Source of the DNA: Acidobacteriota bacterium
GTDB lineage: Bacteria; Acidobacteriota; Blastocatellia; Pyrinomonadales; Pyrinomonadaceae
NCBI GenBank assembly: GCA_020199835.1
Contig: JAIVJV010000009.1
Coordinates: 682,001-746,000, forward strand
Direction of reading: 5' to 3'
Length of the DNA stretch: 64,000 nt
In this document: piece after piece, positions 1 through 64,000 of the stretch
Numbering within the stretch: position 1 is the first letter of the stretch
How the letters are laid out: the number at the start of each line of letters is the position of its first letter
Translations under genes and position numbers: made by a program
The notes under the pieces: model-generated
The model's database searches: none
Told to the model about the DNA's origin: nothing
Seen by the model: the letters and a program-made list of their open reading frames with translations, nothing else

Positions 1-200
1 CCGGCAGGAGCGCGAATTTCTGCGGGGAAGTCCGGCAGTGTGGAGATGTCGTTGCCGACCACGGCCGAGGTATTTGTAAATTGCGTACCTGTCAACTGCA
101 TGCCGTCACCGGAGTCGCCGGCGAACCGGATTGTTACAGTCTCGAGCTCTTCGAGATGTTTATCCGGCTGAGTGACAGGGGGTTCAATAACAGTGCTCAT
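1..200 (-). CDS. 2-oxoacid:acceptor oxidoreductase subunit alpha, N-terminal part
   Basis: This is the first 66 codons of a minus-strand gene cut by the left edge; the ATG is at 200-198. The protein begins with a short acidic leader and then reads [20 protein letters not shown], followed by a stretch ending [10 protein letters not shown]. This is the start of the gamma-type domain found at the N-terminus of KorA-like 2-oxoacid:ferredoxin oxidoreductase alpha subunits, which oxidise 2-oxoglutarate or related acids with CoA and reduce ferredoxin. The beta subunit would lie further left, outside the window. The exact substrate cannot be told from this fragment. Confidence 0.8.
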
Positions 201-279
201 TTCTTATTGTTCAGACCCTTTCGAATGATGATGGCCGGGGCGCGGCAAACATAGTATAGGTCATGTAGTGGCAGAAGTC

Positions 280-1434
280 TTATGGGATGTAAGGTGACAT
301 TGCCGCAAGCTTCTCGATGATCTCCGGAAGCAAGCGCAGAGTCGTTTCCACGTCTGCGTCAGTGTTATATCTGCCGAGTGAAAAGCGAATGGAACCTTGT
401 GCTGTGGTGTAGGGAACGTTCATCGCGCGCAGAGTTGCGGAGGATTCGTGCGTGGTCGAGTGACACGCTGAACCGGTCGAAACGCAGATGCCTGCTTCAT
501 CGAGATGCGCGAGGATGTTTTGTCCTTCGACGTAATCGAAAGAAATGTTCGAAGTGTTTGGCAGACGTTTCGCTCGATCGCGCGTGCCGTTCACACGCGC
601 GTTGGGAATCTGCTCGAGAATGCCGTCTTCGAGTTTGTTACGAAGCTTTTCAATGATGTCGTGGCAGTTATCGTACTGTGCGAGACGACACGCAGCTCCG
701 AGTCCGACGATGTTTGGTACCGCCAATGTTCCCGCGCGACGCCGTTGCTCCTGCGCGCCGCCGATGATGAACGGCGCCAGCGAAATCTTGTTGCGCACGT
801 AGAGCGCGCCGACGCCCTGCGGCGCATGCAGCTTGTGACCGGAAAGCGCGAAGAGATCCACGTCGCTCCTCTTCAAATCAATTGCAATCTTGCCGACGGC
901 TTGAACACCATCAACGTGGAACAATGCCTGTGAACGTTGGCGCACGATCTGTCCGATTTCTTCAATCGGAAACAACACACCGGTTTCGTTGTTCGCGAGC
1001 ATCGTCGAGACCAACGCCGTGTCAGGCCGCAACGCCGAGCGTAGCTCTTCGAGATTCAATTCACCCGTTTCACTCACGCCCAGCCATGTGACTTCGTAAC
1101 CATCGTTCTCCAACAGCCGGCACAGATTGCGCACGGCCTCGTGTTCGACTTGCGTCGTGATGACGTGGCGTTTCGAAGGCTCAGCGGCGAGCACACCGCG
1201 GATGGCCCAGTTGTCTGACTCGGAACCACACGAAGTAAAAACTATCTCACTCGCATCCGCGGCGCCGAGCAGTTCCGCGACCTCTTCGCGCGCGCGTTCC
1301 ACGGCTTGTTTCATCTCCCGGCCCAGTGTGTGCGCTGAAGAAGGATTGCCGAAGAACTTACTGAGGTACGGTTGCATCGCTTCGAGTACTTCGGGCGCGA
1401 CTTGCGTGGTGGCGTTGTTATCGAGATAGATCAT
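280..1434 (-). CDS. nifS: Cysteine desulfurase, NifS/IscS family
   Basis: A 384-residue class V aminotransferase-fold enzyme of full length. It uses pyridoxal phosphate to take sulfur from cysteine and hands it, as a persulfide, to an Fe-S scaffold. Visible signatures are the N-terminal YLDNNATT, His98 in the cofactor-stacking position, the Schiff-base Lys201 in SGHKLHAPQG, and the catalytic Cys324 in STGSACHS on the mobile loop. The NifU-like scaffold gene lies directly upstream on the same strand, 33 bases away, and Mrp and ErpA-type genes sit beyond it, so it serves Fe-S assembly. The leader before the ATG has no obvious Shine-Dalgarno sequence and consists of 7-base repeats. Confidence 0.93.
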   Translation of the reverse strand: MIYLDNNATTQVAPEVLEAMQPYLSKFFGNPSSAHTLGREMKQAVERAREEVAELLGAADASEIVFTSCGSESDNWAIRGVLAAEPSKRHVITTQVEHEAVRNLCRLLENDGYEVTWLGVSETGELNLEELRSALRPDTALVSTMLANNETGVLFPIEEIGQIVRQRSQALFHVDGVQAVGKIAIDLKRSDVDLFALSGHKLHAPQGVGALYVRNKISLAPFIIGGAQEQRRRAGTLAVPNIVGLGAACRLAQYDNCHDIIEKLRNKLEDGILEQIPNARVNGTRDRAKRLPNTSNISFDYVEGQNILAHLDEAGICVSTGSACHSTTHESSATLRAMNVPYTTAQGSIRFSLGRYNTDADVETTLRLLPEIIEKLAAMSPYIP

Positions 1435-1440
1435 GTTGGT

Positions 1441-1468
1441 TCTTTGTGCTTTGTACTTTGCGGTTTGT
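1441..1468. repeat. Heptamer-phased tandem repeat between nifU-like gene and nifS
   Basis: Four consecutive 7-base units related to GCTTTGT fill almost the whole space between the stop codon of the NifU-like gene and the start of nifS. On the transcribed (minus) strand they read as A-rich units such as ACAAAGC. The period of 7 is visible by eye, and the units differ from one another at one to three positions. Two other heptamer-phased loci occur in this window, also in 5' leaders (47704-47788 and 59204-59296). Function unknown. Confidence 0.6.
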
Positions 1469-2025
1469 TAGGGCGTGACTGTGCTGTCGAGGATCTCTTG
1501 AATCAAAGGGTGACAGGAGCCGCAGCCGCCACCGGCGTTGCAGGCGCGAGTCACGTCGGCAACGGTTGTTAGACCCCGCGAGGCGATCTCGCGTTCGATC
1601 GTGCGTTCGGAAACAAAGAAACAGGTGCAGATGAGAGCTTCGTCGCCGATCCACTCCTCGCGCGCGGCATCACTATACTCGCGAATCGCCTCGAGCAACG
1701 CGTCGCACGCGAGTTTTGGACAGTGTTCTCTGCTGGCTTCCAAACAACCTAAATGACCACGCAAGTCAACTACGGCAGCTTCGGCGGTAGTTTTACCGGT
1801 GACTTGTTCCGTTAGCAAAGAAGCGGAAGCGACTAAAACCGTGCAACCCGCGGCTCTAAACCTCGCTTGCGACACAACTTGAGCCTCGTCGATCTGTATA
1901 GAGAAACGGACGTGGGCTCCACAGATCAGCGACGCAGAACGTCCTTTAAAGCTCGGCGAGTCTGCATCGCCGATGTTACGCGGATTGAAGAAGTGATCTG
2001 CAACTGCTGCTGGTAAATCTGACAC
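1468..2025 (-). CDS. NifU-like Fe-S scaffold with BFD-type 2Fe-2S domain
   Basis: 185 residues in two parts. Residues 1-125 are an IscU/NifU N-terminal scaffold with its three cluster cysteines at Cys35, Cys61 and Cys102 (HCPKLA). Residues 130-180 are a BFD-like 2Fe-2S domain with CTC (133, 135) and CGSC (168, 171), as in the middle of NifU. The C-terminal Nfu domain of classical NifU is absent. The usual Cys-Gly-Asp of scaffolds is Cys35-Gly36-Ala37 here; the DNA codon is GCC. In Azotobacter NifU and in IscU, Asp-to-Ala at this place is the laboratory change used to stabilise the bound cluster. The gene is followed immediately by nifS, its sulfur donor. The start is the first ATG (2025) and is consistent with the family. 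Confidence 0.88.
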   Translation of the reverse strand: MSDLPAAVADHFFNPRNIGDADSPSFKGRSASLICGAHVRFSIQIDEAQVVSQARFRAAGCTVLVASASLLTEQVTGKTTAEAAVVDLRGHLGCLEASREHCPKLACDALLEAIREYSDAAREEWIGDEALICTCFFVSERTIEREIASRGLTTVADVTRACNAGGGCGSCHPLIQEILDSTVTP

Positions 2026-2116
2026 TCGTGTTGAAACTACCTGCGGGGTTGCCGTTTGTCAAAAACTCGCGAAACAGCTACGCTTTCCCTTTGCAACTCC
2101 CAAGAAACTCAACTCT

Positions 2117-3199
2117 ATGACACAACTAAACGAACAGCTAATTCTGGATAACCTGCGGCAGATCAACGATCCGGACCTGCACAAAGATATCGTCGCCCTC
2201 GGCTTTGTTCGCGACGTCAAAATCGACGGCGGTCACGTATCGTTCCGCATCGTATTGACCACGCCGGCGTGTCCCGTGAAAGCGGACATGGAAAACGCGG
2301 CGAGAGAGATTGTCGGCGGCTTGCCGGGCGTCACGTCAGTCGCAGTAACGATGGATGCGGAAGTACCTAAAGGCCGCGGACTCGGCGAAAAACTTTCTAT
2401 CGAAGGGGTGCGCAACATCGTCGCGGTTTCATCCGGCAAAGGCGGCGTCGGCAAATCGACAGTAGCCGTGAACCTCGCGGTTTCGCTCGCCCTCGACGGT
2501 GCTCGCGTCGGTTTGATGGACGCAGATGTTTACGGTCCGAACGTGCCGATCATGCTTGGCGCGAGTGACGCACGGCCGGAGGTTGAGGGCAACAAACTGG
2601 TGCCGATCGAAGCGTTTGGCGTGAAGTTGATGTCGATGGCGCTGTTGCAACCCGGCGACAAGCCGATGATCGTGCGCGGTCCGATTCTGCACGGGCTCGT
2701 TAAACAGTTTTTGTCGGATGTAAAGTGGGGCGACCTGGACTATTTGATCGTCGACATGCCGCCGGGAACTGGCGACGTGCAGTTATCTCTCGCGCAGCTC
2801 GTGCCGGTGCAGGGCGCGGTGCTCGTCACAACCCCGCAAATCGTCGCCATCGCCGACGTGCGGCGCGCGTTGCGCATGTTTGAAACCGTCGCGATTCCCG
2901 TGCTTGGAATTGTCGAGAACATGAGCTATTTCGTGGCGCCGGATACGGGCGTGCGTTACAACATCTTTGGTGAAGGCGGTGGGCAGGCGCTCGCGCAGCG
3001 TTATAGCGTGCCGTTTTTGGGCGCGGTGCCGCTGGGTATTGAAGTCCGCGAGGGCGGCGACAACGGCGTGCCGGTCGTGGTCAGTCATCCGGAGTCACCG
3101 CAGGCGCAGGCGTTCCGCAAAGTGACAGAAGAAGTAGCGCGCCAGGTCTCGATCGAGGCGATGAAACCCGAACTTGTCGTTTTAGGAAAAGGGCAATAA
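2117..3199 (+). CDS. mrp: Mrp/ApbC/NBP35-family Fe-S cluster carrier ATPase
   Basis: 360 residues: an N-terminal MIP18/DUF59 domain (about 1-85) followed by a deviant Walker P-loop ATPase, with the P-loop SGKGGVGKST at 106-115 and VDMPPGTGD further on. Such proteins bind and transfer 4Fe-4S clusters and need ATP hydrolysis. The CxxC that carries the cluster in ApbC and NBP35 is missing: after ENMSYF the chain reads VAPDTGVRYN. This variant is also seen in other bacterial Mrp proteins as far as I know, so loss of function should not be assumed. The gene is divergent from the nifU-like/nifS pair and is followed by erpA, placing it in an Fe-S biogenesis locus. Confidence 0.92.
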   Translation: MTQLNEQLILDNLRQINDPDLHKDIVALGFVRDVKIDGGHVSFRIVLTTPACPVKADMENAAREIVGGLPGVTSVAVTMDAEVPKGRGLGEKLSIEGVRNIVAVSSGKGGVGKSTVAVNLAVSLALDGARVGLMDADVYGPNVPIMLGASDARPEVEGNKLVPIEAFGVKLMSMALLQPGDKPMIVRGPILHGLVKQFLSDVKWGDLDYLIVDMPPGTGDVQLSLAQLVPVQGAVLVTTPQIVAIADVRRALRMFETVAIPVLGIVENMSYFVAPDTGVRYNIFGEGGGQALAQRYSVPFLGAVPLGIEVREGGDNGVPVVVSHPESPQAQAFRKVTEEVARQVSIEAMKPELVVLGKGQ

Positions 3200-3240
3200 G
3201 ATAGATACCGACTACGGATTATAGAAGGACGAGGAAAGAT

Positions 3241-3597
3241 ATGTCAGCAACCACAGCGCCAACCATAGCACTCAGCGTCACTGAACCAGCCGCGGTTGAG
3301 ATCAGGAAGTTTATGTCGGGCGAAGAAGATTTACCGGAGAGCGCGGGACTCCGCGTACGGGTCGTGCCGGGCGGCTGCTCGGGTTTCCAATACAGCCTTA
3401 ATATTGAAGAGCAGTCACGCGAAGGCGATTTCATTCTCGACCAGAGAGGCGTGCGCATGTTTGTTGACATGTTCAGCGCGCAGTACCTGAACGGAGTTGA
3501 GATCGATTACGTGACCGGCGTGATGGGTTCGGGATTCACGTTCAAGAATCCAAACGCCACCGGCAGTTGCGGCTGCGGCTCTTCGTTTACCGCCTAA
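3241..3597 (+). CDS. erpA: A-type Fe-S carrier, ErpA/IscA/HesB family
   Basis: 118 residues with the HesB fold and its three invariant cysteines: Cys46 in PGGCSGFQY and Cys110 and Cys112 in GSCGCGSSF. A-type carriers accept clusters from the scaffold and deliver them to apoproteins. The start ATG follows GAGG with suitable spacing. It lies 41 bases after mrp on the same strand and is ended by a clear terminator at 3621-3659, so mrp-erpA form a short operon. ErpA, IscA and SufA cannot be separated from the sequence alone; ErpA is chosen because the neighbourhood lacks an isc or suf operon. Confidence 0.9.
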   Translation: MSATTAPTIALSVTEPAAVEIRKFMSGEEDLPESAGLRVRVVPGGCSGFQYSLNIEEQSREGDFILDQRGVRMFVDMFSAQYLNGVEIDYVTGVMGSGFTFKNPNATGSCGCGSSFTA

Positions 3598-3620
3598 ACG
3601 CACAACGGCGAGAGAGTTTG

Positions 3621-3659
3621 ACGGGAGACGGGAGCAATCCTGTCTCCCGTTTTGTTTTT
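3621..3659 (+). terminator. Rho-independent terminator after erpA
   Basis: A perfect 9-bp stem (ACGGGAGAC at 3621-3629 with GTCTCCCGT at 3642-3650), a 12-base loop, and a following T-rich run TTTGTTTTT. It ends the mrp-erpA unit. A possible TTG start for the next gene at 3652 lies inside the T-run and is therefore unlikely. Confidence 0.85.
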
Positions 3660-3678
3660 ACAAGTTTTCTGGAAAACA

Positions 3679-4158
3679 GTGTTACGAATCACGCAAGCCA
3701 CGACCCCGAGCGACATCGACCAGGCGCGCGAGCTTTTCAAAGAGTACGAAGCGAGCCTGGGAATAAGCTTGTGTTTTCAAAACTTCGCCGAAGAGCTCGC
3801 CGCCCTGCCGGGTGAATACGCGCCGCCGCGTGGTCGTCTCTTACTCGCGCGCGAATACGATCAGCTGCTCGGTTGCATTGCGCTGCGGCCGGTTGGACCA
3901 ACAACGTGTGAGATGAAGCGTTTGTTTGTTCGACCCGAACATCGCGACCGGCGACTCGGCCGCGTCTTGGCCGAAGCCATCATCGAGGAGGCGCGGAAGA
4001 TCGGTTACACACACATGCGTCTCGATACCATGCCCGGCAAAATGGATCGCGCAATTGCGCTCTATCGGTCTATCGGTTTCGTTGAAATCCCGCCCTACTA
4101 CAACACTCCAGTTGACAGCACGACGTTTCTGGAGCTTGATCTAGTCGCCAAGCCCTAA
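3679..4158 (+). CDS. GNAT family N-acetyltransferase
   Basis: About 159 residues from a GTG start at 3679 (VLRITQATTPSDIDQARELF). GNAT features are the beta-strand MKRLFVRPEHRDRRLGRVLAEA, which holds the acetyl-CoA pyrophosphate loop, and the C-terminal ALYRSIGFVEIPPY. Enzymes of this type acetylate amino groups of small molecules or proteins; the substrate cannot be read from the sequence. The GTG start is chosen because the in-frame TTG at 3652 lies within the terminator T-run. A 2Fe-2S ferredoxin gene follows 25 bases downstream, probably co-transcribed. Confidence 0.85.
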   Translation: MLRITQATTPSDIDQARELFKEYEASLGISLCFQNFAEELAALPGEYAPPRGRLLLAREYDQLLGCIALRPVGPTTCEMKRLFVRPEHRDRRLGRVLAEAIIEEARKIGYTHMRLDTMPGKMDRAIALYRSIGFVEIPPYYNTPVDSTTFLELDLVAKP

Positions 4159-4183
4159 AAACATATCTCGGGAGCAACCATAG

Positions 4184-4519
4184 ATGCCTAAGATCCAAGC
4201 TGAAACCGCTACTGGTGTGATCGAAATTGAAGCGCCTGCCGGAAAGAAACTCGTTTTAGCAATTGAAGACGCCGGAATTGACATTCTTCACCGCTGTGGC
4301 GGCAACGCTCGTTGCACCACCTGCCGAGTCGAGATCCTCGAGGGCGAACCCGGTGACATGGGAGATCTGGAGCGAGAGCGTCTCGCCAGGGAAGCGGAGC
4401 TCGCGCCCAACATTCGCCTGTCGTGCCAGATTCGCGTGAACGGCGACCTGAAAGTTCGCGTGGTAAGCCAGGCAAGCGTGCGTGGCATGGATCCCGGCCC
4501 ACGTCCCGCGGACGAATAG
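4184..4519 (+). CDS. 2Fe-2S ferredoxin, plant/adrenodoxin-type fold
   Basis: 111 residues with the cysteine pattern Cys38-x5-Cys44-x2-Cys47 (RCGGNARCTTC) and a distant Cys81 (LSCQI), which ligates a single 2Fe-2S cluster in plant-type ferredoxins. There is no signal peptide, so it acts in the cytoplasm as a one-electron carrier. The start ATG has GGGAG ten bases upstream. It follows a GNAT gene and sits near Fe-S assembly genes; no dedicated reductase or oxygenase partner is adjacent. Confidence 0.88.
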   Translation: MPKIQAETATGVIEIEAPAGKKLVLAIEDAGIDILHRCGGNARCTTCRVEILEGEPGDMGDLERERLAREAELAPNIRLSCQIRVNGDLKVRVVSQASVRGMDPGPRPADE

Positions 4520-4542
4520 GCCAACGCGATGGTCGTCGCAAC

Positions 4543-4622
4543 CTGGGAGCGCAGGCGTCTCGCCTGCAACTCACGGTGGCGTCCCATTCGCTGCCTTGCA
4601 GGCGAGACGCCTGCGGTCCCAG
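4543..4622. repeat. REP-like long palindrome, copy 1
   Basis: Two 27-base arms (4543-4569 and 4596-4622) are complementary at 26 of 27 positions, separated by a 26-base spacer. The core of each arm is itself palindromic (GCAGGCGTCTCGCCTGC). Nearly the same arms recur at 32302-32388 with an unrelated spacer. Both copies lie between genes. No transposase or coding frame is inside, so it looks like a small dispersed palindromic element rather than an insertion sequence. Confidence 0.8.
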
Positions 4623-4699
4623 CTGGAGGCCGGATTGCGTAGCGGGTGGTCTGGGTGTAATCTTCGCGTGTAATTCCAGGCTTACATCACGGAGGACTT

Positions 4700-5500
4700 A
4701 TGTTAATTGAGTCAACTGCTCATCTCCCCATCAGTCTGGCTTTCTTTCAGGAAGTTTTTCACGCTCCGGACGGCGCCGCGTTAGGCCGGATTATCCTGCG
4801 GTGGTCCCACTTTGTTGCCGGCATCCTCTGGATTGGCCTGCTTTACTTTTTCAATCTCGTCAACGTTCCGGTGCAGAAGGGACTCGACGCCGATACCAAG
4901 AAAAAAGTGAACCCCGATCTGCTCGGGCGTGCCCTCTGGTACTTCCGTTGGGGCGCGGTCGTCACGGTGCTCGCCGGACTGGCATATTTCGCGATGTACA
5001 TCCTGAAAACGGACGTTAATAACGCGAATGTTCTCGGTCGTGGCGACGTGAATGTCTGGTACGTGCTGTTCATGTGGATGCTGTACCCGATCGTTCTGTT
5101 CGCGATCGAGTTTCTGATCATCAAGAAGGCGCCGGGATTAATTAAAGACGGCCGCGTCTTCGCGATCGTGATGTTTCTGCTGGTGGCATTGTTCACTTAC
5201 GGCCTGGTTGCGTTCTTCACTTCAGCGCTGGAGGTCGGGGGGGAAAGCTACGCGAGTAACAAGTCTTATTCGATCGGCATCGGCGGCGCGTACGGCATTT
5301 TGATGATGCTGAACGTTTGGGGAATCATCTGGCCCAACAACAAACGAATCATCGCCGCTACGGCGGGAACTGGACCCGCTGCGCCACCCGAGCTCGCGCG
5401 CCAGGCGTTCATTGCTTCGCGAACAAACGCGTGGCTGTCGTTGCCGATGCTGCTTTTTATGGGAACATCACACGGCGATTGGGTGATATTGGGTAAGTAA
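4700..5500 (+). CDS. Urate hydroxylase PuuD-type membrane protein (DUF989), without cytochrome domain
   Basis: 266 residues with about six membrane segments. The first segments, with RWSHFVAGILWIGLLYFFN and ALWYFRWGAVVTVLAG, match the N-terminal membrane domain of PuuD. In PuuD this membrane domain is joined to a C-terminal cytochrome c domain that couples urate oxidation to the respiratory chain. Here the protein ends right after the membrane part and has no CxxCH. No other purine-degradation gene is nearby; a superoxide dismutase follows 36 bases later. The start is supported by GGAGGA just upstream. Family membership is fairly sure; urate activity is not. Confidence 0.75.
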   Translation: MLIESTAHLPISLAFFQEVFHAPDGAALGRIILRWSHFVAGILWIGLLYFFNLVNVPVQKGLDADTKKKVNPDLLGRALWYFRWGAVVTVLAGLAYFAMYILKTDVNNANVLGRGDVNVWYVLFMWMLYPIVLFAIEFLIIKKAPGLIKDGRVFAIVMFLLVALFTYGLVAFFTSALEVGGESYASNKSYSIGIGGAYGILMMLNVWGIIWPNNKRIIAATAGTGPAAPPELARQAFIASRTNAWLSLPMLLFMGTSHGDWVILGK

Positions 5501-5536
5501 CAGCGTAGGTTTTAGACCTAACACGGAGGGAACAAA

Positions 5537-6178
5537 ATGGGTACAACGGGGACGTATCAAGCACGACAATTCGATCTCAGCGGCCTCAAAGGAATCTCTG
5601 ATCAAACGCTGGAGATGCACTTCAAGCTTTACGAAGGCTACGTCAAAGAAACCAATAATCTCACTGAACGAATCAACGAGTTCGTCAAAGACGGGAAGGT
5701 CGATCAGGAAGAACTTCCGGCTTATTCGGAACTAACACGCCGGCTCGGTTTCGAATACAACGGCATGGTCCTGCACGAATACTATTTCGACAATCTGATC
5801 AAAGGCGGCGGAACGGGTGATCCCGATCGGACGTCACAGTTTGTGAGAGCTGCGGAGGGGTCGTTCGGGAGTTACGAGATTTGGAAAGCCGACTTCGTAG
5901 GTATCGGCAAGATGCGCGGTGTGGGTTGGGCCATCTGCTATCAGAATCCCGCGAACGGCCGTTTGTCGAACCACTGGATTACGTTACACGAGACGGGAAA
6001 CGTCGCGGGGTTCATGCCAATTCTGGTGATGGACGTTTGGGAGCACGCGTTTTTGCTCGACTACAAACCAGCCGAGCGGCCGAAGTACATCGAGGCGTTC
6101 TTCTCCAACATCGCGTGGGGCGAACTTGAGCGCCGGTTGAAAGGCCAGCAGCCACAGATTGCACAGAAATCAGCGTAA
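5537..6178 (+). CDS. Superoxide dismutase, Fe/Mn family
   Basis: 213 residues, the usual length. Metal ligands can be placed at His28 (EMHFKLYEGYV), His80 (VLHEYYFDNL), Asp166 and His170 (MDVWEHAF). The enzyme turns superoxide into peroxide and oxygen; no signal peptide is present, so it is cytoplasmic. The sequence is a divergent branch, with the N-terminal helix reading LEMHFKLYEGYVKETN instead of the common form, and iron versus manganese preference cannot be decided. Its start has GGAGGG upstream. It converges on a di-haem peroxidase gene, giving an oxidative-stress pair. Confidence 0.9.
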   Translation: MGTTGTYQARQFDLSGLKGISDQTLEMHFKLYEGYVKETNNLTERINEFVKDGKVDQEELPAYSELTRRLGFEYNGMVLHEYYFDNLIKGGGTGDPDRTSQFVRAAEGSFGSYEIWKADFVGIGKMRGVGWAICYQNPANGRLSNHWITLHETGNVAGFMPILVMDVWEHAFLLDYKPAERPKYIEAFFSNIAWGELERRLKGQQPQIAQKSA

Positions 6179-6188
6179 TCTGTGGCTG
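6149..6188. terminator. Inverted repeat at the convergent end of sod and peroxidase genes
   Basis: A perfect 12-bp inverted repeat (CAGCCACAGATT at 6149-6160 and its complement at 6177-6188, 16-base loop) straddles the sod stop codon and lies six bases before the peroxidase stop codon. It is followed by GCGTTTTACTT on the plus strand. Its position fits a two-way terminator, though the T-run is short. Confidence 0.5.
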
Positions 6189-6193
6189 GCGTT

Positions 6194-7249
6194 TTACTTC
6201 TGTGGCAGCGGCGGTTTGGTCAGGTTGCAGTCGTCAACCGACAGCGACCGCAGGAAGTTGAGCAGATCTTCACGCTGCTCCGGCAGAATCTTGTGCGGCT
6301 GGAGATTCTTCTTGTCGAGATACTGATTCGGTTTGCCCCCAGCCAGCATGATATCCACGGCCTCCTCCAACGTTGCCACACTGCCGTCGTGAAAGTAAGG
6401 CGCTGATTTCGCGATGTCTCGCAGCGTGGGCGTCTTGAACGCGCCTGTGTCTTCCGGCCTGTTCGTCACCTTGCCGCGGCCCGGGTCCGGCTCCTTCTGG
6501 TCCATCCCAATTCCGACGTTGTGATACTGCTGATCCGTGAACAAAACGCCGTCGTGGCAGTTGTTGCACTTGATCGCCTGGAAGATGTTCCACCCGCGCC
6601 ATGCGCTTTGACTGATCGCGTTGTTATCACCCGCTTTCCAACGGTCCCACGCAGTGTTGCCGCTAATGATCGTTCGCTCAAACGCGCCAATCGCTTTCAC
6701 GACGTTGTCCGGCGTGGCGTCGCTCTGAAACACCTTCTGAAACTGTGACCGATAACCTTCAAGCGCGTTCAACTTCGCGACGATCTCATCCGCTTTCGCA
6801 CTCATGTTCGCGCCGGTCCACGCCGCGAGCGCCTGCTTCTCGAGCGACCCGCTGCGGCCGTCCCAATAAAACTCTTTGTGATAGCCGATGTTCCAGAGCG
6901 TCGGGCTGCTGCGCGGCAGTTGTTTGTTGAGAGCGCCGATAGCCTTCGGTAGACCATCGGTCAAACCTTTCTCGCAAACGTGACATGAATAACACGATCT
7001 CGATCCGTCGGCGCTCAGTCGCTCGTCGAAGAACAATTGCCGGCCGAGGGCGACTTTTTCCGGCGTCATCGGATTGTCCGCGGGAACGGGCATCGCTTCG
7101 TAGGTTGAGAGCTGCGCCGGCAAAGGTTGAATTTCAGGGGTAAAGACGCCGCCGTTCGTAGTTTCCCTTACGTTGGAATTGCACGCGGCGATCAACGCAA
7201 CAGCGACCAGGAAGACGGTTGGTCCAATAAGCAGGTTCCGGGTGTTCAT
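6194..7249 (-). CDS. Di-haem cytochrome c peroxidase, MauG/CcpA family lipoprotein
   Basis: 351 residues. The N-terminus has a hydrophobic stretch ending in a lipobox, LIAAC with Cys23, so it is a membrane-anchored periplasmic protein. Two c-type haem motifs are visible: CYSCH at 86-90 and CNNCH at 228-232. This spacing is typical of bacterial peroxidases that use one high-potential and one low-potential haem to reduce hydrogen peroxide, or of MauG-like relatives that oxidise protein partners. No methylamine dehydrogenase genes are near, and the superoxide dismutase beside it favours peroxide defence. Confidence 0.9.
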   Translation of the reverse strand: MNTRNLLIGPTVFLVAVALIAACNSNVRETTNGGVFTPEIQPLPAQLSTYEAMPVPADNPMTPEKVALGRQLFFDERLSADGSRSCYSCHVCEKGLTDGLPKAIGALNKQLPRSSPTLWNIGYHKEFYWDGRSGSLEKQALAAWTGANMSAKADEIVAKLNALEGYRSQFQKVFQSDATPDNVVKAIGAFERTIISGNTAWDRWKAGDNNAISQSAWRGWNIFQAIKCNNCHDGVLFTDQQYHNVGIGMDQKEPDPGRGKVTNRPEDTGAFKTPTLRDIAKSAPYFHDGSVATLEEAVDIMLAGGKPNQYLDKKNLQPHKILPEQREDLLNFLRSLSVDDCNLTKPPLPQK

Positions 7250-7315
7250 ATTGCGCGGATTCTGCCATCTATCTTTGCGAAATGTCTAGATCCGTTTGTA
7301 TGCTGGCTGGACGAC

Positions 7316-7810
7316 ATGCGACGTATTCCGAAAACGATTCTGGCTACTTTTCTGCTGGCGCTGGCGAGTTGTTCGAATAATAACGACAACGCGCACACCA
7401 CCGCTACGACGATCGTGCCGCCACCGCCGCGGCAAGTGCTGCGCGCGGAGACGCGCCCGTCGGCTCAGATTTCAGCAAAGCCCGACGATCCAACTTTAAG
7501 AGTCGACGCCAAACACCCGCTGCTGATCTTCAACCTGCCTAATGGAAAAACATTCCGCGAAGGCGAAGAAGTCGTGATCGACTTTTCACTCGCGAACGCG
7601 AAACTGAAAGGCGACGGCGGCGATTTTCGCGTGCGCTACTTCGTGGACGACGGCGAGATGCAGTGGATTGATAAGTGGGAACAGGTCGTCTTAACCGGCT
7701 GGACGCCGGGGAAGCATACGATCCGGCTCGAGCTCGTCGGTCCTGACGGCTGGCCCTCTCGCAATGGGGATTACAATGTAGTCACCCGCGATGTAACGAT
7801 CACAAAGTGA
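7316..7810 (+). CDS. Lipoprotein of unknown function
   Basis: 164 residues from the ATG at 7316. The N-terminus MRRIPKTILATFLLALASC is a lipoprotein signal with lipobox LASC. After a low-complexity Asn/Thr/Pro-rich linker, the mature part (from about residue 60) looks like an all-beta domain with the end GKHTIRLELVGPDGWPSRNG, resembling immunoglobulin-like or cell-surface binding modules. An earlier in-frame start exists but would place the signal sequence in the middle. The stop overlaps the GTG of the uracil-DNA glycosylase gene by four bases, so the genes are translationally coupled. I do not recognise the family. Confidence 0.7.
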   Translation: MRRIPKTILATFLLALASCSNNNDNAHTTATTIVPPPPRQVLRAETRPSAQISAKPDDPTLRVDAKHPLLIFNLPNGKTFREGEEVVIDFSLANAKLKGDGGDFRVRYFVDDGEMQWIDKWEQVVLTGWTPGKHTIRLELVGPDGWPSRNGDYNVVTRDVTITK

Positions 7811-8397
7811 AGCAGAAACTGTTTGATGAGTTGGTGGAAGAAGCAGCGAGTTGCACGCGCTGTCCGGCGATGTGTGGCCGTAGCGCGGTGTTGAGCAAGC
7901 TCAACGGCTCACCAAAAGCGCGCATCATGCTCATCGGCGAAGCGCCCGGCCGCAAAGGCGCCGACCGCACACGCGTCCCGTTCTCGGGTGATCAGTCAGG
8001 CGCGAATCTCGATCGATTCCTGCAATCGATCAACCTGCAACGCGAGCAGATCTTCATCACCAGCGCGGCACTGTGTAATCCGCGCACCGAATCCGGCGCC
8101 AATCGAAAACCGACACAGAAAGAACTCTCGAACTGTACCTACTTCCTCCGGCGAACTATCGAGTTAATCGATCCAACCGTGATCGTCACGTTGGGGTCGG
8201 TTGCACTCGAAGCGCTAAAGCGCATTCAATATCACGAGTTGAACCTGAAGGATTCAGCGGCGCAGATTCATACGTGGCAGGAGCGCACACTCGTGCCGAT
8301 CTATCATCCGAGTCCGCAGGTGCTCGCGTCACACCGGCGCGACGCGCAACAGTTGCTCGATTACCAGGTGGTGGCGCAGGCGATTAAGTGTTCATGA
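7807..8397 (+). CDS. Uracil-DNA glycosylase, family 4/5-like with Fe-S cluster
   Basis: 196 residues from a GTG start. It carries the four cysteines of thermophile-type uracil-DNA glycosylases: Cys16 and Cys19 (CTRC), Cys90 and Cys110, which hold a 4Fe-4S cluster. The catalytic motif GEAPGRKGAD lies at 44-53 and the HPSP motif near residue 171. The enzyme removes uracil from DNA to start base excision repair. The order of motifs fits family 4 best, but the residues after GEAPG depart from the family 4 consensus, so family 5 or a relative is possible. Both ends overlap neighbouring genes by four bases. Confidence 0.85.
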   Translation: MKQKLFDELVEEAASCTRCPAMCGRSAVLSKLNGSPKARIMLIGEAPGRKGADRTRVPFSGDQSGANLDRFLQSINLQREQIFITSAALCNPRTESGANRKPTQKELSNCTYFLRRTIELIDPTVIVTLGSVALEALKRIQYHELNLKDSAAQIHTWQERTLVPIYHPSPQVLASHRRDAQQLLDYQVVAQAIKCS

Positions 8398-9356
8398 AAG
8401 AAGCAATAGGGACAGACAGTGAAGTGATGGCGGAGTACGCAGCCGTTCGTGACGGCGGCGTCGGATTGATCGATCTATCGGCTCGCGGGCGGATCAGTGT
8501 GAGCGGCTCGGAAGCGGTGATGTTTCTGAACGGGCTGATCACGAACGATTTAAAAACGCTGGGCGAGAATTGCTGGATGCCCGCTGCGTTTCCGAACGTG
8601 CAGGGACGTTTGCTGGCTGCGGTTCGCGTGCTGCGAAGAGCGGACGATATTCTGCTCGACACGGACGCGGTAACAAGGGAAAAGGTAATTAGGATCATTG
8701 AGCGCTTTACGCTCGCGGGAGATTTTAAGGTCAGGGATCTGACAGAAGAGACCGCTCTTATCAGTGTCCAGGGTCGCGTCGCCGCCGAGATTGTGGAAGA
8801 AATAAGCCCTGAGGAAATAACTATCGTCCCTGCCACTCACACTGCCGAGAAGGGTTTTGACTTGATTGTTAGCGCGGAGCGTAAGGACGGCTTGTGGCAC
8901 ACACTAGTAGACAGAGGGGCTACTCCCGTGAGTGAGCGGGTGGAAGAAATTTTAAGAATAGAAGCCGGGATTGCGCGATATGGCGTCGACATGGATGAAA
9001 CGAATGTGGTGACGGAAACGAACCTCGAGGACGCGGTTAGTTTTACGAAGGGTTGTTATCTCGGACAGGAGATCATCATTCGTATCAAACATCGTGGCCA
9101 TGTCGCTAAGAAGTTGACTGGCCTGCGGTTTGAAACCGATCGAAAGATTGAACCTGGCGCGGTAATCAAGTCGAGTGGTGAGAAAGAGATCGGGCGTGTT
9201 ACGTCGTCGACGTTTTCGCCGCGATTGGGGACGATTGTTGGGCTTGGTTACGTTAGATACGAACACCTGACGCCCGGGACGAGAGTGTTAGTCGATGGTG
9301 CTGGTGCTGAAACTGCGGAGTTGCCTTTAGTGAGGGGTAGTTGGAACCACGAATAG
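8394..9356 (+). CDS. ygfZ: Folate-binding protein YgfZ (CAF17-like)
   Basis: 320 residues from the ATG at 8394, which overlaps the preceding stop in an ATGA; a GTG six bases earlier is less likely. The GcvT-like fold has the family mark KGCYLGQEIIIR, whose Cys is needed for YgfZ function. YgfZ proteins use tetrahydrofolate and help make or repair some Fe-S enzymes. Its place next to an Fe-S glycosylase and a few kilobases from nifS and erpA agrees with this. It lacks the full set of residues of a true glycine-cleavage T-protein. Confidence 0.88.
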   Translation: MKEAIGTDSEVMAEYAAVRDGGVGLIDLSARGRISVSGSEAVMFLNGLITNDLKTLGENCWMPAAFPNVQGRLLAAVRVLRRADDILLDTDAVTREKVIRIIERFTLAGDFKVRDLTEETALISVQGRVAAEIVEEISPEEITIVPATHTAEKGFDLIVSAERKDGLWHTLVDRGATPVSERVEEILRIEAGIARYGVDMDETNVVTETNLEDAVSFTKGCYLGQEIIIRIKHRGHVAKKLTGLRFETDRKIEPGAVIKSSGEKEIGRVTSSTFSPRLGTIVGLGYVRYEHLTPGTRVLVDGAGAETAELPLVRGSWNHE

Positions 9357-9361
9357 AACGG

Positions 9362-9619
9362 ATGGCCGAAACAGATCAAAAAGATCTCGACTTCGAACAG
9401 GCGCAACTTGCCTATTCGATCATCGAAAACCTCGTCGAACACACGCGCATCGTCAGCGACTTGATCGCGCTCATGGCCCAGGTGCTGGACGAAGACACCA
9501 CCAAAGCGCTCACGCAAACACCAACCTGGACCGCGTATCTCGACAGCCGCCGCTCGATGGAGAAAACAAAAGCCGACATCGAGAGATTCGCTGAAATCCT
9601 TAACCAGCTAAAACCTTAG
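9362..9619 (+). CDS. Small helical protein of unknown function
   Basis: 85 residues from an ATG six bases after the ygfZ stop. The sequence (AETDQKDLDFEQAQLAYSII at the start) is highly charged and predicted helical, with no Cys, no membrane segment and no signal. It is probably the last gene of the lipoprotein-udg-ygfZ unit. Its stop codon TAG and the stop of the convergent gene share bases at 9616-9619, so the two genes meet with no spacer. I do not recognise a family. Confidence 0.6.
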   Translation: MAETDQKDLDFEQAQLAYSIIENLVEHTRIVSDLIALMAQVLDEDTTKALTQTPTWTAYLDSRRSMEKTKADIERFAEILNQLKP

Positions 9620-10113
9620 TCTTTAATCCCGTCCGCCACCGCGCGCACCTTAGCCAGCATTTCGTCACTAAACTCAAACGTCACGGCGCCCAGCTTGATC
9701 GCCAACGTCTTCGCCGCCGCGATCTTCAAAAACTCCGCACGCGTCATCGGAAACACCATCTTCTCACCAATCCAGGATTGTCCCGGGACCGGATTCCGGA
9801 TCGCCGAACGATTCGAACCAAAATGCACCGGCGTCCCATCAACCACAAACACGACGTAAAGATCCGTGTTCAGCCGTCGCGCCTTCACCACCGATCTGAG
9901 TTCGAAGTTTACGCGCTCAGGCGGCGTCGGCGTCTTTCCCGGATACTCGTAGTAGACTGAAAACGAAAGACTGTGGTAGCGATCCTTCTGCCCGGAGAGG
10001 CTCTGTGAAGGCAAACGAACGGTCGTGAGGTTCTTTTGCGAATCGTGACCGGTTTGAAGCTGCTGCTGAATCGAGACGCAAGCAATGACTGCGAGTACAA
10101 CTGCCTTCAGCAT
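9616..10113 (-). CDS. Secreted protein of unknown function
   Basis: 165 residues. A short hydrophobic N-terminus (LKAVVLAVIACVSI) suggests export. The rest looks beta-rich, with the repeated idea of a surface domain (SLSFSVYYEYPG, TDLYVVFVVDGTPVHFG) and a helical end. The start overlaps the 3' end of yjbQ by seven bases, so it is the last gene of the bioY-yjbQ run. No family is recognised and no catalytic motif is evident. Confidence 0.6.
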   Translation of the reverse strand: MLKAVVLAVIACVSIQQQLQTGHDSQKNLTTVRLPSQSLSGQKDRYHSLSFSVYYEYPGKTPTPPERVNFELRSVVKARRLNTDLYVVFVVDGTPVHFGSNRSAIRNPVPGQSWIGEKMVFPMTRAEFLKIAAAKTLAIKLGAVTFEFSDEMLAKVRAVADGIKD

Positions 10114-10511
10114 ATGGCCTCAACGAACATCATGATCACCTGACGCTCGCGTCCACCGTCAAACTCGCATAAAAAAATTCCCTGCCAGCGCCCCAGCAAC
10201 AACTCGCCGTCTTTGAAAGGAACCGTGACTGACGTACCCACGAGACTGGTTTTGATATGCGCGTCGGAGTTTTCTTCGCCGTGGCGAAAGCCCATGCCGT
10301 GCTGCGGAATCAACGTACGCAATGCGTGCAGCATGTCGCGCGGCACATCGGGGTCTGCGTTTTCGTTGATCGTGAGGCCCGCAGTGGTGTGCTGCACGTA
10401 GAGGACGACGATACCTTCTCGCGCGCCCGACTCCTTCAGCTTTTCCCTGACGAGATCGGTGAACTCAACCAACTCTTCACGCTGGCGCGACTTGACCTTT
10501 AGAACGTACAT
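10107..10511 (-). CDS. YjbQ/UPF0047 family, secondary thiamine-phosphate synthase-like
   Basis: 134 residues matching the compact YjbQ fold. Signatures are VLYVQHTTAGLTINENADPD, HRHGEENSDAHIK-type (here FRHGEENSDAHIKTS), and the terminal WQGIFLCEFDGGRERQV. Members show weak thiamine-phosphate synthase activity and are usually annotated on that basis; their true role is unsettled. It lies 23 bases after bioY, another vitamin-linked gene, but no thiamine genes are close. Confidence 0.88.
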   Translation of the reverse strand: MYVLKVKSRQREELVEFTDLVREKLKESGAREGIVVLYVQHTTAGLTINENADPDVPRDMLHALRTLIPQHGMGFRHGEENSDAHIKTSLVGTSVTVPFKDGELLLGRWQGIFLCEFDGGRERQVIMMFVEAIC

Positions 10512-10534
10512 CTACGTGCTGCAAAAACAATGAA

Positions 10535-11143
10535 TTAGTTGCCCGACGCTTTGCGTTTCAGCAACGCCCAACCGGTCGGCAGCACCGCCGCCGCCAGCGC
10601 GATCTTGATCACATCACCGGGAAGGTAAGGCAACACCGCGATCTGAAAGGCCGCAACCGGCGCGGTGTTCATCAGCACCGAATACCACGCCCAGCCAGCC
10701 AGAAAAATCACCACCGATCCAATCGCCATCGCCGCTACCGCTTGCGGATAATTTTTATCCCAGCCGTGTTCCGCAAACGCACCGGTGACGAACGCAGCCG
10801 CCGGAAACGCGATAAGATAACCCCCGGTTGGACCAAAGAACCGCGCGATGCCCGGCGCGCCTCCGGGCGCGAAAAACGGCAACCCGATCGCGCCCTCAAT
10901 CAAGTACGCAATCACCGCCGCCGCACCCAAACGCGAGCCCAACAATGCGCCCGTCAGCAGCACGGCAAAACTTTGGCCGGTGATCGGTATCGGTCCTATT
11001 TGGATCGAGAACTGCGCCGCCGCCGCGATGAACAGACTGAACACGACCACGAGTCCCGCGGACCGTGTCCAGTCAAGAGGGGCTAAGGCAGCCCCCATCA
11101 ACGTATCAGCTCCAAATGTTTCCGCTTTTAAATGCGTGTTCAT
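10535..11143 (-). CDS. bioY: Biotin transporter BioY (ECF S-component)
   Basis: 202 residues, about six membrane helices. The BioY core is clear: VQIGPIPITGQSFAVLLTGA-like segment (here IQIGPIPITGQSFAV), LGAAAVIAYLIEGAIGLPFF, and GPTGGYLIAFP. It binds biotin and imports it, alone or with shared EcfAT energisers; no ecfA or ecfT gene is adjacent. The start ATG is six bases after the pyrophosphatase stop, so the two are probably co-transcribed. No biotin riboswitch or BirA site is apparent in that short gap. Confidence 0.93.
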   Translation of the reverse strand: MNTHLKAETFGADTLMGAALAPLDWTRSAGLVVVFSLFIAAAAQFSIQIGPIPITGQSFAVLLTGALLGSRLGAAAVIAYLIEGAIGLPFFAPGGAPGIARFFGPTGGYLIAFPAAAFVTGAFAEHGWDKNYPQAVAAMAIGSVVIFLAGWAWYSVLMNTAPVAAFQIAVLPYLPGDVIKIALAAAVLPTGWALLKRKASGN

Positions 11144-11149
11144 CTGTGG

Positions 11150-13675
<2,526 letters not shown>

Positions 13676-13736
13676 TTCGGAAAATTCCTTTCCAGTTTGT
13701 CTAGATTATGGCGAGAAACGCTTACGAAACCGCGTA

Positions 13737-15605
13737 TTATTGCCGATTCACTGCAAAACTGTCCAATGGCGAGATTTGAGGTTGATTGGGTGTTCCCAGC
13801 CAGCGCCGAATCGAATCGATCATTATGACGACGGCGGCGATCATGATAATCGCTGTCAGGCTCGTGTTGATGAGCCCCTGCGTTGAGGTTTCCGCTCTTT
13901 GGGCGAGCGGCCAAAAGATATCCGTAATGGATTTGAAGCCCGCGACGAGCGTGGTCGTGCTGACAAAAACGAGCGGAATAATCGTCACCCAGGCGTATTT
14001 TGCCTTGCCGGTGTTAATGAGAATGGTTGTGGCCACACACAGAGCGACAGCCGCAAGCAGTTGATTCGCAATGCCAAACATCGGCCAAATCGTTGAAATC
14101 GATCCCGACCAGATGAACGCCGCCCACGCGCACACGACGAGCAATGAAGTGATCACCGAGCCCGGAAGCCAGTTTGGCTCCTCGAGTTTGCGATAAAAAC
14201 GCCCGCCAAACTCGCCGACCAGAAAACGCGCGACGCGCGTGCCCGTGTCGATTGTCGTCAGAATAAAGAGCGCTTCAAACATGATGGCGAAGTGATACCA
14301 GTACTTCATCAGTCCGCCGAGACCCGGAATGCCATCGAAGATCTTCGCGATGCCGAGCGCGAGGGTCACTGCGCCGCCCGTGCGGCCGCGCAAATTTTTC
14401 TCGCCTGATTCCTGTTCGAGCCGATCGATCTCCTGCGGTTGCAGGTTGAAGCCTTCGGCAGTGTGCGTATCGACCATGCGGACGTACGCGGCCTTTTGCG
14501 CTTCGGTGCCTTGCGCGGTGTTGATGGCGAAATAGTCCCCTGGGAACAGCGAGGCCGCGGCGATCAACGCGACGATGCCGACGATGCCTTCCATCAACAT
14601 GCTGCCGTAACCGATCATGCGCGTGTCAGTCTCTTTCGCGATCATCTTCGGCGTCGTGCCCGACGAGATGAGCGCGTGAAAACCGGAAATCGCGCCACAG
14701 GCGATAGTGATGAAGACAAACGGATACAACGTGCCGGGGATTACTGGTCCACCACCCGCCGTGAATGGCGTGAACGCAGGCATATTGAGATTTGGAGCGA
14801 CCACGATGACGCCGACGATCAGGAAAGCGATTGTGCCGATTTTTAGATACGACGATAGATAGTCGCGCGGACAGAGCAGCATCCACACCGGCAGCACTGA
14901 AGCGATGAAGCCGTACGCGGCCATGATCACGATCAGGCTGTTTCGGGAAAGCGTGAAAGCTTCCGCGGCGCCCGACTCCGCGATCCGTCCACCGAGCCAA
15001 ACGGCAAACAACAAGCCAACAATGCCGATGATGCTCGCTTCCGCGATCTTTCCTTTGCGAAAGCGATACATGTAAAGACCCATGAACAACGCGAGTGGAA
15101 TCGTGAACGCTACCGTGAACGTCCCCCAAGGCGATTCAGCCAACGCGTTGACGACTACCAAACCGAGTCCTGCGAGTGCAATCACGACGATGAACAGGAT
15201 CGCGATGCCCGCAACGAGTCCTGACAACGGACTGATCTCGGTTCGCGCCATCTCAGCCAGCGACTTGCCTTTGCGGCGAACGCTGCCGGCCATGATCATG
15301 AAATCGTGCACTGCGCCGCCCAGACAAACGCCGATTACGAGCCACAACAGTCCCGGCAAAAAACCAAACTGCGCGGCAAGCACGGGTCCGATCAACGGTC
15401 CCGCGCCGGAGATCGCTGCGAAGTGATGCCCGAACAAAACCCACTTGTTCGTCGGATAATAGTTGTGCCCGTCGAACATCGTTTGCGACGGCACCGGCCG
15501 CGAATCGTCAAGCGCGAGCACCTTCGCTGCTATGAACGCAGAGTAGTAGCGATAGCTGATCGCGATCACACAAAGAGCGCCGATGATTATTGGCAGTGCG
15601 TTCAT
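13737..15605 (-). CDS. cstA: Carbon starvation protein CstA, pyruvate/peptide transporter family
   Basis: 622 residues with many membrane helices. The CstA core is clear from the N-terminus: [37 protein letters not shown] and [18 protein letters not shown]. Family members import pyruvate or peptides in starving cells. The gene sits 10 bases after a secreted-protein gene and 61 bases before hppA, all on one strand; the permease, CstA and the pyrophosphatase fit a scavenging and energy-saving theme. The exact substrate is not readable. Confidence 0.93.
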
Positions 15606-15615
15606 ATCAGATTGC

Positions 15616-16380
15616 TTACTTCGTCACATTGGCCGCGATAATGCTGCCCGTCCACTTTTCCGTGAAGAGTTTTAACGGTTCCACGTCGACCTTCGAGTCA
15701 AACTTCCGGTAAGCGTAGACAAAGATGAGCCGCTCCTTCACTCGCACGTAACTCACGCTCAATAACATTGGAGTCGTAACCGCAACGCCTCCAACGGTTC
15801 CTTTCACCGTTAGCAGTAGCAGCATGCTGAAAAGGTCAGGTTTAACGTTGAACTCTCCGAGCATCACCGGCTTGCCGAAATCTACTTTGGTCTCTTTGGC
15901 ATCGGCTTGTGAGAGTCCGCGCGAGACCTGCCGTTGTATCTTTTGCAGCTCGGGACTATTCGGATCCAGGAATGCGGGAGCCGATTTTCGAAGTTCTTCA
16001 ACAGCCAGCGTCATAATTGCGCTCGTGACGTTCAAACTTCGCGCCGCTCTTAGGACCGAGATCTTAGTATATTGAACGTAAGTAGCATTCGAACCCTGCC
16101 TTAACAATTCACAGTCAGTGAGTGGCAGATGAACGAGCAGCATGTCGTTTTCCGGCGCTTCGGTAGCAGAAAAGCGATCCTTGATCTGCTTGAACTGCGC
16201 GGTTGCCTCCTCGTAACCCTCGGGCGCGGGGATTACGATCACCTTATTGCCGAGCTGAACTGACGACGAGGACGTGTTTACCTTTGCAGTCTTTACTTCG
16301 TGCTGCTGCGCGTGCGCGACCACGCCGACGACGAACAGGAGTGCTGACGCGAACGATAATGTTAAGCGGCTAAACTTCAT
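15616..16380 (-). CDS. Secreted protein of unknown function
   Basis: 254 residues from the ATG at 16380, with a signal peptide [19 protein letters not shown] ending near AHAQQ. The mature part is a soluble mixed alpha/beta domain without known catalytic motif. An upstream in-frame ATG would add 13 residues before the signal and overlap the preceding gene more, so it is rejected. The start overlaps the end of the permease gene by 11 bases, and the stop is 10 bases before cstA, so it is embedded in the same operon. No family recognised. Confidence 0.65.
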
Positions 16381-18109
16381 GTGAGTCGGACGTCTTCGAA
16401 CTACCGAGCTTGATACCAACGAGAGCGCCGATCAGGCCGCCGGCGATTATCAGTAAGCCATACAGCGTCTGGGTATGCTTCGCGGCGGTAGAGTCAAATG
16501 CTTCCGACAAGAGCTCGCGCGGGGCGACATCGTGCGGGATCACGAACAGTCCCACTGCCACGAGCACAAAGCATATTGCCGCAAACTTCAAACCCAGCGG
16601 CGTTTTCGACGGCCGTCCCAGGCGCTGTCCGACGGCGCTGCGCGTGTAACCGTAAGAAAAATAAACCGCGAGGCCGAGCGCCAGCCAACCGATGAACCGC
16701 CAGTAAGAACCTTCAGGCAGGAAGTAGATCAGCAACGCGCACGAGACTGCGCCCAGTCCCGGCAAAAAGTATGGACCAAGCGGAACTCTGAACGGCCGCG
16801 GCCGGTTGGGATCTTTGTGCCGCAGCACCATCACGCCCACGCAGACGAGAATGAACGCGAACAGAGTGCCGATGTTCGTCAAACTCACCATCTCATCGAC
16901 GGTCGCAAATGCAGCAATACCACCGACGGCAACTCCCGTCAGAATCGTCGTGACGTGCGGCGTCTTGAACCTCGGATGAACCGTTGCAAACTTTGACGGG
17001 AGCAAACCATCGCGCGCCATCGAGAAAAAGATGCGCGGTTGACCGAGTTGAAACACGAGCAGCACCGCCGTGTGGGCAACCACCGAACCGAAAGCGATGA
17101 TCGTGTTTTGCCACAACGCCTGCGGCGCGACAGTTTCCAAAGCCATCGTCAACGACTCGCCGCGTTGCGCGCTGGTCCAACCACGCACCGTTTCCCAAGG
17201 CACCATGCCGGTGAACATGCCGGCTACGAGGATGTACAGCACCGTGCAAATAATTAGCGACGCGATGATGCCGATGGGCAGATCTCGAGCCGGGTTCTTC
17301 GTTTCTTCGGCGACCGTACTGACCGCGTCAAAGCCGATGTAAGCAAAGAACACGACCGCTGCGCCGGTGAACGTACCCATCCAACCTTGCGGTTGAAACG
17401 GCTGCCAGTTTTCAGTCATCGTCGCCGGAGAGACGTAGTAGAGCGCGAGGCCGATGAAGAACAGCAACACGAGGATCTTGATCAGCACCATGATCGCGTT
17501 GAAGTTCGACGACTCCTTGATGCCCCACACCAGCACGACCGTGATCAGTGCCACGATGCCAAACGCCAGGATGTTGAAAACTATCGGAATGCCGAAGATC
17601 TGCGGCGCGCTGGCGAGAGTTTCTTCGGTTGCAGTGCGGTAGTTTGACGTCAGCCAGTCAGGCATGTGAATGCCGAGATTACGCAATAACCGATTGAAAA
17701 ACTCCGCCCAGCTAATTGCGACCGCGACGTTGCCAATCGCGTACTCGATGATCAAGTCCCAGCCGATAATCCACGCCACCAGTTCGCCGAGGGTCGCGTA
17801 AGAATAGGTGTAAGCCGAACCGGATATCGGCACCATCGACGCGAGCTCCGCGTAACAGAGCGCCGTGAAGCCGCACACGATCGCGGTGATGACGAACGAC
17901 AGCATCAAGGATGGACCAGCACCGGCGCGTTCGGCGGTACCTGCGGCCGCGGTACCGATGGTCGCAAAAATTCCGGCTCCGATGATCGCGCCGATTCCAA
18001 TCAGGGTAACGTTGAAGGCGTTGAGCGTTCGCTTGAGTGAAAATTGTGGGCCACCAACGGCAGCCAAAATCTCATCGAGGTTCTTGGTCCGAAAGAGTCC
18101 GCGAAGCAA
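16370..18109 (-). CDS. APC family amino acid permease, cationic amino acid transporter type
   Basis: 579 residues, 12 or more membrane helices. The N-terminal GIGAIIGAGIFATIGTAAAG is the unwound substrate-binding helix of APC transporters, followed by CYAELASMVPISGSAYTYSY. Length and the LRHKDPNRPRPFRVPLGP segment fit the CAT subfamily, which carries basic or other amino acids. It is the first gene of a long minus-strand run and is divergent from a universal stress protein gene, with 92 bases between the starts. Confidence 0.88.
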   Translation of the reverse strand: MLRGLFRTKNLDEILAAVGGPQFSLKRTLNAFNVTLIGIGAIIGAGIFATIGTAAAGTAERAGAGPSLMLSFVITAIVCGFTALCYAELASMVPISGSAYTYSYATLGELVAWIIGWDLIIEYAIGNVAVAISWAEFFNRLLRNLGIHMPDWLTSNYRTATEETLASAPQIFGIPIVFNILAFGIVALITVVLVWGIKESSNFNAIMVLIKILVLLFFIGLALYYVSPATMTENWQPFQPQGWMGTFTGAAVVFFAYIGFDAVSTVAEETKNPARDLPIGIIASLIICTVLYILVAGMFTGMVPWETVRGWTSAQRGESLTMALETVAPQALWQNTIIAFGSVVAHTAVLLVFQLGQPRIFFSMARDGLLPSKFATVHPRFKTPHVTTILTGVAVGGIAAFATVDEMVSLTNIGTLFAFILVCVGVMVLRHKDPNRPRPFRVPLGPYFLPGLGAVSCALLIYFLPEGSYWRFIGWLALGLAVYFSYGYTRSAVGQRLGRPSKTPLGLKFAAICFVLVAVGLFVIPHDVAPRELLSEAFDSTAAKHTQTLYGLLIIAGGLIGALVGIKLGSSKTSDSHEV

Positions 18110-18201
18110 TGTGTCGCCTCCATGGAGTGGACTGAAAAGGCAAGCCTGCGGAGTTTGGCATGGTCTTGTAAATCTTGCAATCCTGTCTTAGTGTTGAGGC
18201 C

Positions 18202-19158
18202 ATGTTTCCGTTCAGAAACATCCTCTTCCCAACGGATTTTTCTGCACACTCTCATGCCGCTTTGAAATACGCCGCGGGCTTTGCGCGCGATGGCTCAGGA
18301 CGGGTCTTGTTGCTGAACGTACAGGACGCAAAAGTGCCGGCGAATCTGTTGACGCTTCCGGCCTACGTTTTCGAAGAACAAGAGAACAACTGGTTACTCG
18401 ACCTGCGCACGCGGGCGAAAGAATTGCTCGCGGATCCGCTGCTGGATGGCGTTGAAGTCGAGCCGATGTTTGTCGACGGCGAACCCGCGACGGAGATCGC
18501 GCGCGTTGCGTTTGAACACGAGGTCGATCTCATCACGGTCGCGACGCGCGATCGCAGTCGCATCCGGCGCGCGTTTGGTGGGTCGAACACCGAAGAGATC
18601 GTCGCTGAAGCGCCGTGCGCGGTGCTCGCGGTCCGCCCGCCGCAACGCGATTTTGTCGAACATCGCGGCGGACAAACGCAATTACGTCTCAATCGGGTGT
18701 TGTTGGCGACTAACTTTGGTCCGTCATCCGCGGCTGCGACGCAGCTCGCCACGAACATCGTGAACCATCTCGGCGCGGAGCTTCATGCGGTTTACGTGAT
18801 TGGTGATTATTTCGAACAGATTTCCGCGATCTTTCCGGAAGGCGGCCTCGCCGCGTTAACGCGATTGCGTAGTCACGCGCAGGAACGCATGTCCCAACTC
18901 TCGCGCTCCTCCGGTCCGACAGCCAGCACGCACGTCGTCGAAGGCCGGCCTTACCAGGAGATCGTCAAACTCGCGGCCTATATCGATGCGGATCTGATCG
19001 TCGTCGGCACTGCGGTGCACGGTTCATTGTTTGGCAGTAATCAGGTGCTTGGCTCGGAGACGGAGCGCGTCATTCGCAACGCGCCGTGTCCGGTGCTGTG
19101 CGTTCCGGCAGCGAAAGTTGTTACGCCATTGCCCGCGCTGGTGACGCAGGCGGTGTGA
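18202..19158 (+). CDS. Universal stress protein with two UspA domains
   Basis: 318 residues from the ATG at 18202, which begins exactly at the first domain (FPFRNILFPTDFSAHSHAAL). Domain 1 covers about 1-145 and domain 2 about 155-310. The second has an ATP-type loop, VGTAVHGSLFGSNQVLGSETE, before the terminal APCPVLCVP; the first has FGGSNTEEIVAEAPCAVLAV. USP proteins bind ATP or other ligands and help survival under stress. It converges on the selenocysteine-type rhodanese gene; only three bases separate the two stop codons. Confidence 0.9.
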   Translation: MFPFRNILFPTDFSAHSHAALKYAAGFARDGSGRVLLLNVQDAKVPANLLTLPAYVFEEQENNWLLDLRTRAKELLADPLLDGVEVEPMFVDGEPATEIARVAFEHEVDLITVATRDRSRIRRAFGGSNTEEIVAEAPCAVLAVRPPQRDFVEHRGGQTQLRLNRVLLATNFGPSSAAATQLATNIVNHLGAELHAVYVIGDYFEQISAIFPEGGLAALTRLRSHAQERMSQLSRSSGPTASTHVVEGRPYQEIVKLAAYIDADLIVVGTAVHGSLFGSNQVLGSETERVIRNAPCPVLCVPAAKVVTPLPALVTQAV

Positions 19159-19161
19159 GTT

Positions 19162-19611
19162 TTAGTTCTTCTTTTCGACCGGCTTATTCTGCTGTTTCCA
19201 GAGATTGAACCCACCCAGCAACGCTGCTGCGTTTTCGATTCCTTTTTTCTTGAGCTCGACCACCGCACCGGCGGACGTATGTTCGTTTGTTCAAGAACAG
19301 TAGGTCACGATGAGCTTGTCGCTCGGTAGCTCCTTCGTGCGACTCCCGATGACGTCCACAGGAATCAGCTTGGCGCCGGGAATGTGCCCGACGTCGTAAG
19401 CGTCCTGGCTGCGCACGTCAACGACGAAAGCTTTTCCTTCTTTGAGCAGCGCTTCGAGTTCGTCGATGTTGATGCGGCGCGCGCCCTCAGGATGGGGCGT
19501 TGGCGTGGGTGTAGATTTTTGTGCCTGACTGCTGGTTTTGCTGTCGAGAGCGTTACACGCGAACAGCGTGGCGAGGAGCAAAACACTAATCGAATATGTA
19601 AAAAGACGCAT
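19162..19611 (-). CDS. Rhodanese lipoprotein with in-frame UGA, probable selenoprotein
   Basis: 149 residues if UGA is read through. Start at the ATG at 19611, with GGAGGT upstream. The N-terminus is a lipoprotein signal with lipobox LFAC. The rhodanese domain runs from RRINIDELEALLKEGK to the end. The active-site region reads TYCS, then UGA (19293-19291, residue 107), then TNEHTSAGAVVELKKKGIEN and a normal rhodanese end, LLGGFNLWKQ, with TAA at 19164-19162. The frame stays open for 42 codons after UGA and completes the fold, and UGA sits where many relatives have the second Cys of a Cys-x-Cys motif. A SECIS-like hairpin follows. Alternatives are a recent nonsense mutation or a base-call error. 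Probable role: persulfide or sulfane-sulfur handling outside the inner membrane. Confidence 0.75.
19261..19277 (-). promoter_or_regulatory. Candidate bacterial SECIS hairpin
   Basis: On the minus-strand transcript, positions +14 to +30 after the UGA can fold into a hairpin: four G-C pairs (CCGC with GCGG), a CGGU loop with two G residues at +22 and +23, an unpaired U at +16, and two further pairs below it. Loop distance, loop Gs and the bulged U agree with the known layout of bacterial SECIS elements. The stem is short, and no folding program was run. Confidence 0.5.
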
Positions 19612-19717
19612 TACGTACCTCCCTTGAGTAACGCCTAATTTGTGGCGCGGAAGAGGATTTGTCAATCTCCTCACTGGGAAATGTTATAGTCTGGCTCCCG
19701 AAACCTGGAGCTTGTCT

Positions 19718-21253
19718 ATGACGGAGTCGCCGGCCCCGATTCAGTGGGCCAAGGTAATCGACCATACACGCTGTATCGGCTGTCACGCGTGCACCACCGC
19801 CTGCAAGTCTGAAAACGTCGTTCCGATTTCCGTCACGCGCACATACGTCAAACACGTTGACGTCGGCGTGTTTCCGCAGGCGCGACGAGCGCACCAGGTA
19901 ACACGTTGCAACCAGTGCGCCCACGCTCCGTGCGTAACCGCGTGTCCGACGTCGGCGATGTTCCAACGCAGCGACGGCATTGTCGATTTTGATAAATCGA
20001 TCTGTATCGGTTGCAAGGCCTGCATGGCCGCGTGTCCTTACGACGCCATCTTCATCAACCCCGAAGATCATTCAGCAGAGAAGTGTAACTTCTGCGCGCA
20101 CCGCATTGACATCGGACTCGAACCGGCGTGCGTTGTCGTCTGTCCGACACAGGCGATTCTGGTTGGCGACATGAATGACGGGGATTCTTATGTCGCGCAG
20201 ATCATTAATCGCGAAAGCGTCGCCGTGCGGCGGCCGGAAAAAGAGACGCTGCCGAAACTGTTTTATAAAGGCGCGCACCAGGCGACGCTCGATCCACTCG
20301 CTGCGCGACGGCCGGAAGGCGGGCTGTTCATGTGGAGCGAACAACAGTTAGGCACCGACACCGTCGTTTCCGGCAATCCGAATTACAACAACTCGTCCGC
20401 GGCCGCGTTGCTTTCATACGACGTGGCGCATTCGATTCCGTGGGACTGGCGCGTCAGTTTGTACACGTGGACCAAGGGCATCGCGTCGGGTGTTTACCTC
20501 GTGGCTGCGTTGCTGATGTTGTTTGGAGTGATTCGCGCAGACGACGCGATTTGGTATTGGGCGGCACCGGTGATCTCGGGCGCGTTTTTGGCAATCACCG
20601 GAGGCTTGTTGCTTTGGGACCTTGAACACCCGGAACGTTTCTTTTTGATCTTCACGCGGCCGCAGTGGCGGAGTTGGCTGGTGAAAGGCGCCTTCATCAT
20701 TGCCGGCTACTCGCTGGTGTTGCTGGTTCACTTCATCGCCAGTTTGGCTGGTTGGCTTTCGCTCCAGGTATACCTGATGATCGCGGGCATTCCGTTGTCA
20801 GTACTGACGGCTGTTTACACCGCGTACCTGTTCGCGCAAGCGAAGGCGCGCGACATGTGGCAAAACCCGCTACTGCCACCGCATTTACTGGTGCAGGCCG
20901 TTTTGTTGGGTTCGGCGGTGTTGTTATTGGGTTACGGACCGCGGATTACACTGATTTGGATCCTGGCGATCGCGAGCCTCGTTCATCTACTGATGATCTG
21001 GGGTGAGGTTTCAGTGACGCACCCGACAGCGCACGCGCGACTTGCGATTCACGAGATGGTCCATGGCCGATTTCGACGCGACTTCTGGATCGGAACGATC
21101 CTTTCTTTTTTCGGCGGCTTGCTGCCGTGGCTGGCAATTCTGGACGTCGTGAGCCTGCCAATCGGTGCGGCCGGAGCGCCGCTCGCGTTGGTCGGGATGG
21201 TGCTTTTTGAAAACGCGTACGTGCAGGCTGGCCAGTCGGTGCCGCTGGCGTAA
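19718..21253 (+). CDS. Fusion of NrfC-like four-cluster ferredoxin and NrfD-type membrane anchor
   Basis: 511 residues from the ATG at 19718 (GGAG upstream); an earlier in-frame start would precede the conserved WAKVIDHTRCIGCHACTTAC. Residues 19-170 carry four 4Fe-4S motifs (CIGCHAC, CNQCAHAPC, CIGCKAC, CNFCAHR and partners). From about residue 235 come eight or so membrane helices of the PsrC/NrfD family, including WTKGIASGVYLVAALLMLFG. In most such complexes these are two subunits; here they are one chain. It should pass electrons between the catalytic subunit encoded next (six bases downstream) and the quinone pool. Confidence 0.9.
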   Translation: MTESPAPIQWAKVIDHTRCIGCHACTTACKSENVVPISVTRTYVKHVDVGVFPQARRAHQVTRCNQCAHAPCVTACPTSAMFQRSDGIVDFDKSICIGCKACMAACPYDAIFINPEDHSAEKCNFCAHRIDIGLEPACVVVCPTQAILVGDMNDGDSYVAQIINRESVAVRRPEKETLPKLFYKGAHQATLDPLAARRPEGGLFMWSEQQLGTDTVVSGNPNYNNSSAAALLSYDVAHSIPWDWRVSLYTWTKGIASGVYLVAALLMLFGVIRADDAIWYWAAPVISGAFLAITGGLLLWDLEHPERFFLIFTRPQWRSWLVKGAFIIAGYSLVLLVHFIASLAGWLSLQVYLMIAGIPLSVLTAVYTAYLFAQAKARDMWQNPLLPPHLLVQAVLLGSAVLLLGYGPRITLIWILAIASLVHLLMIWGEVSVTHPTAHARLAIHEMVHGRFRRDFWIGTILSFFGGLLPWLAILDVVSLPIGAAGAPLALVGMVLFENAYVQAGQSVPLA

Positions 21254-21259
21254 AGGAAC

Positions 21260-24088
21260 ATGTCTCAGTCAAATAAAAAGGAAACGTTTTACCCGGGGCC
21301 GAGCCGCGGGCATCTGGCGGCGTTCCCGCCGAAAGAGCGTTGGGACGATTGGACCGAACTCGATTCGCGCGCATGGCCGCGGCGTGTCGAACGGCACTAT
21401 TCGATCGTTCCGACCACGTGTTTCAACTGCGAATCCGCGTGCGGGCTGCTCGCTTACATCGACAAAGTCACCGGTGACGTGCAGAAGTTTGAAGGCAATC
21501 CCGAACACCCCGGCTCGCGGGGGCGCAATTGCGCCAAAGGTCCCGCGACGCTGAACCAGGTCACTGATCCCGATCGCATCCTGTATCCAATGAGACGCGC
21601 CGGCAGACGCGGTGAAGGAAAGTGGGAACGCACCACCTGGAACGAAGTACTCGATACACTTGCGAATCGAATTGGTAAGGCGATCCGCGAGAATCGTCGC
21701 CAGGAGATCATGTATCACGTGGGAAGGCCAGGGGAGGATGGTTTTACCGAACGCATTCTTGCGGCGTGGGGAATCGATGGGCACAACTCACACACGAATA
21801 TCTGTTCGTCCGGCAGCCGCGAAGGGTATCAATTGTGGATGGGTCTAGATCGGCCCAGTCCTGATCATGCGAACGCGAAAGTGATACTGCTGATCAGCGC
21901 GCACCTCGAGTCCGGGCATTACTTCAATCCGCATGCGCAGCGCGTGATCGATGGCAAGGCGAATGGCGCGAAGTTGATCGTGTTTGACACGAGGCTTTCG
22001 CACACCGCAACGCACGCGGATTATTGGGTTTCACCGTATCCCGGTTCGGAGACTGCGATTCTGCTGGCCATCGCGAACTATTTGATTCAGAACGAACTCT
22101 ACAATCGAGATTTCGTCGAAGAGTGGTGGAATTGGAAGGAGTTTGCCGCGAATTTTGCGGATTTTGAAAGAAGGATTAAGGAGATCTACAGGGAGTACAC
22201 CTTTGAGTTTGCGGCGGCGGAGTCGGGTGTTGATGCGAAAGTAATAAAAGAGATTGCGGAGCTGGTTGCTGGGGCGGGAACCAGATTTTCGAGTCACAAC
22301 TGGCGCAGCGCCGCCTCGGGCGTGAGTGGCGGTTGGTCCGTCGCACGCTGCCTGTTCATGATCAACGCGCTTCTCGGCGCGATCGCCACTGAAGGCGGCG
22401 TTTATCCAAACGCCTGGAACAAATTCGTTCCGCGGCCCATCTACACACCGCCACATCCAAACATGTGGAACGAGATCACCTGGCCGCGCGAGTACCCACT
22501 CTCCATGAACGAGATGTCGTTCCTGCTGCCGCACTTCCTCAAAGACGGCCGCGCGAAGCTCGACGTTTATTTCACTCGTGTCTACAACCCGGTTTGGACC
22601 AACCCCGACGGCTTCTCGTGGATCGAGATGCTAACTGACCCCGAACTCGTCGGCTGCTACGTTGCGCTCACGCCAACGTGGAACGAGACTGCGTATTACG
22701 CCGACTACGTCTTACCAATGGGCGTCGGCTCGGAACGTCACGATCTTCACTCGTACGAGACACACGATTCGCAGTGGCTCGGCTTTCGGCAACCAGTAAT
22801 GCGCGCCGCGCGCGAGCGTCTCGGCGAAACCGTCAACGACACGCGCGAGGTGAATCCCGGCGAGGTTTGGGAAGAGAACGAGTTTTGGCTCGAACTCACG
22901 TGGCGTATCGATCCCGATGGCAGTCTCGGCATTCGCCAGTACGCCGAAAGCAAAAAGAATCCCGGCACGCGTCTCGGCGTCGACGAATACTACGAATGGA
23001 TCTTCGATCATTCCGTGCCGGGCCTGCCGGAAAAAGCAGCGGCCGAAAACCTGACGCCACTCGAGTTCATGCGTCGTTACGGCGCATTTGAAGTGACACG
23101 AAAGATTGGCCGGATATACGATCAAACCGTTGGACCAGAAGAGCTCGACGACTTGCGTGAAGATCAGTTTGGCCGCATCTTTACACGCGCTCCGAAACCC
23201 GCTGGACCAAACATCGTCCCGCTACCCATGCCTGACGGCGACGCAGACGGTCGGCGGTTCGCGGGCGTTAACATTAACGGCGAAATCAAACGCGGCTTTC
23301 CCACACCAAGCGGAAAACTCGAGTTCTATTCAACCACTCTGGCCAACTGGGGTTGGCCAGAGCTGGCTATTCCGACTTACTTCAAAAGCCACGTTCACAA
23401 AGACAATCTCGCACCCGACCAAACGATCCTGATCTCGACGTTTCGTTTGCCCGTGCAGATCCACACGCGCAGTGCGAACTCCAAATGGCTCGACGAGATC
23501 GCGCACACGAACCCGCTTTGGATTCATCCGAGCCACGCAAACAAACTCGGCGTTCGCACGGGCGATCTAGTGCGCGTCGAAACGGAAATCGGTTACTACG
23601 TCGTGCCGGCGTGGGTCACGGAAGGAATCAAACCGGGAATCGTCGCGTGTAGTCATCACATGGGCCGCTGGAAACTCGGCGATGGCGAAGGGCAACGGCA
23701 GTTGATGGCGACGGTGAAGTTGGAACAGAGCGGAAGCAGGTGGCGTTTGAAACGAGAGAAGGGTATCGCGCCGTACGAGTCGAATGATGCTGACACGTTG
23801 CGCATCTGGTGGAAAGACGCGGGAGTGCACCAGAACATGACTTTTCCGGTTCATCCCGATCCGATCTCTGGCATGCATTGCTGGCACCAGGCCGTGCGTG
23901 TGCGCGCCGCAAATGCAGAGGATCAACCGGGCGACATTTTTGTCGACACGGAATTGTCACGCGAGGTCTATAAAAAGTGGCTGGCGATGACGCGCCCGGC
24001 GGACCAGTTTTCGCCGGATCGAACGCGCCGGCCCTACTGGATGTTGCGGCCGTTGAAACCGGGCCGTGAGTTTTATAAGCTGCCGTAG
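21260..24088 (+). CDS. Molybdopterin oxidoreductase catalytic subunit (Psr/Phs/Soe-like)
   Basis: 942 residues of the DMSO-reductase superfamily. A 4Fe-4S site is formed by Cys54, Cys57, Cys61 and Cys91 (TTCFNCESACG, NCAKGPAT). The likely molybdenum ligand is Cys182 in SHTNICSSGSREG. The C-terminal cofactor-binding domain starts near residue 700. There is no twin-arginine signal, so it probably works on the cytoplasmic side, like SoeA sulfite dehydrogenase and unlike most polysulfide or thiosulfate reductases. The fused NrfC-NrfD gene precedes it and a persulfide dioxygenase-like gene follows 11 bases later, which favours an oxidised-sulfur substrate. The substrate is inferred only. Confidence 0.88.
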   Translation: MSQSNKKETFYPGPSRGHLAAFPPKERWDDWTELDSRAWPRRVERHYSIVPTTCFNCESACGLLAYIDKVTGDVQKFEGNPEHPGSRGRNCAKGPATLNQVTDPDRILYPMRRAGRRGEGKWERTTWNEVLDTLANRIGKAIRENRRQEIMYHVGRPGEDGFTERILAAWGIDGHNSHTNICSSGSREGYQLWMGLDRPSPDHANAKVILLISAHLESGHYFNPHAQRVIDGKANGAKLIVFDTRLSHTATHADYWVSPYPGSETAILLAIANYLIQNELYNRDFVEEWWNWKEFAANFADFERRIKEIYREYTFEFAAAESGVDAKVIKEIAELVAGAGTRFSSHNWRSAASGVSGGWSVARCLFMINALLGAIATEGGVYPNAWNKFVPRPIYTPPHPNMWNEITWPREYPLSMNEMSFLLPHFLKDGRAKLDVYFTRVYNPVWTNPDGFSWIEMLTDPELVGCYVALTPTWNETAYYADYVLPMGVGSERHDLHSYETHDSQWLGFRQPVMRAARERLGETVNDTREVNPGEVWEENEFWLELTWRIDPDGSLGIRQYAESKKNPGTRLGVDEYYEWIFDHSVPGLPEKAAAENLTPLEFMRRYGAFEVTRKIGRIYDQTVGPEELDDLREDQFGRIFTRAPKPAGPNIVPLPMPDGDADGRRFAGVNINGEIKRGFPTPSGKLEFYSTTLANWGWPELAIPTYFKSHVHKDNLAPDQTILISTFRLPVQIHTRSANSKWLDEIAHTNPLWIHPSHANKLGVRTGDLVRVETEIGYYVVPAWVTEGIKPGIVACSHHMGRWKLGDGEGQRQLMATVKLEQSGSRWRLKREKGIAPYESNDADTLRIWWKDAGVHQNMTFPVHPDPISGMHCWHQAVRVRAANAEDQPGDIFVDTELSREVYKKWLAMTRPADQFSPDRTRRPYWMLRPLKPGREFYKLP

Positions 24089-24099
24089 CTGAGGAATCC

Positions 24100-25500
24100 A
24101 TGTACTTCAAGCAGTTTTATCTCGCCTGTTTGGCCCACGCTTCTTATCTCATCGGCTCCCATGGCGAAGCTGCGGTTGTCGATCCGCAACGCGACGTTGA
24201 CGAATACATCACCGAGGCTGAGAGGCAGGGACTCAAGATCAAGTACGTCATCGAAACGCACCTGCACGCCGATTTTGTCAGCGGCCATCAGGAACTCGCC
24301 GCACGCACCGGAGCAGAGATCGTGTTCGGCGAAAAGGCGCGCGCCACATTCGAGCATCGCGCCGTCAGCGACGGTGAACAGATCAAGATAGGTAAAGTTG
24401 TTTTGGAGTTTATGGAAACGCCGGGTCACACGCCTGAAGGAATCTGCGTCCTCGTCACCGATACCGAAGTCTCGAATCAACCGCAAAAAATCCTGACGGG
24501 TGACACGCTTTTCATCGGCGACGTGGGCCGTCCCGATCTCGCGGGCGGCAAAGGCTACACACCGCAAACTATGGCCGAGATGATGTATGACAGTCTCCAC
24601 GGCAAGATTCTCAAGCTGCCTGATGAAGTTGAGGTTTATCCCGCGCACGGCGCGGGCTCGATGTGCGGCAAAAACATGTCGAAGGAAACATGGTCGACCA
24701 TCGGGGAGCAGCGGAAGTTTAATTACGCGCTGAAGCCGATGACGAAGGACCAGTTTGTCTCGATGATGACTGCAGATCTTCCCGAAGCGCCGGCGTATTT
24801 CCCGCGCGACGCCGAGATCAATCGTTCGGGCGCGCGTGAACTGTCGGAGTTGTCGCCGCCGCAGGCTTTGTCGCCGCAAGCGGTTTCGGAGTTGCGCGAG
24901 CAGGGACACGTGTTGCTCGACGTGCGTTCCGCGGCTGATTACGGCGCGGGGCATGTGCCCGGGTCAGTGAACATCGGACTCGGCGGCCAGTTTGCGATTT
25001 GGGCCGGCAGTTTGATTCCTCTAAACTCGGCCATCATTTTGATCGCGGACACGGCGGCCCAGGTTCACGAATCCGTGGTCCGGCTCGCGCGCGTCGGCAT
25101 CGAGAACGTCAAAGGTTATCTGGAAGGCGGAGTGGAAAACTGGCGCCGCGCTGGACTCGCCGTTGAATCGATCCCTCAGGTCAGCGTCGATGAGTTGAAA
25201 GAAAAACTGGCAAGCACTGCGGATCTGCAAGTCGTCGACGTGCGGCGGCCGGGCGAGTATGGCAACGGTCACGTGCCGCGCGCGCTCAACGCGCCGCTCG
25301 CAACTCTCGATCGCGTCGCCGGCGAGTTGCCGTTGGAAAAAGACAAACCAACGGCGGTGATCTGCGCGGGTGGTTATCGTTCGAGCGCCGCAGCAAGTTT
25401 GTTGGAGAGGTTTGGCTATACCAACCTGCTGAACGTTTCGGGCGGCACCGGAGCGTGGATTAACGCCGGTTTCCCCGTCGAAACCCCCACCACAAAATAA
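24100..25500 (+). CDS. Metallo-beta-lactamase fold protein with two rhodanese domains, persulfide dioxygenase-like
   Basis: 466 residues. Residues 1-230 are an MBL-fold domain with THLHADF (His54, His56, Asp58), TPGHTPEG and GDTLFIGDVGRPDL, typical of ETHE1/Blh-type persulfide dioxygenases that turn glutathione or protein persulfide into sulfite. Two rhodanese domains follow (about 265-350 and 365-460). The second has its catalytic Cys422 in CAGGYRS; the first has lost it (ILIADTAAQV). It follows the molybdopterin subunit by 11 bases. In this setting sulfite made here could be the substrate of that enzyme. Hydrolase activity instead of dioxygenase cannot be excluded. Confidence 0.87.
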   Translation: MYFKQFYLACLAHASYLIGSHGEAAVVDPQRDVDEYITEAERQGLKIKYVIETHLHADFVSGHQELAARTGAEIVFGEKARATFEHRAVSDGEQIKIGKVVLEFMETPGHTPEGICVLVTDTEVSNQPQKILTGDTLFIGDVGRPDLAGGKGYTPQTMAEMMYDSLHGKILKLPDEVEVYPAHGAGSMCGKNMSKETWSTIGEQRKFNYALKPMTKDQFVSMMTADLPEAPAYFPRDAEINRSGARELSELSPPQALSPQAVSELREQGHVLLDVRSAADYGAGHVPGSVNIGLGGQFAIWAGSLIPLNSAIILIADTAAQVHESVVRLARVGIENVKGYLEGGVENWRRAGLAVESIPQVSVDELKEKLASTADLQVVDVRRPGEYGNGHVPRALNAPLATLDRVAGELPLEKDKPTAVICAGGYRSSAAASLLERFGYTNLLNVSGGTGAWINAGFPVETPTTK

Positions 25501-25615
25501 CGACTTTCGCTTCGAGGGGACCATCGATCCGTTAACGTTCAAAATTCTCGTCGCCATCGGCATCATCGTCGTCGCCACCGTTCACGGTTTCGGCGCGGCG
25601 TGGCTCGCAATCTGG

Positions 25616-27121
25616 ATGCTGTTTCATCCGTACAAACCGCTGAAACTCTTCGGCGTCACCATCTGGCCGCAAGGCATGATTCCGCGGCATCGCGAAAAGT
25701 TGGCGCAATCTATTGGTAATGCCGTTGGCAATGAGCTCGTCTCTCAACAAACCGTCTTTGACGCGCTCTTCGAAACCAGCTTCTTTCAACGCAAGGTGGA
25801 AGACTTCGTCGGCGCGTACACGCAGGAACTCCTCGGACGCGTCTATCCGTCTTTCATCGACGCGCTGCCGGCGCAGACACGCGCGCCGGTGCTCGACACG
25901 ATCTCCGCGCTTCAGTATCGGCTCGCCGAGTACATCACGGAGATGTTGAAGAGCGAGGAGACTGCCGAGGCGATCGAGCGTTTTGTTAACAAGCAGGTTG
26001 ATGAGTTAGCGGAACGTCGCGTCGGCGACGTCGTGAGTCCACAATCCGTCGATCACGCGCGCGACTTTATCGAGCAACGCCTGCAACGACTCATGGGCAC
26101 GGAAGAGTTTGAACAACGCGTGCGCGACTTCGTTTCCGCACGGCTCGACGAACTCGCGCACAGCAACGCCACGCTCGCCGAAACTTTCACGCCCGAGACG
26201 ATTTCGTTCATCAAGGAACGCATCGATCAGCAGGTGCCGCCGATCGTTCATCATCTCGCCGACATTGCCACCAGCCAGAGCACCCGCAAACAGATCGGCG
26301 CGCTGATGAAGCGGGAAGTCGATGAGTATTACCAGCAACTCTCGCTTTTCAAAAAGATCTTCATCTCGCGCGAGCGTATTCATAGTGAAGTTGACGATCT
26401 CGTTAACAAGACGTTGCCGCGGCGCGTTGAAGAGTACTTGCGCGGCGAAGCGTTCGAGCAGGAAGCGGAGTCATTTCTCGATACGACGGTCGACAGCGTC
26501 ATGGCGCGGCCGCTCAACGAGCTTATCGGCCAGATCGATCCAATCAAGTTTGACGAACTCAAGGACCAGATCGCGAGTCGACTCGTCGAGATCCTGCGCA
26601 GCGAAGTCTTGTTTGAGTCGATCTCGGTTCATTTCTCAGACGCGATCGATGGACTGTTTCCACAAACCATCGGCTCAGTGATGCAGCAGATCGATTCGCG
26701 TTCGCTCGATCAGACGAAAGCATTTCTCACCCGCGGCTTGCTAAATCTGCTCGCGCACGAGCAAACTGCGCGCACGATCAACGCGATTCTGAGCTCACAA
26801 GTCGAACGCCTGCTGATCGCTCCGATTGGCCGTCTTGGCGATCACGTTTCGGAAAATGCGATGCAGCGCGCGAGCTCAGCCCTTGTCGAGCGCATCACCG
26901 AGGCCGCACGCGAACGGCTGCCCGTGGCCATCGCGGAATTTGACGTTGGTGGCCTCGTGCGCAAGAAGGTTTCTGATTACCCGAACGAAAAACTCGAGGA
27001 ACTCGTGCTGTCCGTCGCGCAGCAACACCTAAAAACAATTGAACTTTTCGGCGCAATAATCGGTTTGTTTATCGGTGTAGGTCAGGCTATCTATTTTTGG
27101 TTCACTTATCAGTCCAGTTAA
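25616..27121 (+). CDS. DUF445 family membrane-anchored protein
   Basis: 501 residues from the first ATG, but the frame is open to the left and codes a good membrane helix (LVAIGIIVVATVHGFGAAW) that belongs to the protein. In that open stretch there is no ATG, GTG or TTG back to a stop near 25430. A start at ATC (25523), just after GAGGGGA, would give IDPLTFKIL and would fit the family. The body is long, helical and repetitive, with several similar segments of about 70 residues, and ends in a second membrane helix (LFGAIIGLFIGVGQAIYFWF). Function of DUF445 is not established. It follows the sulfur cluster by about 20 bases. Confidence 0.8.
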   Translation: MLFHPYKPLKLFGVTIWPQGMIPRHREKLAQSIGNAVGNELVSQQTVFDALFETSFFQRKVEDFVGAYTQELLGRVYPSFIDALPAQTRAPVLDTISALQYRLAEYITEMLKSEETAEAIERFVNKQVDELAERRVGDVVSPQSVDHARDFIEQRLQRLMGTEEFEQRVRDFVSARLDELAHSNATLAETFTPETISFIKERIDQQVPPIVHHLADIATSQSTRKQIGALMKREVDEYYQQLSLFKKIFISRERIHSEVDDLVNKTLPRRVEEYLRGEAFEQEAESFLDTTVDSVMARPLNELIGQIDPIKFDELKDQIASRLVEILRSEVLFESISVHFSDAIDGLFPQTIGSVMQQIDSRSLDQTKAFLTRGLLNLLAHEQTARTINAILSSQVERLLIAPIGRLGDHVSENAMQRASSALVERITEAARERLPVAIAEFDVGGLVRKKVSDYPNEKLEELVLSVAQQHLKTIELFGAIIGLFIGVGQAIYFWFTYQSS

Positions 27122-27145
27122 GTTCGGGAAGGAAAGGAATCAGCT

Positions 27146-27580
27146 ATGTATTGCGCAAACTGTGGCACTGCACTGGGGCCCGGATTGAGCTACTGCAATC
27201 GCTGCGGCTTCAACCTGCGAGAGAAAAACGAGTCAAATACCGGCGTAATTAGCGCGTTTCTCACCGCCATCACAGTTCTGGGCACCGTTGGTTTAGCGAT
27301 CATGCTCTTCGGCGCGATTGTGTTGCGAAGAAAAGCAAACCTGGATCCGCAGCTAATCGGCGTTTTCATGATGTTTACGTTTCTAATCATCAGCGTCACG
27401 GAGTTTATGCTGCTCAGAACCCTGTCTAAACTGACAGGGACGAAGGAAAGCAAGGCGCGTTCGCTGCCGCCCCCCGTTACCAACGATCTGCGTCTCCCGC
27501 GGGCTTCGAACCTCGGCGAGCCAGTGCCGAGCGTGACTGAGAACACCACGCACACACTCGAATACGTGCGCCGCGACTGA
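27146..27580 (+). CDS. Zinc-ribbon membrane protein
   Basis: 144 residues. An N-terminal zinc ribbon has CANC and CNRC (MYCANCGTALGPGLSYCNRC), followed by two membrane helices and a soluble tail of about 50 residues. Such proteins are common in Acidobacteriota and have no assigned role. The start ATG lies 24 bases after the DUF445 gene with GGAAAGGAA upstream, and the head-GIN gene follows 26 bases later, so the three may be one unit. Confidence 0.75.
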   Translation: MYCANCGTALGPGLSYCNRCGFNLREKNESNTGVISAFLTAITVLGTVGLAIMLFGAIVLRRKANLDPQLIGVFMMFTFLIISVTEFMLLRTLSKLTGTKESKARSLPPPVTNDLRLPRASNLGEPVPSVTENTTHTLEYVRRD

Positions 27581-27606
27581 CTCACTAGCTTGAGAAGGAG
27601 TTTGAA

Positions 27607-28287
27607 ATGAAAAGGCTGCTGGTTCTGCCTGTTCTGATGGGGTTGGTTCTGCTTCCGCTATTGACCGCGGGCTGCCATCGCGCGATGCGTGCTGACGTCA
27701 AAGGCTCGGGCAAACGTGTCACGGAAAAACGTGACATCGCGCCGTTCACTTCCATCGAGACCAACGGAGCTTTTGATATCGAGATCGTCTGCCAAAAAGG
27801 TGTGAGCATGGAGATCGAAGGCGACGACAACATACTCCCGCTCGTCAGCAGCGAGGTGAGTAACAACGTGCTGCGACTCAAACCATCGCAAAGTTATTCG
27901 GTCAACGATCCGATCGTGTTGCGAATCACCGTTCCTAACCTCGAAGCGATCACGGCTAACGGCGCGGGTAACATTCGCATCTCGGACGTGAGCAATGAAA
28001 AGCTTCAGATCTCATCGGATGGCGCACCCGCGATCAGTGCTTCAGGAAGCACGAAGATGATCGGTATCGACACGAACGGCGCCGCCAGGATCGACACTCA
28101 CAACCTGCGGGCCGCGCACGCGATCGTCGACAGTAAAGGTGTTTCGAAAGTCGATCTCGGCGTTTCCGATCGGCTCGACGTTACTGTCTCCGGACCTTCT
28201 CGCGTTACTTATCGTGGAGATCCGGTGGTGAACAAGACGGTGCATGGTCCAGGCAAAGTTGAGAAGCGAGGCGATCAGGGAGCGTAG
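27607..28287 (+). CDS. Head-GIN domain lipoprotein (DUF2807)
   Basis: 226 residues. The signal ends in a lipobox, LTAGC (about Cys23). The mature chain is a right-handed beta-solenoid of repeated short strands (SIETNGAFDIEIV, LEAITANGAGNIRISDVSNE, MIGIDTNGAARIDTHNL), typical of the putative auto-transporter adhesin head GIN domain. These are cell-surface or periplasmic proteins of unknown role. GAAGGAG precedes the ATG. Confidence 0.85.
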   Translation: MKRLLVLPVLMGLVLLPLLTAGCHRAMRADVKGSGKRVTEKRDIAPFTSIETNGAFDIEIVCQKGVSMEIEGDDNILPLVSSEVSNNVLRLKPSQSYSVNDPIVLRITVPNLEAITANGAGNIRISDVSNEKLQISSDGAPAISASGSTKMIGIDTNGAARIDTHNLRAAHAIVDSKGVSKVDLGVSDRLDVTVSGPSRVTYRGDPVVNKTVHGPGKVEKRGDQGA

Positions 28288-28325
28288 CTGCAAATAAACG
28301 CGAGAGATGCACGAGATTTTTCCAG

Positions 28326-28354
28326 TTGACATTACACCGCGCCTGAATAACTAT
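28326..28354 (+). promoter_or_regulatory. Candidate sigma70-type promoter of fdxA
   Basis: TTGACA at 28326-28331 and AACTAT at 28349-28354 are 17 bases apart. It lies 32 bases before the fdxA start codon. The 21 bases from TTGACA are strongly like those at 55327, upstream of another gene. Confidence 0.45.
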
Positions 28355-28385
28355 TTGCCATCACCGAAAGGAGCTTACGTCCCTA

Positions 28386-28685
28386 ATGACCTACGTAGTT
28401 GTTGAATTATGCGTCGATTGCAAGTACACCGACTGCGCAGCCGTTTGTCCTGTAGAAGCATTTCACGAGTTAACCGATCGTCTTTACATCAACGCCGATA
28501 CTTGCATCGATTGTGACGCGTGTGTTCCTGAATGTCCGGTCGAAGCGATCTTCGCCGACACCAATGTGCCAGAGAACTATGCACACTGGACGCAGATCAA
28601 CATCGACGAAGCTCCAAAGTATCCAATCATCAGCCAGAAGATTCCGGCTCTTCACGGTCCGACCTGTACAGGCCCCGAAGAGTAG
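28386..28685 (+). CDS. fdxA: Seven-iron ferredoxin FdxA
   Basis: 99 residues. Two cluster motifs are seen: CVDCKYTDCAAVCP near the N-terminus and CIDCDACVPECP in the middle, the pattern of FdxA proteins that hold one 3Fe-4S and one 4Fe-4S cluster. The C-terminal extension (HWTQINIDEAPKYPIISQKI) is also characteristic. It is a soluble electron carrier. It has its own promoter candidate, AAAGGAG upstream, and a strong terminator downstream, so it is probably monocistronic. Confidence 0.93.
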   Translation: MTYVVVELCVDCKYTDCAAVCPVEAFHELTDRLYINADTCIDCDACVPECPVEAIFADTNVPENYAHWTQINIDEAPKYPIISQKIPALHGPTCTGPEE

Positions 28686-28711
28686 CGCCATATCACCAGA
28701 CCATCACCAAC

Positions 28712-28745
28712 TGAGGCGTGCTCAACGGCACGCCTCAAGTTTATA
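28712..28745 (+). terminator. Terminator after fdxA
   Basis: A perfect 10-bp stem (TGAGGCGTGC at 28712-28721 and its complement at 28728-28737) with a 6-base loop, followed by AAGTTTATAAG. It lies 26 bases after the fdxA stop codon. Confidence 0.75.
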
Positions 28746-28844
28746 AGTGGCACTCCCTTTGCTCCCCTCGTCGCGGTGGTCCAAACGCAAGCCGTATGTG
28801 TATTCATACGGAACAAGAGCGCGCGGATCATTACAGCAAAGGCT

Positions 28845-29516
28845 ATGTCGAAGATACTTCGTAATAATGGTCTATCCATTGTTCTGACCCTGCTGTTCTT
28901 ACTGTTTTTTGCCGGGCAGGCAGTGGCGGGCATGTATGAGTACAACGACGAGCAACAGGAACATGGTCAACCCACTGTAGATTTCGCCGGCTATCTCAAC
29001 ACCTCTCACTTCGCCGAAGCGACTATGGAAAACTGGGAAAGCGAGTTTCTCCAGATGTTCTTCTTCGTAGTGCTGACCGCATGCTTGTACCAGAAGGGCT
29101 CTGCTGAATCGAAGGATCCCGACAAAGAAGAAGAAGCCGTCGATCGTGATCCACTCAAATCACAAAAGAAGAAAGAGGCGCCGTGGCCGGTTCGTAAAGG
29201 TGGCCTGACTCTGACGGTTTACGAATACTCGTTGTCGCTCGCATTTCTGTTGCTGTTCCTGATGTCGTTCTTCTTGCACGCTGTGTCCGGCGCTAGGGTA
29301 TACAACGAGAGTCAACGAGAACACGGCCGTTACGAACAGGTCACCACGATCGGATACATGGGCACGCCTCGATTCTGGTTCGAGTCGTTTCAGAACTGGC
29401 AAAGCGAGTTTCTGGCGGTCGGGGCAATGGTGGTGTTGAGCATTTTCCTACGCCAGCGAGGCTCGCCCGAGTCGAAACCGGTGGACAGTCCTCACAGCGA
29501 CACGGGCGCAGAGTAA
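28845..29516 (+). CDS. DUF6766 family membrane protein
   Basis: 223 residues from the ATG at 28845, chosen because MSKILRNNGLSIVLTLLFLL starts the first membrane helix; an earlier in-frame ATG would add 23 unlike residues. The protein is two copies of one unit (about 1-85 and 110-205): a helix, a loop with EYN or VYNESQREHG, a short helix, FENWQSEFL-type motif (NWESEFLQMF, NWQSEFLAVG) and another helix. The linker is rich in charged residues. The role of the family is unknown. Confidence 0.8.
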   Translation: MSKILRNNGLSIVLTLLFLLFFAGQAVAGMYEYNDEQQEHGQPTVDFAGYLNTSHFAEATMENWESEFLQMFFFVVLTACLYQKGSAESKDPDKEEEAVDRDPLKSQKKKEAPWPVRKGGLTLTVYEYSLSLAFLLLFLMSFFLHAVSGARVYNESQREHGRYEQVTTIGYMGTPRFWFESFQNWQSEFLAVGAMVVLSIFLRQRGSPESKPVDSPHSDTGAE

Positions 29517-29653
29517 ACACCTACCAAGTCCGTTTAGTTCCAAGTTTCGCTTGACCCTTTTTCCGTCTTTGCGGCAACATTACCCGCGCGAGTTGAACCC
29601 CGGTTCGCTTCCTCGCTTCACCAATCGCCGCCGTCACATTCTAAGGATTTGAT

Positions 29654-30184
29654 ATGACCCCAGAACAACCGTATTTTCCCCTGCCCTCCCACAACTTGAA
29701 CACGATCTGGCGCAGCGACGCATTGCTGGTCATGACCAAACAGGCGTCCCTGCCCGATCGCTGTGTTAAATGCAATGCGCCCACGCCCGAACGTCTCAGG
29801 CGCAAACTTCAGTGGCACCATCCAGCCCTGTATCTCCTGATTTTCGCGAGCCTCCTCATTTATTGGGTCGTCGCGATGGTTGTACGCAAAACGGCGATCG
29901 TGAACCTCGGGCTTTGCGAAGAACACCGGGAGTCGCGAAAGCTGAGTATCATCATTACCGTGCTCCTCGCATTTGTGGCAGCGCTCAGTTCCATAGCGGC
30001 GGTGCAGTTCGAGATGCCTCTCTTATTCCTCGTGGCTCTCGGGCTGGTATTAGCGGCCGCGATTTACGGCAGCATCACGATTCGCGTAGTTGCTCCAACG
30101 AAGATCGACGAACACTTCGTCTGGATCAAAGGCGTCGATACCAGCTACTTGCAAGAGCTTCCGCAGTGGCAAGGCCGCATGTGA
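29654..30184 (+). CDS. Membrane protein of unknown function with Cys pair
   Basis: 176 residues from an ATG 9 bases after AAGGA. The N-terminal part has LPDRCVKCNAPTPERLRRKL, a CxxC that may bind zinc, together with a later LGLCEEHRE. Membrane helices lie at about 57-76 and 100-145. The pattern (Cys pair, hydrophobic region, CEEHR) is seen in uncharacterised bacterial membrane proteins, but I cannot name a family. No partner gene is evident. Confidence 0.65.
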   Translation: MTPEQPYFPLPSHNLNTIWRSDALLVMTKQASLPDRCVKCNAPTPERLRRKLQWHHPALYLLIFASLLIYWVVAMVVRKTAIVNLGLCEEHRESRKLSIIITVLLAFVAALSSIAAVQFEMPLLFLVALGLVLAAAIYGSITIRVVAPTKIDEHFVWIKGVDTSYLQELPQWQGRM

Positions 30185-30274
30185 GTGGGTTCCCAAGTTG
30201 CTTGCCAATCACGTCGGCCCACACCTATAATCGCGCCCGTCTCTCGAACCCTTCACTCCTCGTAACCTTGGACC

Positions 30275-32260
30275 ATGATTATGAAGCGTTTTGCTTACCC
30301 CCTTGTAGTAACTCTTTGCCTTTTAGCCGTCGTCTCTCAGCACACGCCAGTCCTTGCGAAGGACAAGTGGATCAGTGTGCGCACGAAGAATTTTTTCCTC
30401 GTAGGAAATGACAGTGAGAAAGAGATCAAAGAGGTCGCGCTCAAACTCGAGCAGTTTCGCGAAGTCTTTACCCGGCTGTTTCCAAACATGGTCTTCAGCA
30501 CGCCCGTGCCGACGACCGTCGTGGTGTTCAAGAGCCATAGCTCCTACGCTCCGTTCAAGCCACATGCGAACACCGCGGGGTATTTTCAGGCCGGGCGCGA
30601 CGTGAACTACATCACGTTGACCACGGAACTACACACCGCCGACCCCTTCGAAGTTATCTTTCACGAATACACGCACCTGCTGGTTAACAACACGTTCAAA
30701 GACGCTCCGCTCTGGTTCAACGAAGGGCTCGCTGAGTACTACAGCACTTTCAAGATCACGGACGATCGCAAGGTTGCGCTGGGCAGAGCAATCGGCAATC
30801 ACGTTTACCTGCTGCGCGCCAGCAAGATGCTGCCGCTGCGCACGCTCTTCGAAGTCGATCACAAATCGCCGCATTACAACGAATCAAAAAAGCAGGGGAT
30901 CTTCTACGCACAGTCATGGGCGTTGATGCACTACCTGCTGATCGGAAAAACCGGATTCGTGGCGCCGCTTAGCAAGTTTCTGGAATTGCAGAATGCGGAC
31001 GTGCCGCTCGACGAAGCATTTCAACAGTCGTTCGGAATGCCTTTCGAGACGATGGAGAAGGATCTCCGCAATTACATCAAGCAGGATCGGTATAACCTGA
31101 TCACCGGCCACTTCGAACGTAAAGTCGAACTCGACGCGAGCACGCTGGCAGCTCCGCTGAGCGAAGCCGAAGCGCAGGCTTATCTCGGCGACTTGATGCT
31201 CCACAGCCATCGCAAGGACGCCTACACGTATCTGGAAAAAGCCATCAAGCTCGATCCGAATCTCGGCATGGCCCACGCATCGCTCGGTATGGCGTATTTT
31301 CGCGAAGGTAAAGTGAATGAAGCGCGTGCGAGTCTTGAGCGTGCCGTCTCGTTAAATTCGCAAAACTACCTCGCGCATTACTATTACGCGTTCACGTTGA
31401 GCCGGCAGAGTGAAGAAGGCGCGCCTGTGTCAGCCTACACGCCTGAAGTGGCGGCAAAGATCCGTCAGCATTTGCAGAAGGCGATTGCGTTGCGTCCTGA
31501 TTTTCTCGAGTCGTACAACCTGCTCGCGTTTGTCAGTTTGGTGAGTGGCGAGAACCTGAACGAAGCGATCGCGTCCGTGAAAGAGGCGTTGAAGACTTCG
31601 CCCGGCCGCAGCGACTTCTCTTTCACTTTGGCCCAACTTTACGCGCGCACCGGCGACTACAAAGCTGCGCGCGAAATGCTCGAGCAACTGGTGAAATCAA
31701 ACGACAACGCCGAGATGCAACTCCCGATAGAGTCGCTGCTGTCACAGATCAAGCGGATCGAAGAGAACGCCGGTAAGTACGAGCACCTGAAGCAAACAGC
31801 AAACCGCACTAATGGCGGCGGACCGCCCACACTCGTTAGTGTTGGTTCAGAAACGACAACGCCGGCCACTTCCCCCACGACCACCACCACGAACGTACCG
31901 CAGCTCGCGCCGAACGATCCCTCTTTCTACTTGCGCGAGGTATTGAGGAAACCCGCCGCCAGTGAAACTCAGTTGCAGGCCACGCTGCTGCGGCTCGAAT
32001 GCGACGCGAAAGGAATCGTCTTCGTGGTCCAGACTGACAGCGGCTTGTTGCGACTGCGAACGGCGAGTTTTGAAGACGTCGAGATCACGACTTACGATCC
32101 CGGCGTGAACGGTGAGATCAAGTGCGGCGAACGCAAGCCTGCGAACGTCGTGGTTGTTTGCTACGTCCCGAACGCCGACAAGAAACTGAAAGCGGACGGC
32201 GTTTTGAAGTCGATCGAGTTTGTCCCGACCGACTTCAAACTCAAACCACCAACTCCCTGA
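30275..32260 (+). CDS. DUF1570/peptidase MA-like metalloprotease with TPR repeats
   Basis: 661 residues with an N-terminal signal peptide (KRFAYPLVVTLCLLAVVSQ). A gluzincin-type site is at 130-134 (HEYTH) with NEGLAEY at 149-155 supplying the third zinc ligand. From about 290 come tetratricopeptide repeats (AYTYLEKAIKLDPNLGMAHA and similar). A Thr/Ser/Pro-rich linker follows near 530, then a small beta domain. It is a secreted or periplasmic protein; whether it cleaves protein is not shown. ATG at 30281 is an equally good start. Confidence 0.82.
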   Translation: MIMKRFAYPLVVTLCLLAVVSQHTPVLAKDKWISVRTKNFFLVGNDSEKEIKEVALKLEQFREVFTRLFPNMVFSTPVPTTVVVFKSHSSYAPFKPHANTAGYFQAGRDVNYITLTTELHTADPFEVIFHEYTHLLVNNTFKDAPLWFNEGLAEYYSTFKITDDRKVALGRAIGNHVYLLRASKMLPLRTLFEVDHKSPHYNESKKQGIFYAQSWALMHYLLIGKTGFVAPLSKFLELQNADVPLDEAFQQSFGMPFETMEKDLRNYIKQDRYNLITGHFERKVELDASTLAAPLSEAEAQAYLGDLMLHSHRKDAYTYLEKAIKLDPNLGMAHASLGMAYFREGKVNEARASLERAVSLNSQNYLAHYYYAFTLSRQSEEGAPVSAYTPEVAAKIRQHLQKAIALRPDFLESYNLLAFVSLVSGENLNEAIASVKEALKTSPGRSDFSFTLAQLYARTGDYKAAREMLEQLVKSNDNAEMQLPIESLLSQIKRIEENAGKYEHLKQTANRTNGGGPPTLVSVGSETTTPATSPTTTTTNVPQLAPNDPSFYLREVLRKPAASETQLQATLLRLECDAKGIVFVVQTDSGLLRLRTASFEDVEITTYDPGVNGEIKCGERKPANVVVVCYVPNADKKLKADGVLKSIEFVPTDFKLKPPTP

Positions 32261-32301
32261 ACAACGTTAACTAACCCGATAGCCAGAAAAAGGTCACGGG
32301 C

Positions 32302-32388
32302 ACCCTGGGACCGCAGGCGTCCCGCCTGCAAGGGACCCACCCGAGCGCTCCCGTGTGCTTGCAGGCGAGACGCCTGCGGTCCCAGGGT
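32302..32388. repeat. REP-like long palindrome, copy 2
   Basis: Two 30-base arms (32302-32331 and 32359-32388) are complementary at 29 of 30 positions. Each arm is near-identical to those at 4543-4622, while the 27-base spacer differs. It lies between the converging ends of the DUF1570 and tricorn-like genes and might also act as a terminator. Confidence 0.8.
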
Positions 32389-32404
32389 ATCTGTGCCTGA
32401 ACAC

Positions 32405-35400
32405 TTACTGCTGGCGCTGCTGCGCCTGACCTTCGGTCGCGGTGTTGCGCCGAGAGCCGTTCAACTGCTTCATCAACTCCTCAACCGCAACTTCGAGCTG
32501 ACGATCGCGCCCGGCCAACACGTCTTCCGGTTTGTTCTCGACCAGCATGTCGGGCTGCACGCCGTTGTTTTCCATGTTCGTGCGCTTCGCATCAGCGAGG
32601 AACACGCCCACACCCGGAGTGCGCACCGTCGAACCGTCGATCAACGTGTAACTGCCGGTACCGATGACGGCTCCCGGCGTTGGCGTGCCAACGACCTTGC
32701 CCAGTCCGAGTGCACGGAAGCCCGCCGGAAACATCTCCGCGTTTGAAGCCGAGCGCCAGTTCTGCAACACGATCTTTGGTCCAAAGAAAGCGGCAAATGG
32801 ACGGCCGGCTGGTTCCGTACCGCGCGGTTGCCAGACCTGATACTGGCGTTGGACCAGGATGGCGAGCAACTCCTGTTCGATGTTGCCGCCACCGTTCCAG
32901 CGTTGATCGATCACCAGCGCTTCCTTGTTGCGAAACTCGCGGATCTCTTTTTCAAACTTCCGCAGCGATGGTTGATTCATCGCCTGGATGTGGATGTACC
33001 CGATGCGTCCGCCGGAAAGCTCGTCGACTTTCTTGCGCCGCTCCTTGACCCAACGCTCGTAACGCAACTGGCCGTAAGCGCCGGTATTGATTGCTTCGAT
33101 GCGTGTGTTCCACGCGCCATCGTCGGCGGGTTTGTTGTTGAACGTCACCGTCACCTTGCGGTTCAGGCGGCTGTTCAATAACTGCCAGTACTCGTCGCCG
33201 GCTTTGACTTGCTTGCCGTCGATCGCCATCAGGTAATCGCCGACTTTCACGCGCACCCAGTCTTTGTCGGCTGGGCCATCTTCGTAGACGTGAGTTACGC
33301 GATAACGGCCCGCGGCTTTGTCGGCTTCGAGCTCCATGCCGAGATGTCCGGTCGAAACTCCACCGGCGGCTGGACCACGCGGCGGCGGCGCCGCGCCCGT
33401 GTGCGAAGCGTTCAACTCACCAATCATTTCGTTGATGATGTTGAGCAGTTCCTGGCGATCGCCGACGTACTCGACGAGCGGCCGATACTTCGCGCGCATC
33501 GCGTCCCAGTCCATGCCGTGCATCTTGGGATCGTAAAAGCGGTATTTCATCGTGCGCCATGCATCGTCGAACATCTCAGCCCATTCGGCCGGGCGCTCGA
33601 TCCGCACGCGAACGTTGAAATTGATCCGGCGTCTGCCGCCGCCGCCCGCGGTTGGGCCCGCGGCTGCGGTTGTGGTCGCGCCTGCGCCCGCGCCCGCTCC
33701 TGGTCCACCACCAGCCGGAATCGGCACTGACCAAACGCCATCACGCTCGCGGAAGAACAGCGTGCGGCCATCGCGCGAGATGTTCAGATCCGACACTCCG
33801 CCGCCGGGACCACCGCCGCCACCGGGACCGCCACCCTCACCTTCATTCGGAGGCTGACCGGCAGTGATGCGCGCGAGTCGCCGTCCGTCTTCCTGAACCG
33901 AATAGATGACCGGAATGTTTGCCTGGCCTGCGGGCTCGGTCGTCACGAAGACAAGCGTGCGGCTGTCAGGCGTGATCGCGAAGTTAAGAATCGGAAACGG
34001 CATACGCGTGATCTGCCGGGTACGGCGTTTCAGCCCATCAAAATGGACCTTGATCTCGCGTGGCGGACGATTCGCTTGTGGGCGAGGTCGCGCTGCCGGA
34101 GGCGTGCCGCCTTCAGCACCTTCAGCGGGCGGCTGTGCCGGAGGCGCCGGCGTTTCACCAGCAGCTTCGCGCTCTTCCGGATCGTCAGGATCTTTTTCCT
34201 GGCGCTCGAGCCACATCGAGTAGATCTGGACCGAGTTCGGAACGTTCCCGCCCGCAGTCGCTTCAACGCGCTGGAAGAAAAGTTTCCGGCCGTCTGGTGC
34301 AAACCGCGGATTGCCATCGTTGTTCGAATCAAAGGTGACGCGATGCGCCTGCTTCTCCGCTCCTGACGACGCGATCAAATAAATGTCAGCCGTGCGCGAG
34401 ATGTCATTCTTCGAATACGCGATCCATTTTCCGTCGGGTGACCAGACGGGCGCGCTGAACGCGCCGTAGCGCGAAGTATCGAGTTCGACGACCTGCTTCG
34501 TCGCGACCGTCAGCTTGCGCAGCTTGTCGTCTGAAGCGGCAAAGGCGATCTCTTTCGAGTCCGGCGACCAGTTGAAACCGAGCTTGAGGGCATCGATGTC
34601 GGTGAGCTTTTGTGCGGGCGCCGAATCATCCGCGGCGACAACGTAAAGCTCTTCGCGTCCGCTCTGATCGGAAATGTAAGCGAGCCATTTGCCGTCGGGC
34701 GAATACGAAACGTTGCGATCGCGAGCTGGTCCATCGGTGAGTTGCTTCAGATCGCCTTCTTCAACGGGCGCGGTGAAGATTTCGCCGTGAATCGAGAAGG
34801 CGATTCGTCGTGATGACGGCGCGAGATCGTAATCGTCCGCTTGCGAAGCAAACGACTGTACTTCGGACAGGTTCTCCTGTGTCTCGGCCTCGATGTTCAG
34901 CGTTATCGGCGTGGCGCGCTTCGAGGCAACATCAAGTTTCCAAATGCCGAAGTCGTGCTCAAACATGATCACGCGCCCGTCGGCGCTGATTGAGGGCCAA
35001 CGCACGTCGCCGGCTTTGAAGGTCGTGACTTTGTCTGCCTTGCCGCCGTTTTCGGAGACACGCCAGATGTTAGTCAGACCACCACCGTCGCGATCGCTAA
35101 CGAAATAGATGTAACCATCGCGTCCCCACATCGGCCACGAATCGACACCGTCAAAATCCGTCACCTGCGTAAATTTCTTCGCGGCCACGTCCATGACCAT
35201 GATGTCGCTTTGCATAGAGCCACGATAATACTTGCGCCAGTACGCCTGCGTTTTTTGGTTGTACGCGAGCTTCTGGCCGTCTGGTGAATACGAAGCCATC
35301 ACGCCCATGTCGGTGCCGGCTTTCGTCGGCATGCCGCCTTCGGTGCTGACGAGGTAAAGCTGCGGCGTAAAGTCCTCACCGCGGTTGGCGCTGAACATGA

Positions 35401-35764
35401 CGGAACGGGAGTCGGCAGACCATCCGAGCACGGTGTCGTCAGCGGAATGGTTAGTTAACTGTTTCACCTGGCCACCGCCGGCAGGTATCAGGTAAACATC
35501 GAGGTTGCCGTTGCGATCACTGGAGAACGCGATCCATTTGCCGTCCGGAGAGAAACGTCCGTAAACGTCTCGGGCCCGGTTGACAGTCAGGCGTTGCACG
35601 TTCTGTCCATTTTCGTCAGCGGTCCAGATGTCGCCAAGATACGTGAAGACGACGCGGCCATTGTGATAATGCGGATAGCGAACAAGCCGCGCTTCGCGGC
35701 CGAACGCCGAAATTGCTGCGACGAGAAGCATTGCTGCTGCGAAGAGAGTGGTTGTCTTTTTCAT
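32405..35764 (-). CDS. Tricorn-like S41 protease, secreted
   Basis: 1119 residues with a signal peptide (LFAAAMLLVAAISAFG). The first two thirds are WD40-like PD40 beta-propeller repeats (GRFSPDGKWIAFSSDRNGN, VSYSPDGKWLAYISD and many more). A Gly/Ala/Pro-rich stretch follows around 680-740, then a PDZ domain (TGHLGMELEADKAAGRYRVT) and a C-terminal S41 domain with the nucleophile Ser in NWRSASNAEMF. In tricorn the propellers guide peptides to the active site. It probably degrades peptides in the periplasm. ATG is preceded by a clear AGGAG on the minus strand. Confidence 0.9.
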   Translation of the reverse strand: MKKTTTLFAAAMLLVAAISAFGREARLVRYPHYHNGRVVFTYLGDIWTADENGQNVQRLTVNRARDVYGRFSPDGKWIAFSSDRNGNLDVYLIPAGGGQVKQLTNHSADDTVLGWSADSRSVMFSANRGEDFTPQLYLVSTEGGMPTKAGTDMGVMASYSPDGQKLAYNQKTQAYWRKYYRGSMQSDIMVMDVAAKKFTQVTDFDGVDSWPMWGRDGYIYFVSDRDGGGLTNIWRVSENGGKADKVTTFKAGDVRWPSISADGRVIMFEHDFGIWKLDVASKRATPITLNIEAETQENLSEVQSFASQADDYDLAPSSRRIAFSIHGEIFTAPVEEGDLKQLTDGPARDRNVSYSPDGKWLAYISDQSGREELYVVAADDSAPAQKLTDIDALKLGFNWSPDSKEIAFAASDDKLRKLTVATKQVVELDTSRYGAFSAPVWSPDGKWIAYSKNDISRTADIYLIASSGAEKQAHRVTFDSNNDGNPRFAPDGRKLFFQRVEATAGGNVPNSVQIYSMWLERQEKDPDDPEEREAAGETPAPPAQPPAEGAEGGTPPAARPRPQANRPPREIKVHFDGLKRRTRQITRMPFPILNFAITPDSRTLVFVTTEPAGQANIPVIYSVQEDGRRLARITAGQPPNEGEGGGPGGGGGPGGGVSDLNISRDGRTLFFRERDGVWSVPIPAGGGPGAGAGAGATTTAAAGPTAGGGGRRRINFNVRVRIERPAEWAEMFDDAWRTMKYRFYDPKMHGMDWDAMRAKYRPLVEYVGDRQELLNIINEMIGELNASHTGAAPPPRGPAAGGVSTGHLGMELEADKAAGRYRVTHVYEDGPADKDWVRVKVGDYLMAIDGKQVKAGDEYWQLLNSRLNRKVTVTFNNKPADDGAWNTRIEAINTGAYGQLRYERWVKERRKKVDELSGGRIGYIHIQAMNQPSLRKFEKEIREFRNKEALVIDQRWNGGGNIEQELLAILVQRQYQVWQPRGTEPAGRPFAAFFGPKIVLQNWRSASNAEMFPAGFRALGLGKVVGTPTPGAVIGTGSYTLIDGSTVRTPGVGVFLADAKRTNMENNGVQPDMLVENKPEDVLAGRDRQLEVAVEELMKQLNGSRRNTATEGQAQQRQQ

Positions 35765-35869
35765 GGCTCCTGACCTGCGCTAGTTGGGTTGGAAATTACC
35801 TGGAAAGGGGAGGCCGAATTATATCCGGGAAACTTGCGAATTGCGAAGGCAAATTGGCATGATTGGCCC

Positions 35870-36346
35870 GTGACGACAATTCGCTGCTGCAAGATGGGCG
35901 CCGCCGATGTAGCCGACGCGTTTCAGATGCTGAGTGATTTTCTCAGGGCTGACGAACACTACCTCGCCAGCAGTGAAGCGTACGGCGATCTAGGCCTCAA
36001 GGGTCTCAACAACGCACTCGATCTATTTCTCGAACATCCCGAGCTCGGTTTTGTCTGGATGGCTTACGACGAACGCGGCGTCGCGGGGATCTGCGTCGTG
36101 TGTTACGCGATCTCAACGTCAATGGGCGCCGTGGTTGCGAAGCTCGACGACGTTTCCGTTAAGGAAGATCGGCGCGGGGCCGGAATCGGCGGCGAGATGC
36201 TAAATCGACTGAAAGATCAGTTGCGCAAAGAAGCTGTGACACGGATCGACGTCGCTGTCCACCTCGACAACCCGCAAGCAAAACGCTTCTACGAAAAAGC
36301 CGGGTTCGTAGCGCTTCACGAAGAGCGGCTGTCCTGCTTGCTATAG
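35870..36346 (+). CDS. GNAT family N-acetyltransferase
   Basis: 158 residues from GTG 35870 (VTTIRCCKMGAADVADAFQM). GNAT marks are LDDVSVKEDRRGAGIGGEML, which forms the acetyl-CoA loop, and NPQAKRFYEKAGFVALHEER. A TTG start at 35789 would add 27 residues that do not look like the family, so GTG is preferred, but neither has a good Shine-Dalgarno sequence. The substrate is unknown. It diverges from the tricorn-like gene and converges on an M20 peptidase gene. Confidence 0.78.
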   Translation: MTTIRCCKMGAADVADAFQMLSDFLRADEHYLASSEAYGDLGLKGLNNALDLFLEHPELGFVWMAYDERGVAGICVVCYAISTSMGAVVAKLDDVSVKEDRRGAGIGGEMLNRLKDQLRKEAVTRIDVAVHLDNPQAKRFYEKAGFVALHEERLSCLL

Positions 36347-36396
36347 AAACACAGATACACACAGATCCTTTTACTGGTCTGTGTGCATTCGTGTTT
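36347..36396. terminator. Imperfect inverted repeat between convergent genes
   Basis: An AAACACAGATACACACAGA-type arm begins at 36347, directly after the GNAT stop. A related complementary arm at 36376-36396 runs into the M20 peptidase stop codon. The arms pair over about 20 bases with a few mismatches and bulges. By position it could end transcription from both sides. The same kind of ACACAGAT sequence also occurs at 6149-6188. Confidence 0.45.
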
Positions 36397-37780
36397 ATCC
36401 GTGGCCAAGATTTGAAATCTCCTCGAAGTACTTCGCAAACGCCACCATCCCGCCAGACGCCTGTTGCCAGTCGAAGTTTTCGTTTGGGGCGTGATAGCCG
36501 TGTTCAGGCAGCGAGAGGCCGAGGAAAAGCACCGGGCATCGCAAAACTTTCTCAATGCTCGTCATCGCGCCGATCGTCCCACCGTCACGCACAAAAACCG
36601 CGTCGCGCTTGAACGCAAACTTCACCGCGCGCTTCAACGCCTGCGGCAACGGCCCTTCAAGCACGGTGCGAAACGCCGGCGCCTGTGATTCAAACTGAAT
36701 CGTCACGTCCGGATTTCTCTCCTTCACCGCCGCCGTGATCAGCCTTTTCAGTTTCTGCGGATCCTGCACCGGCACGAGTCGGCACGACGCTTTCACTTCC
36801 GCACGCGGCGGTACGATCGACTTCAAACCCGGCCCCTGGTAACCGCCAACGACGCCATGAATCTCGAGCGTCGGCATGCCCCAGATTCGTTTCATCGCTT
36901 CCAGCGGATCTTCAGTGCGCATCTTTTTCAAGTGGTGCGCTTTCTTGAAGTCCTTCACGCTAAACCCGCAGTTAGCCCAGTCCTCGAGTTCTTTTTTCGA
37001 CGGTGGAATCACGTCGTCGTAGAAACCTTTGATTTTTACTTTGCCGGTGCGGACGTCGTAGAGATCGCAAACTAGTTGCATCAACTCGGCGATCGGATTG
37101 CGCGAGGCGCCACCGGTTTCGCCGGAGTGCGTGTCGACGGTCGCCGTTTCGAGCCTGAGGATGAAGCCGAGCAGACCGCGCAGTCCCGCCGAACTCGCCG
37201 GCCGGTTTCGCGACACCCAAACCGTGTCAGAAACGACGACCGAATCGGTGCGCAAGTCCTTCGCCGCTTTCGTGATGATCGTCTCGAAATTCGGCGAGCC
37301 GATCTCTTCTTCAAACTCCCAGAGGAAACGAATGTTTACCGGAACGTTGGCTTCCATCGCCGCACGCGCGCCAAACAGCGCCGTCAACGCCGGCCCCTTG
37401 TCGTCGGTAGTTCCGCGGCCGAAGTAGGTGTCACCCTTTTTCGTGAAAACAAACGGCTCGGTGTCCCACGGCTCGGTCTCGCGCGACGCAGGCTGAACGT
37501 CGATATGGTTGTAAACGGTCACGGTCGGACGGCCGCTGTCGTTGCCAAACACGCCATGAACCACCGGATTTCCCTTAGCCGCTCGGTAAACCTCGACTTG
37601 GCCGCCGAACTTTTCCAGCGTTTCAACCGTAAGTTCAACGCCTTTCTTGATGTCGCCAAGGTGGCTCGGGTCCACGGAAACCGTCGGCGTTTCGACAAAA
37701 CGGCGCAGAAGTGCCTCGTATTCGTCCCGATGCTCGTTGGCAAAAGACAAAAGATTCTCCCGTGTCAATGTCGTTGGCAT
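36395..37780 (-). CDS. M20 family dipeptidase/peptidase
   Basis: 461 residues, cytoplasmic (no signal). Metal-binding landmarks are visible: YNHIDVQP, GRGTTDDKGP (bridging Asp), EFEEEIGS (catalytic Glu and ligand Glu) and VVSDTVW. The C-terminal HGYHAPNENF holds the last His. Together these fit M20 dipeptidases of the carnosinase/CNDP group, which use two zinc or manganese ions to split dipeptides. It stands between two unrelated genes and probably has its own promoter. Confidence 0.9.
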   Translation of the reverse strand: MPTTLTRENLLSFANEHRDEYEALLRRFVETPTVSVDPSHLGDIKKGVELTVETLEKFGGQVEVYRAAKGNPVVHGVFGNDSGRPTVTVYNHIDVQPASRETEPWDTEPFVFTKKGDTYFGRGTTDDKGPALTALFGARAAMEANVPVNIRFLWEFEEEIGSPNFETIITKAAKDLRTDSVVVSDTVWVSRNRPASSAGLRGLLGFILRLETATVDTHSGETGGASRNPIAELMQLVCDLYDVRTGKVKIKGFYDDVIPPSKKELEDWANCGFSVKDFKKAHHLKKMRTEDPLEAMKRIWGMPTLEIHGVVGGYQGPGLKSIVPPRAEVKASCRLVPVQDPQKLKRLITAAVKERNPDVTIQFESQAPAFRTVLEGPLPQALKRAVKFAFKRDAVFVRDGGTIGAMTSIEKVLRCPVLFLGLSLPEHGYHAPNENFDWQQASGGMVAFAKYFEEISNLGHG

Positions 37781-37921
37781 TTACACCCTCCGTCGAATTG
37801 TCGTTTAGAGCGTGGCGCCAATAATACATGAGGATCCGGGATTCGCGGGCGACGAAAATCGGCGTGACGGCATCTACAAAAGCTCAGGTCTTCGTGTTAT
37901 TCTGACGTCCCCGAGTTTCCG

Positions 37922-37960
37922 CCCGAAACCCGGTAGTGACCGACCCCGAACCGGTAGTGA
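37922..37960. promoter_or_regulatory. Pair of direct repeats before the S41 peptidase gene
   Basis: The 9-mer CGGTAGTGA, extended to the left by CCGAA-type sequence, occurs at 37931-37939 and 37952-37960, exactly 21 bases apart, so both face the same side of the helix. They end 30 bases before the S41 start codon and just upstream of CTGTATACAG (37965-37974). This looks like an operator or activator site. The intergenic region 37781-37989 shows nothing else I can name. Confidence 0.45.
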
Positions 37961-37989
37961 TTAGCTGTATACAGTTTTAGGAGGGTTGC

Positions 37990-39696
37990 GTGAGAAAAAG
38001 CTCTTTTGCCCCGGGAATTCTTTTCCTTATTTTTGCCCTGACACTTCCCGCATTCATTCTGGCCCAGCAAAACCGTTCGGCCCGGCGGGCTACGCCGCCC
38101 GACCGGCCGGCGCCAACTACCGGTGCAAATGGCAAGGGTGTCGTTACCAGTCCGATGATCAAGAGCGACCTGGCGGAAGCACTCGGCGTCATCCAGTCGA
38201 ATCACATCGACGGCAAAAAACTCGATTACAACTCAGTCTTCAAATCGTCAATCACCGGCATGTTGAGTGTGCTCGATCCACACTCGACCTACTTCGATCC
38301 AATCGAATATGCCTCGTTCCGCACCGAGCAGCGTTCGGAATACTTCGGCATCGGCGCGACCATTGAGGATCTGCGCGAAGGCACTGACGTCAATACCTAC
38401 ATTCGCGCGACGTTCCCGGAATCTCCGGCTCACCGCGCGGGACTGCGGTTTGGCGACAAGATTCTTGAAGTCGACGGCCAGTCGATGAAGGGCAAGACTT
38501 ATCCGGACGTGCGCAAGTTCCTGTTGGGACCGCGCGGCACAACGGTGAAAGTCACGGTCGAGCATCCGGCCGACAAGTCAAAGCAAACAGTCAGTATCGT
38601 CCGCGACGCGGTTTCGCTCCCGTCGATCGCTCAGGCTTACATGCTGCGTCCCGGTGTCGGCTACGTCGGGATGACCGGCGGTTTTAACCTGACGACTGCC
38701 GATGAGTTTGATCAGGCGCTGAGATTTCTGCACGGCAAGGGCATGAACATGCTCGTGCTCGACTTGCGCGGTAACCGCGGTGGTTTGTTGATTCAGGCCG
38801 TGCGCGTCGCGAATACCTTCCTGCAACGCGGCCAGATGATCGTCACGCAGAAAGGCCGCTTCCGCGATAGCTCGCAATCGTACGCGGCGGTGAACGAGAA
38901 CCCGGACAAAGTTCCGGTGGTTGTGCTGGTTAACGGCGAGACTGCTTCCGCGGCCGAAATCGTTGCCGGCGCGCTCCAGGATCACGACCGTGCCCTAATC
39001 GTCGGTGAAACGACGTTTGGCAAAGGCCTCGTGCAGTTTCCGTTTCAGTTGGATTACGACTCAGCGCTGCTGCTGACCATCGCGAAGTATTTCACGCCGT
39101 CAGGCCGTTTGATTCAGCGCGATTATTCCGGCGGCGGCACTTACAACTACTACTTCCCGGGCGGACTCGCAGCCGATAAGAGCAGCCAAGCGAATCCGCA
39201 GAAAAGCGGTCCCGAGACTCAAACCGACATGGGTCGCACGGTTTATGGCGGTGGCGGTATCGCTCCGGATGAAACCGTGAAACCAGGCACGATTTCCGGG
39301 GCCGAGCGACATCTGCGCGATGTGCTCTTCGCGTTTGCGCTAGAGCTGACCACGGGCAAGGTGCAAGGGTTTGACGCGTATCGCATTCAGCGGCCGATCG
39401 ACTTTGAGCACGATCTCGTGAGTGAGGACTACCCGGTCACTGACGCCTTATTCAATCAATTGAAGAAGTTTGCGGGTAGTAAACCGATCTTCAAGGTGAC
39501 GCCCGAGCAGCTTGAGAAGTCGCGTGCGTATGCCGAAAGGCAGTTGCGTTACAACCTGCTGTCGGCGGCTTATGGTTTTCGAACGGCGACGCAGGTTTTC
39601 AATGACGCGGATCCGCAGATCTCGAAGGCTGTTGACGCGATGCCACGGGCTCGTGAGCTTGCGCAAGCTGCGAGTCGCGCCCGCGTTCGTGGGTAA
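37990..39696 (+). CDS. S41 family C-terminal processing peptidase with PDZ domain
   Basis: 568 residues from a GTG start with AGGAGG five bases upstream. A signal peptide (FAPGILFLIFALTLPAFILA) leads to the periplasm. A short helical region and a PDZ domain (EYFGIGATIEDLREGTDVNT to about 190) are followed by the S41 core. The catalytic Ser lies in VNGETASAAEIVAGA and the Lys in GETTFGKGLVQFP. Such CtpA/Prc enzymes trim C-termini or degrade misfolded exported proteins. The C-terminal 110 residues are helical and of unknown role. Confidence 0.92.
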   Translation: MRKSSFAPGILFLIFALTLPAFILAQQNRSARRATPPDRPAPTTGANGKGVVTSPMIKSDLAEALGVIQSNHIDGKKLDYNSVFKSSITGMLSVLDPHSTYFDPIEYASFRTEQRSEYFGIGATIEDLREGTDVNTYIRATFPESPAHRAGLRFGDKILEVDGQSMKGKTYPDVRKFLLGPRGTTVKVTVEHPADKSKQTVSIVRDAVSLPSIAQAYMLRPGVGYVGMTGGFNLTTADEFDQALRFLHGKGMNMLVLDLRGNRGGLLIQAVRVANTFLQRGQMIVTQKGRFRDSSQSYAAVNENPDKVPVVVLVNGETASAAEIVAGALQDHDRALIVGETTFGKGLVQFPFQLDYDSALLLTIAKYFTPSGRLIQRDYSGGGTYNYYFPGGLAADKSSQANPQKSGPETQTDMGRTVYGGGGIAPDETVKPGTISGAERHLRDVLFAFALELTTGKVQGFDAYRIQRPIDFEHDLVSEDYPVTDALFNQLKKFAGSKPIFKVTPEQLEKSRAYAERQLRYNLLSAAYGFRTATQVFNDADPQISKAVDAMPRARELAQAASRARVRG

Positions 39697-39701
39697 GTAG
39701 C

Positions 39702-39718
39702 GAACGCTTTCAGCGTTC
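39702..39718 (+). terminator. Hairpin after the S41 peptidase gene
   Basis: GAACGCT, a 3-base loop and its complement AGCGTTC form a 7-bp hairpin five bases after the stop codon. There is no T-run. The rest of the gap to rpiB (up to 39839) holds further GC-rich partial palindromes and looks like decayed intergenic repeat; I see no gene in it. Confidence 0.35.
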
Positions 39719-39839
39719 CAAACGTTATCGTATCTGGACCCGGGGTTGAGGCAACGCCGGGCTGAAATTAGCTCACGCCGTTGGCGTTTGCTGCGCGCCT
39801 GAAAATAGCTAACGTCCAGGCGTTCCTAACTTACCTTAC

Positions 39840-40283
39840 TTAACGTTCCATCGCCGCCACTTTTCCGAGTCGGCGGCGATGGCGTTCTTCACCAGTAAAT
39901 TTCGCACCTACAAACGAACGCAATATCTCGAGCGCGAGTTCTACGCCGACGACGCGCGCGCCGAGACAGAGCACGTTGCAGTCGTCGTGTTCGCGCGACT
40001 GATGCGCGGAATACGTATCGCCGCAAAGCGCCGCGCGAACGCCGCGCAACTTGTTCGCCGCGACCGCAGCGCCCACACCACTCCCACAGACCAGCACGCC
40101 GATCTGCGCCGCACCGCTTTGCACGGCTTCGCCAACCAGTTTTGCGTAATCAGGATAATCGTCAGGAATGGCACCGTCGTGAGTGCCGAAGTCAATCACT
40201 TCATGTCCGGCGCTTCGCAGTTCTTCGATCACTCGCTCATTGAGCGGGTACCCACCGTGATCTGCGCCAACTGCAATCCGCAT
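39840..40283 (-). CDS. rpiB: Ribose-5-phosphate isomerase B
   Basis: 147 residues, the usual length. The RpiB signature is clear: GADHGGYPLN at the N-terminus, DYPDYAKLV, the catalytic Cys66 in VLVCGSGVGAAVAANK, and SREHDDCNVLCLG. It interconverts ribulose 5-phosphate and ribose 5-phosphate. It lies 12 bases after the transketolase gene on the same strand, and a gluconokinase gene precedes that, so the three form a pentose-phosphate operon. Confidence 0.95.
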   Translation of the reverse strand: MRIAVGADHGGYPLNERVIEELRSAGHEVIDFGTHDGAIPDDYPDYAKLVGEAVQSGAAQIGVLVCGSGVGAAVAANKLRGVRAALCGDTYSAHQSREHDDCNVLCLGARVVGVELALEILRSFVGAKFTGEERHRRRLGKVAAMER

Positions 40284-40295
40284 TAGTTTTATCGA

Positions 40296-42338
40296 TCACA
40301 AGAGCTTACGTGCCTGGTCCAACACGTTCTCAACATTGAACCCCAACTCGCGCAACGCCACCTCGCCCGGCGCGGAACCGCCGAACCGATCCAAACAAAT
40401 CACCGCGCCGCCCGTTCCCACGTACCGATCCCATCCCTGGCAAACACCGGCCTCGATCGCGAGTCGCGCCGTCACAGCCGGCGGCAACACCTCATTCCAA
40501 TACTCGTCGGTTTGCTCCTCGAACAGTTCCCAACACGGCAGCGAAACAACGCGCGTCGGCGTTCCCTCTTTTTGCAAAGTCTCCCGCGCTTCCAGCGTGA
40601 GCGAAACTTCCGAACCGGTCGCAATCAAAATCAGTTTGGGTGTCGTCACTTCGCCTTCGGTCGTTTCAGCTTCCGCAAGCACGTATCCACCACGACGCAA
40701 ACCATCCGCTGCCGCAAACCGCTGGCGATTGATCACCGGCACTTTCTGTCGTGTTAACGCCAACGCGGTGGGCGCATTTCGGCGCAGGATCGCAATTCGC
40801 CACGCCTCACTAACCTCCGCGGGATCCGCCGGACGAATCACAAACAGATGCGGTATCGCTCTCAAGGCGGCCAGGTGCTCAATAGGTTGATGCGTTGGTC
40901 CATCCTCACCCAACCCAACCGAGTCGTGCGTGAAGACGTAGATCACCTGCACTTCCGACAGCGCCGCGAGACGAATCGCCGGACGCATATAATCCGAAAA
41001 CGTCAAAAACGTGCCGCCATACGGAATCAAGCCACCATTCAACGACATGCCCGTCAACGTCGATCCCATCGCATGTTCGCGCACGCCAAAGTGCAAAATG
41101 CGTCCGTCGTAAGCTCCGGCTGCGAAGCTGTGACTTTCCTTGATGTCGGTGTTGTTTGAAACGCCTAGATCCGCCGAACCGCCGATCAGCATCGGCAGCA
41201 CGGGCGCGAGCGCGTTGATGACTTCACCACTCGCGACGCGCGTCGCAATATCTTTCCCATTCTCAAACTTCGGCAAGTGATCTTCCCAACCGGCCGGCAA
41301 TTCACCGCTCATCGTTGCGCGCCAGAGTTTGCCTTCTTCCGGATGAGCTTTCTCGTACTCGTCAACCAAAGCATTCCAGTCAGACTCGAGTTGCGCGCCA
41401 CGCTCAATCGCTTCGCGGTAATGCGCGAGCGCCTCTTCGGGAACGTAAAACTGTTCGTCCTCGGGCCAACCGAGATGTCGCTTCGCCTCTCGAACCGCAT
41501 CTTCGCCCGGCGCATCGCTGTGCGCCTTACGCGTGCCCTGCGTCGGCATGCCGTAGCCGATGATGGTCTTCACCGAGATCAAACTCGGCCGGTCGTCCAC
41601 CGCCTGCGCGGCGCGAATCGCAGCTTCGATATCGTCGAGATTGTTGCCGTCGGCGACGGTTTGCGTGTGCCAGCCGAGGGCTTCAAATCGCTTTGGCACG
41701 TCTTCGCTGAAAGCGAGATTTGTAAAACCTTCGATGGTGACGTTGTTATCATCGTAGAGATAGATCAGTTTGCCGAGTTTGAGATGACCCGCTAACGACG
41801 CGGCTTCAGCAGCGACGCCTTCCATGAGATCGCCGTCGGAAACGATGGCGTAAACGTAATGATCAATGAGCGGAAAGTTTTCTTTGTTGAAGCGCGATGC
41901 AAGATGCGCTGCGCCCATCGCCATGCCGACGCCGTTTGCGAAACCCTGGCCGAGTGGTCCAGTAGTGATCTCGACGCCGGGCGTCAACCCGTATTCGGGG
42001 TGCCCGGGTGTTTTTGAGCCCCACTGCCGGAAGTTTTTCAACTCGTCGAGCGAGAGGTCATAGCCCGTCAAATACAGCAACGAGTAAATCAACATCGAGC
42101 CGTGGCCGGCCGAAAGCAGAAATCGGTCGCGATTTTCAAACTTCGGGTTCTTCGGATTGTGTCGCAGAAAGCGCGTCCAAAGAACGTAAGCCATCGGCGC
42201 GGCTCCGAGCGGCAGTCCCGGATGGCCTGATTTGGCCTTCTGGACGGCGTCGAGCGTCAACGCGCGAATGGTGTTGATGCAGAGTTGATCGAGTTCTGGA
42301 GTGGTGTTGGAGTTTTCTTTCTGCAAGGGTGCGCTCAT
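40296..42338 (-). CDS. tkt: Transketolase
   Basis: 680 residues. Thiamine-diphosphate binding is shown by [18 protein letters not shown], ending [11 protein letters not shown]; catalytic histidines lie in [14 protein letters not shown] and [10 protein letters not shown]-flanking segments; the C-terminal half has [18 protein letters not shown] and [18 protein letters not shown]. The enzyme moves two-carbon units between sugar phosphates. It stands between gluconokinase (20 bases) and rpiB (12 bases), which supports a shared transcript. Confidence 0.96.
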
Positions 42339-42358
42339 TAGTTGCGTGTCCTGTTTGT

Positions 42359-43765
42359 TTAACTCGTTTCGCCGAACAACCGCTCGTAGAGATCCTGTTG
42401 TCGCGCAAGACCGTCGCGATAGCGCGCGTGTCGCTGCATATCGGGTTCGAAAACCTCGTCGACTGAAACCGGAACTGCTTCGAGGTTTCCTATTTTGCCC
42501 ACCGCTTCCAACGCAAGCAAGGCAGCGCCGCGCATCGACGCTTCGGACGCGCTGCCAAGCATGACCGGACGTCCTAAAACGTCAGCGATGATCTGTAACC
42601 ACACGGGTGATGAGCGCAACGCGTTACCGGTCACGATCACCGTAGCGCCTGGCGCGATCTCGTCGAGTGCTTCCGCGATTAGAGCGAAGCGATAGGCGAT
42701 CGCTTCGAGTGCGGCGCGAAGGATTTCGGGTGTGGTGGTCTGTTGGCGCAAGCCGAAGATGCCGCCGCGTGCCTCGGCGTGCCAGCCGGTGCTGCGTTCG
42801 CCGGACCAGAATGGAAGGATGGTGAGTCCGTGAGAATCAGGTTCAAACGCTGCAAGCTGTTGTTGCAGAGCGGCTGTGTTGTCGCCGGTGTTTAGAGATT
42901 GGACCAGCCACTCGAGCAACCCGCCGCCGTCTGACAGCGCGCCGCCAACGACTACCCGTTCACGCGAGACGCGATAGCTCCACAGCGACGGTGATAGTTT
43001 TGCTGGTGGCTCGCCGGTGTAAACAACGCGCATCGCGCCGGACGTTCCGATCATTAACGCGATCGTTGCTTTTGTGGTGCAATTGCCGCCGACGTTATTC
43101 GCCGCGCCGTCGCCAACCACGATCCGTGTTTCATCGGTGAAGATGCGTGGCAAGGTTTCTAAAGGAACACGGATACCGCGGATGAGTTCCGCATCCCAGT
43201 CGCAGGTGCTCTGGTTCATTAATCCCGTGGCTGACGCCATGGAAACACTCGCCGCCGACTCACCAAACAACCGCAAACACAAATACTCACCAAACCCCAG
43301 CCACTTACTCGTCGCATCGAATTTGCGCGGATGCTCCGCTTTCAACCAGCGCAACTTCGCGGGCCAGTAACTCGGATGCAACCGGCAACCCGTTCGGGCG
43401 TGAATCTCACGTTCATCAAACTCCGCCCGCAGCTCCTTCGCTTGCTGCGTCGCACGCGTGTCAGCCCACGTCAACAACGGCGTGGTCGGGGCGCCACTCG
43501 CATCCACACCCATCAAACTGTGCCAAAACGTCGAGATCGCTATCAGTTCACTCGCACCCACGCCCGAACCAGATAACCCCTCAACAGTCTTCACCACTTC
43601 CTCGACCAACACGTCCGGATCGAGTTCCACAAAATCTCCACCACCACGCGGTCTCGACACCTGCGTACTCTCGATTGCAGATCCGCGTTCATCAAACAGC
43701 GCTGCCCGAACACCTGACGTCCCCACGTCAATGCTCAACCCTGATCGGTGCAATCCGTGGCTCAT
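42359..43765 (-). CDS. FGGY carbohydrate kinase, gluconokinase-like
   Basis: 468 residues from the ATG at 43765 ([20 protein letters not shown]), which starts right before the phosphate-1 loop; an earlier in-frame ATG would add 22 unlike residues. FGGY kinase marks are [13 protein letters not shown], the adenosine region [13 protein letters not shown], and [14 protein letters not shown]. The best fit is the GntK-type gluconate kinase, and the neighbouring tkt and rpiB support a route from gluconate into the pentose phosphate pathway. Another sugar-acid substrate is possible. The divergent gene starts only 22 bases away. Confidence 0.82.
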
Positions 43766-43787
43766 CTCGTTAGAATGCACAACCTGA

Positions 43788-45161
43788 ATGCCATCAAATC
43801 CGTTGCGTTGGCTAATCCTGGCCGGCGCCATTCACATTACTCTAACACTCGCAGTTTTTCTCGCCGGACATTTTCAACTGCTGCCGAGTGTTTTCGACGC
43901 GCATGGCACCGGCCTGACCTTTGCCATCGACGCCACCAGCTACCAGGCCCTCTCGAGTGAACTCGCCAATGAACTGCAAACGAAAGGTCTTTCCGCGTGG
44001 CTCGCGATCAAAGCACCTCTGCACTGCCGGCTTTACTCGCTACTGTTCGCGACGATCGGCCGCGTTTTGGGCCATAACGTCCTCACCGCGGAACCACTCA
44101 ACCTCTTTTACTATCTCGGCGTTCTCTGTTGCGTCTATTTTTTAGGACGCGAGATCTTCAACGCTCGTACCGGAATGCTCGCGGCGATTATAGTCGCCGT
44201 TTGGCCCTCGTTCGTGTTGCATTCAACGCAACTCATCCGCGACTCGTTTGCGATTCTCTGCCTGCTTGCGTTGCTGTTGGCGCTGACGCTTTTACTGCGC
44301 CGTCAACTGTCCTGGCGCGCGGGTCTCGCGACCGGCGCCGCTGGCGCGGCGCTCGCCACGATGTTCTGGATGCTTCGCGGCAACATGTGGAGCGTTGTCG
44401 TCCTCGCTGTCGGTCTCACCATCGTGTTGCTGCTGTGGCGCATTGTGCGCGCTGACAAGGTTCTCGGCGCAAATCTTGTGGCGGTCGTGTTCATCGCTAT
44501 CGTTATGCTGGTCGCGCCTTCGCGACTCGAAAGCACCGGTCTTCCGGGAGTGAAACCACCCGTCACACCGCTCGCAATTCCTCCGGTCAGACAACTACGG
44601 TCGACTGAAGGAATCTTCACGCGCATGCTCAGGCAAGTGGGCCAACGCCGCGCGGGTTTCAGCATGTACGGCGCCCGCGAATCGGACATCGCCGGCGACG
44701 TGCGTCTGCATACCACGGGCGACGTTCTGAGATTTTTGCCGCGCGCAGCCGTCATCGGATTCCTGGCGCCCTTTCCGCGAATGTGGATCGAGCGTGGAAG
44801 TTACGGCCTCGCCGGGCGACTGCTGAGCGGCGCGGAAACGTTAGTAATGTATTTTCTTTATCTCGCTGTGGGTGTGTGCGTGTGGCGCAATCGACGGCGA
44901 AGCGAGATGTGGTTGCTGTTTCTCGTTGCCACGCTCGGCACGATAGCGTTAGGGCTGGTGGTCGTAAACGCGGGCGCACTTTTCCGTTTGCGTTACGTGT
45001 TCTGGATCATGTTCATCATCATGGCCGCCCACGTGATCGACGCCACCATCGTTCACTTCACGATCTTGCGCACTAGCGCCACGAAGTCTTTGATGTCTTC
45101 TTCCGTCGTGTCAAACGACGCCATGAACCGGCACTCTGAAGTCTCTTCATTCCAAACGTAA
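43788..45161 (+). CDS. Membrane glycosyltransferase, GT39/ArnT-like
   Basis: 457 residues with about ten membrane helices. The loop after helix 1 carries acidic residues (FAIDATSYQALSSELANELQ), and YYLGVLCCVYFLGREIFNARTG matches the GT-C fold of dolichyl-phosphate mannosyltransferases and ArnT relatives. Such enzymes transfer a sugar from a lipid-phosphate donor to an outer acceptor. The donor and acceptor are unknown. The last 36 residues are coded antisense to the 3' end of the threonine aldolase gene (overlap 45053-45161), which may mean the original stop was lost. Confidence 0.72.
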   Translation: MPSNPLRWLILAGAIHITLTLAVFLAGHFQLLPSVFDAHGTGLTFAIDATSYQALSSELANELQTKGLSAWLAIKAPLHCRLYSLLFATIGRVLGHNVLTAEPLNLFYYLGVLCCVYFLGREIFNARTGMLAAIIVAVWPSFVLHSTQLIRDSFAILCLLALLLALTLLLRRQLSWRAGLATGAAGAALATMFWMLRGNMWSVVVLAVGLTIVLLLWRIVRADKVLGANLVAVVFIAIVMLVAPSRLESTGLPGVKPPVTPLAIPPVRQLRSTEGIFTRMLRQVGQRRAGFSMYGARESDIAGDVRLHTTGDVLRFLPRAAVIGFLAPFPRMWIERGSYGLAGRLLSGAETLVMYFLYLAVGVCVWRNRRRSEMWLLFLVATLGTIALGLVVVNAGALFRLRYVFWIMFIIMAAHVIDATIVHFTILRTSATKSLMSSSVVSNDAMNRHSEVSSFQT

Positions 45162-46081
45162 AAGAAATATTTCTTTTGCAGCGCCTCAACGTGCTTCTCC
45201 GGGATCACGGCAAACACTCCGTTGGCTTCGACGGGCTGCGTGAGTTTTATCGCCGGCACTTTCTCCAGTTCACTCGCGAGCACGCGCGCCATTCGATTCG
45301 CATGTGTCGCGCTGCGCCGCCACAAATCGCCCGACAACAGGGCTTCAAATTGCGCCGAGATAAAACGCATCTTCGACGGCAGGTGCATGCCCTGTTTGCG
45401 AATGTATTTGAAGTTCTCGCCGAGTTGCTGGTTGAAGAACACGACCGCTTCGCCGTACATCATGCCGTTCTTCGCACCGCCGAACGAGAGCACGTCAACG
45501 CCCGCGTCTACCGTGATCTCTTTGAGGTTCGCGTTGAGACTCGCCACGGCGTTCGCGATGCGCGCGCCGTCAACGTGCAGCAACATGTTGTTGTCGTGCG
45601 CGAAACGCGCGAGTGTTTTGAACTCGTTCTTTGTGTAGACAGTGCCCATCTCGGTGGCTTGCGAGACGGAAATGACGCGCGGCTGCACGTGATGTTCGAA
45701 TCCGACGCCGTGCAACAGAGGCTTGATCTGTTCGACGCGGAGTTTGCCGTCGGGCGTGCGCAGGGAAAGTAGTTTGCAGCCGGCGAACTTTTCCGGCGCG
45801 CCACACTCGTCCACGTTGATGTGCGCCGTCTCCGCGCAGACGACTGCTTCGTACGAATTCGTCATGGCTTTGAGGCCGAGTACGTTTGCACCCGTGCCGC
45901 CAAAGACGAAATAAACCGCGATGTCTTTGCCGAAGTGTTTTTGAAAAACCTTGACCGCACGCTCGGTAAACGGATCGTCGCCGTAGGCTACGACGTGCCC
46001 GTCGTTCGCGGCGCGGATGGCTTCGATCATCTCGGGATGCACGCCTGCGTTGTTGTCACTGGCGAAGCTACGTTTAGACAT
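45053..46081 (-). CDS. Low-specificity L-threonine aldolase
   Basis: 342 residues of the beta-eliminating lyase family. Features are FASDNNAGVHPEMIEAI, the PLP-binding FGGAKNGMMYGEAV (Lys in GGAKNG) and HVDGARIANAV, where the Asp contacts the pyridine nitrogen. It splits threonine or allo-threonine to glycine and acetaldehyde. The gene is last before the amine-oxidising region and 18 bases downstream of an FAD oxidoreductase gene on the same strand, so glycine produced here could feed one-carbon metabolism. That link is inference. Confidence 0.9.
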   Translation of the reverse strand: MSKRSFASDNNAGVHPEMIEAIRAANDGHVVAYGDDPFTERAVKVFQKHFGKDIAVYFVFGGTGANVLGLKAMTNSYEAVVCAETAHINVDECGAPEKFAGCKLLSLRTPDGKLRVEQIKPLLHGVGFEHHVQPRVISVSQATEMGTVYTKNEFKTLARFAHDNNMLLHVDGARIANAVASLNANLKEITVDAGVDVLSFGGAKNGMMYGEAVVFFNQQLGENFKYIRKQGMHLPSKMRFISAQFEALLSGDLWRRSATHANRMARVLASELEKVPAIKLTQPVEANGVFAVIPEKHVEALQKKYFFYVWNEETSECRFMASFDTTEEDIKDFVALVRKIVK

Positions 46082-46099
46082 TCCGTATTGATCCGTGGC

Positions 46100-47695
46100 T
46101 TATACCTTTCCCGCCTTGAAATCGCGGGCGAGCTCGCGCGCGGCGTTCGCGCCCGGAAGGCCGGTCAGGCCGCCGCCGGGATGCGCCCCGGCGCCGCACA
46201 GGTACAATCGCTTCAACGGCGTTCGATATTGCGCCCAGCCGATCAAAGGTCGAAATGTGAAGAACTGATCGAGCGTTTGTTCGCCGTGATGAATGTGGCC
46301 GCCACTCAGCCCGTACGTCTGTTCGAGATCCAGCGGCGTGATCACCTGCTGCGCGACGATTAACTCGCGCACGCCCGGCGCGTATCTTTCCAACTGCCTC
46401 ACGACGTTTTGCCCAAACTCATCTCGCCGCGTGGTCCAATCGCCCTGCTTCAAGCGGTACGGGGCAAACTGCACGTGAATCGACATTACGTGTTTGCCCT
46501 CCGGCGCAAGTGACGGATCGCCAACCGAAGGAATCGTGATATCGAGATATGGCTCGGCGGAGAACTCGCCATACTTCGACGCGTCGAATGCGCGTTCGAG
46601 GTAATCGATCTCCGGTCCGATGTGAATGCGTCCGCTCAGTTTCTCTTTGGGGTCACTTCCGTTCAGACCACGAAAAGCAGGCCGGCCGGACAACGCAAGG
46701 TTAACCTTCGCGGCCGCGCCGGGTGCACGGTAGTTGCGCATCTTCGACAAAAAGTTCGGATCGAGATCAACTGGATCGACGAGATTCAAAAACGTCGTGC
46801 GGGGATCCGCGTTGGAAACGACGACGCGCGACTCGATCTCAGCGCCGTCTTCGAGCACGACCTTTGGCTTGTCGGTGTCAGCGCCGACAACAGACGAAAC
46901 GTTCGCACGCGTTCGGATTTCCACGCCCGCGGCTTGCGCTGCTTTCGCTAACGCTTCCGACAAAGCGCCCATGCCGCCGCGCGCGTACGAAGCCGATCCG
47001 ATCGCGCTGCCATCGTGCGCCGCCTGCCACAACAAACCTAAACTCGTCCCGGCCGACCATGGACCAGCAAAAGCTCCGTGCACTCCGCGTGCCGCCACTG
47101 TCGCGCGTAACAATTCCGTTTCAAACCACTCACTGACGAGATCAGCGACCGCCATGGGTCCCCAGCGCAACAACCGATACTCGTCTTTCTTACCGAGTTT
47201 GCGGAACGCGAGTCCCACCTTGCCGAACTGCCACGCATCTGCCGCGGTCGGGTGATCGATCGACGGCGGCGTCATCGCGATCAGCGGCGCGAGCACGCGA
47301 CCGATGCGCGCAAAGCTGTTGGCGAACTCCGGATACGCTTTCGCGTCTTTGACAGAGATCTTTTCTATCTCGCTGACGGTTCGCGAGACGTCGTTATAAA
47401 TGCAGAGTGTTCTTCCCTCGGGCGATAGCGCAAGCACACGAGCTTGGGGGGTGATAATTTCCAACCCAAAACCCGACAAATTCAGATCAGATACGACCTG
47501 CGCGGACAACGGACCAACAGCATGGTCCAACGCTGACACGCGAAACCCGGGTTGAATCTCTTCAGTAACCGCGCCGCCGCCAACAACCTCGCGCCGTTCC
47601 AGCACGAGTGTCTTCAAACCCGCCTTCGCGAGATAACAGGCCGCAACCAGGCCGTTGTGTCCACCGCCGATGATTGTGACGTCGTAACTTGCCAT
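46100..47695 (-). CDS. FAD-dependent oxidoreductase, PYROXD2/phytoene desaturase-like (copy 1)
   Basis: 531 residues from the ATG at 47695. The N-terminus has a dinucleotide-binding fold, VTIIGGGHNGLVAACYLAKA, and ends with YLCGAGAHPGGGLTGLPGAN, the FAD-contacting tail of this family. An in-frame ATG further upstream would translate a repeat region and is rejected. It is closely related to the next gene upstream (47792-49372), pointing to an old tandem duplication. The surrounding Rieske and GcvT-like genes suggest oxidation of a methylated amine or similar compound; carotenoid genes are absent. Confidence 0.85.
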   Translation of the reverse strand: MASYDVTIIGGGHNGLVAACYLAKAGLKTLVLERREVVGGGAVTEEIQPGFRVSALDHAVGPLSAQVVSDLNLSGFGLEIITPQARVLALSPEGRTLCIYNDVSRTVSEIEKISVKDAKAYPEFANSFARIGRVLAPLIAMTPPSIDHPTAADAWQFGKVGLAFRKLGKKDEYRLLRWGPMAVADLVSEWFETELLRATVAARGVHGAFAGPWSAGTSLGLLWQAAHDGSAIGSASYARGGMGALSEALAKAAQAAGVEIRTRANVSSVVGADTDKPKVVLEDGAEIESRVVVSNADPRTTFLNLVDPVDLDPNFLSKMRNYRAPGAAAKVNLALSGRPAFRGLNGSDPKEKLSGRIHIGPEIDYLERAFDASKYGEFSAEPYLDITIPSVGDPSLAPEGKHVMSIHVQFAPYRLKQGDWTTRRDEFGQNVVRQLERYAPGVRELIVAQQVITPLDLEQTYGLSGGHIHHGEQTLDQFFTFRPLIGWAQYRTPLKRLYLCGAGAHPGGGLTGLPGANAARELARDFKAGKV

Positions 47696-47703
47696 TGGGT
47701 TAT

Positions 47704-47788
47704 TGCCAATTGCCAATTGCCAACTGCCAATTTCGTTGAGCGCTTGAGTGCGGATTGCAAATCGGCACTTGGCAATTGGCAATCGAAA
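47704..47788. repeat. Heptamer-phased repeats forming a palindrome before FAD oxidoreductase copy 1
   Basis: Four tandem copies of TGCCAAT (one with a final C) occupy 47704-47731. Units ATCGGCA, CTTGGCA, ATTGGCA and ATCGAAA follow at 47761-47788. The two sets are complementary, so the leader of the minus-strand gene can form a long stem with 7-base periodicity. The set lies nine bases from the start codon and reaches to three bases from the upstream gene's stop. Confidence 0.7.
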
Positions 47789-47791
47789 ATG

Positions 47792-49372
47792 TCATGACCA
47801 GTCTTTCAACAGTTGCAGCGCCGCGTTGCGTCCCGGCGCGCCCATGATTCCGCCGCCCGGATGCGTTGCGGAGCCGCACATGTAAAGGTTTTTGATTGGC
47901 GTGCGATACTGCGCCCAGCCCGGAGCGGGACGCAAAAAGAAGAGCTGTTCGAGCGTTAGTTCACCCTGAAAGATGTTGCCTTCCGACAATCCGAAGTCGC
48001 GTTCGAGATCGAGCGGCGTCAGCACCTGTCGATCGCGAATCAACTCGCGGATGTTCGGCGCGTGCTCGGCGATCGTGTCGATCACCGTGTCGCCAAACTC
48101 GTCGCGCTTCTCGTCCCAATTGCCTTCCTTCAAGTTGTAAGGCGCGTATTGCACAAAGCACGACATCACGTGCTTGCCCGGCGGCGCGACTGAAGGATCG
48201 GTGAGACTCGGAATCACCATGTCGATGTACGGACGGCGCGAGAAACGCCCGTACTTCGCTTCGTCATACGCGCGTTCCATGTAATCGACACTGGGTGAAA
48301 TAGAGATCGCGCCGCGCAAGTGCGCACCTGGACCAGGCATCGCCTTGAAGCTCGGCAAACCATCGAGCGCGAGGTTCACCTTGCCTGACGAGCCGCGATA
48401 TTTGTACCGCTTGAGGTCGACGCAAAAATCGTCCGGCAGGTGCTGTTCGCCAACCATCCTCATGAACGTCAAACGCGGATCGACACTCGACGAAACGACG
48501 TCGGCGTGAATCTCGTCGCCGTTTTGCAAAACGACGCCAGTGGCGCGGCCGTTCTTCAAAAGTATCTTTTCAATCGCCGCTTCCGTGCGGATCTCAACGC
48601 CCGCTTCGCGCGCTGCGTCGCCAATCGCGTTGGAGATCGCGCCGGTGCCGCCGCGTGCAAATCCCCACGAACGAAACGCGCCATCAATCTCGCCCATGTA
48701 ATGGTGGAGTAGCACGTAAGCCGTGCCCGGCGAACGCACGCCGAGAAACGTCCCGATGATGCCTGACGCCGACATTGTCGCTTTCAACACGTCAGTTTCA
48801 AACCACTGATCGAGAAAGTCGACGGCGCTCATCGTCATCAACTGCACCTGGTTGTACTTGTCGTCGTTCGAAAGTTTTTGAAAGCGACGCCCTAAGAACG
48901 CGAGATTTTTCCACGCTTTCGGTTCCAGTGTCGTGGGATCGGGCGGCGTCATGCTCATGATCGGTTTGACGAAGTGGGCCATCTCGATCATGGCTTTACC
49001 GTACTCATCGTAAGCTTCGGCGTCGAGTTTTGAATGACGCGCGATCTCGCGGCGCGTGCGGGCGTGATCGTTCACGCGCCAGAGATAATCGCCGTTTGGC
49101 ATCGGCGTGAACGTGCCGTCGAGTGGAAGGATTTCCAGACCGTGGCGCGGCAAGTCGAGCTCGCGAATGATCTCGGGTCTGAGCAGTGAAACAACGTAGG
49201 AACAGACGGAAAACTTAAACCCCGGGAAGACCTCTTCAGTCACGGCCGCGCCGCCGAGCACATGGCGGCGCTCGAGCACGAGCACCTTCTTCCCCGCACG
49301 CGCGAGATATGCCGCATTAACCAGACCGTTATGTCCGCCGCCAATCACGACGACGTCGTATTTATTACTCAT
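47792..49372 (-). CDS. FAD-dependent oxidoreductase, PYROXD2/phytoene desaturase-like (copy 2)
   Basis: 526 residues. FAD-binding marks are VVVIGGGHNGLVNAAYLARA at the start and YMCGSATHPGGGIMGAPGRN at the end. Similarity to copy 1 runs through the whole chain (for example RPAPGWAQYRTPIKNLYMCG against RPLIGWAQYRTPLKRLYLCG). The start is the ATG at 49372, 97 bases from the divergent GcvT-like gene, so the two sets may share control. The substrate is unknown. Confidence 0.86.
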   Translation of the reverse strand: MSNKYDVVVIGGGHNGLVNAAYLARAGKKVLVLERRHVLGGAAVTEEVFPGFKFSVCSYVVSLLRPEIIRELDLPRHGLEILPLDGTFTPMPNGDYLWRVNDHARTRREIARHSKLDAEAYDEYGKAMIEMAHFVKPIMSMTPPDPTTLEPKAWKNLAFLGRRFQKLSNDDKYNQVQLMTMSAVDFLDQWFETDVLKATMSASGIIGTFLGVRSPGTAYVLLHHYMGEIDGAFRSWGFARGGTGAISNAIGDAAREAGVEIRTEAAIEKILLKNGRATGVVLQNGDEIHADVVSSSVDPRLTFMRMVGEQHLPDDFCVDLKRYKYRGSSGKVNLALDGLPSFKAMPGPGAHLRGAISISPSVDYMERAYDEAKYGRFSRRPYIDMVIPSLTDPSVAPPGKHVMSCFVQYAPYNLKEGNWDEKRDEFGDTVIDTIAEHAPNIRELIRDRQVLTPLDLERDFGLSEGNIFQGELTLEQLFFLRPAPGWAQYRTPIKNLYMCGSATHPGGGIMGAPGRNAALQLLKDWS

Positions 49373-49469
49373 TGCTTCGTTTTTCGAACAGGAGTGCCTT
49401 GCTGCAAGCGCGTTAGCATACTTATAATCGCTCGCCCTGACAAACCCGGGACAATAGACAACTAAACGA

Positions 49470-50672
49470 ATGCCGATCGGAACCCCTTTCCACGAACGAA
49501 CATTCCAACTCTGCGAAAGTCTCAGCTATCGCGAGTGGTCTGGTTACTATGCCGTCAGCTCTTACGAGCCGCACCACGAGCACGAGTACAACGCGATTCG
49601 CAATGCAGCGGCGTTGATAGATATTTCGCCGCTCTTCAAATACCGAATCACCGGCAAGGACGCGACGCGGCTCGTCGATCGCATTATTACCCGTGACATG
49701 CGCAAGGTGTCGGTGGGCCAGGTGGTCTATACGCCGTGGTGTGATGAGCACGGCAAAGTGATCGACGACGGCACCGTCTCGCGGCTGGAAGAGAATAGGT
49801 ATCGCTGGACCGCGGCCGATCCGAGTCTGCGCTGGTTCACGCAAAACGCCGCCGGCATGGACGTGCGAATCGAGGACATTTCGGAGGAGGTATCGGCGCT
49901 CGCGTTACAGGGACCGACGTCGGGCAGATTGCTCGTTAGTCTCGTCAGAGATGCCGACATCGCAAACCTGAAATACTTTCGAGTCACGAAAGGCAGCATC
50001 GCGGGCGTGCCGGTGGAGATCTCGCGCACGGGATACACGGGCGATCTGGGTTACGAGATCTGGATCGCGTCGGACCAGGCGGTGAAAGTCTGGGACGCTT
50101 TGATGGACCACGGCAAGGCATTTGATATTCACGCGGCGGGAATGCTCGCGCTCGACGTGGCGCGCGTCGAAGCTGGACTATTGCTGATCGAGGTTGATTT
50201 CAACAGCAGCAAAAAGGCGCTGATTGACGAGCAGCGATATTCGCCATACGAGATGGGGCTCGGGCGTCTTGTGAATCTCGACAAGAATCGGTTTGTGGGC
50301 CAGGCGGCATTGATTGCCGAACACAAACGCGGCCATGCGCGAGAGATCGTGGGGCTCGAGATCGATTGGCCGCAGGTCGAGAGTTTTTATGAAGCAGTCG
50401 GTTTGCCGCCGGCCGTTTCACCGATCGCTTCGCGGGTTGCGGTGCCGGTGTTTAAGGAAGGCATTCAGGTCGGCAAGGCGACGACGAGCACGTGGTCGCC
50501 GACGTTGAAGAAGATGATCGCCCTCGCGACGGTGAAACGAGAGTACACGCGTCCGGGCACGCGGCTGCAATTCGAGATTACGGTTGAGGCTGTGAGGCAT
50601 CACGTACGTGCGACGGTGGTGAAGCTGCCGTTCTTCAATCCAAAGCGCAAAACAGCGACGCCCGTGGCTTAA
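49470..50672 (+). CDS. GcvT-like aminomethyltransferase family protein
   Basis: 400 residues with the folate-binding GcvT fold: YNAIRNAAALIDISPLFKYR, VYTPWCDEHGKVIDDG, ISRTGYTGDLGYEIW and RVEAGLLLIEVDFNSS. Stand-alone relatives take methylene or formyl groups from demethylated amines to tetrahydrofolate, as the C-terminal domain of dimethylglycine and sarcosine dehydrogenases does. No glycine-cleavage partner genes are present. It is followed seven bases later by a Rieske oxygenase gene, and together with the two FAD oxidoreductases it makes a plausible N-demethylation set. Confidence 0.86.
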   Translation: MPIGTPFHERTFQLCESLSYREWSGYYAVSSYEPHHEHEYNAIRNAAALIDISPLFKYRITGKDATRLVDRIITRDMRKVSVGQVVYTPWCDEHGKVIDDGTVSRLEENRYRWTAADPSLRWFTQNAAGMDVRIEDISEEVSALALQGPTSGRLLVSLVRDADIANLKYFRVTKGSIAGVPVEISRTGYTGDLGYEIWIASDQAVKVWDALMDHGKAFDIHAAGMLALDVARVEAGLLLIEVDFNSSKKALIDEQRYSPYEMGLGRLVNLDKNRFVGQAALIAEHKRGHAREIVGLEIDWPQVESFYEAVGLPPAVSPIASRVAVPVFKEGIQVGKATTSTWSPTLKKMIALATVKREYTRPGTRLQFEITVEAVRHHVRATVVKLPFFNPKRKTATPVA

Positions 50673-50678
50673 TCATTC

Positions 50679-51782
50679 ATGAAGATCGTCAACGACTACG
50701 ATCCGAACGTTCCGCTCGAGCAGGCGTCGACGATTCCTTCCTCGTGGTACGTCAACAAAGAACTCTACGAACTCGAACTAAAAACCGTCTTCTCGAATAC
50801 GTGGCAGCTCGCTGGTCGATTGGACCAGTTGAGTCAGCCCGGGCAGTACGTCACGACGGACATTGGCGGTGAGCCGATCGTTGTGGTGCGTGGAAGCGAT
50901 GGTTTGTTGCGCGCGTTTTATAACGTGTGCCGGCATCATGCGGCCGCCGTGATGACGGAGACGGAAGGGAAAGCGGCGCAGTTGCGTTGTCCGTATCACG
51001 GATGGACGTATTCGCTTGAAGGTGAGTTGAAGGGCACGCCGGATTTTTCGGGAGTTTGTGGGTTTGATCGTGCGAGTAACGGGCTGGCGAGAGTACAAGT
51101 TGGCGAATGGGAAGGTTGGGTTTTCGTTAAGCTTGACGAGAGTAGCGCGAATAGTCTTGAAGAGTTCTTGACGACGAATTTAATAAAACAAATAACACCT
51201 CTACACCTTTCAAACCTTCACTGGTTTGAGCGCCGTCACTATCAATTCGACTGCAACTGGAAAGTTTTCGTCGATAACTATCTCGATGGTGGTTATCACG
51301 TGCCTTACCTGCACAAAGGTCTCGACAGCGTCCTCGATTACAGCAACTACAAGGTCGAAAACGGCGAGCGGCATTGCCTGCAATGGAGCCCGCTCGTGAG
51401 CGACGGCGCGGAAGCGCAGACGGGTGCCGTGCGAACAGGGGACCGCGCGCTTTATTACTGGATATATCCAAACTTCATGATCAACTGGTACGACGGCGTG
51501 ATGGACACGAATCTCGTCGTGCCGCGCGGCGTGGACCAGACGGAAGTGATCTTCGACTTCTATTTTCCCGACATCGTTTCGCCAGAGGCGCGCGAACGCA
51601 ACGCCGCGAGCGTCGCGGTGGGCCAACGCATTCAGGATGAAGACGTGGCGATCTGCAAGTCAGTACAACGCGGATTGAACTCGCGCGCGTACACCGCCGG
51701 ACGTCTTTCCGTAAGACGCGAAGCCGGCGAACACCTGTTTCATCGACTACTTTACGCCGATCTGAGCCGCCAAAATTTGTGA
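50679..51782 (+). CDS. Rieske oxygenase alpha subunit, choline/betaine monooxygenase-like
   Basis: 367 residues. The Rieske 2Fe-2S site is Cys84-His86 (CRHH) and Cys104-His107 (CPYHGW). The mononuclear iron site is in VDNYLDGGYHVPYLH (His207, His212, with a later Asp). The chain is shorter than many dioxygenase alphas and resembles choline monooxygenase and glycine-betaine demethylase (GbcA) around the iron site. No reductase or ferredoxin component is encoded beside it. The stop overlaps the permease start by four bases. Substrate is a guess: a quaternary or methylated amine. Confidence 0.87.
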   Translation: MKIVNDYDPNVPLEQASTIPSSWYVNKELYELELKTVFSNTWQLAGRLDQLSQPGQYVTTDIGGEPIVVVRGSDGLLRAFYNVCRHHAAAVMTETEGKAAQLRCPYHGWTYSLEGELKGTPDFSGVCGFDRASNGLARVQVGEWEGWVFVKLDESSANSLEEFLTTNLIKQITPLHLSNLHWFERRHYQFDCNWKVFVDNYLDGGYHVPYLHKGLDSVLDYSNYKVENGERHCLQWSPLVSDGAEAQTGAVRTGDRALYYWIYPNFMINWYDGVMDTNLVVPRGVDQTEVIFDFYFPDIVSPEARERNAASVAVGQRIQDEDVAICKSVQRGLNSRAYTAGRLSVRREAGEHLFHRLLYADLSRQNL

Positions 51783-53107
51783 CAAAAACTACGCCGCCAC
51801 CGCGATCTCGAGGGCACTTGTTGCGTGTGCTGGGGGTTGGGTTTGGGTTGGCCGTGATCATCGGGAATACAATCGGCGCCGGCATCTTTCGCGCGCCCGG
51901 ACAGATCGCCGAACAGATTCCGCATCCGTGGCTCTTTCTCGGCGTCTGGTTGTTGGGTGGTCTATACGCACTGCTCGGCGCGATCTCACTCGCCGAACTC
52001 GGCACGATGATCCCGCGTTCCGGCGGACAATACGTCTTTGCTCGTTACGCACTCGGCGAGTACGCCGGATTCATCGTCGGCTGGAGCGACTGGATCTCCT
52101 CATGTGGTTCAACTGCTGCCGTGGCCCTCGTCATCGGCACGTTTTCCGGCGCACTTTTCCCCGCGCTCGACGGCAAAGGACCGGCAGTCGCGGCAACCGT
52201 CGCGATCGTGTTCGCCGTTTTGCAGTGGCGCGGAATCGTTTGGGGCAGCACGATCCAAAACCTCACGAGTCTGTTGAAAGCACTCGCGTTTGTCGCCCTA
52301 ATCGCCGCGGCCTTCATTCTCGGGGGCGACGGCGCGCTCACCAGTTCGCAAACGTATTCAACGGCCGCAGTGACGTTGGGCGCAGTCGTCGCTTCGCTTC
52401 AAGCGGCGATCTACACGTACGACGGCTGGAGCGGCGTGATCTATTTTTCAGAGGAAGTGGAACATCCAAATCGCGACATTCCGCGGGCGCTGCTCGGCGG
52501 AGTGTTGACGATCACCGCGATTTATCTGCTGGTCAACGTGGCGCTGCTTTACGTGTTGCCGATCACGGGTTTCGCCGGAAAGGAGTTTGCGGCAGGCGAA
52601 GCAGCGAACGTGATCTTTGGTCAATACGGCGACACGATTTTCCGCTGCATCACGATCGTCTCAATGCTCAGCGCCATTAACGCGCTTCATCTCATGGCCA
52701 CGCGAGTGATCTTCGCGATGAGTCGCGACGGATTGTTCACGGAACGAGCCGCGGTAGTCAACCCAGGTGGCACGCCGACTGTGTCGCTCTTTTTGAGCGC
52801 GGCGATCGCCGTGCTGTTCATCGTTTTCGGGCAGACGTTTGAACGCGTGATCATCATTTGCGCGTTTTTCTTTGTCGCGAATTACATCCTTTCCTTTATC
52901 TCTCTTTTCGTTCTGCGGCGGCGCGAACCGGACAAGCCGCGGCCGTTTCGCGCGTGGGGTTATCCCGTCACACCGGGACTGGCGCTGGTGGGCTCGGTGT
53001 TGTTTCTTGCAGGCGCGGTGTACGCGGACCGGACCAACAGTCTTTACGCGTTGCTGTTGCTGGCCGCGAGTTATCCGGCGTTTCGATTGTTGAAGTTACT
53101 GAAGTAG
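51779..53107 (+). CDS. APC family amino acid/amine permease
   Basis: 442 residues from a GTG start overlapping the Rieske stop (GTGA). Twelve or so membrane helices; the first has the family motif GNTIGAGIFRAPGQIA, then AELGTMIPRSGGQYVFARYA. LAT/YfnA-type amino acid permeases look like this. Its coupling to the Rieske gene suggests it brings in the substrate of the neighbouring oxygenase. Its 3' end overlaps the thrB 3' end by 12 bases. Confidence 0.88.
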   Translation: MTKTTPPPRSRGHLLRVLGVGFGLAVIIGNTIGAGIFRAPGQIAEQIPHPWLFLGVWLLGGLYALLGAISLAELGTMIPRSGGQYVFARYALGEYAGFIVGWSDWISSCGSTAAVALVIGTFSGALFPALDGKGPAVAATVAIVFAVLQWRGIVWGSTIQNLTSLLKALAFVALIAAAFILGGDGALTSSQTYSTAAVTLGAVVASLQAAIYTYDGWSGVIYFSEEVEHPNRDIPRALLGGVLTITAIYLLVNVALLYVLPITGFAGKEFAAGEAANVIFGQYGDTIFRCITIVSMLSAINALHLMATRVIFAMSRDGLFTERAAVVNPGGTPTVSLFLSAAIAVLFIVFGQTFERVIIICAFFFVANYILSFISLFVLRRREPDKPRPFRAWGYPVTPGLALVGSVLFLAGAVYADRTNSLYALLLLAASYPAFRLLKLLK

Positions 53108-54004
53108 GCGGCAGCCGTCGTTATCGACTTCCAGCGTGCGAACTGTTGATTCGATCTTGTAGGCGTGAAAACAATTCGCAATCTCAGCCGCGATCTCATC
53201 CGTATGATCCGTGGCTAAGGCCAGGATGCTTGGACCGGCGCCGCTCAGTGCGACGCCTAACAACCCGTCCATCCGCGGCAACGCTAACGCCTCCTCCAAC
53301 CCGGGCACCAACGATTCACGCTGCGGTTGGTGCAACTGGTCGTGCATCGCTTCCCACAAAAGGTCATATTTTTGCTGCACAAGCGCTGCCGTGAAGAGCG
53401 CGGTGCGTTGCAGGTTGTGTACGGCGCTGCTGCGACTGACGGTTCGTGACAATGCCGCGCGCGCGACGTGTGTCGGCAACTGTGAGTGCGGTGAAACAAC
53501 GACCACACGAACGTCCGAAGGCCAATCGAATTTCGCGGCAATCACCGATCGATCTTTTCTTGTGCAGTTGATCACGAAGCCGCCGCACAACGACGCGGAT
53601 ACGTTGTCTGGGTGACCTTCAAACTCGGTCGCGTAGTTCAGCATTGCCTGGTCCGTGATCTCGTGGCCGGTGATGAGCGCGCATAACCTGACGCCCGCAA
53701 CGATCGCGGCGGCGCTGCTGCCGAGACCGCTGCCGAGTGGAATTTCGTTGTGAACGGAAAGTTCTACAGACGGCAGCGAAACGTTTTCGCGACGCGCTGC
53801 AAACGACATCGCGCGATAGATCAGGTTTGCCGCGTTGCGTGGGAGAGCTTCGTTTTCTTTGGCGCCGGTGGTCGTGACGCAACACGGCTCGGAAGAATCG
53901 AGTGCGACGGTTACGTCAACAGTTAAGTAGAATTTGAGAGCGAGGCCGAAGCAATCGAAGCCGGCGCCGAGGTTGGACGTCGAGCCTGGGACACGGATTT
54001 TCAT
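53096..54004 (-). CDS. thrB: Homoserine kinase
   Basis: 302 residues from the ATG at 54004. GHMP kinase motifs are VPGSTSNLGAGFDCFGLAL at the start, the ATP loop PLGSGLGSSAAAIVAGV, and LSGAGPSILAL near the end. It phosphorylates homoserine, making the substrate of threonine synthase. The start shares one base with the thrC stop (TGATG), so thrC and thrB are translated in tandem. A longer start upstream would lie in thrC and is rejected. Confidence 0.95.
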   Translation of the reverse strand: MKIRVPGSTSNLGAGFDCFGLALKFYLTVDVTVALDSSEPCCVTTTGAKENEALPRNAANLIYRAMSFAARRENVSLPSVELSVHNEIPLGSGLGSSAAAIVAGVRLCALITGHEITDQAMLNYATEFEGHPDNVSASLCGGFVINCTRKDRSVIAAKFDWPSDVRVVVVSPHSQLPTHVARAALSRTVSRSSAVHNLQRTALFTAALVQQKYDLLWEAMHDQLHQPQRESLVPGLEEALALPRMDGLLGVALSGAGPSILALATDHTDEIAAEIANCFHAYKIESTVRTLEVDNDGCRLLQ

Positions 54005-55296
54005 CACAAATTTTTCAAAGCGGATTCGATCGCACATGGCCTCGCAGCCACTCGCGTGATCGCGTTTCCGAAAGTGCCGCGGATGAGCTTGTGGTCAGGC
54101 GTGGTTAGCGTTTGACTGTGATACTTGATGACGTAGTCCGTGTCTTTGAGCAGGTGTCCGGTAAGCACGGCGACGACACGTTCGTCCTTCTTGATGAAAC
54201 CATCGATGACGAGTTTGCGAATGCCGGCGACCGTCGTCGCTGAGGCAGGTTCGCAACCGATTCCGTCTCGCCCGATCGTGGCCTTTGCATCCGCGATCTC
54301 CTGTTCACTGACGGTGATCACGCAACCACCCGTTTCATTTACTGCGCGCGAGGCTTTCTTCCATGAAACCGGTGCGCCGATTTTGATCGCGGTGGCGAGA
54401 GTGTGCGGCTGTTTTTCGACCACGAATTGACCCGAATCGTAGAACCGCGCAAACGGCGCTGCACCTTCAGCTTGAATAACACTGATCCGAGTCTGTTTTC
54501 GTGTTAATCCGTGTTCCAACATTTCGCGGAGGCCTTTACCAAACGCCGAACTATTTCCGAGGTTTCCACCCGGCACGACCAGGTGATCCGGCGACTGCCA
54601 GCCGAGCTGTTCCGCCAACTCAAACGCCACCGTCTTCTGTCCCTCGATGCGAAACGAGTTGATCGAATTCACGAGGTAGAGTGAACTCTGCTCAGCAAGC
54701 TCCTTGATCACGCGCATGCAAACGTCGAAATTTCCCTCGATCTCCAACACCTTCGCGCCGTAGTCCAGCGCCTGCGCCAGTTTCGCATCGCTCACCTGAC
54801 CTTCAGGCACGAGGATCGCGCACGCCATTCGCGCGCGCGCCGCATACGCTGCGAGACTCGCTGCCGTGTTTCCAGTGCTCGCGCACGCGACGAGATGCAT
54901 CCGTAAACTCAACGCCTGCGTCACCGCGACAGTCATGCCCGTGTCTTTGAACGATCCGGTCGGATTGTTGCCCTGGTGTTTGAGTTTTAGCGAAGTGAGC
55001 CCGCAATACTCCGCCGAACGCGGCGCGTCGTACAGCGGAGTGTTACCTTCACCAAGCGAAACAACCTGAACGTCAGACGCAAAAGGCAGAAACTCGCGAA
55101 AGCGCCAGACGCCACTGCGATCGTGCGCGTCGCTCGATTTCAATCGGTCGGACCAGATCGCGCGTAGCTCGTCTGGCCCTTCAGCGAGCGGTTCCACGCG
55201 TTCAATATCGAGCAGGTCACCACAATGGGAACAGACGTAAATCCGCTCATCGAGATCAAACTCAGTTGCACAATTGATGCAGCGCTGTATGAACAC
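54004..55296 (-). CDS. thrC: Threonine synthase
   Basis: 430 residues. An N-terminal zinc-ribbon-like segment has Cys6, Cys9, Cys22 and Cys25 and is followed by the PLP fold. Lys117 in PTGSFKDTGM is the Schiff-base residue, and STGNTAASLAAYAARA and the GNLGNSS phosphate loop are in place. It turns O-phosphohomoserine into threonine. It is the first gene of the thrC-thrB pair, whose product overlaps functionally with the threonine aldolase upstream in the window. Confidence 0.95.
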   Translation of the reverse strand: MFIQRCINCATEFDLDERIYVCSHCGDLLDIERVEPLAEGPDELRAIWSDRLKSSDAHDRSGVWRFREFLPFASDVQVVSLGEGNTPLYDAPRSAEYCGLTSLKLKHQGNNPTGSFKDTGMTVAVTQALSLRMHLVACASTGNTAASLAAYAARARMACAILVPEGQVSDAKLAQALDYGAKVLEIEGNFDVCMRVIKELAEQSSLYLVNSINSFRIEGQKTVAFELAEQLGWQSPDHLVVPGGNLGNSSAFGKGLREMLEHGLTRKQTRISVIQAEGAAPFARFYDSGQFVVEKQPHTLATAIKIGAPVSWKKASRAVNETGGCVITVSEQEIADAKATIGRDGIGCEPASATTVAGIRKLVIDGFIKKDERVVAVLTGHLLKDTDYVIKYHSQTLTTPDHKLIRGTFGNAITRVAARPCAIESALKNL

Positions 55297-55326
55297 AACG
55301 GCTAAGCATACAACGAAACAAAAACA

Positions 55327-55355
55327 TTGACATTGCGCCGTGCTTCACCTAAAGG
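55327..55355 (+). promoter_or_regulatory. Candidate promoter of secreted-protein gene
   Basis: TTGACA at 55327-55332 and TAAAGG at 55350-55355, 17 bases apart, stand 32 bases before the start codon of the secreted-protein gene. The -10 is weak. The -35 and its flank (TTGACATTGCGCCGTGC) match the fdxA candidate at 28326 (TTGACATTACACCGCGC) at all but three positions. Confidence 0.4.
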
Positions 55356-55386
55356 TGAGAACAGGTTACGAACAAAGGAGAGACTC

Positions 55387-55935
55387 ATGAAGTTCCCCCA
55401 CCTGATCCGAATTTGCACCTGTGTAATGATTCTGGCGGTTTCGTCTGCGGTCTTTTCTCAGGAACCAGACAAGACGACCATACGCGAAAAAACTCGTGAA
55501 CGTCTCAACGCATTGTTGCAACGCCTCGGGCCGGAAATGAACGTGACCTTCAAACCGAGCGAGAAATCACAGTTTGTGTTTACGGGTGTGTTGCGCGGCG
55601 GGTTAAAGAACGCCGAGCAGTTTGAGATCGTGATCAGCGTGGGTACGTCGGAGACGATCGGCTTCCGAATCTTTCCGCATTACAAAGGCGGGTACATCAA
55701 CATCGACAAGGCGCGAAACAGCGCGCAACTGTTGCGCAAGCTCGTGCAGTTGAACGATACGACGTTTCTGTTTTGGGGAGCTGACGAGTCGGGAGACGTT
55801 TTTACGGGCTACACTTTCACGCTCGAATCCGGTTTTCCTGACAAAGCGATCGAGATCGTGCTTTCGAGTATCAAGAACTCCGATCAGTTTGTGGGCGAGT
55901 TGCGGCCAGCGGTCGACGGCAGCAACGCGCCCTGA
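55387..55935 (+). CDS. Secreted protein of unknown function (YbjN-like fold possible)
   Basis: 182 residues from the ATG at 55387 with AAAGGAG upstream; a TTG start at 55327 lies in the promoter candidate and is rejected. A signal peptide MKFPHLIRICTCVMILAVSS ends near FSQEP. The mature domain has alternating beta and helix (FEIVISVGTSETIGFRIFPH, RNSAQLLRKLVQLNDTTFLF), reminiscent of YbjN-like sensor folds or type III secretion chaperone folds. This resemblance is weak and function is unknown. The next gene, the TonB receptor, ends 6 bases away on the other strand. Confidence 0.65.
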   Translation: MKFPHLIRICTCVMILAVSSAVFSQEPDKTTIREKTRERLNALLQRLGPEMNVTFKPSEKSQFVFTGVLRGGLKNAEQFEIVISVGTSETIGFRIFPHYKGGYINIDKARNSAQLLRKLVQLNDTTFLFWGADESGDVFTGYTFTLESGFPDKAIEIVLSSIKNSDQFVGELRPAVDGSNAP

Positions 55936-55941
55936 GGCAAA

Positions 55942-58900
55942 CTAAAAACTGAATCGAATCTGCGCATCGATGCGGCGATTGTAAGCCGCATTACCACCAC
56001 CAAACCCGCCGAACCCACCAGCGGTTGCTGTCGACTGTCCGAACAACGCCGAACCGAGATTGCCGATCGGGTTGTTAAAGTTCGGATGGTTCAACAGGTT
56101 CTGGAAATTCACCGAGAACGTCAGGTTGTAACGGCCATTGCCGCCGCCACCGCCACCCGGACCACCAAAACCACCGCGACCGCCACCACCACCGCCAGGT
56201 CCACCGCCGCCCGGACCACCGGGACCACGGCCACCACCCGCCATGCCCCCGCCCATCACTGCGCGTTGACCGTCAGGGCGCTGGCCAGGCTGATTCTGTT
56301 GGTTGTTGCGGGCGTTCGCGTCGCCACCTTCGGAACCAAAACTCCACGTCTTGCTGACGCGCAGGTTCACAGTCGTCGAGCCTGGGCCCTCGCCAAAGTT
56401 GCGCGGAATCATCACGTCTCCCGGCGCGAGTGTTAGTTTGAAGTTGCCGAAAGGAGTGCAGCGGAAATTCACTGTGTCCGAACAGTCAGCGCCGGCCGGA
56501 GCAAACGCGGGCCGCTCGGTATTCAACGTGTCGCCGTTGAGATCGCGGCCGAGCGTGATGTTGAACGGACGGCCCGATTGCACGATGACGAACGGATTTA
56601 GCGTGATGCCCCACGGCGCGCGGAAGTTACCCGTCATCACGAAGCGATGACGAATGTCGCCCGACGCGCGGCCGTACTCGGTGCTGAAGTCGTAAGGATT
56701 AGCAGGAAAACTTCCGACGCCGTCAGCATCGCTGTTGGATTTCGACAACACGTAGTACGCGTTCATCGACGCGTTGCGATGGAAACGGCTGTTGAAGTTA
56801 ACGATGAACTGGTTCTGGTTGTAACGACCAGTCGACTCGTATTCAAAAACGTTGCAACGAGGCGAAGGATTGATTTCGACGGGAATGAAATCCGCGCAGT
56901 TCAACGGTCGAATGCCGCTCGTCGGAACACCGGGAATGAACGTTCCCGGCAACGGCGCATTCAGCGGACGCGTGCGCAACACGTGCAGCGTGCGAATGTT
57001 GATGTAGCTCGCGGCGACGGTGAGATTGCGCGGTAACTGACGCTCAACACTCGCCACTGCCTGCAACATGTAGGGCGCTTGCAGCGAGTCAGCGAGACGA
57101 TAAACCGTGCCCGGAACCGAAAACGCGATCAACTGGTCCACCGTGGGAATCACCGGAAAGAAATCCGGGTTCTGCACCGTAAACTGTTGCTGATTGACGC
57201 CGTTCAAACGACGCGCTTGCATCGTTAGGCTCTCGGCGACGCGTTCGTAAAACACACCGTAACCACCACGCACGACAGTCTTCGACTGCTGACCGCCCGG
57301 CGACCACGCAAAACCGAGTCGCGGAGCGAAATTGAAATTGCTGTCGATGTTCGACTGGTTTTCATAACGCAGACCGAGGCTCAGCGTCAGGTTGGGCCGC
57401 ACTTTCCAATCGTCCTGCAAAAATCCACCGATGTCCCACTGGCTGACGTCGATCTGCGGATTGCCGGCTGACAATCGAAACTGGCTCGCGCCGCCGCCGA
57501 GTAAGCGAATCTCCGCCGGCGTTCGTCCCTGTGCGAGAAACACCTGCGTGCGGCGGAATCGCTCGATGCTGGTGACCGTTTCAATCTCCGATAGCGCGTT
57601 GTCGTTCCCGTCGAGCGCCGGACCGAGGCCGCCGCCAAAGAAAGTAAACGTGCCGCCGAAGTTCTGCGGCGAGAAGTTGTTAATGCTCAACCAACGATAC
57701 CGCGCGCCAACCTTGAACGAGTGTTGCCCAAGAGCGAAGGACGTGTTGTTGGTTAACTCGATTTCTTTCTGATCGCTGTGCGACTGGCCGATCTGCGAGC
57801 CGCCCCCGATAAACGCTTCCTGCACGTCGAGTGTCGGAATCGAATTATCAGCAGTCTGTTCGTTGCGCGACGTCTCAAACTCGAAGCGCGTTTCGTTGAC
57901 GATTGTCTTGTTGATGATCGCGGTTTCCGTGAGCTGAATACTCTGTTCGGTGTTGGCAGTGTCGTACCCGCGCGACGGCAACGAAAATCCGCCAACGCCG
58001 ACCACGCGGCTGTTCCGGGCGTAGTTGTACCGCGCGACAAGCGTGTGATTGGGGTTGATCTGGTAATCGATACGCGGACTGAACGACGTGCGGCGGCTCG
58101 GAACCGGCACGGTCTCGCTGAAGCCGATGATGTTGTTGTTTGCGTCGAGAACCGTCGCGACGATCAGCGTCTCGTCGTTAACGTCGCGTTTGTCGAAATC
58201 GACAAAGAACGAGGCTTTTCGTTTTACGAGCGGACCGCCGAAGTTGCCGCCGTACTGGCGGGTCTGGATTGGGGGACGGCGGTCCGCAAAGGGATTGCGC
58301 GAGTTAAGCGCGTCGTCGTTAAAGTTAAAGGAGACTTGTCCCCGGTAACGATCGGTTCCGGGACGGGTCAGGATCTCGATACGACCAAAACCGAGCCGGT
58401 CGTACTCTGCGGAGAAGGGATTTGAGTTAATGCGGACTTCGCGGATGGATGCGCGCGGCGGCATGCGGCCGCCCGTGAAACCGTCAACGAAAATCTGGCC
58501 GCCGTTCGGACCGGCGGATGGACCCGCAAGAGCTTGCAACGCGGCGGCGAGATCGTCAGGATCGTCGGGCAGTGCTTCGATATCGTCGCCTTTTAGAACT
58601 ACTGCGCCGGCATTGTTTTCCGGCTCCGTACTGAGTTCGCGATTGTCGGAGGCGATAGTCACTCGCTGTTCCTCGATCGCCACTTTCAAGACGACATCGA
58701 GTTGCTGCGCCTTGCCGGAGACCACTTCCACTTCCGTGTTCTCAAAGAGCGCGAAACCGGCATTCACGACACGCAACGTGTATTTGCCGGGCGCAAGTCC
58801 GTTGATGGTGTAATTGCCGCCATCGTTTGTAACCGCGGATTTCTCAGTGCCCTTCGCATCGATCGCGGTGACGCTCGCGCCAACAATCGCACCGCCCAAC

Positions 58901-59010
58901 TCGTCCAGCACCTGGCCCCGCAACGAACCGGGGCGCTGCTGCGACCAGACCACGCTTGCAAAAGCGAGCGTCAGCACGCAAAGGGCCAAAGCCGTTACTA
59001 TTCTCTTCAT
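55942..59010 (-). CDS. TonB-dependent receptor, Oar-like with carboxypeptidase regulatory domain
   Basis: 1022 residues with a signal peptide (ALALCVLTLAFASVVWSQ). Residues 30-110 are a carboxypeptidase-regulatory-like beta domain (LRGQVLDELGGAIVGASVTA), followed by a plug (AVVLKGDDIEALPDDPDDLA) and a large beta barrel. It is an outer-membrane transporter or sugar/peptide uptake receptor; the ligand is unknown. Around residues 920-970 there is a Gly-rich tract of about 45 residues inside the barrel. The last residue is Phe (RIDAQIRFSF), as expected for barrel assembly. AAGGAG precedes the ATG. A divergent two-component system lies 286 bases upstream. Confidence 0.9.
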   Translation of the reverse strand: MKRIVTALALCVLTLAFASVVWSQQRPGSLRGQVLDELGGAIVGASVTAIDAKGTEKSAVTNDGGNYTINGLAPGKYTLRVVNAGFALFENTEVEVVSGKAQQLDVVLKVAIEEQRVTIASDNRELSTEPENNAGAVVLKGDDIEALPDDPDDLAAALQALAGPSAGPNGGQIFVDGFTGGRMPPRASIREVRINSNPFSAEYDRLGFGRIEILTRPGTDRYRGQVSFNFNDDALNSRNPFADRRPPIQTRQYGGNFGGPLVKRKASFFVDFDKRDVNDETLIVATVLDANNNIIGFSETVPVPSRRTSFSPRIDYQINPNHTLVARYNYARNSRVVGVGGFSLPSRGYDTANTEQSIQLTETAIINKTIVNETRFEFETSRNEQTADNSIPTLDVQEAFIGGGSQIGQSHSDQKEIELTNNTSFALGQHSFKVGARYRWLSINNFSPQNFGGTFTFFGGGLGPALDGNDNALSEIETVTSIERFRRTQVFLAQGRTPAEIRLLGGGASQFRLSAGNPQIDVSQWDIGGFLQDDWKVRPNLTLSLGLRYENQSNIDSNFNFAPRLGFAWSPGGQQSKTVVRGGYGVFYERVAESLTMQARRLNGVNQQQFTVQNPDFFPVIPTVDQLIAFSVPGTVYRLADSLQAPYMLQAVASVERQLPRNLTVAASYINIRTLHVLRTRPLNAPLPGTFIPGVPTSGIRPLNCADFIPVEINPSPRCNVFEYESTGRYNQNQFIVNFNSRFHRNASMNAYYVLSKSNSDADGVGSFPANPYDFSTEYGRASGDIRHRFVMTGNFRAPWGITLNPFVIVQSGRPFNITLGRDLNGDTLNTERPAFAPAGADCSDTVNFRCTPFGNFKLTLAPGDVMIPRNFGEGPGSTTVNLRVSKTWSFGSEGGDANARNNQQNQPGQRPDGQRAVMGGGMAGGGRGPGGPGGGGPGGGGGGRGGFGGPGGGGGGNGRYNLTFSVNFQNLLNHPNFNNPIGNLGSALFGQSTATAGGFGGFGGGNAAYNRRIDAQIRFSF

Positions 59011-59055
59011 TCGAAGCTCCTTACGGTCGTTTCGCTAGTTGGCGCGGATTGAGAG

Positions 59056-59166
59056 CTTTACGCCGCAGCGTGAGGCGGGATTGTAACGAAAAGGGTCGTA
59101 AAGAGTCTGTCAATGGATTGTAAAGTTTTGTCAGTTCTGTGGAGTTTCCGATTGACACTTCTTTAC
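59056..59166. promoter_or_regulatory. Cluster of GTAAAG boxes in divergent promoter region
   Basis: Four GTAAAG hexamers are found in about 110 bases: two on the plus strand (59098 and 59120, 22 bases apart) and two on the minus strand (59056-59061 and 59161-59166). CpxR-type regulators bind GTAAA direct repeats, and the divergent downstream gene is an OmpR/CpxR-family regulator. This suggests autoregulation and control of the TonB receptor. Spacing differs from the CpxR consensus, so the link is tentative. Confidence 0.4.
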
Positions 59167-59203
59167 TCACGGAAATCGCCGCGTATTGTAGGATTCGGGC
59201 CAT

Positions 59204-59296
59204 TGCCGATTTTTGATTTTCGATTGCCGATTGATCAGCGGCCGAAAATATCTTCAGCTAAATCGACAATCGGCAATCGACAATCGGAAATGTACA
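59204..59296. repeat. Heptamer-phased repeats reaching the response-regulator start codon
   Basis: Units TGCCGAT, TTTTGAT, TTTCGAT and TGCCGAT stand in a row at 59204-59231. After a 30-base middle, ATCGACA, ATCGGCA, ATCGACA, ATCGGAA and ATGTACA follow at 59262-59296. The two sets are mutually complementary. The last unit ends at 59296 and the ATG begins at 59297, so the start codon falls in register with the period. Confidence 0.7.
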
Positions 59297-60040
59297 ATGT
59301 CTTTAAATTTGGCAGAGCGAAATTCGACAGAACCAATGGAACGCGTGCTGGTAATCGACGACGACGTCGGCTTGTGCGAGCTTGTCGGTGAATATCTTCA
59401 ACCTGAAGGCTATTCGGTTGAAGCGATTCACAACGGCGAACGCGGCATCGATCGAGCTCTGTCAAACGAACACGATCTTGTGGTTCTAGACGTCATGCTG
59501 CCCGGCACGAACGGTTTCGACGTGCTGCGCCGGATCCGTGCGCGGTCGCGCATTCCGGTGCTCATGCTGACCGCGCGTGGCGATGACGTCGATCGCATCG
59601 TCGGCCTGGAGATCGGCGCTGACGACTACTTGCCCAAACCTTTTAACCCTCGCGAGCTCGTCGCCCGCATTCGCGCCGTCCTCCGTCGCGCGCAACCGAT
59701 CGAATCCGCCACCTCCGCGCGCGAAACGATCCGCGTGGGCGACATCGAAATGGATTTCAATACGCGCAACGTCCGCCGCTCGGGAGAAATAGTCGAACTA
59801 ACAGGGGTCGAATACGATTTGCTCGAAATCCTGCTGCGCAACGCCGGCCAGATCGTCAAACGAGAAGAACTCGTGAAGGAAGTTCTCGGACGCGAACTGT
59901 CGCCGTTCGATCGCAGCATCGACATGCACGTGAGTAACCTCCGCAAGAAGTTGGGCCATCAGTTGAACGGCCTCGAACGAATCAAAACGATTCGCGGCGT
60001 GGGTTACATCTACGGTGCAACTGCTGATAAATCAGAATGA
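59297..60040 (+). CDS. Response regulator, OmpR/CpxR family
   Basis: 247 residues from the ATG at 59297; the ATG at 59336 (234 residues) starts at the receiver domain itself and is equally possible. Receiver: MERVLVIDDDVGLCELVG, phosphoacceptor Asp in VVLDVMLPGTNG (residue 65 from the longer start), and Lys in LPKPFNPRELVARI. The C-terminal winged helix ends GLERIKTIRGVGYIYG. It regulates transcription after phosphorylation by the kinase whose gene overlaps its stop by four bases. It sits after a 7-base-phased repeat leader. Confidence 0.92.
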   Translation: MSLNLAERNSTEPMERVLVIDDDVGLCELVGEYLQPEGYSVEAIHNGERGIDRALSNEHDLVVLDVMLPGTNGFDVLRRIRARSRIPVLMLTARGDDVDRIVGLEIGADDYLPKPFNPRELVARIRAVLRRAQPIESATSARETIRVGDIEMDFNTRNVRRSGEIVELTGVEYDLLEILLRNAGQIVKREELVKEVLGRELSPFDRSIDMHVSNLRKKLGHQLNGLERIKTIRGVGYIYGATADKSE

Positions 60041-61407
60041 AGATCCCGTTCCGCAGCCTGTATCTAAAAATTTTCATCTGGTTCTGGGTGGCGATGATCA
60101 TCATCAACGTCGCCACGTTCGCGATTTTTGCGCTCACTCGTCCGACACCGATTCGAAGATCGTGGCGCGATCTCACGCAGGTTGGTCCTAACGCCCAGCG
60201 CGCGGCTGAAATTTACGAGCAATCCGGAGCGGGTGCTTTAACAAGCGCGCTTCAGTCCACGGAAAAGTCTTCTGGCGTGAGCGCAACGTTCTTTGACGAG
60301 AGTGGCAAAGAACTCTCCGGCCGCACGCCGCCCGCCGGCACGCAGGAACTGCTTGCGAGAGCCGCGGAGAGCCGCGAGATCGAATTCAATTTCGCCGGCC
60401 GTGACACCCTCGTTGCGCGTCCCGTGGTTAGCTCAAAAGGTCAACGCTACACGTACGTGGCCCACATTCCGCGTCCGACGTTTCAGTCCGGTTTGCAACC
60501 TCTTTTCTTTCGTCTGCTCGTCATACTCGTTATCGGCGGTATCTTCTGTTTCTGGCTGGCCCGTTACCTGACGACTCCCCTTCTAAAATTACGGACGACG
60601 ACGAATGAACTCGCCGAAGGCAATCTCGGCGCGCGCGTCGCCGACAAGCTAACCAAACGCCGCGATGAGATCGGACAGCTCGGCCGCGACTTCAACGGTA
60701 TGGCTGAACGGCTGGAGTCGATGGTCAAAGCGCAGCAACGTCTGCTTGGCGACATCTCGCACGAACTGCGTTCACCCCTTGCGCGGCTCGGCGTGGCGCT
60801 TGGCCTCGCGCGGCAACGTTCAGGCGCCGAGGCAAACGGCGCGCTCGATCGCATCGAACGCGAGTCAGACAATCTCAACGAGATGATCAGCCAACTGCTG
60901 ACGCTGACGCGGCTCGAAAGCGGCACCGACGGACGCAAACGCGGCGACGTGGACCTCGCTGCACTCGTGCGCGACGTGGCGGAAGACGCGGATTTCGAAG
61001 CGCGCAGTGTGAATCGTTCGGTGGAGGTGGTTTGGACTGAGCGGTGTACGATCAATGGCGTTGAGGAACTGCTGCGCAGCGCCGTGGAAAACGTCGTGCG
61101 CAATGCGGTTCGTTTCACGCCGGAAGGAACGGCGGTCGAGGTCGCGTTGCAGCGGCAGAATGGCGCGGGCGATCAGTTTGCGGTAATCAGCGTGCGCGAT
61201 CACGGCAAAGGTGTTCCCGAGGACGCGCTCGAAAGAATCTTTCGTCCGTTTTATCGTGCTGAAGACGCGCGCGATCGACAAAGTGGCGGCGGCACAGGTC
61301 TCGGCCTCGCGATCACCGAGCGCGCGGTGCGCATGCACGGCGGTTCCGTTGTGGCCTCGAATGCGAAGGACGGCGGGCTTTCAGTCGAGCTGCGCTTGAA
61401 GCTGTGA
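60037..61407 (+). CDS. Sensor histidine kinase, CpxA-like
   Basis: 456 residues. Two membrane helices (about 12-32 and 158-178) flank an extracytoplasmic sensor of about 125 residues. A HAMP domain (LKLRTTTNELAEGNLGARV) follows, then the H-box GDISHELRSPLARLG with His242, the N-box ENVVRNAVRF, DHGKGVP and GGGTGLGLAI. It phosphorylates the regulator encoded just before it (ATGA overlap). Its 3' end overlaps the PAP2 gene on the other strand by 27 bases. The signal sensed is unknown. Confidence 0.93.
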   Translation: MKIPFRSLYLKIFIWFWVAMIIINVATFAIFALTRPTPIRRSWRDLTQVGPNAQRAAEIYEQSGAGALTSALQSTEKSSGVSATFFDESGKELSGRTPPAGTQELLARAAESREIEFNFAGRDTLVARPVVSSKGQRYTYVAHIPRPTFQSGLQPLFFRLLVILVIGGIFCFWLARYLTTPLLKLRTTTNELAEGNLGARVADKLTKRRDEIGQLGRDFNGMAERLESMVKAQQRLLGDISHELRSPLARLGVALGLARQRSGAEANGALDRIERESDNLNEMISQLLTLTRLESGTDGRKRGDVDLAALVRDVAEDADFEARSVNRSVEVVWTERCTINGVEELLRSAVENVVRNAVRFTPEGTAVEVALQRQNGAGDQFAVISVRDHGKGVPEDALERIFRPFYRAEDARDRQSGGGTGLGLAITERAVRMHGGSVVASNAKDGGLSVELRLKL

Positions 61408-62097
61408 GGCGCGTTGTTCTCTTAATTTTCGTCGTCTCGTCAGTACAATCTCTACGTATCTCACAACCAGAATCCAGATAGACGCAGCCGCGAATCCCGC
61501 GATCACGTCAGTCGTGTAATGCACGCCGAGATAGATTCGGGAAAGCCCAATCAAGAGAAACATGATGATGGCGATGGTCCAAAGGATCATCCGCGGGCGT
61601 TTGTGTTTTATGCGTCCGGAAAGAATCGCAGCGAGTCCGGCAAAGAAACAGCAACTCGCGAGTGAATGGCCGCTCGGAAAACTGAAGCTCTCCGGTGCGG
61701 TGAGATTGAAAAACGGAACTGGTCGCGGGCGTTGGAAAGCGAGCTTCAGCGTGATGTTTAAGATCGACGCGCCGATTATCGTAAGCGCGAAGAGCTTTGC
61801 TTCGCGGCCCCACCTGCGCAGCGCCAACAACGCTATTGCGATTATTGACGCGACTGTCAAAAACTCCGTCGAACCCAGAAATGAGATGGCGCGCATGAAC
61901 AATGTCATCGGCGGTGATGCGAACGTGTGAACCGCTGCGCGTGTGGCGTCGTCAAACTGTCGCGTTGAGCCCTCGAGCACCTCGTCCGCGAGCCAGCCGA
62001 GGAAGATGAGAGTGGCGATCGCGGCGAGCAGTCCCAGCGTTAACCAGGCGCTGAGGATCTCGAGTAATCGTTTTCTTTTGGATGTCGCGACTGACAT
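61381..62097 (-). CDS. PAP2 family phosphatase
   Basis: 238 residues from the ATG at 62097; a start 12 codons further left is less likely. About five membrane helices carry the three PAP2 motifs: KLAFQRPRP, PSGHSL and SRIYLGVHYTTDV, with catalytic His in the last two. Such enzymes remove phosphate from lipids such as undecaprenyl diphosphate or phosphatidate. It is convergent with the kinase gene and divergent, with 41 bases, from the glycoside hydrolase gene. Confidence 0.88.
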   Translation of the reverse strand: MSVATSKRKRLLEILSAWLTLGLLAAIATLIFLGWLADEVLEGSTRQFDDATRAAVHTFASPPMTLFMRAISFLGSTEFLTVASIIAIALLALRRWGREAKLFALTIIGASILNITLKLAFQRPRPVPFFNLTAPESFSFPSGHSLASCCFFAGLAAILSGRIKHKRPRMILWTIAIIMFLLIGLSRIYLGVHYTTDVIAGFAAASIWILVVRYVEIVLTRRRKLREQRASQLQAQLD

Positions 62098-62138
62098 GTG
62101 GCCTCGCCGGTTACAGTGTAATATGCTCCGCACTTAAC

Positions 62139-64000
62139 GTGGCTAAAAAACTTCCACGACGAGAGTTCCTGCAAACGTTAGGAAGCGCCGCTGTGGCGAC
62201 CGCGCTGCCGGGTGTTGCTACAGCACAGGCACGGCCACGCGTGGCGGTTTTTGAGGAACACGGATTTCCGCGGATACAAAGCGCGGATTTTTCCCTTGAG
62301 GGTGTTTCCGTCACTGTTCTTACCGAACAGGATCTCATCGCGCGCCTCAACCCACGTGATTTCAAACTCTTCATTAATCCGTACGGATCCGCGTTTCCCA
62401 GGCGTGCGTGGAGCGCAATTCTCAAATACCTGCGCGAAGGTGGCAACTGGTTAAACTGCGGCGGCGTGCCGTTATCGCGACCCGTCGTTCGCACCGCCTC
62501 CGGCTGGCGCGCCGAGCCTTACCAGGCCTCCTACCACCAGCGACTCGGAATCACGCACTTCTTTCCGGTTGAAGTACAAAAGATTTCTAAATATCAAAGT
62601 GCGCACCAGGAGTTAACCCGTGACTTCGACGCGAAAGCGATCTACGAACTCTACGTTCGCTTGAGCTCGACCAGCACTGAACCCGACGAGGCCGGCAGCG
62701 ATGGACCACACGAAGGCGTGGTTGAGTCGTTGCTGTTCGGCTTGAATGGTGAAGGCCGGGCGATCGCTGCGCCGATCGTGCAGATCGATCGCTGGCAGGC
62801 TGAGTTCAAGGGCGGGCGCTGGATGTTTGCAAATTTCGAAGGCCGGCTCGGCGCCGATGCGCTCAGAGTACTGATCCATAAAGCGTCACAGGGCGCGGTG
62901 CGTTTTCGTGTACGCAGTGAGTTTGCCTGTTATCGCTCGGGTGAAGTTCCGCAGCTTAGTTTGGACACGAATATAAATAATGTCGTAAACGCGATTGTCG
63001 AAGTGCGTAGTCCTTCTCATCGCGTTATCGCCCGAGGCATGTCGCTGGAACCAGTGACTGAACCGGGCTTGTATCAGATTTACGCGGAGATGGGAGAGTA
63101 CAACCACCGCAGCGGCTTCTGGGTTTACGACGAACCGCTGCTGATGCGCGGCCGGCCTTTGCGCGCTGACAATCATTTCTTCTATCGCGACGCAAAGGTG
63201 TTTCCGGTTACGGGCGCGACTTACATGGCGTCAGACGTTCATCGTCGCTTTCTCTTCGAGCCGAACGCGTCTGTTTGGGACCGCGATTTCCGCGCGATGA
63301 AGGACGCCGGCGTGAACATGGTTCGCACCGGCATCTGGACGGGTTGGAAGAGATACATGCCGAGACCGGGCGCGGTTGACGAAGGCGTGCTGCGAGCGTT
63401 TGAAGCGTTTCTGTTGACGGCCGCGAAGTACGACATTCCGGTCATCTTTACGTTCTTTGCGTTTCTGCCGGAAACGTGGGGCGGCGTGAACGCGTATCTC
63501 GATCCGCGCTCAGTGAAGGCGCAGCAGCAGTTCATCGAAGCATTTACTAAACGTTGCGGCCACATCAATAACGTGATCTGGGATTTCATCAACGAGCCTT
63601 CGTTCTGCTCGCCGAAGCACTTATGGAACTGCCGCCCGAATTACGACGAATACGAAAAGGCCGCGTGGAAACAGTGGCTCACGGAGACTTATCCTGGCGC
63701 CAGCGACGAAGAACACGTGGGCCAGCTGCAACAACGCTGGCGCACCGCGCGCGATGACGTGTACGAACTTCCCCAACTCCAGGACTTTGAAAGCGTTCAT
63801 TTGATCGACGATCGACAGCCGCTAAAAACGCTCGACTACCGACTCTTTGCGCAGGACATGTTCATCCGCTGGACGCAGCAAATGACGACCGCCGTACGCA
63901 GCAACCGCAACCCGCATCAACTGATCACGGTCGGGCAGGATGAAGCCGGACTCGGCGACAGTCCGAACATTCAGTTCTTCGCGCCGCACGTCGATTTCAC
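62139..64000 (+). CDS. Tat-exported clan GH-A-like glycoside hydrolase, partial
   Basis: The frame starts at GTG 62139 and is still open at the right edge, giving 620 codons. A twin-arginine signal is seen (LPRREFLQTLGSAAVATALP). After it comes a domain of about 250 residues that begins like a ThuA-type or class I amidotransferase-like fold (VAVFEEHGFPRI to GGNWLNCGG). From about residue 350 an alpha/beta barrel follows, with WDRDFRAMKDAGVNMVRTG and the acid/base motif WDFINEPSF. The second catalytic Glu may lie past the edge. It probably cleaves a beta-linked sugar outside the cytoplasm; the family number is unresolved. Confidence 0.75.
   Translation, partial: MAKKLPRREFLQTLGSAAVATALPGVATAQARPRVAVFEEHGFPRIQSADFSLEGVSVTVLTEQDLIARLNPRDFKLFINPYGSAFPRRAWSAILKYLREGGNWLNCGGVPLSRPVVRTASGWRAEPYQASYHQRLGITHFFPVEVQKISKYQSAHQELTRDFDAKAIYELYVRLSSTSTEPDEAGSDGPHEGVVESLLFGLNGEGRAIAAPIVQIDRWQAEFKGGRWMFANFEGRLGADALRVLIHKASQGAVRFRVRSEFACYRSGEVPQLSLDTNINNVVNAIVEVRSPSHRVIARGMSLEPVTEPGLYQIYAEMGEYNHRSGFWVYDEPLLMRGRPLRADNHFFYRDAKVFPVTGATYMASDVHRRFLFEPNASVWDRDFRAMKDAGVNMVRTGIWTGWKRYMPRPGAVDEGVLRAFEAFLLTAAKYDIPVIFTFFAFLPETWGGVNAYLDPRSVKAQQQFIEAFTKRCGHINNVIWDFINEPSFCSPKHLWNCRPNYDEYEKAAWKQWLTETYPGASDEEHVGQLQQRWRTARDDVYELPQLQDFESVHLIDDRQPLKTLDYRLFAQDMFIRWTQQMTTAVRSNRNPHQLITVGQDEAGLGDSPNIQFFAPHVDF

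Follow-up and report, generated by a model that had tools for sequence, protein, structure and literature searches.

A predicted selenocysteine-containing rhodanese lipoprotein with a CxU active-site pair in a member of the Acidobacteriota

The window (the whole stretch of 64,000 nucleotides analysed here, from an Acidobacteriota bacterium of the family Pyrinomonadaceae) carries on its minus strand a candidate selenoprotein gene of 149 residues, the UGA position included, which starts with an ATG (19611-19609) and ends with a TAA (19164-19162). The gene, its elements and its neighbours are listed in Table 1. The frame holds a single in-frame UGA, in the context TYCSU, and then runs on for 42 codons before the TAA is reached; in this the coordinates agree with the initial annotation of the locus, which had not named the strand. 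The readthrough product matches the Rhodanese family above the gathering score, and the match extends to both sides of the UGA. The N-terminus consists of a hydrophobic stretch followed by the lipobox-like LFAC, and a loose lipobox pattern matches 26 of 32 sequences (the window gene and its relatives); lipidation of the protein is thus predicted. Under translation table 11 the frame closes at the UGA and yields 127 residues from a GTG start. ORF callers truncate the gene, as had been anticipated, and standard annotation would probably stop it at the same codon.

Table 1. Positions of the predicted selenoprotein gene, its elements and its neighbours in the window, and of the tRNA-Sec genes on contigs (C) of the same genome.
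Feature	Position	Strand	Basis or remark
Predicted Sec-containing rhodanese lipoprotein gene, complete, 149 aa, ATG to TAA	19162..19611	-	Frame, Pfam match, relatives
Lipobox-like LFAC; Cys20 predicted lipidation site	19552..19563	-	Sequence; lipidation inferred
Rhodanese domain PF00581, residues 50-140, spans the UGA	19192..19464	-	60 bits; gathering score 22.2
Cys105 codon (TGT), first of the CxU pair	19297..19299	-	Invariant in alignment A1; opposite the Cys of 3tp9, 5ve3, 3nhv and 3o3w; probably the canonical rhodanese Cys
In-frame UGA, codon 107, predicted selenocysteine	19291..19293	-	UGA in 31/32 and TGC in 1/32 aligned sequences
Predicted SECIS hairpin: five upper pairs, loop GGUGC, two lower pairs	19257..19277	-	Fold, codon constraint, pairing across relatives
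Universal-stress-type protein (named by eye), ends in TGA	18175..19158	+	Relative in 8/30 loci, own included
4Fe-4S protein, TtrB/NrfC-like (scores below cut-offs), joined to a membrane part resembling NrfD (by eye)	19640..21253	+	
Molybdopterin oxidoreductase; nearest model PhsA (thiosulfate reductase)	21260..24088	+	208.6 bits; cut-off 694
Metallo-beta-lactamase fold and rhodanese domains; Blh model	24100..25500	+	63.9 bits; cut-off 625
tRNA-Sec(UCA) genes of the window's genome (L012-L015)	C15:157847, C6:100783, C6:98652, C11:35942		

Relatives were searched for in 59 genomes (the window's own and those of the same genus, family and class); the query was the window protein, its UGA residue replaced by Cys. 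Exactly one in-frame TGA was present in 36 of the 37 matches with an E-value up to 1.5e-20, and none in the remaining one (genome G007). The critical column was inspected in 32 sequences out of these 37 matches, the window gene included; they represent 30 loci, one per genome, two of which (L037 and L047) contribute a second copy. The column holds UGA in 31 of the 32 sequences and TGC (Cys) in one, L034, which bears out the expectation that either residue would be found there, and the motif YC[SAT]U is present in 31 of the 32. The relatives that keep the UGA share 39-63% identity over 111-147 residues; the sequences compared are related and not independent. Among the weaker-scoring matches many rhodaneses lack a TGA; the UGA is therefore typical of this clade and of some paralogues, not of rhodaneses in general. 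Public genomes were also scanned, using a pattern that demands Cys at the critical column and so can find only Cys forms and does not address the frequency of UGA forms; this yielded nine stretches, of which seven were confirmed as Cys forms, one of them from Pyrinomonas methylaliphatogenes K22. These seven loci, together with the Cys of L034, are what could be cited for a base-call or assembly error with TGC or TGT as the true codon. Such an error would need to have arisen again and again, in 31 of 32 sequences from 30 genomes, alongside a constrained hairpin (see below), and because the same UGA is seen in many separately assembled genomes we consider it very unlikely, to the point of being negligible.

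Further rhodaneses with an in-frame TGA were seen. The second UGA copy adjoins the first in both L037 (G021:C259) and L047 (G044:C66). The window's genome (G000) has three more: L063 (C7:412647-413075), on an antiporter-like protein with the motif YCAU; L064 (C18:270297-270620), apparently soluble, with TYCTU; and L062 (C11:43237-43539), in which the TGA is placed further on (YCSSPTU). In L063 and L064 all five hairpin pairs described below can form, with the loop CGGGU and not GU.

Downstream of the UGA, the minus strand can form the hairpin CCGCC-GGUGC-GGUGG at 19274-19260. In the upper stem 19274-19270 pair with 19264-19260, the apical loop GGUGC occupies 19269-19265, and two additional pairs lie beneath the stem across a U/U mismatch; the spacing between UGA and apical loop is 21 nt. 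The consensus structure has a 5-nt loop and 5 bp, the single-sequence fold a 3-nt loop and 6 bp. The minimum free energy is −11.6 kcal/mol for 61 nt. Limits for bacterial SECIS elements are given in PMC13188914 (Fig. 2 legend): a loop of 3-9 nt, an upper stem of 4-16 bp, a G in the first two loop positions, a minimum free energy of at most −7.5 kcal/mol, and 16-37 nt between UGA and apical loop. When checked by hand, the hairpin of the window lies within all of these printed limits. It is not unusually stable: an equally good or better fold was obtained for 94 of 200 dinucleotide shuffles (z = −0.02), and the case for the hairpin rests on conservation, not on stability. The initial annotation had described a loop containing G, a suitable distance and a bulged U. 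The first two are borne out; the U in question faces another U, and the position is not conserved (A in 23, U in 8 and G in 1 of the 32 sequences).

Conservation of the hairpin was assessed from codon choice and from pairing in the 32 aligned sequences, and the synonymous sites are constrained beyond what the protein sequence requires. At codon +7 Ala is encoded by GCC in all 31 Ala codons, at codon +8 (Gly, Arg or Ser) the third base is T in 32/32, and at codon +9 Ala is encoded by GCG in 26 of 26. Ser at codon +6 uses only AGC (22), TCC (8) and AGT (1). Relative to pooled usage, codons +6 to +9 gave z values of −9 to −18, against −2.7 to +3.1 for codons +11 to +24. Large positive values at columns +1 and +4 (z = 35 and 15) reflect Pro and His, which are nearly absent elsewhere in the pooled stretch, and the upstream columns −4 and −8 were also low (−5.3 and −4.7); the argument from codon constraint is based on the block +6 to +9. 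In the alignment of the hairpin region (A3) the five pairs are formed by columns 20-24 with 30-34, and 95.6% of the 160 cells are paired. Pair 20-34 is G-C in 18 sequences, C-G in 8, G-U in 1 and unpaired in 5 (of 32), and the choice between AGC and TCC for Ser +6 tracks the swap between G-C and C-G. Pair 21-33 has one U-A in place of C-G and is unpaired in two sequences; pair 22-32 varies between G-U, G-C and A-U. With the partner strand slid by 1-3 columns, only 27-61% of the cells pair. None of 500 shuffles reached the observed percentage paired, the number of double-change cells or the covariation score; the count of double-changed pairs was reached by 15 of 500 and the count of pair types by 237 of 500, which speaks against the hairpin.

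The loop carries a G at its second position in 32/32 sequences, and GU at positions 2-3 in all 31 UGA forms of the clade and in L034, against none of the seven Cys forms from other genomes; three of those seven cluster with paralogues, and lineage thus accounts for part of the contrast. Pairing alone is unspecific, as the Cys form L070 has all five pairs and three other Cys forms have four. The scores of a covariance model built from A3 are not counted as proof of a SECIS element: it matches Cys forms as well (L070 with 38 bits, L074 with 26.7 and L073 with 22.5), since the model carries coding sequence.

Selection on the part of the gene beyond the UGA was estimated with the Nei-Gojobori method. 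Over 34 codons after the UGA, dN/dS was 0.05-0.26 in 10 out of 10 pairs of relatives. With the five SECIS codons left out, nine pairs gave 0.02-0.21, the tenth being saturated in dS. For comparison, eight pairs lay at 0.03-0.35 over the 38 codons before the UGA, and the other two were saturated in dS. Some members occur in more than one pair and dS is large in several cases, which makes the ratios rough ones. Purifying selection acts on the sequence beyond the UGA; such values would not be expected of a decaying half, and the earlier remark that it looked too intact for a pseudogene holds. That the UGA is a real stop and the gene truncated would fit with standard ORF calling, which halts there, and with the selB result for this assembly (see below). 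Relatives at 39-63% identity keep the UGA all the same, the low dN/dS extends through the second half and the hairpin codons are constrained, and a pseudogene is in our view extremely improbable.

The genes for selenocysteine decoding were sought in the genome of the window. selA was found with 547 bits and selD with 356 bits (L007, C12:165387-166316), the latter with an in-frame TGA of its own in the context CSGU. A predicted hairpin follows that TGA. Four tRNA-Sec genes with the anticodon UCA, differing in sequence, are present (Table 1); in a listing of 59 genomes made with a stricter filter, two tRNA-Sec genes above 60 bits were found only in G004, G016 and G031, and at most one in the others. 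As judged by eye, the copy on C15 adjoins dprA/topA-like genes and the copy on C11 lies near arsenic-type genes. The loci L014 and L015 share 926 bp at 82%. AhpC/TSA-like and AhpD-like frames (L062 9319-9639 and 11315-11857, minus strand; by eye) were seen near a tRNA-Sec copy; the AhpC/TSA-like frame, whose first codon is TTG, is possibly the second half of another UGA gene. Selenoproteins are already known from Acidobacteria (PMC1794560; PMC12013277).

A search with the selB model found no selB above the cut-off in the G000 assembly, which is 83% complete. Thus selA, selD and tRNA-Sec, which the initial annotation had proposed to look for, are present, and selB was not found. The model exceeded its cut-off in 34 of the 39 genomes searched, the others being G000, G001, G002, G005 and G010. 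One of these, G005 (93% complete, 990 contigs), has no selB match yet holds a UGA form (L032); assembly quality is the sole explanation that we can offer for this genome. In the congeneric genome G003 a bshA-like gene, named by eye, precedes selB. Comparison of this 4.9-kb bshA-selB stretch with the G000 DNA gave nothing longer than matches of about 90 bases, which fall on a repeat-like piece between the bshA-like gene and selB, and the best G000 match to the G003 bshA-like protein has 34% identity, so that no close relative of bshA was found there either. Given the completeness of 83%, a piece missing from the assembly is the likely, though not proven, reason for the absence of selB. A selB-model match at the contig edge (C14:8-85) was rejected, since by eye it is where an EF-Tu-like gene that adjoins tRNA genes begins, and the other G000 matches were taken, from their lengths only, as GTPases of the LepA/TypA/FusA type.

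The four differing tRNA-Sec(UCA) copies, together with the selB result, leave some room for recoding of the UGA by another residue or mechanism, such as a suppressor tRNA or read-through. The genome has selA and a UGA-containing selD, selB is found in 34 of 39 genomes, the hairpin lies within the bacterial SECIS limits, and the neighbouring gene at 18175-19158 terminates in TGA; such recoding is accordingly very improbable. The conservation of the UGA, the constrained hairpin, the purifying selection beyond the UGA and the Sec machinery other than selB are observed, and from these comparisons the UGA is very probably read as Sec, in a working selenoprotein gene that is recoded and not truncated. 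SelB, with Sec-tRNA-Sec (UCA), would recognise the hairpin 21 nt past the UGA, and Sec would be inserted in place of termination. The predicted product is a rhodanese-fold lipoprotein that would be anchored at the outer side of a membrane and carry Sec at position 107.

The single Cys form within the aligned clade was placed in a tree of 41 domains, for which the critical column was masked and in which bootstrap values had not yet converged. L034 (G007:C122:8051-8491) makes up a group of seven together with six UGA forms (98/82), and adjoins L035 and L036 (97/79). It retains the loop GGUGC and four of the five hairpin pairs. Another Cys form, L071, groups with two UGA forms (92/96). For L034 this suggests a switch from Sec to Cys with a relic of the hairpin, a lead in view of the unsettled bootstrap. 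Such a Sec/Cys switch is called rare in PMC13188914, and L034 would be a possible case of this rare kind.

The active-site loop reads YC-x-U, with Sec as the second residue of a CxU pair. C105 is invariant in alignment A1, and position 107 is occupied only by Sec or Cys. Comparison with known structures gave two registers: the Cys of 3tp9, 5ve3, 3nhv and 3o3w aligns with C105 (3tp9 and 5ve3 being two residues shorter after the Cys, 3nhv and 3o3w of the same length), and residue 107 is the position opposite the Cys in 1yt8 (domain 2) and in each of the two 6mxv domains. C105 is probably, but not certainly, at the position of the canonical rhodanese Cys; because the alignments disagree, the sequence does not settle the choice between 105 and 107. 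The placement of the UGA in the active-site loop, as first described, stands.

Cys105 and Sec107 could act as a C-x-U pair within the active-site loop. In the most economical reading one residue of the pair, probably C105, would accept the sulfur (sulfane sulfur or a different oxidised species), and its partner would resolve it via a transient selenenylsulfide. The protein would then be a thiol/persulfide redox relay and not a plain sulfurtransferase, which we put forward tentatively, at somewhat less than an even chance. An ordinary sulfurtransferase selenoprotein, with Sec doing no more than tune or replace the catalytic Cys, shares the Sec reading and competes with the relay step only. The Rhodanese domain scores above its threshold, and 1yt8 and 6mxv put a catalytic-type Cys opposite residue 107, where Sec could be the catalytic residue. 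Set against this, the invariance of C105 and the restriction of position 107 to Sec or Cys suggest a two-residue centre, and the Cys of 3tp9, 5ve3, 3nhv and 3o3w is aligned with C105. Given the disagreement between the alignments, the relay step is rated as clearly less probable than the selenoprotein reading, and the plain sulfurtransferase, which gains slightly, as almost as probable as the relay.

The neighbours bear on the functional setting of the predicted relay. The 4Fe-4S/NrfD-like gene lies within about 1.5 kb in 11 of 11 loci of the same genus (own included) and was found in none of the 19 other loci, within at most about 1.5 kb a side. Beyond it, the molybdopterin oxidoreductase and the metallo-beta-lactamase/rhodanese gene are found, among the loci inspected, in the window, L067, L068 and L069; in L068 another gene intervenes. 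The Blh model, which describes a sulfur transferase/dioxygenase, is among the matches of the gene at 24100..25500. The best models of the neighbours belong to TtrB/NrfC, PhsA and rhodanese- or glyoxalase-type families, and as all scores are below the cut-offs, 'sulfur-type' is as far as the naming can go. The PhsA/TtrB-like molybdoenzyme and persulfide-dioxygenase-like genes beside the seleno-rhodanese in its genus would fit with extracytoplasmic sulfur chemistry, and a role of the protein in such chemistry is likely on the basis of motif and neighbours. A wider picture, which is speculative and as a whole unlikely, is that the clade represents a seleno-rhodanese dedicated to an extracytoplasmic role, exchanging sulfane sulfur or electrons, in one direction or the other, with the neighbouring FeS/NrfD-like and molybdopterin enzyme and a persulfide-dioxygenase-like partner; Acidobacteriota-like bacteria would then have a sulfur relay that depends on selenium and is coupled to respiration.

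Rhodanese-like selenoproteins are described in five forms in PMC13188914, of which form 3 is the CxU form (model NF041203), credited there to Zhang and Gladyshev 2005; the CxU form also appears in PMC9312934. NF041203 (rhodanese_LYCAU, 'rhodanese-related (seleno)protein') shares the rhodanese domain and C-x-U with the window protein and is its best NCBIfam match (75.2 bits; cut-off 115). The model also matches each of the 30 members of alignment A1, of which none reaches 115, the best being L037 with 107.5. The window protein differs in having TYCSU, compared with LYCAU in the name of the model, and a lipobox-like N-terminus. By the cut-off it stands outside NF041203, though it is clearly related and, from its sequence, would clearly work in the same way. 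Automatic annotation would probably end at the UGA and the NF041203 cut-off is reached by none of the 30 members, so this group of seleno-rhodaneses is probably under-annotated in the class.

Other known systems are further removed. TsoB (NF045694), a rhodanese/DsbD fusion-like selenoprotein, likewise has a rhodanese part with Sec, but its motif is UxxxxU (PMC13188914) and its model comprises 572 positions, to which the window protein scores 22 bits against a cut-off of 805. The rhodanese-like forms 1, 2 and 4 (PF00581; PMC13188914) also share a rhodanese domain with Sec and are set apart by their listed motifs, UxxS, UxxG and UxxG, respectively, compared with CxU here. The single-domain rhodanese GlpE (NF001195) belongs to the same domain family (46.1 bits; the structure 1gmx was matched), but the window protein is below the cut-off of 102 and has an in-frame UGA and a lipobox. 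The matches listed in a literature search, which were mostly open-access and for one query very broad, included none on this clade. The initial annotation had proposed a new selenoprotein gene; the selenoprotein reading is supported, and its novelty is limited by the published CxU rhodanese selenoproteins. Overall, the predicted protein is a divergent additional member of this already published CxU kind, in which the CxU pair is placed on a predicted lipoprotein beside sulfur-type genes.
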